Origin: Bacteroidales bacterium
Lineage (GTDB): Bacteria; Bacteroidota; Bacteroidia; Bacteroidales; UBA932
Length of the DNA stretch: 41,623 bases
Assembly (NCBI GenBank): GCA_017471045.1
Contig: JAFUWZ010000003.1
Span: 1-41,623 of the forward strand
Reading direction: 5' to 3'
The translations under genes and the position numbers were made by a program. The notes beneath the pieces are model-generated. The model did no database searches. It had not been told where the DNA came from and was given only the letters and a program-made list of their open reading frames with translations. Shown piece after piece: positions 1-41,623 of the stretch. The stretch's first letter is position 1; every line of letters starts with the position of its first letter.

Positions 1-34
1 TCTTTGCTTTTCAGGGGCACAGCGGCACTTCGAC

Positions 35-1081
35 TCAGGCTTCTTCCGGCCAGCCGGGGGCGCGGAAGGGCAGTTCTGCGCCTTCAGGCAATACAAGGGT
101 GGTGCCGACGGCGGGATCGGCCAGGTGGCCGATGATGTCGAAAGTCTGGAAGTCGCGGCGGAACTTCTCCAGATGGAGGATCGGGACGGTGAAAAGGAGT
201 TTGAAGTCGTCTCCCCCGTTCATCGCGGCCGCGATGGGATCCACATCCAGTTCGCGGCCGAGCTGGAAGGAGTTGCCCTCGAAAGGGATGCGCTCCGCAT
301 AGATTTTGGCGCCCAGGCCGGTCGCCCCGGATAGGCGTTTCACGGCGTCGGCGAGGCCGTGTGTGATAAAGCAGCCGGCGGAGGGATAAATCTCGGCATC
401 TTCGAGGGCGGAGACGGCGCCGGCGGGCACTTCCGGCTTGAGATAGGAGCCGACCAGCATCCGGTAGGTTTCCAGACGGGAGGGTGCTGCGGCCTGGGCG
501 GGTGCCGCTCCCGAGGCTTTCTGCGCCCCGGAGCCGTCAAACGTCTTTTTTTCCTCCTCCAGCAGGCGCAGACCCAGGTAGGCTGCGCCGAGGCTTCCGG
601 ACACGCAGAGCAGGTCCTTGCTCTTGGGAGCGGGGCGCCGCTTCTCCGTCAGGAAAGCGGTCTTTCCCGTCGCAGCGACGCTGATGGCCAGTCCGTTGCG
701 CGAGGGCATCAGGTCCAGCGCCAGCTGCGTGATCCCGTGCTCTCGGGCCCCGGCGATGATGCCGCTCCAGATTTCCCGGATCTGGGTGAAGTCCAGCTTG
801 GCCGAGATCCCGAGCACGACCGACAATGTCTGCGGATGGGCGAGTGCGGCATACAGTTCGCCGATGACGGCGACCACGCTCTTGTAGCCCAGGTGCTTCA
901 ACGGGAAATACACCAGGTCGAAATCGATCCCTTCCAGCAGCAGCCGCGACGCCTGGCAGACGAAGGCGCCTTTGGAGGGCGTCTCGAAGCGGTTGTTGCG
1001 GGTCTCCGAATAGGGGGTGCCTTCGTAGAGGCGGTGGATGGCTTCCACTTTGCCGATGTCTGCAAAACGTGTCTCTTCCAT
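35..1081 (-). CDS. ThiL/PurM-like (AIR synthase-related) protein
   Basis: This is a 348-residue protein of the AIR synthase/thiamine-monophosphate kinase fold. The best landmarks are LLLEGIDFDL near residues 47-56, HLGYKSVVAVIGEL near 63-76, and GGDDFKLLF at about 289-297, which matches the ThiL C-terminal GGDDYELLF motif. The usual N-terminal GDDAAV-type Mg-ATP motif is not visible; the equivalent stretch reads SKGAFVC, and the ThiL SDISDGL-like motif reads ITHGLAD. A low-complexity Ala/Gly/Ser/Pro segment lies at about 181-201. It may therefore be a divergent Bacteroidota paralogue, not a proven thiamine-phosphate kinase. I chose the ATG at 1081 because MEETRF begins the recognisable domain; an upstream in-frame start at 1114 would overlap the divergent promoter region. 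Confidence 0.65.
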   Translation of the reverse strand: MEETRFADIGKVEAIHRLYEGTPYSETRNNRFETPSKGAFVCQASRLLLEGIDFDLVYFPLKHLGYKSVVAVIGELYAALAHPQTLSVVLGISAKLDFTQIREIWSGIIAGAREHGITQLALDLMPSRNGLAISVAATGKTAFLTEKRRPAPKSKDLLCVSGSLGAAYLGLRLLEEEKKTFDGSGAQKASGAAPAQAAAPSRLETYRMLVGSYLKPEVPAGAVSALEDAEIYPSAGCFITHGLADAVKRLSGATGLGAKIYAERIPFEGNSFQLGRELDVDPIAAAMNGGDDFKLLFTVPILHLEKFRRDFQTFDIIGHLADPAVGTTLVLPEGAELPFRAPGWPEEA

Positions 1082-1102
1082 AACTGGGTGGCCTGATTTG
1101 TG

Positions 1103-1110
1103 CAAAAATA
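1103..1110 (-). promoter_or_regulatory. -7 box for the ThiL-like gene
   Basis: On the minus strand this reads TATTTTTG, matching the Bacteroidota TAnnTTTG box. It lies 21 bases upstream of the ATG at 1081 and is back-to-back with the plus-strand box at 1124-1131. Confidence 0.5.
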
Positions 1111-1123
1111 ACAAATATTTTAG

Positions 1124-1131
1124 TACATTTG
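1124..1131 (+). promoter_or_regulatory. -7 box for the secreted phosphohydrolase/glycosidase operon
   Basis: TACATTTG matches TAnnTTTG and sits 30 bases before the ATG at 1162. A TTTG at 1097-1100 could be the -33 element, with a slightly long 23-base spacer. It is the only promoter I see ahead of the four genes from 1162 to 8120. Confidence 0.55.
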
Positions 1132-1161
1132 TGTTTCAGCACGATAAAGAAAAACCCTGTT

Positions 1162-2004
1162 ATGAGAAAGTTGACCACCGTTCTGGCACTCTTCCTGTGC
1201 CTGCTTCCCGCCACGGCCAAAAAGGAGTCCAAGACTTCGTTCAACGGACTGACCGCCATGTCCTTCAACATCCGGACGGCCAACGCCAAGGATGGCACCA
1301 ACTCCTGGGAGATGCGCGCCGACGCCGTCCTGGAAATGATCAAGGACCAGCATCCCGACGTGATCGGCATGCAGGAGGCCCTCCTGCGGCAGGTCCAGCC
1401 CCTGGCCTATTTCCTGGATGGTTACAAGTGGATCGGCGTCGGCCGCGAAGACGGTAAGAAAGACGGCGAAATCATGGCGATCTTTTACAACAAAAAGACG
1501 ACTTCGCTCCTCAAATGGGGCACTTACTGGCTTTCCGAGACGCCCGAAAAACCGTCCAAAGGCTGGGATGCGGAATACATGCGCACCGCCACCTGGGCCC
1601 TCTTCAAGGACAAGAAGTCCGGCAAGAAATACTTCATGGTGAACACCCATCTGGACAATTCCGGCCCCGAGGCCCGCAAGAACGGTCTCTCGCTGATCCT
1701 CGATCGCATAGCTGCGATGAATCCGGGCGGTCTTCCCCTACTGCTGACCGGCGACTTCAACATGACCCTCGGCGACGCTTCGATGGAGCCCGTCAAGGCA
1801 GCCATGCACAACTGCCGCGACATCGCCGCCAAGAGCGACGGCCTGGACACCTTCCACGACTGGGGCCGTAGCCGCAGCTCCATCGACTTCATCTGGGAAA
1901 AGGGCTTCGGCAGCTGCATCGAGTATCAGACCCTCACCAAGGAGTATGGCGGCCGCGCCTTCGTCTCCGACCATTTCCCCATCCTGGCAAAACTGATTTT
2001 TTAA
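1162..2004 (+). CDS. Secreted endonuclease/exonuclease/phosphatase (EEP) family hydrolase
   Basis: A 280-residue protein with an N-terminal signal peptide (MRKLTTVLALFLCLLPATA). The metal-dependent EEP fold is complete: MSFNIR, the catalytic Glu in IGMQEA, NTHLD, LTGDFN, SIDFIW and the terminal SDHFPI, so it should be active. Family members cleave phosphodiesters or phosphomonoesters in nucleic acids, sphingomyelin or inositol phosphates, and the substrate cannot be told here. I start at 1162 because that Met begins the signal peptide; the longer reading frame from 1129 overlaps the promoter. It is the first gene of a four-gene run, 15 bases before the alkaline phosphatase, which suggests organic-phosphate release in the periplasm or outside the cell. 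Confidence 0.85.
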   Translation: MRKLTTVLALFLCLLPATAKKESKTSFNGLTAMSFNIRTANAKDGTNSWEMRADAVLEMIKDQHPDVIGMQEALLRQVQPLAYFLDGYKWIGVGREDGKKDGEIMAIFYNKKTTSLLKWGTYWLSETPEKPSKGWDAEYMRTATWALFKDKKSGKKYFMVNTHLDNSGPEARKNGLSLILDRIAAMNPGGLPLLLTGDFNMTLGDASMEPVKAAMHNCRDIAAKSDGLDTFHDWGRSRSSIDFIWEKGFGSCIEYQTLTKEYGGRAFVSDHFPILAKLIF

Positions 2005-2019
2005 AATGGATATCTCTTT

Positions 2020-3423
2020 ATGAAACGAACCCTCCTTTCCCTCAGCGTCCTGCTGATCTCCCTGGGTGCATGGGCCCAGACCCCCAAGTATGTGTTTTAT
2101 TTTATCGGTGACGGCATGGGCACCAATCAGATCCAGCTCACCGAGATGTACCGGGCATCCATCCAGGGCCGGCTCGGCATCGAACCGCTCTGCTTCACGC
2201 AGTTCCCGGTCGCTACGATCGCCACGCACTATTCGGCGAGCAGCGACGTGACCGACTCGGCCGCTTCCGGTACCGCCCTCGCGGCCGGCGTCAAGACCAA
2301 GAACGGCTACCTGGGTGTCGATCCTGACGGCAACCCGGTCCACAACATGGCCGAGATGGCCAAGGCAGCCGGCAAGAAAGTGGGCATCGTGACCTCCACC
2401 GCGGCCAACCATGCCACCCCGGGCGCCTTTGAGGCCCATCAGATGGACCGTGGCATGTACTACGAGATCAGCCAGGACATGATCGCCAACGGGTTCGATT
2501 TCTACGGCGGAGCCGCCCTCTACAACGAGGAGCGCACCTATGACAAGCAGCCTGCCGCCCCGATCCGTCCCCAGTTCGAGGCCGCTGGTTACACGATTTG
2601 CAACCCGACGGAGTTCCAGGCCGGCTGGAAGGACATGAAGAAGGTCCTGATGCTGCCCGGCGAGGGCCAGTACATCTCCTACTCCATCGATGCGGTCAAC
2701 GAGGTCCCCGAGCACAAAGCCGACCACGTCACCTTCAAGCAGCTCGTCGAGAGCGCCGTCACCTTCCTGATGAAGGACAACAAGAAGGGCTTCTTCCTGA
2801 TGGCCGAAGGCAGTGAGATCGACCATGCCTGCCACAGCCACGACGCCGCCACCTGCATCCAGGAGGTCATCGACTTCGACGAAGGGATCCAGGTCGCCTT
2901 CGAGTTCTACAAGAAATACCCCAAGCAGACCCTGATCGTCATCACGGCCGACCACGAGACCGGCAGCCTCACCCTGTCGCCCCACAATCCCGGCGACCTG
3001 GCCCGCCTGCAGGTTCAGAAACACAGCATGAATGTGCTTTCCTCGATGCTGCGCAAGCAGATGGAGGAGCGTCAGGACATCCTCTCCTGGGAAGAGATCA
3101 AGACCTTCCTCGGCGACGAACTCGGCCTCTGGAAGGAGGTCAAGGTGGACTGGGAAGACGAGAAGATGCTCCGTGACATCTACGAGGGCACGGTCGCCAA
3201 GCGCAAGTCCGGCTCCGTCAAGGACCTCTATGCCGACAATGCCAAGATCGTCTCGGCCGCCGTGGGCCTGCTCAACAAGCGCGCCCGAGTCTATTGGGTC
3301 GGCTCCCACAGCTCCGGCTATACTCCGGTCTTCGCCATCGGCGCCGGTGCAGACCAGTTCACCCACAAAACCGACAATGCGCAGATCGCCCGCGACATCA
3401 TGCGTGTGGCCGGCTACAAGTAG
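2020..3423 (+). CDS. Alkaline phosphatase (PhoA family), exported
   Basis: A 467-residue periplasmic or secreted alkaline phosphatase that releases phosphate from monoesters. The signal peptide is MKRTLLSLSVLLISLGAWA. Core motifs are intact: FYFIGDGMG (metal-binding Asp), VTDSAASGTALAAGVKT (nucleophile Ser in DSAASG), EGSEIDHACHSHD, ITADHETG and WVGSHSSGYTP (zinc-binding His). The length is typical for bacterial PhoA homologues. It sits 15 bases after the EEP hydrolase and only 6 bases before the beta-helix gene, so it is almost certainly co-transcribed. I infer two-step dephosphorylation: the EEP enzyme opens a phosphodiester or phosphoester and this enzyme finishes the monoester. Confidence 0.92.
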   Translation: MKRTLLSLSVLLISLGAWAQTPKYVFYFIGDGMGTNQIQLTEMYRASIQGRLGIEPLCFTQFPVATIATHYSASSDVTDSAASGTALAAGVKTKNGYLGVDPDGNPVHNMAEMAKAAGKKVGIVTSTAANHATPGAFEAHQMDRGMYYEISQDMIANGFDFYGGAALYNEERTYDKQPAAPIRPQFEAAGYTICNPTEFQAGWKDMKKVLMLPGEGQYISYSIDAVNEVPEHKADHVTFKQLVESAVTFLMKDNKKGFFLMAEGSEIDHACHSHDAATCIQEVIDFDEGIQVAFEFYKKYPKQTLIVITADHETGSLTLSPHNPGDLARLQVQKHSMNVLSSMLRKQMEERQDILSWEEIKTFLGDELGLWKEVKVDWEDEKMLRDIYEGTVAKRKSGSVKDLYADNAKIVSAAVGLLNKRARVYWVGSHSSGYTPVFAIGAGADQFTHKTDNAQIARDIMRVAGYK

Positions 3424-3429
3424 GCCGCG

Positions 3430-5373
3430 ATGCGCAAGGCGCTCCTCATGATTTGGGCCGTGACGCTGGTTGCGGCGACGGCAGGTGCCCGACCGGCACC
3501 TGGCGTCTTTTATGTGGCTCCGGACGGGGATGATGGTGCTCCCGGCACCTGTGAGCGGCCCTTCGCTTCGCTACAGCGCGCCTTCGACGCCGTCGGGCAG
3601 GGCGACACGATCCGCCTGAAAAGCGGCATTTACGTCCTTTCCGGGCCCCTGGACCTGCATGACGCCAACGGGATCGTCGTGGAGGCTTGTGCGGGCGGAG
3701 AGCCCGTCTTCCGCGGCAGCACGGCCATCCGGGGATGGAAACGGGTCCGCGACCGCAAGGTTCTGGGCCGCGTCGCCCCGCAGGCCCGCAAGTCCCTCTG
3801 GTGGACCGACCTCGGCGCGCAGGGCATCACGGACTGGGGAGACCCGGTCAAGGAGCGCAAACGCCCGGTCCTCTATTGCGACGGGCAGGAGCAGATGCTG
3901 GCACGCTACCCCAACGAGGGCTTTGCGTACGGTGGACGCGCGCTCGGTCCCACCCCCATCCCCCCGGTCGAAAACGGCAATTCCGGTACTGTGGAGGGCA
4001 TCTTCGAATACATGGATGCGACGATCGACCGCTGGGCGGAGGAGCAAGACCCCTGGGCCTGCGGCTACTGGTTCTACGACTGGACGGACGCCTGCCGCGC
4101 CATCACCCGCATTGATGCGGCGCACCGCGTGATGGAGGTCCGGGGCGGCCGTTCCTTCCGCCACGGCCTGCGCTTCTTCGGCCTGAACCTCCTCTGCGAG
4201 ATCGACGCCCCCGGCGAATGGTACCTCGACCGCAGCGATGGCCGCCTATACTGGTATGCGCCCGAAGGGGTGGACCCGAACCGGGTCGGAATGACGCTCA
4301 GCACCCTCGGCGCGCGTTATATGCTGCAAGTGCGGGATTGTGAAGACGTAGCGTTGCGCGGCCTCGGCCTGCGCGAAAGCCGCGGCGGCGGCATCCGCAT
4401 CTCCGGGGGGCGCGACGTCCGGATCGAAGGCTGCACGCTGGAAAACCTTGGCGCGGCCGCGATCGTGGTGGACGGCGGCGAGCGGCACCGCATCGAGGGC
4501 TGCGCCCTGCGCCATCTGGCCACCTCCGGCATCACGATGCGCGGGGGAGACCGCGCCCGGCTCATCCGGGCCGGCCACGTGTGCGCCAACACCCTCGTGG
4601 AGGACTACGAGCGTTTCAGCCGCACCTACAACGGTGCCTTCACGGCCGAAGGCTGCGGCATCACGCTCCACCACTGTGTCCTGCGCGACGGCCCTTCTTC
4701 CGCCCTCTCCCTGGCCGGCAACGACCTCGTCGCCGAATATAATGTCATCGAAGAAGTCGCCAAAGAATCCGACGACCAGGGCGGCTTCGACCTTTATCTC
4801 AATCCCTCGATGCGCGGCATCGTGATGCGCTACAACCTCTGGCGCAACATCCGCAGCGGCACCCGCTACGGCGTCGCCGGCATCCGCCTCGACGACCTGA
4901 TCTCGGGCGTACAGATCTACGGCAACGTCTTCGACCGCTGCGGCTCCATTGAGTTCGGCGGTATCCAGATCCACGGCGGCAGCGAAAACGTCATCGAAGA
5001 CAACGTCTTCTACGACTGCCCCTACGCCGTCTCCTTCACGCCCTACGGCGACTCCCTCTGGCATGCCACCTGGGACCGGATCCGGGACCGGATCCGGTCC
5101 CAGGTGGACATGGACTCCGAAGACTTCCTGATCCGCTATCCCGAGACTCGCCAGCTGGGCCGCCGGATCGACGTCAACGTCGTGCGCAATAACCTCCTCG
5201 TCGATTGCGGCTCCCTTTATTTCCGCGCCACCGTGCCCCAGATCGAGGCCAACAACGTGTCCGTCCCTTCGGAGGGACGGACGCTGGCCGACTTCTGCCG
5301 CCCGGAAGTCCTGGACCCGCTGGGCATCCGGCGCATCCCGCTCGACGAAATCCTATCGACCCCATGGCTATGA
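3430..5373 (+). CDS. Secreted right-handed parallel beta-helix protein, probable glycan-active enzyme
   Basis: A 647-residue protein with a signal peptide (first ~20 residues). It then has a Bacteroidota-type beta-helix entry motif, FYVAPDGDDGAPGT followed by RPFASLQRAFDAV and GDTIRLKSGIYVL. Repeated short beta-helix rungs with Asn/Gly turns follow from about residue 290 (GIRISGGRDVRIEGCTLENL; ITLHHCVLRDG; VQIYGNVFDRCG; GSENVIEDNVFYDC). This layout is shared by pectate-lyase-like proteins and by GH141-type glycosidases; without a search I cannot pick a family. It follows alkaline phosphatase by 6 bases and overlaps the GH78 start (stop TGA at 5371-5373, ATG at 5370), implying translational coupling. 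An 18-bp perfect inverted repeat lies inside the gene (5066-5107). Confidence 0.8.
   Translation: MRKALLMIWAVTLVAATAGARPAPGVFYVAPDGDDGAPGTCERPFASLQRAFDAVGQGDTIRLKSGIYVLSGPLDLHDANGIVVEACAGGEPVFRGSTAIRGWKRVRDRKVLGRVAPQARKSLWWTDLGAQGITDWGDPVKERKRPVLYCDGQEQMLARYPNEGFAYGGRALGPTPIPPVENGNSGTVEGIFEYMDATIDRWAEEQDPWACGYWFYDWTDACRAITRIDAAHRVMEVRGGRSFRHGLRFFGLNLLCEIDAPGEWYLDRSDGRLYWYAPEGVDPNRVGMTLSTLGARYMLQVRDCEDVALRGLGLRESRGGGIRISGGRDVRIEGCTLENLGAAAIVVDGGERHRIEGCALRHLATSGITMRGGDRARLIRAGHVCANTLVEDYERFSRTYNGAFTAEGCGITLHHCVLRDGPSSALSLAGNDLVAEYNVIEEVAKESDDQGGFDLYLNPSMRGIVMRYNLWRNIRSGTRYGVAGIRLDDLISGVQIYGNVFDRCGSIEFGGIQIHGGSENVIEDNVFYDCPYAVSFTPYGDSLWHATWDRIRDRIRSQVDMDSEDFLIRYPETRQLGRRIDVNVVRNNLLVDCGSLYFRATVPQIEANNVSVPSEGRTLADFCRPEVLDPLGIRRIPLDEILSTPWL
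5066..5107 (+). repeat. Perfect 18-bp inverted repeat with 12-bp tandem duplication inside the beta-helix gene
   Basis: Left arm CCACCTGGGACCGGATCC (5066-5083) is the exact reverse complement of 5090-5107, with a 6-base spacer (GGGACC). The core GGGACCGGATCC occurs twice in tandem and encodes DRIR twice in WDRIRDRIRSQ. The mRNA would form a very stable hairpin within the coding region. Confidence 0.9.
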
Positions 5374-8120
5374 ATAGAATCCTCCTCCCGGCCGTTCTGA
5401 CCGCCTGCCTGACCTTTTCCCCGGCCACCGGCCTGAACGCCGGCTCCAAGGACCGCACGAGTGCCGTCCGGCTCACGGACCTGACCACCGAGCTCCGGCA
5501 CGATCCGGAAGGGATCGACTGCGAGACGCCCCGCCTTTCCTGGAAGGTTGTTTCGGACAAGAACAAGACCCTCCAGACGGCTTACCGCATCGTCGTCCGC
5601 CGGGGCGCCGACGGCAAGAAGGTCTGGGACAGCGGCAAAGTGTCCTCGTGGCAGTCTGTCCTCGTCCCCTACGGCGGGCCTGCGCTGGAGAGCGAGACCG
5701 ACTACGACTGGTCCGTTTCCGTCTGGACGACGGCCGGCCGTTCCCCCAAGGCGACGGCACACTGGTCCACCGGCCTGCGCGATACGCTGGGCTGGATGGG
5801 CGCCCAGTGGATAGGCATCAGCGACAAGGCCTCCCTCAAGGAAGACCCCAACCACCTGCCCGCCAAGTATCTGCGGAAGGATTTCCGGCTCTCCGGCAAG
5901 GTCGCTTCCGCCAAGCTCTATATGTCCGCACTCGGCATCGGAGACGCCTCCATCAACGGGACGCGCGTCTGCCCGCAGATGTTCATGCACCCGCCGGTCC
6001 TGTTCGACAAGACCGTCTATTACCGGACCTACGACATTACGCCGCTGCTCCGCAAGGGCGACAATACCCTGGCCCTGCTGCTGGGCTGCGGGCGCTACCA
6101 GTCCCTTTCGGCGCGCACCCTGCGCAGTGTCTCGGATCCCCGCGTCAAGCTCGTGCTGAAAGTGCGGTACGAGAAGGGGGGAGAGGAGACGCTGATCAGC
6201 GATACGTCCTGGATCGGCACCAACGGCGGCCCGATCACCAGCAACAACGAGTACGACGGCGAATACTACGACGCCCGCCTCGAAATGCCCGGCTGGAAGG
6301 AGGTTGGATTCACCCCGGACGCCCGATGGCGGGGTGTGGACCTGATGGGCAAGCCCAAGGGACGGCTGCGCGCGATGACGATGGACGATATGGCCATCCA
6401 GGACCACATCATGGCCGAATCCGTGCGTAAGGTCGGCCTGGACCGTTACATCGTGGACTTCGGCCAGAACATGACCGGCTACGTCATCATGACCCTCGAA
6501 GGACGGGCCGGACAGCCCGTGGTCTGCAAATATGCCGAGAAACTCACCGATGCCGGCGACAGCCTCAATATGGCCAGCCTGCGCCGCACCCTTGCGACGG
6601 ACCAGTACACGCCGGCCTCGGACGGCCGCTTCACCTGGACGCCGACCTTCCCCATGCACGGCTTCCGTTACATGGAGATCCAGGGCGTCAGCGCCGCTCC
6701 GATCTGCCGCAACCTCGTCGGCCAGGTGATCTGGGACAAGATGGACCTCGACGGATCGTTCGAGTGCTCCGATCCCCGGCTCAACCGCCTCTACAAGAAC
6801 GTCTATTGTGGCCTGCGCAGCAACTACCGCGGCATGCCCATCGACTGTCCCCAGCGGGACGAGCGCCAGGGCTGGATCGGTGACCGCGGTGGCACGATCT
6901 GGGGCGAGCCTTACCTGTTCAACGTCGCTCCGCTCTACCGCAAATGGATGGACGACGTCTATGACTCGATGAAGAACGGGCAGCGCATCTCCGTTGTCTC
7001 CCCGCGCTACTGGAGCATCTACACCGATGACATGTCCCACTCGTCCGTGTTCCTGTACATGGCTGAGATGCTCTGGTCCCGCTATGGCGACGACAGCGGC
7101 ATCCGGACCTACTACCCGGCGATGAAAGCCTGGTTTGAATACGCGACGGGCAAGAACCTGCGTGAGGGCGGCATCTTCCGGATGAAGCACGACGAGTACA
7201 AGGACTGGATCGTCCCGCCGGAATCGCCCGAACTCATCCACGCTACCGACCCCTCCCGCATCACCGGCAGCCCCGTGCTGCAGACCGGCATCCTCTGTGG
7301 GACGATTGACCTGCTGGTCCGCTTCGCCCGCCTCACCGGCAACGAAGGCGACATCCCTTTCTATCTGGGCATGAAAGAGCGGGTCGTTGAGGCCTTCAAC
7401 CGCGAATTCTTCGATCCGGAACGCAACTGCTACGATAACAACACCCTGACCGCCAACCTGATCCCGGTCTATTTCGACATCGTGCCCGCCGCTCACAAGC
7501 AGGCCGTCGTCGAGAATATCGTCTCGCGGATCGAGAACGACTTTGACGGGCACCTCTGCGTCGGCAACGTCGGGATGCGCTACGTGATGGAAGTGCTGAC
7601 CCGCAACGGACACGCCGACCTGGCCTACCGCCTCTGCACGATCGATACTTACCCCAGCTGGGGCTACATGATCAAGAAAGGCGCCACCACCGTCTGGGAA
7701 CTGTGGAACGGCGACGAAGCCGGTCCCTCGATGAACTCCGGCTGTCACGCCCATCTCATCGGCGACCTGTTGCGCTGGTTCTACGAAGACCTCGCCGGCA
7801 TTGCCCCCGAGCCGTCCGGCGCTTCGCCCTTGATCGCCGCCGCCCCCGCCTTCAAGAAGATCTGGATGGAACCCTGCTTCCCCGAAGGCCTCGACCACGT
7901 CAAAGCCTCCTTTGACTCGCCCTACGGTCGCATCGGCAGTGAATGGACCCGCATCGGATCCAAACTCGTCTGGCGTATCGAAATCCCCGTCGGTGCTACC
8001 GCCACCGTCGTCGTCCCCACCGGATACCACTTCAACACCGCCGAAAAATCCGCGTACACCGAAGACGGCAAAACCAAGATTTTCCTTGCCTCGGGGAAAT
8101 ATATTTTGCAGAGCAAATAG
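5370..8120 (+). CDS. Alpha-L-rhamnosidase, GH78, exported
   Basis: A 916-residue inverting alpha-L-rhamnosidase that removes terminal rhamnose from plant or microbial glycans. A signal peptide (MNRILLPAVLTACLTFSPATG) is followed by a fibronectin-like region (TDLTTELRHDPEGIDCETPRLSW), beta-sandwich domains (AKLYMSALGIGDASINGTRV) and the (alpha/alpha)6 barrel. The general-acid motif DCPQRDERQGWIGDRG places the acid Glu near residue 498, and TTVWELWNGDE places the second carboxylate near residue 777. A C-terminal beta domain ends the protein. The start at 5370 gives the classical ATGA overlap with the preceding gene; 5364 is an alternative two codons upstream. It closes the EEP-phosphatase-beta-helix-GH78 operon. 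I see no clear terminator before the tRNA promoter at 8206. Confidence 0.92.
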   Translation: MNRILLPAVLTACLTFSPATGLNAGSKDRTSAVRLTDLTTELRHDPEGIDCETPRLSWKVVSDKNKTLQTAYRIVVRRGADGKKVWDSGKVSSWQSVLVPYGGPALESETDYDWSVSVWTTAGRSPKATAHWSTGLRDTLGWMGAQWIGISDKASLKEDPNHLPAKYLRKDFRLSGKVASAKLYMSALGIGDASINGTRVCPQMFMHPPVLFDKTVYYRTYDITPLLRKGDNTLALLLGCGRYQSLSARTLRSVSDPRVKLVLKVRYEKGGEETLISDTSWIGTNGGPITSNNEYDGEYYDARLEMPGWKEVGFTPDARWRGVDLMGKPKGRLRAMTMDDMAIQDHIMAESVRKVGLDRYIVDFGQNMTGYVIMTLEGRAGQPVVCKYAEKLTDAGDSLNMASLRRTLATDQYTPASDGRFTWTPTFPMHGFRYMEIQGVSAAPICRNLVGQVIWDKMDLDGSFECSDPRLNRLYKNVYCGLRSNYRGMPIDCPQRDERQGWIGDRGGTIWGEPYLFNVAPLYRKWMDDVYDSMKNGQRISVVSPRYWSIYTDDMSHSSVFLYMAEMLWSRYGDDSGIRTYYPAMKAWFEYATGKNLREGGIFRMKHDEYKDWIVPPESPELIHATDPSRITGSPVLQTGILCGTIDLLVRFARLTGNEGDIPFYLGMKERVVEAFNREFFDPERNCYDNNTLTANLIPVYFDIVPAAHKQAVVENIVSRIENDFDGHLCVGNVGMRYVMEVLTRNGHADLAYRLCTIDTYPSWGYMIKKGATTVWELWNGDEAGPSMNSGCHAHLIGDLLRWFYEDLAGIAPEPSGASPLIAAAPAFKKIWMEPCFPEGLDHVKASFDSPYGRIGSEWTRIGSKLVWRIEIPVGATATVVVPTGYHFNTAEKSAYTEDGKTKIFLASGKYILQSK

Positions 8121-8205
8121 TTTTTGTGGCTGGTTGCGAGGCAGTTGACGTTGTTTGCGATCCGCTCCCAGAAAGCCCGGCAAGTGACACTTTCAAAAAA
8201 ACATC

Positions 8206-8235
8206 TTGCAAAGCAAAAAAAAGTCCCTATCTTTG
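8206..8235 (+). promoter_or_regulatory. Promoter of tRNA-Ser
   Basis: TTG at 8206-8208, a 19-base spacer, then TATCTTTG at 8228-8235: a textbook Bacteroidota -33/-7 pair. The tRNA begins 31 bases downstream. Confidence 0.75.
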
Positions 8236-8265
8236 TAATCCGATTTGGCAACAACCAATGGACCT

Positions 8266-8354
8266 GGAGAGGTGGGTGAGTGGCTGAAACCACCGGTTTG
8301 CTAAACCGACGTACGGGTCATTCCGTACCACGAGTTCGAATCTCGTCCTCTCCG
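8266..8354 (+). tRNA. tRNA-Ser(GCT)
   Basis: An 89-base class II tRNA. Acceptor GGAGAGG (8266-8272) pairs with CCTCTCC (8347-8353), with G at the discriminator. The anticodon loop TTGCTAA gives anticodon GCT (reads AGC/AGU). The long variable arm GTACGG...CCGTAC is diagnostic of tRNA-Ser, and the T arm is ACGAG-TTCGAAT-CTCGT. CCA is not encoded. The 3' end is the integration site of the element that follows. Confidence 0.95.
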
Positions 8355-8355
8355 C
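8339..8355 (+). repeat. attL core: 3' end of tRNA-Ser
   Basis: AATCTCGTCCTCTCCGC covers the end of the T arm, the 3' acceptor strand and the discriminator, and leaves the tRNA intact. An identical copy is at 11662-11678. Confidence 0.9.
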
Positions 8356-8400
8356 AAAAAGTCCCTAAATCACACAAAATCAGCGATTTGGGGACTTTTT
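8356..8400 (+). terminator. Terminator after tRNA-Ser, inside attL
   Basis: AAAAAGTCCCTAAATC pairs with GATTTGGGGACTTTTT, leaving a loop of about 13 bases and a run of T at the end. It directly follows the tRNA and belongs to the inserted element; a different hairpin (11679-11716) plays the same role after attR. Confidence 0.75.
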
Positions 8401-8410
8401 CAACAAAAAA

Positions 8411-8429
8411 CGGGACAAAATCGGGACAA
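8411..8429 (+). repeat. Left arm-type repeat of the integrative element
   Basis: CGGGACAAAATCGGGACAA, identical to 11562-11580. It consists of two GGGACA half-sites with an 11-bp period (about one helical turn), as expected for recombinase N-terminal arm-binding sites. Confidence 0.7.
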
Positions 8430-8474
8430 CCGGAATCATCCCATAATCTTTCCGACAACAGCCTGTATCAAGCA

Positions 8475-9680
8475 ATGCATGATCTGTCGGAAAGAAAAAA
8501 AATGCATTTTCTCCAACCCGTCGCGTGCGTTAATTATATGCCTTGCCGCCTTACTGAAGGCAAAGAATGGTATATCACGTATTACGTCCAGGACCCCGAA
8601 ACCCGAAAATTGAAGCGGATTCGGATCAAGCTGAACCGGATCAAGTCCATATCACAGCGGCGAAAGGTTGCGAAGTCTATGATGGCAGCACTGGATCAGC
8701 GCCTGTCACTTGGCTGGAACCCTCTCCTGGAGGAAAAGGCCCCACGGGCAAACACGCATCTTTTCGCAGCAATGGATTCCTTCCTGAAGGTCAAGGGAAA
8801 GGAAACGGAAGACAATTCCATGAGAAGTTACCGGTCCTTCATCAAGACCTTCAAGGCATGGCTGACGGCCCAGGGCTTCAATGAAGACACCTATTGTTGT
8901 ACGGTCACAAAGGACGTAGCCCTTTCCTTCATGGATGATGTGGAAAGCGAGCTGTCGGCCAAGACCTTCAACAATTACGTAACCTTTTACAGAACGCTTT
9001 TCAACTGGATGGAAGCAAAGGGATATGTGGACGGAAACCCGTTCAATGACATTGCCAAAAAGGCCCGGCGTCTTATCAAAAAAGTGCGCCGGGTGATGAC
9101 GGACGGGGAGCTTTCCCGGCTATGGTCGTTCCTTCAGGGAGAAAATCCGGAATACCTTACGATGTGCCTGATCTGCTATTGCTGTTTCATTCGCCCAAAA
9201 GAAATCGCACTGCTACGGTGTGCCGACATCGACCTGGTTCATCAGGTCATCCATGTGAAGCAGGAAGTGGCCAAGAACGACAATGATTCCTTTCGGACCA
9301 TTCCGGATGACCTGATGCCATTCCTGCGTCGGCTCGACCTCTCACACCCGGACTGGTTTGTCTTCGGCCAGCATAGTCACAGCGATTTCCGGCCGGGACC
9401 GGTGAAGATGTGCAGCCGTAAAATTTCGCAATGGTGGAACCTGCATGTCCGCCCGGCCTGCTGCTTCGGGATGGATATTCAGTTCTATTCCCTGAAAGAT
9501 ACGGGAATCACAAACATGATTGGAGAAGGAACGGCAATCAATCTGGTACAGCAACAGGCCGACCATTCATCCCTTGCCATGACAGCAATCTATGTCGGCA
9601 AGAAACCGGACGCAGCGGAGGAACTGAAAACAACCAGAATTCTGAATATCCCGAAACCGGACCCAAACTTGACCCCCTGA
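8475..9680 (+). CDS. int: Tyrosine recombinase (integrase) of the tRNA-Ser element
   Basis: About 401 residues, Bacteroidota phage/ICE integrase type. After an N-terminal arm-binding region come a SAM-like core-binding domain (about residues 95-190, SFLKVKGKETEDNSMRSYRS) and a catalytic domain. Visible catalytic elements are the box I Arg in FIRPKEIALLR, a Lys in HVKQEV, the His region in ADHSSLAMT and the nucleophile Tyr in AIYVGKK. The usual HxLRHT box II reads YSLKDTGIT, so Lys takes the Arg position; related Bacteroidota integrases often read SFKHTG. The reading frame is open back into the tRNA, but MHDL at 8475 or MHFLQP at 8502 (after an A-rich stretch) are the plausible starts. It acts on the tRNA-Ser 3' end to integrate and excise the element. 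Confidence 0.9.
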   Translation: MHDLSERKKMHFLQPVACVNYMPCRLTEGKEWYITYYVQDPETRKLKRIRIKLNRIKSISQRRKVAKSMMAALDQRLSLGWNPLLEEKAPRANTHLFAAMDSFLKVKGKETEDNSMRSYRSFIKTFKAWLTAQGFNEDTYCCTVTKDVALSFMDDVESELSAKTFNNYVTFYRTLFNWMEAKGYVDGNPFNDIAKKARRLIKKVRRVMTDGELSRLWSFLQGENPEYLTMCLICYCCFIRPKEIALLRCADIDLVHQVIHVKQEVAKNDNDSFRTIPDDLMPFLRRLDLSHPDWFVFGQHSHSDFRPGPVKMCSRKISQWWNLHVRPACCFGMDIQFYSLKDTGITNMIGEGTAINLVQQQADHSSLAMTAIYVGKKPDAAEELKTTRILNIPKPDPNLTP

Positions 9681-9683
9681 CAC

Positions 9684-9709
9684 AAAAAAGCCCCGGACGA
9701 ATCCGGGGC
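9684..9709 (-). terminator. Terminator of hicAB, between convergent int and hicB
   Basis: A perfect 8-bp stem GCCCCGGA/TCCGGGGC (9690-9709) with a CGAA loop on the plus strand. On the minus strand it is followed by six T, so it serves the hicAB operon; it also separates hicB from int. Confidence 0.75.
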
Positions 9710-9737
9710 CGGTGGCTATTCAAAAAGGTGTCAAACA

Positions 9738-10139
9738 TTAAGAGATAGCCGATAATTGTTCCGCGATGGAGTGAATCCCATCCACGATCTTCTTTCTCAT
9801 TGCAGGGCGCGGCGTACGGTATCCAGTTGAATAGTGCGTAAGTTGCTGCTGGTTGATGCCCGTCGCTTTGGAGATAGCCGACTTGGACACAAGCCCTTCA
9901 GTATAATGTAAAAGGGCTTTGGTGGTCAACTGCCAGTCAAATACCCATTCTCCTTCAAACTCAGAAGGAATAGCATCGCCGTCTTCACGCATCCAAGCGA
10001 TGTGATCCCGCAAGGCGGATTCAACTTCCTTCTTCAGTTCCGGGAACGTGCGGGCCGTAACCACGCACGCAATGTCTTCATTCACGGGAGAAGCCGCAAA
10101 ATTGTCAGTGTAATCAACTAAAATTCCAATCTTTGCCAT
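9738..10139 (-). CDS. hicB: HicB-family antitoxin with C-terminal HTH
   Basis: A 133-residue protein. The N-terminal part (GILVDYTDNFAASP, IACVVTARTFPELKKEVESAL) is the partially degraded RNase-H-like HicB fold that masks the toxin. The C-terminal part (VSKSAISKATGINQQQLTHYSTGYRTPRPAMRKKI) is an HTH that would bind the operon's own promoter. It lies 51 bases downstream of hicA on the same strand, so the toxin gene is first and the antitoxin second, the usual hicAB order. Likely function: neutralise HicA and autorepress. In a small mobile element the pair may stabilise the insert or defend against phage. Confidence 0.88.
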   Translation of the reverse strand: MAKIGILVDYTDNFAASPVNEDIACVVTARTFPELKKEVESALRDHIAWMREDGDAIPSEFEGEWVFDWQLTTKALLHYTEGLVSKSAISKATGINQQQLTHYSTGYRTPRPAMRKKIVDGIHSIAEQLSAIS

Positions 10140-10190
10140 AATCGTTTTCGTTTTCGGGTCGTGTTTACTTTGGTTGGAAAGGTAGGGTGG

Positions 10191-10385
10191 TTATTTCCAC
10201 CCTGCCTGTTTCCAGATGCTGTTCAGATTGTTTTGTGATACCGTGTCGCTCTCTTTTCCGTTCACTGTCACCTTACCTGCTTTATTCGGATTTGTCAGTT
10301 GGCGATGGTCTCCTTTCCAATTCTTAATTGTCCATCCATCTTTTTTCAAAAGGTCGAGGACTTGTTTTACTTTGTATCTTTTCAT
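10191..10385 (-). CDS. hicA: HicA-family mRNA interferase toxin
   Basis: A 64-residue, basic protein with the single double-stranded-RNA-binding-like fold of HicA: KVKQVLDLLKKDGW, then GDHRQL with the catalytic His, a TVNGKESDTV turn, and NLNSIWKQAGWK at the C-terminus. It should cleave mRNA when not bound by HicB. I use the Met at 10385 (MKRYKV); the longer frame from 10430 would run into the promoter box at 10407-10414. The length is normal for HicA. Confidence 0.88.
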   Translation of the reverse strand: MKRYKVKQVLDLLKKDGWTIKNWKGDHRQLTNPNKAGKVTVNGKESDTVSQNNLNSIWKQAGWK

Positions 10386-10406
10386 ATCTCTTATTGTTTG
10401 ACAATA

Positions 10407-10438
10407 CAAAGATATAACTTTTTTTAACAAAATCCAAA
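10407..10438 (-). promoter_or_regulatory. hicAB promoter
   Basis: On the minus strand TTTG (10438-10435), a 20-base spacer, then TATCTTTG (10414-10407), 21 bases before the hicA ATG. HicB's HTH would be expected to act here. Confidence 0.65.
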
Positions 10439-10473
10439 TTTTTGATAAAATTTTTTATACTTTTTTCGCAAAA

Positions 10474-10503
10474 ATTCCCGCATACCTCACGGCATCCGGG
10501 AAT
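10474..10503 (-). terminator. Terminator of the lipoprotein/TM gene
   Basis: A 7-bp stem ATTCCCG/CGGGAAT with a 16-base loop, followed on the minus strand by TTTT. It lies 39 bases past the stop at 10543. Confidence 0.55.
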
Positions 10504-10542
10504 CACAACTTTATGAACAATCAAATCAAAAAACTGTTACTC

Positions 10543-10938
10543 TTATGTTTTCAGAAGCCATTTCCTGACCGCCCAACATCCGACAGCTGCCAGCACCAGC
10601 AGTAGGCAGATCCGTCCGAAAACGATGCTGAATGACTGCCATTTGGTCAATGGCCGTGCCACCTCTTCGATGCGGGTTTCCGTCAATGTCAGCGTATCGG
10701 TGCTATGGATGTAGGTCGTATCGTGAAGATAGCGGAAACGGTCCCGCCACCTCTCGACATATTTATAAATGGTATCGCCTTTTTCCTTGATATAGATGGA
10801 ATCCCGGCGGTACACGGAATCCACTTTCACCCTGTCTATGCGGATCGTGTCATGCTGCACGTGGGTTGCCGCCTGAATGATTTTCGGGCTGCATCCGTCC
10901 AGGATGAAACAAGGGAGAAACAAGATGGCAAAGGCCAT
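10543..10938 (-). CDS. Lipoprotein with C-terminal membrane span, unimolecular-spanin-like layout
   Basis: 131 residues. A short hydrophobic N-terminus ends in a lipobox-like LDGC (Cys16), so the mature N-terminus may be lipidated. The middle (about 20-95) is strongly charged with alternating hydrophobic and polar residues (DTIRIDRVKVDSVYRRDSIY, KYVERWRDRFRYL). A C-terminal transmembrane helix (IVFGRICLLLVLAAVGCWAV) is followed by RKWLLKT. Outer-membrane lipid plus inner-membrane anchor in one chain is the layout of phage unimolecular spanins, which fuse the two membranes at lysis. I do not recognise the sequence family. The annotated Met gives no positively charged n-region; the open frame continues 14 codons upstream (with SRRS) without an ATG, so a non-ATG start is possible. 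Confidence 0.55.
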   Translation of the reverse strand: MAFAILFLPCFILDGCSPKIIQAATHVQHDTIRIDRVKVDSVYRRDSIYIKEKGDTIYKYVERWRDRFRYLHDTTYIHSTDTLTLTETRIEEVARPLTKWQSFSIVFGRICLLLVLAAVGCWAVRKWLLKT

Positions 10939-11017
10939 CGGGATGATGCAAATCTCGCTTATGGACCGGCGGCTATGCGCTTACTCATTGATTTCTTCGT
11001 CTTTGCCATATTTTTAC

Positions 11018-11080
11018 TATATTTGACTAATCAAATAACTAATCAACTATGCATATTTAACCCATTAAAGTTAAATATGC
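11018..11080 (+). promoter_or_regulatory. Promoter and operator-like region of the HTH gene
   Basis: TATATTTG (11018-11025) is a -7 box. It is followed at once by two direct copies of ACTAATCAA (11026-11034, 11038-11046; 12-bp period) and then a perfect 11-bp dyad, GCATATTTAAC (11051-11061) / GTTAAATATGC (11070-11080), with an 8-base centre. The HTH gene starts at 11118. The arrangement suggests autoregulation, or control of the divergent lipoprotein gene. Confidence 0.6.
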
Positions 11081-11117
11081 AAGAAAAAGGTTAAATTTTT
11101 GGTAAAATTATTACGCT

Positions 11118-11510
11118 GTGTCTGATTTTCAACAATTTATAGAGATAAACGGGCTAAAAAAGAAGGATGTTGCGTCTTTCTTAGGCGTGTCTAACGCCTT
11201 TATTACTCAACTTTGCGATGGAACTAAACCTCTGCCACCTGCAAAGTTGGCTTTAATTAAAGCAAATAAATTTGGGTGGGACATATCCATGTTTGAAAGC
11301 CCAACACAAGTAACTATTGGCAGGGATGCATCCGGTGTTATCGTCAATGGGAACAATGTTTCGTCTCCAATACAACAAGACAATCGCCAGTATTACAGCG
11401 ATAGCCCGGATGTGCTTCGGGCTACGATTGATTTGCTTGATGAACGGATAAAAGAGAAGGACGCCCAGATAAAACAATTATTGGATATCGTTCAGGGCTT
11501 GAAGAAATAA
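11118..11510 (+). CDS. HTH regulator with C-terminal coiled coil
   Basis: 130 residues, GTG start. Residues 1-55 form a Cro/CI-type helix-turn-helix (LKKKDVASFLGVSNAFITQL with helices 2-3, then DGTKPLPPAKLALIKA). A Gly/Asn-rich linker (GRDASGVIVNGNNVSSPIQQ) leads to a predicted coiled coil at about 95-130 (LRATIDLLDERIKEKDAQIK), probably for oligomerisation. This is likely the element's control repressor. It has the operator-like dyad and direct repeats just upstream. It lies between the lipoprotein gene and the right attachment site, transcribed towards attR. GTG is the only sensible start, since the HTH begins immediately. Confidence 0.75.
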   Translation: MSDFQQFIEINGLKKKDVASFLGVSNAFITQLCDGTKPLPPAKLALIKANKFGWDISMFESPTQVTIGRDASGVIVNGNNVSSPIQQDNRQYYSDSPDVLRATIDLLDERIKEKDAQIKQLLDIVQGLKK

Positions 11511-11561
11511 GGTTTAGCCCTTTATAATGTTTTGAATATCAAGAAATAAGGCCGTAAAAAC

Positions 11562-11580
11562 CGGGACAAAATCGGGACAA
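11562..11580 (+). repeat. Right arm-type repeat of the integrative element
   Basis: CGGGACAAAATCGGGACAA, identical to and in the same orientation as 8411-8429. It lies 81 bases inside attR; the left copy is 55 bases inside attL. Confidence 0.7.
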
Positions 11581-11661
11581 ATTAAGCTATTATTTGGCCT
11601 TTTTACCAAATAATATAGCATTGATTTTCAATCACTTAAAAAGATTAAACCAAATGGCTAA

Positions 11662-11678
11662 AATCTCGTCCTCTCCGC
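11662..11678 (+). repeat. attR core: duplicated tRNA-Ser 3' end
   Basis: A second exact copy of the 17-bp AATCTCGTCCTCTCCGC, without the rest of a tRNA, marking the right end of the 3.3 kb element. Confidence 0.9.
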
Positions 11679-11716
11679 CAAAAATCCCTTACAGAGCATT
11701 CTGTGAGGGATTTTTC
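11679..11716 (+). terminator. Terminator hairpin after attR
   Basis: AAAAATCCCT...AGGGATTTTT with an inner ACAGA/TCTGT stem. It is probably the original tRNA-Ser terminator displaced by the insertion, or that of an earlier insert. Confidence 0.7.
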
Positions 11717-11794
11717 GTTTCTAGTGTATCAAAAAGTGTGACAAAAATGGGTTTTCGTGTCCAAAAACAGGTGTGTGGAGATACGTACTTTTCG

Positions 11795-11816
11795 TCATTA
11801 GTGTCCACTAAAAATT
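11795..11816 (+). repeat. Left inverted repeat of the IS
   Basis: It begins TCATTAGTGTCCACTAAAA and matches the reverse complement of 13097-13118 at 19 of 22 positions. Confidence 0.85.
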
Positions 11817-11915
11817 TATATATAGGTCTTTGAAAATATTGATAGTTAGATAGTTAGGAGATGTTTGAGGAGTAAACGGTTTTCAATCGTAACTTTGTCT
11901 GTAAATCAGAGAGTT

Positions 11916-13079
11916 ATGCATAATCGATCATACGTTTTCGCTCAATTAGCATCGCATCTTGACCGGAATAAGTTCAACTATCTCGTCCGTAAGTATCAGG
12001 GTGACAGCTACATAAAAGTTTTCTCCTGCTGGAATCAGCTGAAAGTCCTTATGTTCGGTCAACTCTCACGGCGTGAAAGTCTGCGCGATTTGATCGTAGC
12101 TGTTGAGGCACATAGCGGTAAAGCTAAGTTCCTCGGTTTCGGGGACTCGGTGACCCGCAGTAACCTGGCAAAAGCGAACCAGAACAGGGACTGTCGCATC
12201 TTCGAAGAGTATGCCTTCTACATGATGGAACTCGCTCGTAATCTGAATGATACAACGATATTCAATCTTGGCGGAACGGTCTATGCCTTCGATTCTACAA
12301 CCGTCGAACTCTGCCTTGCAGTCTTCTGCTGGGCGAAGTTCCGCAGGAAGAAAGGCGGGATAAAGATCCATACTCTTTACGATGTTGAAGCCCAAGTGCC
12401 GGCGTTTTTCCATATTACGACAGCGTCCGTCCATGACTCCCAGGCGATGAAGGAAATACCGGTTGAGTCCGGTTCCTACAACATCTTTGACCGTGCGTAC
12501 AACTTCTTTGCGCAGCTCTATCGGTTCCATTGTGCCGGGGCTTTCTTCGTGGTGAGAGCCAAGAAGAACCTCCAGTACAAGGCGGTCAAATGGAAGAGAA
12601 GGATGCCCCAAAACGTGTTGTCGGACTCCATCATCGAGTTCACTACGTACAAGAGTCACAACGATTATCCGGTGCAACTCCGGCGTGTTGAATACTACGA
12701 TGAGGAGCAGGACCGACACTTTGTTTTCTTGACTAATGCAATGGAAACCACCGCTTTAGAAGTAGCGCTCCTTTACAAGAACCGTTGGTCCGTAGAGCTG
12801 TTCTTCAAGTGGGTGAAGCAGCATCTGAAAATCAAGAAGTTCTGGGGAGACTCCGAAAACGCAGTCCGCATCCAGATCTACACCGCAATCATCTCATACT
12901 GTTTGGTAGCCATTGTTCACCACAAGATGGAACTCAAGATGTCGGTCTACAACACGCTCCAGGTACTGGGAATCTCGCTCACGGATACGACTCCTCTTGA
13001 AGACCTCTTCAACAAATCTAACCTCAATATTGACAAAGAACTTGACGGGTTCTATGAACCCACGTTATTTGATGTTTAA
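11916..13079 (+). CDS. IS4-family transposase
   Basis: 387 residues from the ATG at 11916. The N-terminal region (FAQLASHLDRNKFNYLVRKY) is of the DUF4372 kind that precedes many Bacteroidota IS4 transposases. The DDE catalytic core is intact: first Asp in VYAFDSTTVEL, second in YNIFDRAYNFF, and the YREK signature in YKNRWSVELFFKWVK. It performs cut-and-paste transposition. A longer frame from a TTG at 11865 exists, but the DUF4372-like start MHNRSYVFAQL at 11916 fits better. The gene ends 17 bases before the right inverted repeat. Confidence 0.92.
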   Translation: MHNRSYVFAQLASHLDRNKFNYLVRKYQGDSYIKVFSCWNQLKVLMFGQLSRRESLRDLIVAVEAHSGKAKFLGFGDSVTRSNLAKANQNRDCRIFEEYAFYMMELARNLNDTTIFNLGGTVYAFDSTTVELCLAVFCWAKFRRKKGGIKIHTLYDVEAQVPAFFHITTASVHDSQAMKEIPVESGSYNIFDRAYNFFAQLYRFHCAGAFFVVRAKKNLQYKAVKWKRRMPQNVLSDSIIEFTTYKSHNDYPVQLRRVEYYDEEQDRHFVFLTNAMETTALEVALLYKNRWSVELFFKWVKQHLKIKKFWGDSENAVRIQIYTAIISYCLVAIVHHKMELKMSVYNTLQVLGISLTDTTPLEDLFNKSNLNIDKELDGFYEPTLFDV

Positions 13080-13096
13080 CTTTTAACTACGTCCAC

Positions 13097-13118
13097 AACT
13101 TTTAGTGGACAGCAATGA
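13097..13118 (-). repeat. Right inverted repeat of the IS
   Basis: Contains TTTTAGTGGACA and pairs with 11795-11816. The CTTTTCG target copy follows directly. Confidence 0.85.
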
Positions 13119-13203
13119 CTTTTCGTATGTACAACTATACTATACTGGTATACCGCTTTGAGAGACCGCCGTAGGAGACCAAGAGAGATAAAAGATTAGG
13201 GAC

Positions 13204-13225
13204 AAAAACCTCGGCGGTTCCGAGG
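13204..13225 (-). terminator. Terminator of the AraC-type gene
   Basis: A perfect stem CCTCGG/CCGAGG (13209-13225) with a 5-base loop, followed on the minus strand by five T, directly after the stop at 13227. Confidence 0.7.
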
Positions 13226-13226
13226 A

Positions 13227-14054
13227 TTAATAGAGTTTTCCTTTATGCTTTAGTGATTCGCGGTATTCTGTGGGAGAACGACCCAGGACGCGTTTGACAT
13301 ATCGCGAAAAGGCCGGTAACGATGAAAACTTCATTCTCTCCGCAATGTCCGTAAATGGGACATCTTTGGCCGATAATTCTTTTCGAAGTAAACGAGCAGC
13401 GTAATAATCTATCCAGTCACTATCTGGACGGCCAGTGACCTGATTGCTGAGCTCGGTAAGGTATTTAGGCGTTAATTCCATCATTTTCGCGTATGATGCG
13501 ACATTGCGTTTCTCTCCACAATCGTGCTGGGCCTCATACAGGAAATCGCTAAAATGTTTCAAGGGTAGATCGGAATTGTCTGTAACCAGGACTGTTCGCT
13601 CAACGATACACCAGATATCGTAAAGTATGACGCGCAGCAGATTACCGATAATCTCTTCTTCGAAGACTATCTGGGGATATTCGAGGCGATGGCTGATCTG
13701 CATGAAGACACTCCCGACATGTTCCTGTTCTTCAAAATCAACATCCTCCAAGTGCAGAACGGGATGTGTTTTGAGGTACTTGAAACCAGGGACGTCCCAT
13801 GCTGTTTCCGCCTTCACATCCTCGGAGAAAGAAATACTGTCATATCTCTTTGATCTGGGCCACACGACAAAGTCCCATTCCTTTGCCTCAATCTCTTTAT
13901 TCGATTGATGGAAACAGACTCGTTCCTTCTGGCAAAGCAGATAGAAGTTGTAATGTCCTCTGAACTGACTGAAGTCAACAGAATCCTTCGGGATATTGTA
14001 AAACAAGTAGTCTTTCAGGGCATATAATCGTCTACATACGAAAATATAAGCCAT
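13227..14054 (-). CDS. AraC-family transcriptional regulator
   Basis: 275 residues. The N-terminal 160 residues would form the sensor domain (cupin-like; HYNFYLLCQKERVCFHQS, EWDFVVWPRS). The C-terminal ~95 residues carry the two AraC helix-turn-helix motifs: NVASYAKMMELTPKYLTEL and DIAERMKFSSLPAFSRYVKR, ending LGRSPTEYRESL. It should bind DNA as a ligand-responsive activator; the target is unknown. Its composition is AT-richer than the host genes and it lies in the variable region between the IS and the DUF4143 ATPase. No gene in the immediate neighbourhood is an obvious target. Confidence 0.88.
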   Translation of the reverse strand: MAYIFVCRRLYALKDYLFYNIPKDSVDFSQFRGHYNFYLLCQKERVCFHQSNKEIEAKEWDFVVWPRSKRYDSISFSEDVKAETAWDVPGFKYLKTHPVLHLEDVDFEEQEHVGSVFMQISHRLEYPQIVFEEEIIGNLLRVILYDIWCIVERTVLVTDNSDLPLKHFSDFLYEAQHDCGEKRNVASYAKMMELTPKYLTELSNQVTGRPDSDWIDYYAARLLRKELSAKDVPFTDIAERMKFSSLPAFSRYVKRVLGRSPTEYRESLKHKGKLY

Positions 14055-14155
14055 TTATTTGAATCAGAAAATAGTTAAGCCAAAGTGCCCGCAGTCGAAT
14101 AAAGGGAAGAGGGCAATACACCTTTCCGCGATTTTTGGCAGCCAACCACATCAAC

Positions 14156-14221
14156 ATTTTGAGAATATTGCGAAAAACGGCTAAAAATATTTTGAGGATT
14201 TTGCGGAGGCTCTGTCTATCT
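14156..14221 (+). repeat. Two 33-bp tandem repeat units (first set)
   Basis: Units start at 14156 (ATTTTGAGAATATTGCG) and 14189 (ATTTTGAGGATTTTGCG), exactly 33 bp apart. In the frame shared with the downstream ATPase they would read ILRILRKTAKN then ILRILRRLCLS. That frame is open from 14135 to a TAG at 14324. The short open frame itself is probably not a gene. Confidence 0.7.
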
Positions 14222-14293
14222 GATAGTTACAAAGCAAAATATTCCTCCCCTGAACGATGTCCGAGGAAGGTCTTGCCAATCATTATCTTTCAT

Positions 14294-14330
14294 TTTGCTA
14301 CATTTTCATCGCCGGTGAAAACGTAGCAAA
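14294..14330. repeat. 15-bp inverted repeat between the two repeat sets
   Basis: TTTGCTACATTTTCA pairs with TGAAAACGTAGCAAA (one mismatch) around a 7-base centre. It carries the TAG that closes the upstream frame, ends 5 bp before the second 33-bp set, and has no T-run typical of a terminator. Confidence 0.7.
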
Positions 14331-14335
14331 TCGGC

Positions 14336-14467
14336 AAAGTCGTTCCAAAAAATGCGCCGGAATGCTTAAAAGTCGTTGAAAAAACTACGGCAAACCACCA
14401 GAAAGTCGTTAGAAAAAATGCGCCAGAATGCAGGAAAGTCGTTAGAAAAATGTATATTTGTTGCCAG
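14336..14467 (+). repeat. Four 33-bp tandem repeat units upstream of the DUF4143 ATPase
   Basis: AAAGTCGTT occurs at 14336, 14369, 14402 and 14435, exactly 33 bp apart each time. Units 1 and 3 match at 27 of 33 positions (both contain AAAAAATGCGCC and GAATGC). Units 2 and 4 share only the first half. All are in frame with the ATPase and encode an 11-residue motif (KVVRKNAPECR) with no stop from 14327 onward. Unit 4 contains a -7-like box. The rest of the 14055-14482 gap holds the first repeat pair and the inverted repeat; I see nothing else in it. Confidence 0.85.
14453..14460 (+). promoter_or_regulatory. -7-like box within the last 33-bp repeat
   Basis: TATATTTG matches TAnnTTTG, 22 bases before the ATG at 14483. 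No convincing -33 box; the repeats occupy that position. Confidence 0.5.
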
Positions 14468-14482
14468 ATAATACGTCATAAC

Positions 14483-15916
14483 ATGCTGAAAAGGAAGATT
14501 GAAGACACCCTGACCAAGTGGAAAAACAAAACGGGACACAAGCCCTTAGTGATAATGGGCATCCGTCAGTGCGGAAAGACATTCATCGCGCAACATTTCG
14601 CTGCAGAGAACTACAAGAGTGTCGTCTATATGAACTTCATCAAAGAACCGGAACGCATTAATGCGTTTGCCGGCTCGAAGGACGTGGACAAGATTCTGCT
14701 CAATCTTTCCGCCCAGATTCAAGGCGTCAAGTTTATCCCGGGAGAAACCTGTCTCATCTTCGATGAAATCCAGGAGTGTCCGGAAGCCAGAACTTCGCTC
14801 AAATTCTTCAAGGAGGATGGGCGTTTTGATGTGATTGCCACAGGCTCACTGCTGGGAGTCCAAGGCTACGGTGACGAGCTAAGGAAAAGACGCCGTAAGT
14901 TGATTCGCAATGAGGATTTGGGGATCAACTCTGTCCCTGTCGGTAGCGAAGAGATTCTTGAAATGTATCCGCTGGACTTCGAGGAGTTTTTATGGGCAAA
15001 CGGGGTGAACCCGGAAGTCATTGAGGCTCTCAGGATATTATATAACGAAGAAACACCTGTTCCTGCAGGGATACATGTGGCCATGAAGAATTATTTGAAT
15101 CTTTATGTTGCCATAGGCGGTCTTCCCGCTCCTGTCAACGCTTTCCTGGCCACCAACAATATGAATGCTGTTAGCGAAGAGTACCAGGCTATTTTGAAGG
15201 AGTACCGCGATGATATGATCAAGTATGCTCCGGACAAGGATAAGCCACACATCCGGGAATGTTTCAACTCCATTCCCAAACAACTCGCCAAGGAGAATAA
15301 AAAGTTCCAATATAGCAAGGTAAAACCAGGCGGACGCGGAGAAGCTTTTGCCGGATCTCTTCAGTGGCTGGAAGATGCCGGGATTATCTGCCGGTGCTAT
15401 AATACCGACATCACGGGTCTCCCGATGGAAGGAAACGCAAAGGACAACGTCTTCAAGGTGTACACAGCAGATATTGGCCTTCTCATTGAAATGCTTTCTC
15501 CAGGAACACGTGCAGACATCCTTCAAGGCAATCTTGGTGGCTTCAAAGGAGCCATCTTCGAGAACCTTATGGCCGACACGCTTCATAAGAAACGTCAGAA
15601 TTTATACTACTTCCAAAAGGATTCAGGGCTTGAACTGGACTTCCTTGTCCGCATGAAAGGCGAATGTGTGCCGCTTGAAGTCAAAGCAAGGACATCTCAG
15701 GCGAAAAGTGCTCAGACAGTCTTAAAGCATCCGGACAAATATGGTGTAAAGCATATCATCAAATTCGGCGACTATAATGTTGGTCGGGAAGGTCAATTGC
15801 TGACGCTCCCTTCTTATATGCAGTTCCTCCTGGATCTCGAGCCAGAAGAGATTGTTCTCGAGCCCATAGACGTAGACGCTGTGAATGCTCTGGCAGAAGA
15901 AATCTTGAATCATTAA
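14483..15916 (+). CDS. AAA+ ATPase with DUF4143 C-terminal domain
   Basis: 477 residues. The N-terminal P-loop ATPase has Walker A MGIRQCGKTF (about 25-34) and Walker B CLIFDEIQECP (Asp95-Glu96), plus a sensor-like ATGSLLG. The C-terminal DUF4143 part has GGFKGAIFENLMADTL and FQKDSGLELDFLV...PLEVKA, the spacing of a PD-(D/E)xK-like nuclease fold. Such proteins are common and often variable in Bacteroidota genomes; their role is unsettled, with defence or mobile-element functions suggested. I start at MLKRKIEDTL (14483), where family similarity begins. The frame stays open through the 33-bp repeats with an ATG at 14450, so a longer N-terminus is possible. It is AT-richer than host genes and stands alone. 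Confidence 0.85.
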   Translation: MLKRKIEDTLTKWKNKTGHKPLVIMGIRQCGKTFIAQHFAAENYKSVVYMNFIKEPERINAFAGSKDVDKILLNLSAQIQGVKFIPGETCLIFDEIQECPEARTSLKFFKEDGRFDVIATGSLLGVQGYGDELRKRRRKLIRNEDLGINSVPVGSEEILEMYPLDFEEFLWANGVNPEVIEALRILYNEETPVPAGIHVAMKNYLNLYVAIGGLPAPVNAFLATNNMNAVSEEYQAILKEYRDDMIKYAPDKDKPHIRECFNSIPKQLAKENKKFQYSKVKPGGRGEAFAGSLQWLEDAGIICRCYNTDITGLPMEGNAKDNVFKVYTADIGLLIEMLSPGTRADILQGNLGGFKGAIFENLMADTLHKKRQNLYYFQKDSGLELDFLVRMKGECVPLEVKARTSQAKSAQTVLKHPDKYGVKHIIKFGDYNVGREGQLLTLPSYMQFLLDLEPEEIVLEPIDVDAVNALAEEILNH

Positions 15917-15932
15917 AATACTACATTGACGA

Positions 15933-16172
15933 TTAGATTAGCCCGTCAAACTTCGTCATCGAACTCGCCTTGATGGAGTCCACGATGTCGCTGCGGCGGA
16001 GGTTGTTGACGTCGGAATGCCGGAGGCCGGAGAAGCAGCAGAAGAGGAAGACGTCACGGATGGGATCCAGGTATGCCTGGGATTCAGAGAACTCGAGCTC
16101 CCGGACGCGGGCGATTTCCTCCTTGGTGAGATAGTCCAGCTTCTTCTCGATGGTGGAGTTCTTCAGACCCAC
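15933..16172 (-). pseudogene. Tyrosine recombinase fragment
   Basis: The 79-codon frame contains the start of a recombinase catalytic domain: DYLTKEEIARVRELEF, then RDVFLFCCFSGLRHSDVNNLRRSDI, which is the box I Arg region. The remainder of the catalytic domain (box II and nucleophile Tyr) is missing, and the frame ends in unrelated residues. The N-terminal core-binding half is absent too. At its upstream edge a 10-bp direct repeat CGATCAAGAA (16194-16203, 16206-16215) marks a possible junction. It is a remnant of a second or third integrase at this hot spot. Confidence 0.75.
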
Positions 16173-16265
16173 CAGGTCTTCCGGGTCTGGAATCGATCAA
16201 GAAACCGATCAAGAAGTCGCCACCCCCCTATCTTTCGGTCTGCCGCCGCGCAGCCCGCAGGCATA

Positions 16266-16304
16266 GCCGGACCCCAGGATCCGTTCTCCGTCCTCGGGTC
16301 CGGC
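16266..16304. repeat. Inverted repeat downstream of the intact recombinase
   Basis: GCCGGACCC (16266-16274) pairs perfectly with GGGTCCGGC (16296-16304), with a 21-base loop and no T-run. It lies between the fragment at 15933-16172 and the recombinase ending at 16349, so it may be a weak terminator or a recombination-site relic. Confidence 0.4.
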
Positions 16305-16348
16305 TTGCGTGATGCCGGCGGGGTCCCCAAAACCGCATGACGGCGGAC

Positions 16349-17272
16349 TCAGCGGAGCCCCTTGAAAACCTGGTTGATGACCTTTTTCTTCTGGTCCAAG
16401 TTGGGATGGACGTAGAGGTTGAGGGTTGTTCCGATGTTGGCATGGCCCAACAGGACGCTGACGGTCTTGTAATCGCAGCCGCTCTCGATACAGCGCGTTG
16501 CGAAACTGTGCCGCAGTCCATGGAACTTGATCACGGGCATTCCGAGGGACGTCATGAAACTCTTGTAGTAGAGCCGGTAGGTCTTGGGTTCGATGGGTTG
16601 GGGGCTGTTGCTGATCAGGTAGTACTCCGGATTCATCAGTTTGATCAGCGGCCGTATGATCCGCAGCAGATCTTTTGACATAGGAATCTCCCGCACGGCA
16701 TTCTGTGTCTTCGGGACCCCGATCACAAGCCGGGAGTGCTTCCCGTTCTCATCCGGCAGATATACCCTCCCCAGGGTCTTCCGGACCCAGATCACCTCGT
16801 CGGTCATGTCCAGGTCCTTCCATTGCAGGGAACAGACTTCCCCGATGCGCAGTCCCGCGGACAGGCAGATATAAATCCCCAGGTTGCGGCAGGTGAAATT
16901 GTTCTTGATGTGCTCGATGATCTTTCGGTGATCCTGTTTGCTGAGCACGGTGATTTCCCCGGGGGGCTGCTCCGAGGGGTAGCGGATGGTCCAGTCCGGC
17001 ACCGGCCAGACATCCAGCTTGGCTCCGAAACGGACGATCATTTTCAGGATCAGGACGAGTTCCCGTACGCTCTTCTGGCTGAGCCCCTCCTCCAGTTTCT
17101 TGAGGGCAAAGGTTTGGACCTTGCTTTCCTGGATGGAGGTCGCTTCTCCGAATTCCGGCAGGATGTGCTTGTTGAGGAGCAAGACATACGTCGAATAGCT
17201 GGTTGCCTTGACGTACCGTTTTTTGTCTTTTTTCCACAGGGTTGCGATTTCGCTTAGTGTTACTTCTTTCAT
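16349..17272 (-). CDS. Tyrosine-type site-specific recombinase
   Basis: 307 residues with the complete catalytic set: Arg142 in AGLRIGEVCSLQW, Lys188 in VPKTQNAVREIP, His251 and Arg254 in HGLRHSFAT, His277 in LLGHANIGTT and nucleophile Tyr287 in NLYVHPNLDQ. The N-terminal ~100 residues are a core-binding SAM-like domain. It is closer to general XerC/D-like or Firmicutes-type integrases than to the recombinase at 8475, and its gene is more GC-rich than the rest of the region. The partner site is unknown; a role in integration or inversion of the adjacent DNA is inferred. It marks the right side of the variable region. Confidence 0.9.
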   Translation of the reverse strand: MKEVTLSEIATLWKKDKKRYVKATSYSTYVLLLNKHILPEFGEATSIQESKVQTFALKKLEEGLSQKSVRELVLILKMIVRFGAKLDVWPVPDWTIRYPSEQPPGEITVLSKQDHRKIIEHIKNNFTCRNLGIYICLSAGLRIGEVCSLQWKDLDMTDEVIWVRKTLGRVYLPDENGKHSRLVIGVPKTQNAVREIPMSKDLLRIIRPLIKLMNPEYYLISNSPQPIEPKTYRLYYKSFMTSLGMPVIKFHGLRHSFATRCIESGCDYKTVSVLLGHANIGTTLNLYVHPNLDQKKKVINQVFKGLR

Positions 17273-17357
17273 GATCGGATGGGATTAAACATAATACAAT
17301 CAAGATGCCCATATTCTTATGGGAGTGGTTATAATCAATGGCTTCCGGGGACGAAGA

Positions 17358-17401
17358 AACCGGCTTCGGCCGTCTGCTGCTGTTTCGACGGGAAGCCGGT
17401 T
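17358..17401 (-). terminator. Terminator of the M49-like gene
   Basis: A perfect 10-bp stem AACCGGCTTC/GAAGCCGGTT with a loop of about 24 bases, downstream of the stop at 17437 on the minus strand and followed by TTCTTCG. It may alternatively be a relic of the region's right boundary. Confidence 0.5.
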
Positions 17402-17436
17402 ATTGCGAGGGGATGGGGAACCCCCGTGAGTTGTCC

Positions 17437-19029
17437 TTACCAGACGAACTGGAAACGGACGTCTACAGGGATACGGGCGCGTTTCATCGCGGCGAAGTCC
17501 ATCAGGAGGGACTCTGACGGGGTGCCGAAGTCGTTGATCAGGATGGAGGCGGCCTCGCGGTCACCTTCGCCTTGGATCGTCAGCACGCGGGAGGCGAGCT
17601 CGGTCACGGCGGCCTCGGTTTTGTCGAAGTCGACCATGTAGTGGCCGGAACGGTCGATGCTGAAGGCTTCCCGGGACTTGAGATAGTTGTAAATGATGAT
17701 GTTGCCGCGTCCCAGGGCGGTCGCATCGCCGAAACGGGCGGAGCGGATCGTCGAGACGACGAAAGTGGCGAGGGCGTCGTTCCTGCGCAGCATCGGGTCG
17801 TTCTGTCCCGACGCGATCGACTGGAGATTGAGGTAGAGGCCGAGGACGTTGTCCTTGACTTTCTCGATCGTCAGGGCCTCGTCGCCGAGGGCTTCGGTGA
17901 CGGTCCCCTTGCCGGAAACGGTCTCCTTGACGCCGATGCCGTGGGCGATCTCACGCATCACGGTGTTCCAGAAGAAAGCCTTGCTGCTGAGGTTCGCGCT
18001 TTGGTCGCGGGTGACCAGCAGGCGTCCGGCCGGCAGGATGATCTTGAGATACTTGGCGTGGATGACGTTGCCCAGGACCGCCGTGCGGGTGCCGGACTCG
18101 GTCTGGACGCGCAGGTCGTAGGGGCGGTTGATCGCGATCTTCTTGACGCCGGCATTGGCCGCACCCGCGCAGTAGATCATGTCGTAGGCGTAAATCGTGG
18201 AGTTGTCACCCGGCTCGAAGGCCTTGTATGCTTCTTCACAAGGGAGAGCGGCCTGGAAGGTCGGGATCATCGCGGCGAAGCTGTTGATCGTGTTGGTCAG
18301 TTCCAGGTCCTTGAGCAGGACATAGGACTCGTAGGACGTCTTGATCCCGCGCAGGCGGTCGTCTTCCGTCTCCTGGGGACCCAGGATCAGGTCCATCTTG
18401 CTGTCCTGTACGGAGAGCCAGATCTTGTCGCTGTTGTAGTAGTCGTCGGTCTGCAGGGCCTCGATCTTGGAGAGGAGGTATTCGCGTACGCTCGGCTTGA
18501 TCGTATAGTTGGCCGCCGTCATCAGGTAGGACTTGATCTTCTCGATGCGGTCCTTGTAGGCGTCGTGGTACCAGACGGCCTTCAAGGTGCCGTCTTCGCC
18601 GCGGCGGAGCAGCGTGTAGGGATTGTTCTTCTCCGGATCCTCGCAGGCGAGGAATTCCTCCTCGGTCATGTCGGCCGGGTAGAAGTTGGCGCCGAGCGGG
18701 CGCTGGTTCCAGCCCTGCGCGAACGCCTGTCCGTCGATGCGGCTCCAGGGACCGTAGTTTACGTCCGCAAACTCCCTCGCCGGGCGGGCGAGTCCCTCCA
18801 GCCGGGATTTGTCTCCGAAGTTCTGGTCCCAGTAGATGTTGTCCACCTCGGAGGAGGCCAGCCTGAAATAGTTGAGCACCTCGCGCCCGTTCTCGGAGAT
18901 GCCTTCCACGAACGAGGATCCGATCTGGATCGGGGCGAACTCATCCAACTGTTCCTGCACGCGGTCACCTTGGGAGGAACATCCGGCCGCCACGGCCAGA
19001 CAAAGGAGAGGAAGTAAAGTTTTCTTCAT
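17437..19029 (-). CDS. M49-like (dipeptidyl-peptidase III-type) lipoprotein, probably inactive
   Basis: 530 residues. The signal ends in a lipobox (LAVAAGC, Cys17), so it is a lipoprotein. The body resembles the Bacteroidota branch of metallopeptidase family M49, where the zinc site is expected as HExxHG plus an EEAKAD-like motif. Here they read REIAHG (Arg359-Gly364) and EKVKDN (389-394): one zinc His is Arg and a ligand Glu is Lys, so catalysis is doubtful. The start at 19029 is chosen because MKKTLLPLLCLAV is the signal peptide; the longer frame would enter the upstream gene's 3' region. It lies 58 bases after the transporter on the same strand and may be co-transcribed. I infer a binding or scaffold role. 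Confidence 0.7.
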   Translation of the reverse strand: MKKTLLPLLCLAVAAGCSSQGDRVQEQLDEFAPIQIGSSFVEGISENGREVLNYFRLASSEVDNIYWDQNFGDKSRLEGLARPAREFADVNYGPWSRIDGQAFAQGWNQRPLGANFYPADMTEEEFLACEDPEKNNPYTLLRRGEDGTLKAVWYHDAYKDRIEKIKSYLMTAANYTIKPSVREYLLSKIEALQTDDYYNSDKIWLSVQDSKMDLILGPQETEDDRLRGIKTSYESYVLLKDLELTNTINSFAAMIPTFQAALPCEEAYKAFEPGDNSTIYAYDMIYCAGAANAGVKKIAINRPYDLRVQTESGTRTAVLGNVIHAKYLKIILPAGRLLVTRDQSANLSSKAFFWNTVMREIAHGIGVKETVSGKGTVTEALGDEALTIEKVKDNVLGLYLNLQSIASGQNDPMLRRNDALATFVVSTIRSARFGDATALGRGNIIIYNYLKSREAFSIDRSGHYMVDFDKTEAAVTELASRVLTIQGEGDREAASILINDFGTPSESLLMDFAAMKRARIPVDVRFQFVW

Positions 19030-19087
19030 AATGGAATCAAAGCGCGTTTCGCGTCGCAAATATCGTAATTTCAGACGTAAAAACCAA

Positions 19088-20773
19088 TCAGGCAAAGGCA
19101 AAGAGGATCATCATCTGGGCGGCGAGCACCCGCAGGAACATCGTCAGCGGGTAAACGGTCGCATAATTGACGGAAATGTGGTCGGAGCCGTAGGCGTCCT
19201 GGGCGTAGGCCAGGGAAGCAGGACTCGTCATGCCGCCCGCGATCAGGCCGCAGATCTGGTAGAAGTTGACTTTTAGCAGGCGGGCGATGAGGGCGGTCAG
19301 CAGGCAGGGGATCACTGTGATCAGGAAACCGTACAAGATCCACCAGTAACCGCCCGCAAGCAGCGAGGAGACGAAGGTCTCGCCGGCGCCGAGGCCCACG
19401 GCGGCGAGGAAGAAGCTGATGCCGATTTCGCGGAGCATCATGTTGGCGCTGACGGTCGTGTAAGTGCTGATCTTCCACTTCGGACCGAAGGCGCCGAGGA
19501 TGATGGCAATGATGAGCGGCCCGCCGGCGAGACCCAGTTTGACGGGCTGCGGGATACCGGGGAAATGGATCGGGACCGAGCCGAAGAGTACGCCCAGGGC
19601 GATCCCGAAGAAGATGAACACGAGATTGGGCCGGCTCAGGGAGTCGGGATTGTTGCCGACGGCGTGCTCCACGCGCTTGATGCCGTCCTCGGGGCCAAGC
19701 ACCTGGAGGATGTCGCCGGTCTGGAGGATGATGTTGGGCTTGGCGACGATCTCGAGGCCTGTGCGCAGGATGCGGGAGACCTGGACGCCGAATTTGGCGT
19801 GGAAGTTGAGTTCGCGGAGCGTCTTGCCGTTGACCTTGCGTCGGGAGACGGTCAGCCGCTTGCTGACAAGACGCATCTCATGCTCCTTCCAGTCGCTCAG
19901 GTGGAGCGGCACCTCTTCGCCGAAGATGATGCGGATCGCGTCCACATGGGACTGGGAGGTCACGATGAGGACCTTGTCTCCCTGCTGGAGGGTGGTGTCT
20001 TTGTGGGGGATGAAAATCTGCTCGCCGCGCATCAGGCGGGTGACGACGAAGGAGTCGGCGAGGCCTTTCTTGACTTCCGAAAGGGTCTTGCCGAAAATGG
20101 CGGGATTCTCGACCTCGCAGTGCATCCGGCGCGCCTGGCTGGCGGCAAGGTCGTCCTCCTCCTCCAGCTGGGCTTTTTCCTTCTGGAGATCCACCTTCAA
20201 CAGGGGCCGCAGCAGGATCAGGACCGCGATGACGCCGAGCACACCCAGGGGATAGGCGATGGCATAAGAGGACGCGAGCGAGGAAGCATTGAGGGCCGCG
20301 ACTTCCGGGGCGGCGCCCTGGGCGGTCAGGATGTTGGCCAGCGTCTGTTGGGCGGCGCCCAGTCCCGGGGTGTTGGTCACGGCGCCGGACATCACGCCCA
20401 CCATCGTACCGAGCTCCTCGCCGGTCACCCAGTGGATGACGAGCGTGGTCAGGATGGCCAGGACGACCATCCCGACGGCAAGCAGGTTGAGTTTGATGCC
20501 GCTGGCGCGGAACGAGTGGAAGAAGCCGGGACCGACCTGCAGTCCGATGCAGAAGACGAAGAGGATCAGGCCGAAATCCTTCATGAAAGCCAAGACGGTG
20601 GGATCGGCACGGAAGCCGAAATGGCTCAGGAGTATGCCCAGGAAAAGGATCCATGTCGAACCGATGGAGACGCCTTTGATCTTGAAACGCCCGAACCACA
20701 GGCCGGATGCGATCACGACGGCAAAGAGAAGGATGCTGTGGGCAATCCCTGTGCCCAAAAACAGATCTCGCAT
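19088..20773 (-). CDS. AspT/YidE-type putative transporter with two RCK_C (TrkA-C) domains
   Basis: 561 residues. An N-terminal block of membrane helices (about 1-190; LFLGTGIAHSILLFAVVIAS, LGILLSHFGF, DFGLILFVFCIGLQVGPGFF) is followed by two cytosolic TrkA-C-like domains (about 205-380; TLQQGDKVLIV, ILQTGDILQVLG). A second helix block follows (about 385-561; FIFFGIALGVLFGS, ITVIPCLLTALIARL, LAAQMMILFAFA). This is the aspartate:alanine-exchanger superfamily architecture; in Bacteroidota it is annotated only as a putative transporter and the substrate is unknown. I use the Met at 20773 (MRDLF), where the first helix begins; an upstream frame would run through the hairpin at 20787. Confidence 0.85.
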   Translation of the reverse strand: MRDLFLGTGIAHSILLFAVVIASGLWFGRFKIKGVSIGSTWILFLGILLSHFGFRADPTVLAFMKDFGLILFVFCIGLQVGPGFFHSFRASGIKLNLLAVGMVVLAILTTLVIHWVTGEELGTMVGVMSGAVTNTPGLGAAQQTLANILTAQGAAPEVAALNASSLASSYAIAYPLGVLGVIAVLILLRPLLKVDLQKEKAQLEEEDDLAASQARRMHCEVENPAIFGKTLSEVKKGLADSFVVTRLMRGEQIFIPHKDTTLQQGDKVLIVTSQSHVDAIRIIFGEEVPLHLSDWKEHEMRLVSKRLTVSRRKVNGKTLRELNFHAKFGVQVSRILRTGLEIVAKPNIILQTGDILQVLGPEDGIKRVEHAVGNNPDSLSRPNLVFIFFGIALGVLFGSVPIHFPGIPQPVKLGLAGGPLIIAIILGAFGPKWKISTYTTVSANMMLREIGISFFLAAVGLGAGETFVSSLLAGGYWWILYGFLITVIPCLLTALIARLLKVNFYQICGLIAGGMTSPASLAYAQDAYGSDHISVNYATVYPLTMFLRVLAAQMMILFAFA

Positions 20774-20786
20774 AATCAAAAAATAA

Positions 20787-20809
20787 CAGCCCGTTTCCGA
20801 AACGGGCTG
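20787..20809 (-). terminator. Terminator of the EF-hand gene, 13 bases before the transporter ATG
   Basis: A perfect 23-base palindrome, CAGCCCGTTTC/GAAACGGGCTG, followed on the minus strand by TTATTTTTT. It ends the upstream gene, yet the transporter promoter box (20810-20817) abuts it, so the transporter mRNA would begin within or beside the hairpin. Confidence 0.7.
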
Positions 20810-20817
20810 CAAAGATA
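20810..20817 (-). promoter_or_regulatory. -7 box for the transporter
   Basis: TATCTTTG on the minus strand, 36 bases before the ATG at 20773, immediately upstream of the hairpin. No clear -33 element. Confidence 0.5.
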
Positions 20818-20856
20818 ATAAAGCTTTGCTAAAAAGACACGCTTTTCAGCCTGCGC

Positions 20857-21225
20857 TCAGGCCTCCTTTTTGTTTTTGTCGAGCAGGGCCTTGGCCTTTT
20901 CGGCAGCTTCAGCGACGTCTTCCTTGGCTTCAGCGTAAACTTCCTTGGCCTTGCTGGCGGCCTTGGTGGCGCCTTCCTTCGCGTCGGCGTAAACGTCCTT
21001 GGCCTTCTCGGCAGCCTTGCCATAGACGTCCTTGGCCTTGTCGGCCGCTTTGGCATAGACCTCCTTGGCCTTGCCGGCAGTCTCTATCGCTTCTTCTTTC
21101 AGTTTGCCCATGGCGGCGTCGATCTTTTCATTGGCTTTTCCGGCGGCATATTTGACCCGCTCGTCGAGGGTGACTTTTCCGTCTCCGTTGAGATCCATCG
21201 GATTCTTGACATTCTCTTCGCTCAT
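20857..21225 (-). CDS. EF-hand motif plus 11-residue helical repeat protein
   Basis: 122 residues, very rich in Ala, Lys and Glu, with no signal peptide. Residues 11-22 form a calcium-binding loop, DLNGDGKVTLDE (Asp, Asn, Asp, Lys, Thr, Glu at loop positions). The rest (about 28-120) is an amphipathic helix of imperfect 11-mers: KAKEVYAKAAD, KAKDVYGKAAE, KAKDVYADAKE, KAKEVYAEAKE. Eleven-residue repeats of this kind occur in LEA group 3 and YtxH/apolipoprotein-like proteins that bind membranes or protect against desiccation and stress. I do not know a named family for the combination. It is monocistronic: own promoter at 21257-21287 and terminator at 20787-20809. Confidence 0.7.
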   Translation of the reverse strand: MSEENVKNPMDLNGDGKVTLDERVKYAAGKANEKIDAAMGKLKEEAIETAGKAKEVYAKAADKAKDVYGKAAEKAKDVYADAKEGATKAASKAKEVYAEAKEDVAEAAEKAKALLDKNKKEA

Positions 21226-21256
21226 AATCGTGTTTATTATTGGTTTTCAGTGCTAA

Positions 21257-21287
21257 CAAAGATAAGCGATTTCGGTGGTTAAAGCAA
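21257..21287 (-). promoter_or_regulatory. Promoter of the EF-hand/11-mer gene
   Basis: Minus-strand TTG (21287-21285), a 20-base spacer, then TATCTTTG (21264-21257), 31 bases before the ATG. It starts directly after the stop of the aldehyde dehydrogenase. Confidence 0.7.
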
Positions 21288-22673
21288 TCATTTCAGCATC
21301 TTCTTGACCAGCGGGAAGAGACGGTAGGGCATATAACGGAAACGGAGGTCGATCCAGGTAGGGGACTGCACGACCGAGCGCTCATGGCTGAAAGCGAGGA
21401 AACTGCGCTCCGAGTGGTAGCTGCCCATGCCGGAATTGCCCACGCCGCCGAAGGGGATCTTGGCATTGGCGATGTGCATGATCGTGTCGTTGATGCAGGC
21501 TCCACCGGAGGTCGTGCGTCCGATCAGTTCCCAGGCCTGCCGGGATTTCCCGAAATAGTAAAAGGCCAGGGGCTTCTCGCGGTTCCCTACGAAGCGCTGC
21601 ACCTCCTCGATGTCGCGGAACGTCAGGACCGGGAAGACGGGGCCGAAGATTTCCTCCTGCATGACCGGCGCGTCGGGGGAGACGTTGCCGAGCAGGGTCG
21701 GCTCGATCCAGCGGGCCTGGGCGTCGCAGCGGCCGCCGCAGAGGATGGTGCCGTCCTTGAGATAGTTCGTGACGCGCTCGAAGGCCTTGTCCCGGACCAT
21801 GTGGACGTAGTGGCGGGCGTGTTCGGTCCCATCGGGGTAGAGGGCGGAAAGTTCCTCCCGGAAGGCTTCGACGAAGGCGTCCTTGATCTCTTCGTGCAGA
21901 AAGAGGTAGTCGGGGGCGATGCAGGTCTGCCCGGCGTTGAGGCTCTTGCCCCAGGCGATGCGGCGGGCGGCGATCTTAAGGTCGGCGTCTTTGTCCACGA
22001 TGCAGGGGCTCTTGCCGCCGAGCTCGAGTACCATCGGGGTCAGGAACTGCGCCTGGGCGGCCATGGCGACCTTGGCAAGAGCCGGGCTGCCGGTAAAGAA
22101 GAGGAAGTCGAAACGGCGGTTGAACAGCAGCGTGTTCACGGTCCGGTCGCCTTGGACGACGGCAACATACTCCTCTGGGAAGGTGTCGGCGATCATCTGC
22201 TCCAGCACGAGGGAAACATGCGGGACATAGGGCGAGGGTTTGAGGATGGCGGTGCAGCCGGCACCGATCGCGCCGACCAGGGGATTGAGCAGCAGCTGGA
22301 CGGGATAGTTCCACGGGGAGACGATCAGGGTGCAGCCCAGGGGCTCGCGTACGATGTAGCTGGACGATGGGAGAACGGTCAGCGGGGTGGGTTTGCGGCG
22401 CTTGCTGGCCCAGCGGGCCACATGGCGGCAGGCGTCGGCGATTTCGCCGTAGACGAGGCCGATCTCGGTCATGAAGGCCTCCTCGTAGGATTTGTGCAGA
22501 TCTTCCCAGAGGGCGTCACAGAGGGGCTTTTCCCACTTTTCGAGACCCTTGCGGAAGGCGTCCAGCTGGCGCTTGCGCCAGGCGACGGGACGGGTCGCAC
22601 CCGTCGCGAAGAAACTTTGCTGCCGCCGGATCAGCTGCTCGATCCGCTCGGCGGGAGTATTGGTCAATGTCAT
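21288..22673 (-). CDS. NAD(P)-dependent aldehyde dehydrogenase (ALDH3-like)
   Basis: 461 residues, the short length typical of class 3 ALDH. Motifs: cofactor-binding SPWNYPVQL (~119-127) and LKPSPYVP (~144-151), FFTGSPALAK, the general base Glu217 in VLELGGKSP and the nucleophile Cys251 in NAGQTCIAPDY. It oxidises aldehydes, probably medium-chain or aromatic, to acids. It starts 3 bases after the SDR stop, so the two are one operon. The SDR could make the aldehyde from an alcohol and this enzyme finish the oxidation; class 3 enzymes also act in membrane-lipid aldehyde turnover. Confidence 0.9.
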   Translation of the reverse strand: MTLTNTPAERIEQLIRRQQSFFATGATRPVAWRKRQLDAFRKGLEKWEKPLCDALWEDLHKSYEEAFMTEIGLVYGEIADACRHVARWASKRRKPTPLTVLPSSSYIVREPLGCTLIVSPWNYPVQLLLNPLVGAIGAGCTAILKPSPYVPHVSLVLEQMIADTFPEEYVAVVQGDRTVNTLLFNRRFDFLFFTGSPALAKVAMAAQAQFLTPMVLELGGKSPCIVDKDADLKIAARRIAWGKSLNAGQTCIAPDYLFLHEEIKDAFVEAFREELSALYPDGTEHARHYVHMVRDKAFERVTNYLKDGTILCGGRCDAQARWIEPTLLGNVSPDAPVMQEEIFGPVFPVLTFRDIEEVQRFVGNREKPLAFYYFGKSRQAWELIGRTTSGGACINDTIMHIANAKIPFGGVGNSGMGSYHSERSFLAFSHERSVVQSPTWIDLRFRYMPYRLFPLVKKMLK

Positions 22674-22676
22674 AGC

Positions 22677-23552
22677 TTACGATGCATTAGGGAGGGTTTC
22701 ACGCTGTGTCTCTCCCGGTCCCTCTTTTGTCATCCCCGGCTTGCCCGGGGACTTGCGCCCCGTGAAATGATCCATCACCGTATAGAGCCCGCACACATCG
22801 CCGAAGACAAAATCAAACCAGCGCTGCGGGAAAAGGCCTTGCATCAGGCGGATGAAGTGTTCCGTGAACGGGATGCCCTTATAGATGCGGTTTCGCTCCA
22901 CGGCTTTCAGGGCCTTGCGGGCGACTGCCTCCGGGTCCTGGATTTTGAAAAAGGAACGGATGCCGTCGAACATCCCGGTGTTGATGAAATACGGGGCCAC
23001 CGTGGTGATGCGGACGGGGCTTTTCTCGCGGTCCAGCTCGATCCGGATGGACTCGGACCAGCCGATGGCCGCCCACTTCGAGGCCGTGTAGAGGGCCATT
23101 TTGGGCAGGGCCAGCATGCCGGCCGACGAGGTGATGTTGCAGATGTGGCCCTGGCCGCGTGAGATCATCTGGGGCAGGAAACGCCGGGTCACGTACATGG
23201 CGCCCTTGGTGTTGATGTCGATGGTGCGGTCGATGTCCGTGTCGCTCTGCTCGGCGAAGGTGAGATTGTTGGTGATGATGCCGGCGCAGTTGATCAGCAG
23301 GTCCACCGGCGGGCAGGCGACCCGGGTAGCCGCAAGGGCCCGGTCCAGGGAGTCGGGCCGGGCGATGTCCGCCGGATGGCCCCAGACCCGCCCGAGGGCG
23401 CTGAACTCCCGGACGGTGGCCGCGATGGCCTGCTCGTTGATATCCCAGATGATGAGTTGGGCGGCGCCTTTCTCCAGGCACATGCGCCCCATGATTTTGC
23501 CGATGCCGGAGCAGCCTCCGGTGATCAGCACGGTCTTTCCTTGGATTTGCAT
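22677..23552 (-). CDS. SDR-family oxidoreductase
   Basis: 291 residues, classical short-chain dehydrogenase. NAD(P)-binding TGGCSGIGK (11-19), the Asp in IIWDIN favouring NAD(H), NCAG at 88-91, and the catalytic Ser142/143 in ITSSAG with YTASK (Tyr155, Lys159). The extra C-terminal ~50 residues (FDFVFGDVCGLYTVMDHF) resemble the lipid- or sterol-type SDRs with a membrane-near tail. Reaction: oxidation or reduction of a hydroxyl/carbonyl, substrate unknown. It leads the operon with the aldehyde dehydrogenase. A promoter box lies at 23576-23583. Confidence 0.88.
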   Translation of the reverse strand: MQIQGKTVLITGGCSGIGKIMGRMCLEKGAAQLIIWDINEQAIAATVREFSALGRVWGHPADIARPDSLDRALAATRVACPPVDLLINCAGIITNNLTFAEQSDTDIDRTIDINTKGAMYVTRRFLPQMISRGQGHICNITSSAGMLALPKMALYTASKWAAIGWSESIRIELDREKSPVRITTVAPYFINTGMFDGIRSFFKIQDPEAVARKALKAVERNRIYKGIPFTEHFIRLMQGLFPQRWFDFVFGDVCGLYTVMDHFTGRKSPGKPGMTKEGPGETQRETLPNAS

Positions 23553-23575
23553 ATCGGTCTAAGTTCTCGTACAAG

Positions 23576-23583
23576 CAAAGGTA
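23576..23583 (-). promoter_or_regulatory. -7 box for the SDR-ALDH operon
   Basis: TACCTTTG on the minus strand, 23 bases before the ATG at 23552. Confidence 0.55.
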
Positions 23584-23657
23584 CGGAAAGTGTCACCCCT
23601 GCGCACTCCGTTTGACCACACGGGCGCCCATTTCACCACAAATGAGGGGATGCCGCT

Positions 23658-25499
23658 CTACTGCTGGACCTCGGTGAGGGAGACTTCTGCGAGGCCGGCG
23701 CCTTGGAGGGCGGAGACGAGGGCCTGGGCGTCGGCTTTTTCCTCGAAAGGACCGACTTCATAGAGGGTTCCGGCCCCGCCCGAGACGCGGATGATGTCCT
23801 TGTCCGTGCGGGCGTGGATGATGTCCGGGATGCCGTCCGGCAAGCCTTGGCCGGAGCGGGCAGACAGGCGCACCTTGTAGAGGATGCGGACCTGGGATTC
23901 CAGCTTGCGGGCCGCGGCGGTGGAGATCAGTTTGCCGTCCTGGAACGCGGTGATCTGGGCGCCCTTGAAGCCGCGGGCTTTGACCGAGTTGAGACGCGAA
24001 AGGGCATCCGCATAGCTGCGGAACACACCGGCGGAATAGACATGCTTGCCGCCCGTTCCGCTGCGCTCAAAGACGGGACTGAGACCTTTGAGCTCACGCT
24101 CCGTGGCCTTGCGCGACGAGGCGAAAAGCTGGATCTGGTACACCAGGCCGCCGGGCAGGGTGTTGTCCTCGGCAAACTGTCCCACATCCAGGATCTTGAA
24201 GGAATAGTCGAAGCGTGGTTGCGCCGGCTCGATCACCAGGTCGGGTACAGGTCCCATCGCGTTCTTGGAGAAGACATAGCTGGAAGCTCCGACGACCTCA
24301 CGGTCCGCTTCCGCGCGAAGGCGGTCCGGGTCGATGACAATCCCGTTGGCGAGGAAGTCCATTTCGATCCCCTGCAGCTCCTTGAGCGCCGCGGCGAGCT
24401 GTTTCTGGTGCGTCGGGAGCGCGATTTCTCCGGCCAGGATCTCCTGGCGGAGAGCGCCCTGGCGGGCTGCGTCTTCCTCGCTGCGGAGGGCGTCGCGCAG
24501 CTGATCAAGCCGGGCGTTGAAACGGCTGATGGAGTCACGGATCCCCCGCACATGGTCCATGGCGGCGACATAGCGGCGGACGTTATCATCCTCCTCGATG
24601 CCGCCCGAAGTCTGCCGGCCGATGTCGGAACGGTCGTCGCGGGGCTGGAGGGCGCAAAGGGTCTTCAGACCGTCCACGGTCTCAATGCTCTTGCGCACCG
24701 GCATGCTGTCATAGGCAAGCACATAGACATACACACTGTCCTGGGGGCAGGCGCGGTTGGACGCGAACAGGCTGTACTGCCCGTCTTCGCTGTGTACGAA
24801 GAGGAAGTCGTCGTAGGGCGACGAATAGGGGAAACCCAGGTTGACCGGGGCGTCCCAGTCCCGGGTGCTTTCGTTCCACCGGGAGACGTACAGGTCGTAA
24901 CCGCCCATCCCGTAGAGGCCCTTGGAGGCGAAATAGAGCGACTGGCCGTCGCGGCTGAGGAAGGGCAGGATCTCGTCGGAGGAGGAGGTGATCTCTTCGT
25001 TGATCAGCTCAGGGACTTCCCAGGTCACGGAGTCCTTGAGGGAGGTCCGGTAGAGGTTGCGGATGCCGTCGGCATCCTTGGCCGAATAATAGATCTGGGT
25101 GGCGCCGTCCGGGACATACATCGCGCGGATCCAGTCTCCGCCGCCCAGCGAGTCGAGTTGGTTGGGGACGGGCCGCCAGGCATGGTTCTCCATCGGATAG
25201 AAGAGGAAGAAGTCTTCGCGGGAAAAGCGGTACTTGGCGATCACCTCGGGCTGGCTGCAGTAACGGGTCATGTTGAGCCCGTTGCGGGAGAGGAGCAGCT
25301 GCTCCTCGATCGGACCGATGCGGGTGGAGTCTGTCACCTCCAGCATCCGCTCACACCATTCCACGGCACCCTGGAAGTCGTAAGCCTTGCGCAGGGAGTC
25401 CGCCAGGGATTGTGCGGCTGCGCTCCGGGACAGGCCTGAAGCGAAAAGCAGGACGACCGGGAGAAGAAGTCCGGACAGGTGTGTGATGCGGCTTTTCAT
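23658..25499 (-). CDS. Exported PD40 beta-propeller protein with SPOR-like C-terminus
   Basis: 613 residues. A signal peptide ends near SAAAQS (30). A helical repeat start (SLADSLRKAYDFQGAVEWCERML) is followed by PD40/WD40-like blades (TQIYYSAKDADGIRNLYRTSL, DEILPFLSRDGQSLYFASKG, GGYDLYVSRWNESTRDWDAPVNLG). A middle coiled segment follows (about 310-390, charged). The C-terminal ~180 residues hold two SPOR-like stretches (YQIQLFASSRKATERELKGL; LYEVGPFEEKADAQALVSAL) that in other proteins bind denuded peptidoglycan. The layout resembles Bacteroidota TolB/OmpA-linked cell-envelope proteins, here with SPOR instead of OmpA. It would work in the periplasm; the exact role is unknown. It is divergent from secDF. 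Confidence 0.75.
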   Translation of the reverse strand: MKSRITHLSGLLLPVVLLFASGLSRSAAAQSLADSLRKAYDFQGAVEWCERMLEVTDSTRIGPIEEQLLLSRNGLNMTRYCSQPEVIAKYRFSREDFFLFYPMENHAWRPVPNQLDSLGGGDWIRAMYVPDGATQIYYSAKDADGIRNLYRTSLKDSVTWEVPELINEEITSSSDEILPFLSRDGQSLYFASKGLYGMGGYDLYVSRWNESTRDWDAPVNLGFPYSSPYDDFLFVHSEDGQYSLFASNRACPQDSVYVYVLAYDSMPVRKSIETVDGLKTLCALQPRDDRSDIGRQTSGGIEEDDNVRRYVAAMDHVRGIRDSISRFNARLDQLRDALRSEEDAARQGALRQEILAGEIALPTHQKQLAAALKELQGIEMDFLANGIVIDPDRLRAEADREVVGASSYVFSKNAMGPVPDLVIEPAQPRFDYSFKILDVGQFAEDNTLPGGLVYQIQLFASSRKATERELKGLSPVFERSGTGGKHVYSAGVFRSYADALSRLNSVKARGFKGAQITAFQDGKLISTAAARKLESQVRILYKVRLSARSGQGLPDGIPDIIHARTDKDIIRVSGGAGTLYEVGPFEEKADAQALVSALQGAGLAEVSLTEVQQ

Positions 25500-25513
25500 C
25501 GGTTTTGCGCATG

Positions 25514-25521
25514 CAAAATTA
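25514..25521 (-). promoter_or_regulatory. -7 box for the PD40/SPOR gene
   Basis: TAATTTTG on the minus strand, 14 bases before the ATG at 25499, divergent from the secDF box at 25564. Confidence 0.5.
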
Positions 25522-25563
25522 AGAAAATAGTAGTATAAAATTTCTTTCTACCGAAAAAAATAG

Positions 25564-25571
25564 TAATTTTG
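25564..25571 (+). promoter_or_regulatory. -7 box for secDF
   Basis: TAATTTTG, 71 bases before the secDF ATG, leaving an AT-rich leader. No clear -33 element. Confidence 0.5.
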
Positions 25572-25642
25572 CGTCCTATTTTGCCTAACTGGGCAAAAGT
25601 GAACCGATTGAAACAATAACAAATATAAACAAAACTAACACT

Positions 25643-28600
25643 ATGCAAAGTAAAGGTGCTATCAGGCTGGTCGCGATTCTGTTGGCCTTGGCCTGCTTGT
25701 GGCAGCTCTCTTTTACCGCGGTGACGCGGATTCAAGAGAAGAAGGCTGTCAAGTATGCGGAGAGCGTCGCTTCCGCTTTCCAGAATTCTCCGGCTTTCAG
25801 CCAGGTGGATGTCGCCGACCAGGCTTATGTCCTCGACTCCATCCGCGCCGAGCGGAACCGTTGGTACACGGATTCCATTTCTGCGGAGAAGGTTTATTTC
25901 GGTTATACTTTCAAGGATGTCAAGGCCAAGGAGATCAACCTCGGTCTGGACCTGAAGGGCGGTATGAACGTCATGCTGCAGGTCCAGCTCGCCGACCTCG
26001 TCAAGGCCCTCGCGGAGAACAACCAGACTCCCGAGTTCCAGAAGGCCATCGATCTCGCCAGGGAGCGCAGCATCAATTCCCAGGCCGACTATATCACCAA
26101 TTTCGGTGAAGCATGGAAGGAAGTCTCCGGCGGACAGCGCCTCGCCCAGATTTTCGGCACCTACGAGATGCGCGACCGGATCAAGCCCGAGTCCACCGAC
26201 GACGAGGTCCTCTCCGTCATCAAGGCCGAGGCCGAAAGCGCGGTTGCGAACTCCTTCAACGTCCTGCGTAACCGTATCGACCGTTTCGGCGTAACCCAGC
26301 CGTCCATCCAGCGGATCGGCAACACCGGCCGCATCCTGGTCGAGCTTCCGGGCGTCAAGGAGCCGGAGCGTGTGCGTAACCTCCTGCAGGGTACCGCTTC
26401 CCTCGAGTTCTGGACCACCTACACCTTTAACGAGATCTATCCTTACCTGGCCGAGGCCAACCGCCGCCTGGCCGAGCTCCTCTCCGCTGAGGAGGTCCCT
26501 GCCGCCGAGGCCGCTCCCGCCGAGACTTCCGTCGTGGAAGAGGTTCTCGCCGAGCAGCAGGGCGAATCCGCCGACATCGAGAATTACCGCAAGGCCAACC
26601 CGCTCTTCGCGGTCCTTTCCCCTTCCCAGATGAATACCAGCGCCTGCATCGGTTTCGCCAACGCGGTTGATATGGACAAGGTGGACCGCTACCTCGCGAT
26701 GCCGGAGATCGCCGAGATCTTCCCCGCAGAGTTCAAGCCCATGTGGTCCGTCAAGCCCACCGAGTATGTCAAAGGTGCCAACGTGTACGAGCTCATCGCC
26801 ATCAAGGCTTCTTCCCGTGACGGAAAGGCTCCCCTCGACGGCGGTGTCGTGACCGACGCCCGTGTCGACTACAACGGCCAGCAGCGCAGCGGTACCCCGG
26901 GTGTTTCGATGACGATGAACGCCGAGGGCGCCAACATCTGGGCCCGCCTTACCAAGGAGAACATCGGCAAGCAGATCGCCATTGTCCTCGACGGTACGGT
27001 CTATTCCTATCCGGTCGTCAACAGCGAGATCACCGGCGGCAACTCTTCCATCACCGGCAACTTCGACGTGGAAGAAGCGACCGACCTGAGCAACGTGCTC
27101 AAGTCCGGTAAACTGCCCGCCCCGGCGACGATCGTCCAGGAGCAGGTGGTCGGCCCGACCCTCGGTGCCGAGTCCATCCGCAGCGGTCTTATCTCCTTCC
27201 TGATCGCGTTCCTGCTCGTCCTTATTTATATGGTGTTCTTCTACCAGGGTGCCGGTCTGATCGCCGACGCCGCCCTGCTGACGAACGTCCTCCTGCTCTT
27301 CGGTACGCTGGCCTCCTTCGGCGCCGTCCTGACCCTGCCGGGTATCGCGGGTCTGATCCTGACCTTGGGTATGGCTGTGGATGCGAACGTGATCATCTAT
27401 GAGCGTATCAAGGAAGAGCTCCGGTCCGGCAAGGGTCTGAACAAGGCTGTCCAGGATGGCTACCGCAACGCTTACTCCGCCATCATCGACGGACAGGTGA
27501 CCACCCTCCTGACCGGTATCGTCCTGTTCCTCTTCGGTTCCGGACCGGTCAAGGGCTTCGCCACGACCCTCGTCATCGGTATCATCACGTCCGTGCTGAC
27601 CTCCATCTTCATCTCCCGTCTCATCATTGACGACCGGATCAAGAAGGGCAAGAACATCACTTTCGAGAACAAGCTTACCGCGAACTTCCTGAAGAATACG
27701 CACATCGACTTCCTCGGTGCCCGCAAGTGGGCCTACATCATCTCCGGTGCCCTGATCCTGATCTCCCTGATCTCGATGTTCACCAAGGGCTTTACCTATG
27801 GCGTCGACTTCACCGGCGGCCGTACCTATGTCGTCCGCTTCGACCAGCCTGTCACGGCGGAGGATGTCCGCGCCAAGACCCTCGACGTGTTCAACGCCGC
27901 AGCTGCGGCCGATCCTACCGTCGAGAGCTCTTCCGTCGAGGTCAAGCAGTTCGGTGGTGAGAGCCAGATGAAGGTCACTACTTCCTACAAGTTCGACAAC
28001 GACGCTTCCGAGGTGGACGCCGAGATCGAGAGCATGCTGTACGATGCCCTGAAGGGCTTCTTCAAGGAGCCTGTCACCTTGGCACAGTTCACCTCTACCC
28101 TGGAGAACCCGAACGGTATCATCTCCTCCGACAAGGTCGGAGCCACGATCGCCAACGATATCAAGCGTTCGGCCATCATCAGCGTCCTCCTCGCCCTGCT
28201 GGTGATCTTCACCTACATCGCCCTCCGCTTCCGCAAGTGGACCTGGGGTCTCGGCGGTGTCGTGTCCCTGGCGCACACGACCCTCATCGTCATCGGCTTC
28301 TTCTCCTTGTTCTCCGGTATCCTGCCGTTCAACCTGGATGTCGACCAGACCTTCATCGCCGCTATCCTGACGATCATCGGTTATGCCATCAACGACAACG
28401 TGGTTATCTTCGACCGTATCCGTGAGAACCTCGGACTCCATCCGAACGCCGACTTCAAGGATACCGTCAACCAGTCCCTGAACGCCACGCTGACCCGTAC
28501 GGTCAACACTTCCGTATCGACCCTCCTCCCGATGCTCGCCATCGCGATCTTCGGCGGTGAGTCCATCCGCGGCCTGGCTGTCGCCCTCATCCTCGGTATC

Positions 28601-28705
28601 CTGATCGGAACCTACGCTTCCATCCTGATCGGTACTCCGGTGATGTACGACGTGACCAACAAGATCGCGGCCAAGAATGCCACGAAGAAGGCTTCCAGGA
28701 AATAG
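25643..28705 (+). CDS. secDF: Protein translocase subunit SecDF (fused)
   Basis: 1020 residues, the single-chain SecD-SecF of Bacteroidota. The SecD half has an N-terminal membrane helix, DLKGGMNVMLQVQL near 98-111, the large periplasmic P1 region with RNRIDRFGVTQPSIQRIG, and a membrane block (VVGPTLGAESIRSGLISFLI). It contains GMAVDANVIIYERIKEE, the D-x-N-x-x-I-x-E-R-I proton-path motif. The SecF half begins about residue 690 with GVDFTGGRTYVVRF and repeats the motif as AINDNVVIFDRIRENLG. It uses the proton-motive force to pull exported proteins through SecYEG. An Ala/Glu/Pro-rich insert lies at about 285-312. It is monocistronic, with a terminator at 28729-28763. Confidence 0.97.
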   Translation: MQSKGAIRLVAILLALACLWQLSFTAVTRIQEKKAVKYAESVASAFQNSPAFSQVDVADQAYVLDSIRAERNRWYTDSISAEKVYFGYTFKDVKAKEINLGLDLKGGMNVMLQVQLADLVKALAENNQTPEFQKAIDLARERSINSQADYITNFGEAWKEVSGGQRLAQIFGTYEMRDRIKPESTDDEVLSVIKAEAESAVANSFNVLRNRIDRFGVTQPSIQRIGNTGRILVELPGVKEPERVRNLLQGTASLEFWTTYTFNEIYPYLAEANRRLAELLSAEEVPAAEAAPAETSVVEEVLAEQQGESADIENYRKANPLFAVLSPSQMNTSACIGFANAVDMDKVDRYLAMPEIAEIFPAEFKPMWSVKPTEYVKGANVYELIAIKASSRDGKAPLDGGVVTDARVDYNGQQRSGTPGVSMTMNAEGANIWARLTKENIGKQIAIVLDGTVYSYPVVNSEITGGNSSITGNFDVEEATDLSNVLKSGKLPAPATIVQEQVVGPTLGAESIRSGLISFLIAFLLVLIYMVFFYQGAGLIADAALLTNVLLLFGTLASFGAVLTLPGIAGLILTLGMAVDANVIIYERIKEELRSGKGLNKAVQDGYRNAYSAIIDGQVTTLLTGIVLFLFGSGPVKGFATTLVIGIITSVLTSIFISRLIIDDRIKKGKNITFENKLTANFLKNTHIDFLGARKWAYIISGALILISLISMFTKGFTYGVDFTGGRTYVVRFDQPVTAEDVRAKTLDVFNAAAAADPTVESSSVEVKQFGGESQMKVTTSYKFDNDASEVDAEIESMLYDALKGFFKEPVTLAQFTSTLENPNGIISSDKVGATIANDIKRSAIISVLLALLVIFTYIALRFRKWTWGLGGVVSLAHTTLIVIGFFSLFSGILPFNLDVDQTFIAAILTIIGYAINDNVVIFDRIRENLGLHPNADFKDTVNQSLNATLTRTVNTSVSTLLPMLAIAIFGGESIRGLAVALILGILIGTYASILIGTPVMYDVTNKIAAKNATKKASRK

Positions 28706-28728
28706 CCCTGAAATTGTTGATAAAAACT

Positions 28729-28763
28729 GCCCGGTTCCCACAATGGAAGCCGGGCTTTTTTTT
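28729..28763 (+). terminator. Terminator of secDF
   Basis: Stem GCCCGGTTCC / GGAAGCCGGGC (one bulge) with a 6-base loop (CACAAT), followed by eight T. The dnaE promoter box begins just after. Confidence 0.85.
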
Positions 28764-28764
28764 A

Positions 28765-28772
28765 TAACTTTG
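28765..28772 (+). promoter_or_regulatory. -7 box for dnaE
   Basis: TAACTTTG, 27 bases before the ATG at 28800, directly behind the secDF terminator. Confidence 0.6.
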
Positions 28773-28799
28773 TCTTGTCCGTACCAGACCTTTGAACCT

Positions 28800-31700
28800 A
28801 TGTCCTTCGTTCATCTTCACGTCCATACCCAATACTCCATCCTGGATGGCTTCTCCGCCATTCCGAAACTCTTCAAGCGTGCGTCCCAGCTTGGGATGAG
28901 CGCGCTCGCCATCACCGACCACGGCAACATGTACGGGGTCAAGGAGTTCATGAAGGTGGCCGGGAAGTATCCGGACATCAAGCCGATCATCGGCTGCGAG
29001 GTCTACGTGACGCGTCACTATGACCACCGGCTCAAGGATAACGACCACCGTAAATACTACCACCTGATCCTGCTGGCCAAGAACTATGAGGGGTACAAGA
29101 ATCTGATGAAGATCGTCTCGATCGGCCATATTGAAGGCAAGTACTACGACAAGCCGCGGGTGACGCACGAGATCCTGAAGAAATACCACGACGGGCTGAT
29201 CTGCTGCTCGGCCTGCCTGGCCGGCGAGATCCCCCGGGATATCGTCGCCGGGGACATGGACGGTGCCCGCAAGGCCATCCAGTGGCACAGGGATGTCTTC
29301 GGGGATGACTATTATCTGGAGGTGCAGCTGCACAAGACGGAAGTCCCGGGCGGCCCGGTGGAAGTGTACGAGAACCAGCTGGTCTCCAACGCCGGCATTT
29401 TCCAGCTCGCCGCCGAGACGGGGGTCAAGGTCGTAGCGACCAACGACGCGCATTTCGTCATGAAGGAGGACGGTCCCGCGCACGACCGCCTGATCTGCCT
29501 GACCACCAATGCGCTGATCGACGACCCGAACCGGCTGCGCTACACGCAGCAGGAGTACCTCAAGAGCGAGGAGGAGATGGCGGCCCTGTTCCCGGACCAC
29601 CCGGAAGTCCTCGCCAACACGCTGGAAGTGGCCGGAAAGGTCGAACGCTACAAGATCGACCGCGACCACGTGCTGCCCAAGTTCGAGCTGCCCGCGGAGT
29701 TCCTGCAGGACATCGGGAGCTACCTGGACCGCTACCGGGGGGTCATCGACGAGGGCCGTTGCGACAAGAACGGCAATGACCGGGGCGAGGAGTTCTGCCG
29801 GAGCGTGGCGTACCTGTGCCATCTGACCTACGACGGCGCCCGGGAGCGCTATGGCGAAACGCTTTCCGCCGAGCAGGCCGAGCGGATCGACTTCGAACTC
29901 AAGACTATCTGCCGCATGGGTTTCCCGGACTATTTCCTGATCGTGCAGGACTACATCGCCGCCTCGCGCGCGATGGGTTCGATGGTTGGGCCGGGGCGAG
30001 GCTCGGCGGCGGGTTCCGTGGTGGCCTATTGCTTGAAAATCACCAATCTGGACCCGATTCGCTACAACCTCCTGTTCGAGCGTTTCCTCAATCCGGACCG
30101 CATCAGTATGCCGGATATCGACGTGGACTTCGAGGATCTGGTCAAGGCTCACCGCTACGTCGAGGAGCGCTACGGCGCCGACCATGTCTCGCGCGTGATC
30201 ACCTTCGGCACGATGGCCGCCAAAAGCGCCATCAAGGACGTCGCCCGGATCAGCAACGTCTCCCTCGACGAGTCCAACCGCCTCTCCAAGATGGTGCCGG
30301 ACCGCCTGAGCGAGCGCGTCGAGAAAGAGTATCCTTTCAATCCCAAGCTCGACGAGCTTAAAGCGGGCTTCAAGGCTTTTGAGAAGGAAGTGGAGGTGGA
30401 CGATCCGGACCACCCGGGTGAGAAGCGGCTGGAGAAGCGCTCTTTCCAGAAGGGCATGGAGGAAGTCGATGTCAAGATCACCCTGGAGAACTGTTTCCGG
30501 CTCGTTCCGGACTTCAAGAATGAGCTGGAAAACGGACCCCAGATCAACCGGGAAGTGCTCCAGTACGCGCAGCAGCTCGAGGGCTGCATCCGCCAGGTCG
30601 GCCAGCACGCCTGCGCGACGATCATCGGCCGCGGCAACCTGACCGACTATATCCCGATCTGCCTGTCCGTGGACAAGGAAACGGGCGAAAATGTCTGGAC
30701 CTCCCAGTACGACGGCCACTATATCGAAGATGTGGGCATGCTCAAGATGGATTTTCTGGGGCTCAACACCTTGTCCATCATCCATGAGACGCTGGACAAT
30801 ATCCGGCGTCACAGCGGAGAGGAAATCGATATTGAGGCCATCCCGATCGACGACAAGCCTACCTATGAACTCTATGGACGGGGTGACACGACGATCGTCT
30901 TCCAGTTTGAATCCCCCGGCATGAAACGCTGGCTGATGCGCCTGCACCCGGAGCGTTTCGAAGACCTGATCGCCATGAACGCCCTGTACCGGCCGGGCCC
31001 GATGGACTACATTCCGGACTTTGTCGACCGCAAGCAGGGTGTCAAGCCGATCGAATACGACCTCCCCGAGATGGAGGAGTTCCTCGCCGAGACCTACGGC
31101 GTCACGGTGTACCAGGAGCAGGTGATGCTGCTCTCGCGCAAGCTCGCCTCCTTTACCAAGGGCGAAGCGGACAAGCTCCGCAAGGCGATGGGCAAGAAGC
31201 AGATCGCCGTGATGATGGAGCTCAAGGACAAGTTCATGAAGCAAGGCATGGCCAACGGCCATCCCGAGAAGACCCTGGACAAGATCTGGAAGGACTGGGA
31301 GAAATTTGCCCAGTACGCCTTCAACAAATCCCATGCGACCTGCTATGCCTGGGTCAGTTACCAGACGGCCTGGCTGAAGTGCCACTATCCGAGCGAGTTC
31401 TTCGCGGCCAACCTGAGCTGCAACCTGGACAAGGCCGACGAGATCAAGAAGATCATGGGCGACTGCAAAGCCCATAAGATCAATGTCCTCAGCCCGGACA
31501 TCAACGAGTCGCTCTCGCACTTCACCGTCAACAAGAGAGGCGACGTGCGCTTCGGCCTCGGCGGCATCAAGGGCTTCGGCTCCAATATTGTGGACGCCAT
31601 CCTGAAGGAGCGGGAAGACGGCGGCCTGTTCGAGGATGTCTTTGATTTCGTGGAGCGGGTCGGCGTGATCAAACGCCGGGCTCTGGAGTGCCTGGTCTAT

Positions 31701-32594
31701 GCCGGCGCCCTGGACTCGTTCGGATACAAGCGCTCGCAGTTCTTCCTGCCCAGCTCGGGCGGCGAACTTTTCATCGATGAGCTTGCGCGCTATGCCGACC
31801 TGTACCGGCGGGACGCGGTGGATTCGTCCGCCTCGCTGTTCGGCGACGTGGAAGAGATGAAGCCCGTGCGTCCGCAGATGCCCGCCGCTCCGGAAGAGGA
31901 GAACCAACTTGCGCTCCTGCAGAAGGAGAAGGAGCTCGTGGGCATGTACATCTCCTCCCATCCGCTGGACCGTTACCGCTTTGAGATCAAGCAGTTTACC
32001 AATTGCGAACTGACATCCCTGGAGTCGATGATCGAGGAGTGCGACCGGGAGAAGAAGCCCCGGAAGGTATCCTTCGCCGGCATCGTTACGGACGTGAAAG
32101 ACCTGACGACACGGACCGGCCGTCCCTTCGGGCGGATTACGATCGAGGACTTCACGGGCCCTTATGAACTGGCCCTCTTCAGCAAGGATTATGAGAACTA
32201 CAAGGCGCTCACCCTGCTGCACACCAGCATCTATGTGAAGGGTGAGATCAAGGAGAAATATGCCCTCAAGCCGGAAGAACGCCGGGCCGGCAAGACAGCG
32301 CCTTATGACTTCAAGATCAGTGACATCTCGATGTTGGGCAACGTGACGGAGTCTTTCGTGACGGGCATCACCCTCAATGTCGGTTCGGGTCAGGTGGACG
32401 CCGGTTTCCGCAAAGAACTGGTGCGGATCCTGAAGAGTTACAAGGGACCCATCCCGCTGTATCTTTTCATCGTGGACCCCGGGACGGGCTATCGGATCGA
32501 ATTCAAGTCCAAGAAGTTCCAGGTCACCGTCAACGCCGACTTCATCGACGAGATCGAGCGTCTCGGCCTGAGCTACAAGATTTCCCGGAAATAA
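28800..32594 (+). CDS. dnaE: DNA polymerase III subunit alpha
   Basis: 1264 residues, the replicative polymerase. The N-terminal PHP domain starts HLHVHTQYSILDGF (5-18) and contains ITDHGNMYG and VKVVATNDAHF. The palm motif is PDIDVDFED (near 437-445). The fingers and tandem (HhH)2 region follow (GLGGIKGFGSNIVDAI). The OB domain has VSFAGIVTDVKDL and GRPFGRITIEDFTGPYEL. All are typical of DnaE1. I start at 28800 because MSFVHLHVHT is the canonical N-terminus; the open frame extends back only into the secDF end. A short terminator follows at 32619. Confidence 0.97.
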   Translation: MSFVHLHVHTQYSILDGFSAIPKLFKRASQLGMSALAITDHGNMYGVKEFMKVAGKYPDIKPIIGCEVYVTRHYDHRLKDNDHRKYYHLILLAKNYEGYKNLMKIVSIGHIEGKYYDKPRVTHEILKKYHDGLICCSACLAGEIPRDIVAGDMDGARKAIQWHRDVFGDDYYLEVQLHKTEVPGGPVEVYENQLVSNAGIFQLAAETGVKVVATNDAHFVMKEDGPAHDRLICLTTNALIDDPNRLRYTQQEYLKSEEEMAALFPDHPEVLANTLEVAGKVERYKIDRDHVLPKFELPAEFLQDIGSYLDRYRGVIDEGRCDKNGNDRGEEFCRSVAYLCHLTYDGARERYGETLSAEQAERIDFELKTICRMGFPDYFLIVQDYIAASRAMGSMVGPGRGSAAGSVVAYCLKITNLDPIRYNLLFERFLNPDRISMPDIDVDFEDLVKAHRYVEERYGADHVSRVITFGTMAAKSAIKDVARISNVSLDESNRLSKMVPDRLSERVEKEYPFNPKLDELKAGFKAFEKEVEVDDPDHPGEKRLEKRSFQKGMEEVDVKITLENCFRLVPDFKNELENGPQINREVLQYAQQLEGCIRQVGQHACATIIGRGNLTDYIPICLSVDKETGENVWTSQYDGHYIEDVGMLKMDFLGLNTLSIIHETLDNIRRHSGEEIDIEAIPIDDKPTYELYGRGDTTIVFQFESPGMKRWLMRLHPERFEDLIAMNALYRPGPMDYIPDFVDRKQGVKPIEYDLPEMEEFLAETYGVTVYQEQVMLLSRKLASFTKGEADKLRKAMGKKQIAVMMELKDKFMKQGMANGHPEKTLDKIWKDWEKFAQYAFNKSHATCYAWVSYQTAWLKCHYPSEFFAANLSCNLDKADEIKKIMGDCKAHKINVLSPDINESLSHFTVNKRGDVRFGLGGIKGFGSNIVDAILKEREDGGLFEDVFDFVERVGVIKRRALECLVYAGALDSFGYKRSQFFLPSSGGELFIDELARYADLYRRDAVDSSASLFGDVEEMKPVRPQMPAAPEEENQLALLQKEKELVGMYISSHPLDRYRFEIKQFTNCELTSLESMIEECDREKKPRKVSFAGIVTDVKDLTTRTGRPFGRITIEDFTGPYELALFSKDYENYKALTLLHTSIYVKGEIKEKYALKPEERRAGKTAPYDFKISDISMLGNVTESFVTGITLNVGSGQVDAGFRKELVRILKSYKGPIPLYLFIVDPGTGYRIEFKSKKFQVTVNADFIDEIERLGLSYKISRK

Positions 32595-32618
32595 GGAACC
32601 GTTCTCCCGGACTGCTTG

Positions 32619-32646
32619 CGGATTTAGACAATCCGAACATTTTTTC
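32619..32646 (+). terminator. Weak terminator after dnaE
   Basis: A 6-bp stem CGGATT/AATCCG with a 5-base loop, then TTTTTT after 3-4 bases. Otherwise the 120-base gap to the convergent dipeptidase shows only a GGAGG-rich stretch (near 32670) that leads into no gene. Confidence 0.5.
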
Positions 32647-32714
32647 CAACCTCGTTTCCCCGCATAGAGAAGGAGGTGAATAGTTGATTTTTAAAAGTGT
32701 AATCGCCAACGGAT

Positions 32715-34442
32715 TCAGCGAACCTCCAGGACGGAGCCGTGGTCCTTGGCGGCGGTTTCCTTCCACTTGTCGGTGTAGCCGGCGTATTCCAGCTGGTCGG
32801 GCGTGCCGTCGTGGTATTCGGTGTGCAGGAAAGAGCCGTCCGAGTCCTGGGCCTTGACGTTGCCGTCGATGAACTTGACGAGCAGGGTCTCCTCGAGTTT
32901 GACCCATTCACCGAACTGCTTCTGGGCCGTCCCGATGCTGAAGCGGGTCAGTTCGCGGCGGATCTTGCGCAGGGAGCGCTTGCTGCCCGGGTGCCGGGCG
33001 TTCTTGTTATAGATCGCCAGCATCTTGGCATCCTGGGCCTCGACGGCGGCCATCTGGGCGTTCTCGAAGGTGTCGATCTGCGCGCGGACGAAGGGCTCCA
33101 TCCGGTCGTACATTTTGTAGCAGGCGTTCGCGACGCGGTTGTTGACCCAAAAAGAGGAAGTCGGGGAATAGTGCAGCAGGTCGCCGTTGCCGACGCGGAA
33201 GCAGTCGGGCACCTCGTTGGTGCTGACATAGATGGGCGTCAGATAGGAGGTCGCCGCATCGTCGGTTCCGAACCAGGTGAGGGCACCGATCTCGTCGGGC
33301 AGCCAACCGCGGGCCTGGGCGACGAACCAGAAGCCCGTCTGCTGCGTGGCGATCGCGCGCTCGTTGAGGTATTCCTTGCCGTCAAAGCTGAAGTGCATCG
33401 GCCGCCAGCGGTAGGGGAGCGCATTGCCACCCGCGCCGGCATCCACGCGCATGTCCATCGGCGTGCCCTCGTAGTGGTCGCGCATTACGTCGGCGACATC
33501 CTTGACGCTGATCTTGCGCGCGGGCTTGACGAAGAGCGGCATTTCCCCCTTCAGGTCGTAGCCCATCGCGTAGTCGAGCCAGTCCGAAGCCGGGGCGCTG
33601 ACTTCCTTCCCCTCGGCGTCCAGGTAGGTGAACTGCCCGTCGCAGAGGATGTTGAAGGCACTCCAGGCCCGGGCGTCGCAGGCGCGCGCCCCGCCGAAGT
33701 CAAGGGGATTGTAAGCGTCGCGGAAGGAGAAATCGGCATCCTCGCCGGAGAAGTAACCCATCTCGCGGGCGAAGCTGATCACGTCGGGGGCATAGAGGCA
33801 GTTGTCGGGATCGTCGAGGGGGAAGCGCGTGATCCGGGACTGGTTGGCGTGGGCGCAGATGTAGCCGTCCGGGATGCGGCGGGCGACCCAGACGATGCCT
33901 TTGTGGTCCTTGCCCTTGCCGATGAGGTCCATCACCCAGGCTTCCCGGGGGTCTGCGATGGAGAAGGATTCGCCCTCCGAAGGGTAGCCGTAGGCGTTGG
34001 CCAGCTCCACGATGGTCGCGATGGCTTCGCGCGCCGTACGGGCACGCTGCAGTGTGATATAGATCAGGGAACCGTAGTCCATCACGCCGGCCGGGTCCGC
34101 CAGCTCCTCGCGGCCGCCGTAGGTCGTCTCGCCGATGATGAGCTGGTGCTCGTTGACGTTGCCCACGGTCTGGTAGGTCGCCGCGATCTGCGGGATCTCG
34201 CCGAGGGGCTTGTAAGTATCCCATTCGATGATCTTGAGCATCGCGCCCGGGGCCCAGCGGGCGGCCTTGTGGAAATACAGCTCGCCGAAGAGCCAGTGGG
34301 AGTCGGCCGCGTAGGAGACCATGCAGGAGCCGTCCTTGCTGGCGCCTTTGGTGACGATCACATTCGTGCAGGCATCGGATTTGCTGGAAAGCAGCAGGCC
34401 CGCGAGGACCAGCAGGGTGCAGAAGAGGGTTTTGCTTCTCAT
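32715..34442 (-). CDS. C69-family dipeptidase (Ntn hydrolase)
   Basis: 575 residues. The signal peptide ends at SKSDA, exposing Cys25 in ACTNVIVTKGASKDGS. In family C69 this Cys is the N-terminal nucleophile, so signal cleavage also activates the enzyme. Other family landmarks are YAADSHW, HQLIIGETTYGGREEL, MDYGSLIYITLQRARTAREA and ADPREAWVMDLIG. It hydrolyses dipeptides in the periplasm. Length and layout are normal for Bacteroidota PepD-type proteins. The gene is divergent from the small secreted protein at 34520 and has its own promoter box at 34496-34503. Confidence 0.9.
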   Translation of the reverse strand: MRSKTLFCTLLVLAGLLLSSKSDACTNVIVTKGASKDGSCMVSYAADSHWLFGELYFHKAARWAPGAMLKIIEWDTYKPLGEIPQIAATYQTVGNVNEHQLIIGETTYGGREELADPAGVMDYGSLIYITLQRARTAREAIATIVELANAYGYPSEGESFSIADPREAWVMDLIGKGKDHKGIVWVARRIPDGYICAHANQSRITRFPLDDPDNCLYAPDVISFAREMGYFSGEDADFSFRDAYNPLDFGGARACDARAWSAFNILCDGQFTYLDAEGKEVSAPASDWLDYAMGYDLKGEMPLFVKPARKISVKDVADVMRDHYEGTPMDMRVDAGAGGNALPYRWRPMHFSFDGKEYLNERAIATQQTGFWFVAQARGWLPDEIGALTWFGTDDAATSYLTPIYVSTNEVPDCFRVGNGDLLHYSPTSSFWVNNRVANACYKMYDRMEPFVRAQIDTFENAQMAAVEAQDAKMLAIYNKNARHPGSKRSLRKIRRELTRFSIGTAQKQFGEWVKLEETLLVKFIDGNVKAQDSDGSFLHTEYHDGTPDQLEYAGYTDKWKETAAKDHGSVLEVR

Positions 34443-34466
34443 CTTGTTGTTTTGTCTTTATTTGAT

Positions 34467-34474
34467 TAATTTTG
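34467..34474 (+). promoter_or_regulatory. -7 box for the small secreted protein and pheS
   Basis: TAATTTTG with TTG at 34444-34446, a 20-base spacer. It lies 45 bases before the ATG at 34520. Confidence 0.6.
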
Positions 34475-34495
34475 CGAGTTATCCGTCCAGGATTA

Positions 34496-34503
34496 CAAAG
34501 CTA
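34496..34503 (-). promoter_or_regulatory. -7 box for the C69 dipeptidase
   Basis: TAGCTTTG on the minus strand, 53 bases before the ATG at 34442. The two divergent promoters overlap. Confidence 0.5.
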
Positions 34504-34519
34504 AACAATTTTTGAGAGT

Positions 34520-34948
34520 ATGAAAAGAGGGTTTATGCTGATGGCCGCGGTCTTTGCGGCGGCCGTATGCCCGCTTCTCGCCCAGGCTCCCCCGAGTCCC
34601 GAGGAGCAGGAGAAGCAGATGTATGAGGTCATCGACAAGGAGGTCGAGCGTCTGGGCACGATGCTGGACCTGGCTGATTGGCAGGTCTTCCGGATCGACT
34701 CGACCCTGACCCACGATTACCGGGCGATGACAGAGGAAATCATGGCCCTGCGCATGTCGAAAGTCTCTGCCGGCACGGCCTATGTCGCCGTCCAGGACAA
34801 GTGGCAGGAGGCGACCTATCAGTCCTACCTGCGGATACTCAACGAGGATCAGAAAGCCAAATATCTCAAGAGCGGTGCCGCCAAGGCCAAGAAAGCGCGG
34901 GACAAACGGGCCGAAAAAGTCCGGGCCGCCGAGTTGAAGAATCAATAG
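34520..34948 (+). CDS. Small secreted helical protein, function unknown
   Basis: 142 residues. Signal peptide MKRGFMLMAAVFAAAVCPLLAQ, then a helical, highly charged domain: MYEVIDKEVERLGTMLDLADW, QVFRIDSTLTHDYRAMTEEI, AYVAVQDKWQEATYQSYLRIL, ending in a Lys/Ala-rich tail (AAKAKKARDKRAEKVRA). A short protein with a 'two-helix, LTxEQ-like' rhythm recalls Spy/CpxP-type periplasmic proteins. It is recurrent upstream of pheS-like genes in Bacteroidales as far as I recall, but I cannot name a family. It ends 11 bases before pheS and is probably co-transcribed. Confidence 0.7.
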   Translation: MKRGFMLMAAVFAAAVCPLLAQAPPSPEEQEKQMYEVIDKEVERLGTMLDLADWQVFRIDSTLTHDYRAMTEEIMALRMSKVSAGTAYVAVQDKWQEATYQSYLRILNEDQKAKYLKSGAAKAKKARDKRAEKVRAAELKNQ

Positions 34949-34959
34949 TTCATGGGTAT

Positions 34960-35997
34960 ATGAAAAGAGAAGATATCGAGCGGATTGCCGCCGAATTGAA
35001 CGAACTGAAGTGCAAGACCCAGAAAGAGGTCGAGGAGGCCAGGATCCGTTTCCTGGGCAAGAAAGGGGAAGTGACCCGCCTGTTTGAGGAGTTCCGTGCC
35101 CTGGACAAGGACCTCAAAAGGGAGTTCGGAAAGACGCTGAATGACCTCAAGCAGATGGTTACCAACCGGATTGAGGAGATGAAGGATTCGGTCGGAGGCG
35201 AAGTGGCCGAGGAAGGTCCGAAGCAGGATCTTTCGATGCCGGGCGACCCGTACGAACTGGGCTCGCGCCATCCGGTCTCGATCGTGCGGCAGCAGATCGT
35301 GGATATTTTCCGCAAATTCGGCTACGATGTGGCCGAGGGCCCGGAGATCGAGGACGATTACCACGTTTTCGAGGCGCTCAATTTCCCGGCGAACCATCCG
35401 GCGCGCGATATGCAGGACACGTTCTTCGTGTCGGCCGGCCACCTCAATCCGCTGCTGCTGCGGACACACACGTCCAGCGTGCAGGTGCGGACGATGGAGA
35501 AGATGCCGCTGCCGATCCGCGTCGTCTGCCCGGGCCGCGTGTTCCGCAACGAGGCGATCAGCGCCCGTGCGCACTGCATCTTCCACCAGATCGAGGGCCT
35601 GTACATCGATGAGAACGTGACCTTCGCGGACCTCAAGCAGGCGCTGCTGCTCTTCGCGCGGGAGATGTTCGGTCCGGACACGCAGATCCGGATGCGGCCG
35701 TCTTATTTCCCGTTCACGGAGCCTTCGACGGAGGTGGACGTGAGCTGCAACATCTGCCACGGCAAGGGTTGCAACGTGTGTAAGGGTACGGGCTGGCTGG
35801 AGATCCTGGGTGCCGGCATGGTGGATCCCAATGTGCTGGAGGCGTCGGGGATCGATTCCAAGAAGTACAGCGGGTTCGCGTTCGGCATGGGCCTGGAGCG
35901 GATCGCGATGCTGAAGTGGCAGGTGAATGACCTGCGGCATTATTTCGAGAACGACATGCGTTTCCTGGGCGAGTTCAGGACGGCGCCGGAGGTTTAG
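34960..35997 (+). CDS. pheS: Phenylalanine--tRNA ligase alpha subunit
   Basis: 345 residues. N-terminal coiled coil (1-80) that contacts tRNA-Phe, then the class II catalytic core: motif 1 region GSRHPVSIVRQQIVDIF, motif 2 in FRNEAISARAHCIFHQIEGL and motif 3 in FAFGMGLERIAMLKW. A CNICHGKGCNVCKGTGW insert (near 264-280) is a zinc-knuckle-like element seen in Bacteroidota PheS. It charges tRNA-Phe with PheT, which is not in this window. The start at 34960 begins MKREDIERIAAEL; upstream frame is a shadow of the previous gene. The GH65 gene follows after 3 bases. Confidence 0.96.
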   Translation: MKREDIERIAAELNELKCKTQKEVEEARIRFLGKKGEVTRLFEEFRALDKDLKREFGKTLNDLKQMVTNRIEEMKDSVGGEVAEEGPKQDLSMPGDPYELGSRHPVSIVRQQIVDIFRKFGYDVAEGPEIEDDYHVFEALNFPANHPARDMQDTFFVSAGHLNPLLLRTHTSSVQVRTMEKMPLPIRVVCPGRVFRNEAISARAHCIFHQIEGLYIDENVTFADLKQALLLFAREMFGPDTQIRMRPSYFPFTEPSTEVDVSCNICHGKGCNVCKGTGWLEILGAGMVDPNVLEASGIDSKKYSGFAFGMGLERIAMLKWQVNDLRHYFENDMRFLGEFRTAPEV

Positions 35998-36000
35998 CGT

Positions 36001-38139
36001 ATGCGTAGCGCGTTGAATAGGGTTTTGGCAGGCAGCCTGGTCGGCTGCCTGTTGTCGTTTGCAGGCGTTGTGCCTGCTTGGGCCGGTCCCAAGGGTGCCG
36101 GTGCACCCTCGGATGCGGGGATGTACCCTGGCGGGGAATGCATCCGCAAATGCACTGGCACACCCGACCTTGGCACCGGCGCTTCAGGCAGGGTGGCCGT
36201 CGCCCCCGGCTGGGTGATGCAGAACACCGATTTCGAAAGCCGGTACTTCAGCGTGCCGGTGGGCAACGGCTGCCTCGGCCTGCTGCCCGGCAAGGCGCCG
36301 ATGTCGCTCAAGAGCGTCATGCTCTCCAACGTCTATGACGGCCGGAGCCGCAACGGCGTCAGCCGTATCGCGGCCTGCCCCAACCCCTTCGCGCTCCGCC
36401 TTAGCGTGGACGGCATCCCCGTCTCCGCAGACGGCGCCTCCACCCGCACCCAGACCCTCGACATGCGCCGTGCCAGCTTTGGCGACCGTTTCACCGTGGA
36501 CGGCAAGGCCCGCGTGGACTGGACGATCCGCGCCCTGCGCGAACTCCCCTATGCCGGTCTCGTCAGCATCGAAGTCCAGGCCCTGCAAGACATCCGTCTC
36601 GGAGTCGAAGGCCTCATCACCGAGCCGAAAGCCTTTGTCCGCCAGGACTCCAGCGTCATCACCCGCCATATCGGGACGACGCCCTTCGAGATCCGGCGCC
36701 TGCGCTCCCGGACCCCGCAGCGGGGCGTGCTCCTCTGTGCTGCTGCCGCGACCTTCACCGGGACCGGAACGATGCCCGCAGATACGCTCCTGCGGGCCGG
36801 ACAGCGCCTGCGTTTCCACATCCTGGGCAGCCTGGTGCCCGAAACGGATTTCGCTGATCCGTGGAATGAGGCCGAACGTTTCGTCATCTACGGCCTGGGC
36901 GAAGGCGTGGAGCGCCTGGTCGGGCGCCACGAGGCCCTGTGGGATGAGCTCTGGCAGGGCGACATCCGGATCGAAGGGGACTCCGACGCCCAGCTGTTCG
37001 CCCGCGCCGCCCTCTTCCAGCTGTACGCCAACGCCCGGGAAGGGCGTGCGGCGAGCATTCCGCCTTTCGGCCTGTCGGACCGCGAATACTGCGGCCACAT
37101 CTTCTGGGATTCCGAACTCTGGATGTATCCGCCGCTGCTTTTCCTGGGTGGCGGCATCGCCCGTTCGCTGGTCGATTACCGCACGGAGCGCCTGTCCGGC
37201 GCCTGCCGGAAAGCGTTCAGCTACGGCTACAAGGGGGCCCTGTTCCCCTGGGAGAGCGATGCCTCCGGCGACGAATCCTGCCCGACCAATGCGCTGACGG
37301 GCACGTTCGAGCACCATATCTCGTCGGATGTCGCAATCGACATCTGGAACTATTACCGGATGACCCATGACCTCGAATGGTTGCGCACCGAAGGCTGGCC
37401 CGTGCTCAAGGAAGTGGCTGATTTCTGGGTGAGCCGGGTGGACTGGAACGCTGACGGCTCCTGCTCGATCCGGGGCGTCGTCGGGGCCGACGAATTCGCC
37501 CACCACGTGACGGACAACGCCTTCACCAACGGATCGGCCATCGTGGCGCTCCGGGCGGCTTGCGCTGCCGCGGAGATATTGGCAGCCGGGTCTGTGGCGC
37601 AATGGGCAAAGGTGGCGGACGGATTGCGGATCCTGAAGCGGGAGGATGGTGTGACGGACGAGTTCGAGGGTTATGAGGGACAGACGGTCAAGCAGGCCGA
37701 CGTCAACCTGCTGGCCTATCCGCTGCAGATCGTGACCGATCCCGACGGGATCCGCCGCGATCTGGAGTACTATGAGCCCCGCATCCATCCCCACGGCCCG
37801 GCGATGTCCCAGGCCATCCTGGCCCTGCAATGGGCCCGGCTCGGCGACGGTGCCAAGGCGTATGAGCTGTATCAGAAAGGTCTCGAAGGCCATCTGCACG
37901 GTCCCTTCCTCGCCTTCAGCGAAACGGCCGGACACGGCGACACCTGCTTCATGACGGGCCTCGGCGGCTTCCTCCAGCTCTTTATCAACGGTTTCTGCGG
38001 CCTGGAACTGACCGACAATGGCGTCGTCCAGCTCCCCTCCGCCCTGCCGCCCCACTGGAAGTCCATCACCGTCACGGGCGTAGGGCCCGAGCGCCGCACC
38101 TACACCAACAGCCGGTACCGGCTGAAAAGCGTTTTCTAA
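36001..38139 (+). CDS. Exported GH65-type glycoside hydrolase/phosphorylase
   Basis: 712 residues. Signal peptide (about 1-29, SLVGCLLSFAGVVPAWA), an N-terminal beta-sandwich (about 60-290) and an (alpha/alpha)6 barrel. Family GH65 landmarks are HIFWDSELWMYPPLLFL (matching the FWDTE-type motif), GALFPWESDASGDE, FEHHISSDVAIDIWNYY and VVGADEFAHHVTDNAFTN, which holds the catalytic acid Glu498. GH65 acts on alpha-glucosides such as trehalose, kojibiose or maltose; export and the acid-trehalase-like length suggest hydrolysis of a disaccharide outside the cytosol, but phosphorolysis cannot be excluded. It starts 3 bases after pheS, an odd partner for an exported enzyme, so it is transcribed with it or from an unseen promoter. 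Confidence 0.85.
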   Translation: MRSALNRVLAGSLVGCLLSFAGVVPAWAGPKGAGAPSDAGMYPGGECIRKCTGTPDLGTGASGRVAVAPGWVMQNTDFESRYFSVPVGNGCLGLLPGKAPMSLKSVMLSNVYDGRSRNGVSRIAACPNPFALRLSVDGIPVSADGASTRTQTLDMRRASFGDRFTVDGKARVDWTIRALRELPYAGLVSIEVQALQDIRLGVEGLITEPKAFVRQDSSVITRHIGTTPFEIRRLRSRTPQRGVLLCAAAATFTGTGTMPADTLLRAGQRLRFHILGSLVPETDFADPWNEAERFVIYGLGEGVERLVGRHEALWDELWQGDIRIEGDSDAQLFARAALFQLYANAREGRAASIPPFGLSDREYCGHIFWDSELWMYPPLLFLGGGIARSLVDYRTERLSGACRKAFSYGYKGALFPWESDASGDESCPTNALTGTFEHHISSDVAIDIWNYYRMTHDLEWLRTEGWPVLKEVADFWVSRVDWNADGSCSIRGVVGADEFAHHVTDNAFTNGSAIVALRAACAAAEILAAGSVAQWAKVADGLRILKREDGVTDEFEGYEGQTVKQADVNLLAYPLQIVTDPDGIRRDLEYYEPRIHPHGPAMSQAILALQWARLGDGAKAYELYQKGLEGHLHGPFLAFSETAGHGDTCFMTGLGGFLQLFINGFCGLELTDNGVVQLPSALPPHWKSITVTGVGPERRTYTNSRYRLKSVF

Positions 38140-38201
38140 CAAAAGGATTAATCGACGATCTGAAGGATCTCGTGCAGCTCTACCGGGTTCCTGAAATGAA
38201 A

Positions 38202-38228
38202 ATAGCCCAGCAATGCGTACCGGGCTAT
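38202..38228 (-). terminator. Terminator of tRNA-Gly
   Basis: ATAGCCC/GGGCTAT stem with inner C-G pairs (38202-38228) downstream of the tRNA on the minus strand, followed by TTTTCATTTC. Confidence 0.7.
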
Positions 38229-38236
38229 CCTTTCAG

Positions 38237-38309
38237 AGCGGAAAACGGGATTCGGACCCGCGACCTCAACCTTGGCAAGGTTGCGCTCTACCAACTGAGC
38301 TATTTCCGC
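38237..38309 (-). tRNA. tRNA-Gly(GCC)
   Basis: 73 bases on the minus strand. Acceptor GCGGAAA (38309-38303) pairs with TTTCCGC; D arm AGCTCAGTTGGTAGAGC; anticodon stem AACC...GGTT around TTGCCAA gives anticodon GCC; T arm CGGGTCCGAATCCCG. CCA is not encoded. Its promoter (38320-38349) and terminator are both visible. No sign of an insertion at this tRNA. Confidence 0.95.
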
Positions 38310-38319
38310 GTTGGGATTA

Positions 38320-38349
38320 CAAAGGTAGCGACTTTTTCGGTCTTTGCAA
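38320..38349 (-). promoter_or_regulatory. Promoter of tRNA-Gly
   Basis: Minus-strand TTG (38349-38347), a 19-base spacer, then TACCTTTG (38327-38320), 10 bases before the tRNA. The same spacing as at tRNA-Ser. Confidence 0.7.
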
Positions 38350-38359
38350 ATTTTTTTTG

Positions 38360-39796
38360 TCATTTTTTGTTCATCCCGAACACTCCGTCCGCGAAGTTCA
38401 TCATCCAGGTCCAGTCGATGGCGGAGATGCCGTGCTGTTGGTCGCGGCGGACATAGCCGAGCCGGGGACCGATGGCGGACGTGTCATAGTCGCCGGGCCA
38501 TTCGACCTTGGGAAGCCCGGGGACGCCCAGGAATCTCCAGACGGGACTGGCTGCCTGCACGGCGAGGAATTCGCCTTTGGTATCGAACCATGGGCCGTCG
38601 AAGCCTTCCACGAGCAGGGCGCGCGGAGCGATGCAACTCAGCAGCAGGTGCTGGTCGAAGGGCATCTGATCGGTGTGGCCGGCGTATTTGTCATAGGCCC
38701 GGCAATACCAGTGCCGGAAAGCCGCCACCTCGGTCTCGACCGTCTCGCCGAAATGGCGCTTTGCCAGCGGGACGCCGCCACCTCCGGTCTGCACCGGCAC
38801 GACCAGCGGGAAGCGTTCGTCGTAGGCACCGGCGATCAGGGCCGCCTTCGCGAGACGCGAACAGCCGGTCAGCACCACCCGGTTTTCGTCCAGGGCCGGG
38901 TCCTGGACGATCCAGTCCATCCCGCGCATCAGGCCCCAGGCCCAGGCGCCGAGTGCGGTCGTGTTGTCTTCGCGGGCCGGATCCCGGAGACCCCAGAGGT
39001 CGAAGACGCCTGTATAGGCGAACCGGTCCTGCAGGGTCACCCCGTCCTCCTCGTAGCCCGGGTCCGGATCCGGAGAAATCTCGCAGTAGCAGGCCGTCAT
39101 CACGGCGTATCCTCTGGCGAGCAGCATGCCGACCGGATAGACATTGCGGTCTCCGTCGTGGTTGAACCGGCCCCGGGTCTCGGCGGAAGCCCGGTTACCG
39201 TTGTGTCCGTGTTTCTCGCGCATCCAGGCCTCTGTGACCAGGATCTCCTCATCGAAAAGGAATTCGTGGTTGCCGCCGTAGTTGAGCAGCAGGATGGTCG
39301 GTACAGGTCCTTCGACGTGGTTGGGCGTGACGATCAGCCAGTCGATCCTGGGTCCGGTCTTGTCCGGCCGGAACCACATCCGCAGCTGCCGGCGCGTACC
39401 AAATCCCGCCAACGTCGGACCTTCTTCCAGTACCTCGGTCCAGATCCGGGACGCGGGCGGCATCTGACCGTACATCTCCTGCTGGAAAAATTCCAAGATC
39501 TCTTGCCGGCGTGCCGGCCATTGCTTCTTGCTGCGGACTTTTCGCCCGTCGGCAAAGGTCAGCGGATCTTCGAGGGTATAGGGCCCGACGGCATCCTCGT
39601 CATAATTGACGGTGGATTTGGCCGCCTGCTGGGCTGCCTTCTGCTGCGCGGCACTCCAGGTCTGCGCTACTCGGGTAGCCTGCACCGTTTGTGCTGACGG
39701 CTGCCGGGCTGCCGGGACCGTCGGCTGCTGGGCCCAAGTGAAAACAGGCAGTGTCCACGCTGCAATCAAAGCGATGAGGGTCAGTTTCTTATTCAT
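38360..39796 (-). CDS. CE15-type glucuronoyl esterase, exported
   Basis: 478 residues. Signal peptide MNKKLTLIALIAAWTLPVF..WA, an Ala/Gln/Thr-rich linker (23-62), then the CE15 alpha/beta-hydrolase: FFQQEMYGQMP, PTILLLNYGGNHEF, ACYCEISPDPD, AWAWGLMRGMDWI and the nucleophile motif TGCSRLAKAAL with Ser313. The catalytic His is near 455 (RDQQHGIS). The more usual GCSRNGK reads GCSRLAK here. CE15 cleaves esters between glucuronoxylan and lignin, so this would help release xylan. The start at 39796 begins the signal peptide. It is downstream of, and on the same strand as, clpB but separated by a strong hairpin. Confidence 0.88.
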   Translation of the reverse strand: MNKKLTLIALIAAWTLPVFTWAQQPTVPAARQPSAQTVQATRVAQTWSAAQQKAAQQAAKSTVNYDEDAVGPYTLEDPLTFADGRKVRSKKQWPARRQEILEFFQQEMYGQMPPASRIWTEVLEEGPTLAGFGTRRQLRMWFRPDKTGPRIDWLIVTPNHVEGPVPTILLLNYGGNHEFLFDEEILVTEAWMREKHGHNGNRASAETRGRFNHDGDRNVYPVGMLLARGYAVMTACYCEISPDPDPGYEEDGVTLQDRFAYTGVFDLWGLRDPAREDNTTALGAWAWGLMRGMDWIVQDPALDENRVVLTGCSRLAKAALIAGAYDERFPLVVPVQTGGGGVPLAKRHFGETVETEVAAFRHWYCRAYDKYAGHTDQMPFDQHLLLSCIAPRALLVEGFDGPWFDTKGEFLAVQAASPVWRFLGVPGLPKVEWPGDYDTSAIGPRLGYVRRDQQHGISAIDWTWMMNFADGVFGMNKK

Positions 39797-39896
39797 GGTA
39801 GGAGATGTTGAATGGCGTAAGATAGTGACTCTTTTGCAAAAAAGCAAGAGAGGGGACGTAGCAGCTAAGCCTTTGATAAACTGTGTATTAAATGTA

Positions 39897-39927
39897 GTGA
39901 CGGGGGTCTAAAGCAGACCCCCGTCAC
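39897..39927 (-). terminator. Hairpin between clpB and the CE15 gene
   Basis: A perfect 13-bp stem GTGACGGGGGTCT/AGACCCCCGTCAC with a 5-base loop. It follows the clpB stop at 39961 by 33 bases, but the minus-strand flank is TACATTTAATA, not a clean T-run; it may stabilise the clpB mRNA 3' end. Confidence 0.6.
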
Positions 39928-39960
39928 CTGCCTGCCGTCCACATCCCGGCTGGCCGCTGT

Positions 39961-41623
<1,663 letters not shown>

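Follow-up and report, generated by a model that had tools for sequence, protein, structure and literature searches.

Autoregulatory operators of toxin-antitoxin, partition and restriction (C-protein) genes consist of repeated, system-specific sites inside the promoter of the genes they control. Iterons with their Rep proteins and ORB sites with Orc1/Cdc6 likewise form arrays beside genes for DNA-binding initiators, some of them AAA+ proteins; the iteron period is about 20-22 bp, about two helical turns, beside the rep gene. We analyzed a 41,623-nucleotide stretch of Bacteroidales DNA (the window), in which a repeat array lies upstream of a gene for a DUF4143 ATPase. The array resembles the toxin-antitoxin, partition and C-protein operators in having repeated conserved sites in its own promoter region, with an apparent specificity that varies with the protein, but differs from them in that its direct repeats, usually three to five of them, recur every 32-33 bp and in that the candidate binder is an AAA ATPase with a nuclease-type domain. 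It adjoins the gene of an AAA-type protein, much as iterons and ORB sites adjoin those of initiators; unlike the repeats of an iteron replicon, however, its 32-33-bp units are tied to a promoter. The alternation of repeat and variable spacer at a roughly constant length recalls CRISPR, except that the repeats are degenerate rather than near-identical, usually number three to five, have cores of half a unit and are bound to a promoter.

The ATPase is of the PDC-S01 type, a PADLOC phage-defence candidate in which an ATPase is fused to a PD-(D/E)XK-type domain. This type is counted among the commonest defence candidates of bacteria and archaea (PMC12988326, PMC13356809), with 29,494 bacterial and 9,986 archaeal systems and with validation still pending for most such candidates (PMC12988326), and it is listed with the most abundant rumen systems (PMC13356809). 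The excerpts consulted of PMC12988326 and PMC13356809 make no mention of an operator, of repeats or of what PDC-S01 ATPases bind. An excerpt of a third paper tables the AAA_14/DUF4143 gene TT_P0211 of Thermus thermophilus under plasmid-dependent expression changes, with a value of 6.6 (PMC4406477). Full-text searches of open PubMed Central papers found no description of the arrays, which is no proof of absence. A self-regulated arrangement is known in principle; the apparent novelty is its presence as a hallmark of this large defence-candidate family, for which it offers a candidate ligand.

The window array and its ATPase gene

A sequence-only reading of the window had reported four repeats at a 33-bp spacing, and this was confirmed. 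The sequence AAAGTCGTT occurs at 14336, 14369, 14402 and 14435, in steps of exactly 33 bp (span 14336-14443), and forms the head of the core AAAGTCGTTnnAAAAA in each of the four units (Table 1). None of 500 Markov shuffles reached the self-similarity score of this array at any period from 15 to 70 bp, and the units are degenerate, with 69-84% identity to the reference copy. Tandem Repeats Finder delimited the array as 14336-14450 (period 33, 3.5 copies, score 116), the fourth of its 25 rows in the window by score. The three higher rows overlap each other at 20889-21080, where overlapping 54-bp and 33-bp tandem repeats, the top scorers of the window, perhaps lie inside a gene for a repetitive protein.

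Table 1. Features upstream of and including the ATPase gene (window coordinates)
Feature	Position	Strand	Remark
Set 2 unit 1, ATTTTGAGAATATTGCG	14156..14172	+	core differs from four-copy array
Set 2 unit 2, ATTTTGAGGATTTTGCG	14189..14205	+	core differs from four-copy array
Hairpin directly 5' of array	14294..14330	.	folding energy compared with shuffles
Array unit 1, core AAAGTCGTTCCAAAAA	14336..14351	+	33-bp array
Array unit 2, core AAAGTCGTTGAAAAAA	14369..14384	+	33-bp array
Array unit 3, core AAAGTCGTTAGAAAAA	14402..14417	+	33-bp array
Array unit 4, core AAAGTCGTTAGAAAAA	14435..14450	+	ends 2 bp 5' of promoter-like element
In-frame extension from ATG 14450	14450..14482	+	contains -7 element; probably untranslated as part of the ATPase
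-7-type promoter element, TATATTTG	14453..14460	+	fits TAnnTTTG; 30 bp before ATG 14483
DUF4143/AAA_14 ATPase, PDC-S01 type, 477 aa from conserved start	14483..15916	+	domain and profile matches

The exact core is private to this locus in the 2,617,858-base genome. The 14-letter core AGTCGTTNNAAAAA, at zero mismatches, was found only at the four array sites, as was the exact core AGTCGTTnnAAAAA, which had one-mismatch matches at five other places. A regulon reading was rejected, the exact core being without a further site in the host genome. The 9-mer AAAGTCGTT was not in excess genome-wide (12 extra sites, 16 in total, compared to 32 for the reversed control pattern), nor did two broad core patterns exceed their control, the second being poorly placed, with the array units themselves needing 3 mismatches. 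Over 61 genomes an exact core-plus-promoter pattern matched the window alone; the cores diverge. A known structured RNA family was also rejected for the array region, Rfam giving 0 matches up to E 1 over 13900-14700.

The sequence-only reading had further placed both sets of repeats in the frame of the ATPase, interrupted by a TAG inside an inverted repeat. This is correct: the frame is open over 14336-14482 and is ended by the TAG at 14324-14326, which lies inside a stable hairpin. The shared frame follows from 33 being 3 x 11 and carries no further information. As to the start of the protein, homology among the matches listed mostly begins at about residue 9-15 of the reading from 14450, i.e. 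near ATG 14483. In the closest relatives the alignment to the longer reading starts at residue 1 (L112) and residue 5 (L113), as expected if the promoter DNA itself were conserved. Since ATG 14450 falls in the region of the promoter-like TATATTTG and the conserved protein starts near 14483, the repeats probably lie upstream of the ATPase gene and precede it, rather than being part of its leader.

The protein carries the Pfam domains PF13173 (AAA_14, E 5.9e-23) and PF13635 (DUF4143, E 4.7e-29). Its 488-aa reading matches the PADLOC profiles PDLC04786 (E 1.3e-146), PDLC04792 and PDLC04788 from residue 12 to 457-473, and the PDC-S01 profile match covers nearly the whole ATPase. Residues G26, G31, K32, D94, E95, E399 and K401 are invariant in 72 aligned homologues, and E384 is found in at least 90%. 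The ATPase retains these residues, which are the ones predicted to bind nucleotide and to form a PD-(D/E)xK-type site. Comparison with solved structures gave no match beyond weak AAA ones, to midasin, and a Pfam search of a 77-residue segment of the ATPase found no separate DNA-binding domain.

Extent and anatomy of the array across the family

Homologues came from a named genome collection and from three taxonomic levels: the order (295 genomes, 161 with a match), the family (199, 128 with a match) and the class (149, 64 with a match). The loci are best matches, at most 30 each from order, family and class together with the best 80 of 446 relatives in the named collection; they include near-duplicates (e.g. 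L006/L007, L009/L010, L116-L118) and are mostly from metagenome assemblies, in which the taxon label may be wrong. A script set the start codon of each gene close to the conserved start. The 141 usable upstream regions represent 140 distinct ones, with the window counted twice (L001, L002).

Periodicity upstream of DUF4143 ATPases across relatives had been set beforehand as the check on the window array, and it was borne out. Among the best-match loci, the best self-similarity (score of at least 15) fell at 32 or 33 bp in 97/141 upstream regions and at 64-66 bp in 8/141, compared to Markov shuffles of the same regions, of which 4/141 reached a score of 15 and none did so at 32/33 bp. A 32/33-bp band score of at least 12 within 350 bp upstream was recorded for 85% of the 140 best-match ATPases vs 2.8% of 355 neighbouring genes, and at the 21/22, 27/28, 37/38 and 42/43-bp bands the ATPase upstream regions were no different from these 355 controls. 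The signal is confined to one region: it was present in the first 350 bp upstream in 84.8% of 151 cases, further upstream in 2.7% of 147, inside the gene in 0.6% of 154 and downstream in 3.4% of 145. Terminal repeats are not supported by the last of these figures, the arrays not being in excess downstream. The earlier idea of a recombination substrate found no support either, as the arrays keep to the first 350 bp upstream with no downstream excess, and as the upstream regions of a Bacteroides plasmid family are the same in five records, though these are perhaps just recent copies.

A looser unit finder with an allowed range of 31-34 bp detected three or more units in 133/159 best-match homologues and in 20/355 control genes, at spacings of 33 (190), 32 (120), 31 (8) and 34 bp (2). 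In a separate later set of 80 loci, reduced to 79 by dropping L279 at a contig end, three or more units were found in 48/79 genes. Homologues without a three-unit array thus number 26/159 in the first set and 31/79 in the second.

Arrays occur under the record labels Bacteroidota, Bacillota groups, Treponema, Desulfovibrio piger, Coriobacteriia and Enterorhabdus, and weakly in one archaeon. Short-form DUF4143 ATPases of Bacteroidota, taken as the best scorers against PF13635, had their single best period at 32/33 bp in 0/29 readable loci (30 fetched), with the start set at the first ORF start and in a few cases perhaps too far upstream. On a tree of 236 proteins, array vs no array changed 17 times among 205 labelled genes, compared to a minimum of 40 in 200 label shuffles. 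The array is restricted to one subfamily of DUF4143 ATPases, and it could serve as a mark to tell this PDC-S01-type subfamily from the short-form proteins.

Mobile elements carry the arrangement too. Homologues were found on 59/72,556 plasmid records and 12/50,697 phage-collection records. Among cultured strains, Segatella copri DSM 18205 carries a plasmid with a clear array of three 33-bp units (score 34), and Ruminococcus albus 7 one, pRUMAL01, with a weaker 32-bp array (score 12). In the Bacteroides plasmid family, TATATTTG lies between two cores 66 bp apart, and the upstream regions of the five records differ by 0-2 of 356 bases. One locus deposited as phage (L309, MT836311.1 8630-11211) has a 55%-identical ATPase near a contig end with its own 33-bp array. 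Two further loci are unusual in their layout: at about 4383-4475 of L085 a three-unit 32-bp array of the CCCTGTAAAAAAATGATG type stands 5' of a non-ATPase ORF, possibly as an orphan left by a lost ATPase, and in L149 (G221, contig 4) two TTGCAAAAAGTTACT blocks of three and four units lie upstream of one ATPase.

Each unit consists of a conserved core (median 19.5 bp, interquartile range 16-22, in 112 strong arrays, where strong means a score of at least 20) and a free spacer. The cores vary from clade to clade, examples being AAAGTCGTTTGAAAAAGTG, TTGCAAAAAGTTACT, GGAAAAATGTGGGA and AACCTCCGAAAATCTGCA. An A4 or T4 tract is present in every unit of 125/148 strong arrays vs 22/148 with shuffled upstream regions. 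In one pair, the window and its 95%-identical homologue L112, the cores agree at 93% of 84 positions and the spacers at 59% of 41, while the DNA upstream of the array is at the chance level (27% identity over 108 positions), suggesting that array and gene are kept together. The units of L005, L046 and L143 are near-identical, spacers included, as expected if arrays grow by duplication with the spacers drifting later; the growth may be by slippage.

Promoter position, candidate binder and rival readings

The arrays lie on or close to promoter-like elements, which were judged by consensus alone; the Bacteroidota loci were hand-picked from record titles and kinship. The sequence TAnnTTTG, the Bacteroidota -7 promoter consensus, was present within 90 bp of the start codon in 51/70 strong Bacteroidota arrays vs 23/133 control genes, at a median distance of 31 bp (interquartile range 29.5-33). 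Its first base falls inside the core or at most 2 bp past the core end in 25 of the 51, 3-10 bp past it in 23 and elsewhere in 3. In a second Bacteroidota layout the -7 element is located between two cores, placing the last core in the untranslated leader. For other phyla, TTGnnn-N16-18-TAnnnT was found in or after the array in 24/34 genes listed, with no control set. Also with no control set, the last core fills the gap between -35-like and -10-like elements in L073, L076, L097, L070, L078 and L087, and carries the -35-like element in L039, L043 and L049. The array ends just 5' of a -35-like element in L058, L062, L063, L107 and the second gene of L070. Occupied cores would bar polymerase in many of these promoters, and activation is possible in others. 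Position, period, the conservation of the cores and their nearness to the promoter lend strong support to the phased operators proposed in the sequence-only reading.

Paralogues within one genome share the period but mostly differ in their cores (four genomes, 20 loci, of which a few share a core type and two, L152 and L160, have weak arrays), making a single shared host factor unlikely. Core distance followed protein distance with a Mantel r of 0.594 (largest of 1000 permutations 0.114, n=110, two of the 112 strong arrays having been removed by a filter on internal stops and short translations), and with an r of 0.773 in the separate set (largest of 500 permutations 0.245, n=36 of 79). This covariation fits recognition by the ATPase itself and could also reflect plain joint inheritance. 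A winged-helix-like segment (residues 256-315, with boundaries chosen after looking) was the best predictor of the core in the first and pooled sets but failed in the separate set (beta -0.004, n=36). It was dropped as a recognition domain, and none is claimed here. A column-wise test for specificity positions was marginal (p 0.04-0.07).

Relatives lacking a three-unit array often have another candidate site. A strong inverted repeat was found at most 100 bp upstream of the start in 26/57 of these homologues, whereas the rate was 5.4% in the 148 array genes, 9.3% in the 355 controls and 8.8% in the 57 shuffles. Some of the arms resemble array cores, e.g. TGTTCCGAAAAATCA facing its own complement, and on the tree array vs inverted repeat changed 6 times, with a minimum of 20 in 200 shuffles. 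The inverted repeat is a candidate alternative operator.

On balance, we favor the reading that the array is a helically phased autoregulatory operator, most likely bound by the ATPase itself and probably repressive. Each unit would span about three DNA turns and offer one binding core, the clade-specific part that usually contains an A-tract, followed by a free spacer, so that all units would face the same side of the helix, the last of them reaching the promoter of the gene itself. The ATPase would bind its own cores, cooperatively along the array, and exclude RNA polymerase from the promoter, thereby keeping its own level low; repression would be released once the ATPase is drawn off, e.g. 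by invading DNA during infection or by a change of nucleotide state. If so, the cognate DNA site is readable beside each gene and provides a biochemical handle on which DNA to offer each protein. It would also predict orthogonal paralogues within one cell and put the gene under its own control. What was observed is the array with its place, period, conserved cores and nearness to promoter-like elements, its covariation with the protein and its restriction to one subfamily; that the ATPase binds, does so cooperatively, represses rather than activates and is released by a signal is inferred.

Against a repressive operator, roughly every second -7 element is found a few bases past a core, and some Bacillota arrays end just before the -35 element. 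Both observations would suit an activating operator, on whose phased sites the ATPase or another protein would oligomerise and then recruit polymerase: the place just before a -35 element is the one used by activators, and it is there that the array stops in the five Bacillota genes listed above, and in Bacteroidota 23 of the 51 elements start 3-10 bp beyond a core. Exclusion nevertheless fits better than activation, since the -7 element is inside or within 2 bp of a core in 25/51 arrays and an extra core separates the promoter from the start codon in L034, L035, L080, L102, L134, L025 and L099; we consider activation unlikely. Binding by an unrelated regulator or a nucleoid protein instead of the ATPase is rather improbable. 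The A4/T4 tracts in every unit of most strong arrays could attract a nucleoid protein or bend the DNA, but paralogue cores mostly differ within a genome and cores track protein kinship across phyla.

A mainly non-transcriptional platform, either iteron- or centromere-like or serving to store the ATPase/nuclease or to assemble it into a filament, would account for a repeat array adjoining an AAA ATPase gene, for the diversified cores and for the homologues on plasmid and phage-collection records. We consider it quite improbable, as the position of the array goes with that of promoter-like elements and of the start codon and as inverted repeats occupy the same place in many relatives without an array. 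The repeated leader peptide that the sequence-only reading had also offered has the window frame in its favor, open from 14336 into the ATPase. Of the 148 strong arrays, however, 75 are spaced at 33 bp throughout and 34 at 32 bp, with mixed spacing in 39, and the ATPase frame is open from the first core to the start in 16/148, with a mean of 18.0 for the other two frames. A repeat length that drifts from 33 bp and a frame that is not kept were the refuting condition named in the sequence-only reading, and by it the purely 32-bp and mixed arrays, together with the chance-level openness, rule out a leader peptide, to which we give next to no probability, and the open frame of the window is best taken as coincidence.

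The autoregulatory operator and the storage of the nuclease might also be joined, in a scheme that we regard as tentative and doubtful. PD-(D/E)xK ATPases across phyla would each have a private, diversifying 32-33-bp address, on which cooperative assembly would keep the gene silent and the nuclease stored and inactive, and leaving the address, e.g. when invading DNA competes for the protein, would switch both on together. Defence would then need a single gene, with the array acting as its sensor half, and the core would predict the specificity of each member.

Other features near the window locus

A second pair of units 33 bp apart, also noted in the sequence-only reading, proved to be real. 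This set 2 is ATTTTGAGRATWTTGCG at 14156 and 14189, two units and weaker than the four-copy set; its score was reached by 0/2000 shuffles at 32/33 bp and by 1/300 at any period from 15 to 70 bp. Its core was not found in the other 58 of the 59 family genomes searched. Set 2 (14156-14205) is located 100-150 bp upstream of a divergent gene on the minus strand (13227-14054), presumably AraC-like from its sequence, and may be what is left of another array or a site used by the AraC-like regulator.

The hairpin between set 2 and the array has a folding energy of -18.4 kcal/mol for 14285-14345 (z -4.2), with 0/200 shuffles equally stable, and is possibly a terminator or an insulator. Near the ATPase gene lie two ORFs that we take to be transposase-like (11865-13079) and tyrosine-recombinase-like (16349-17272), which suggests a mobile neighbourhood.
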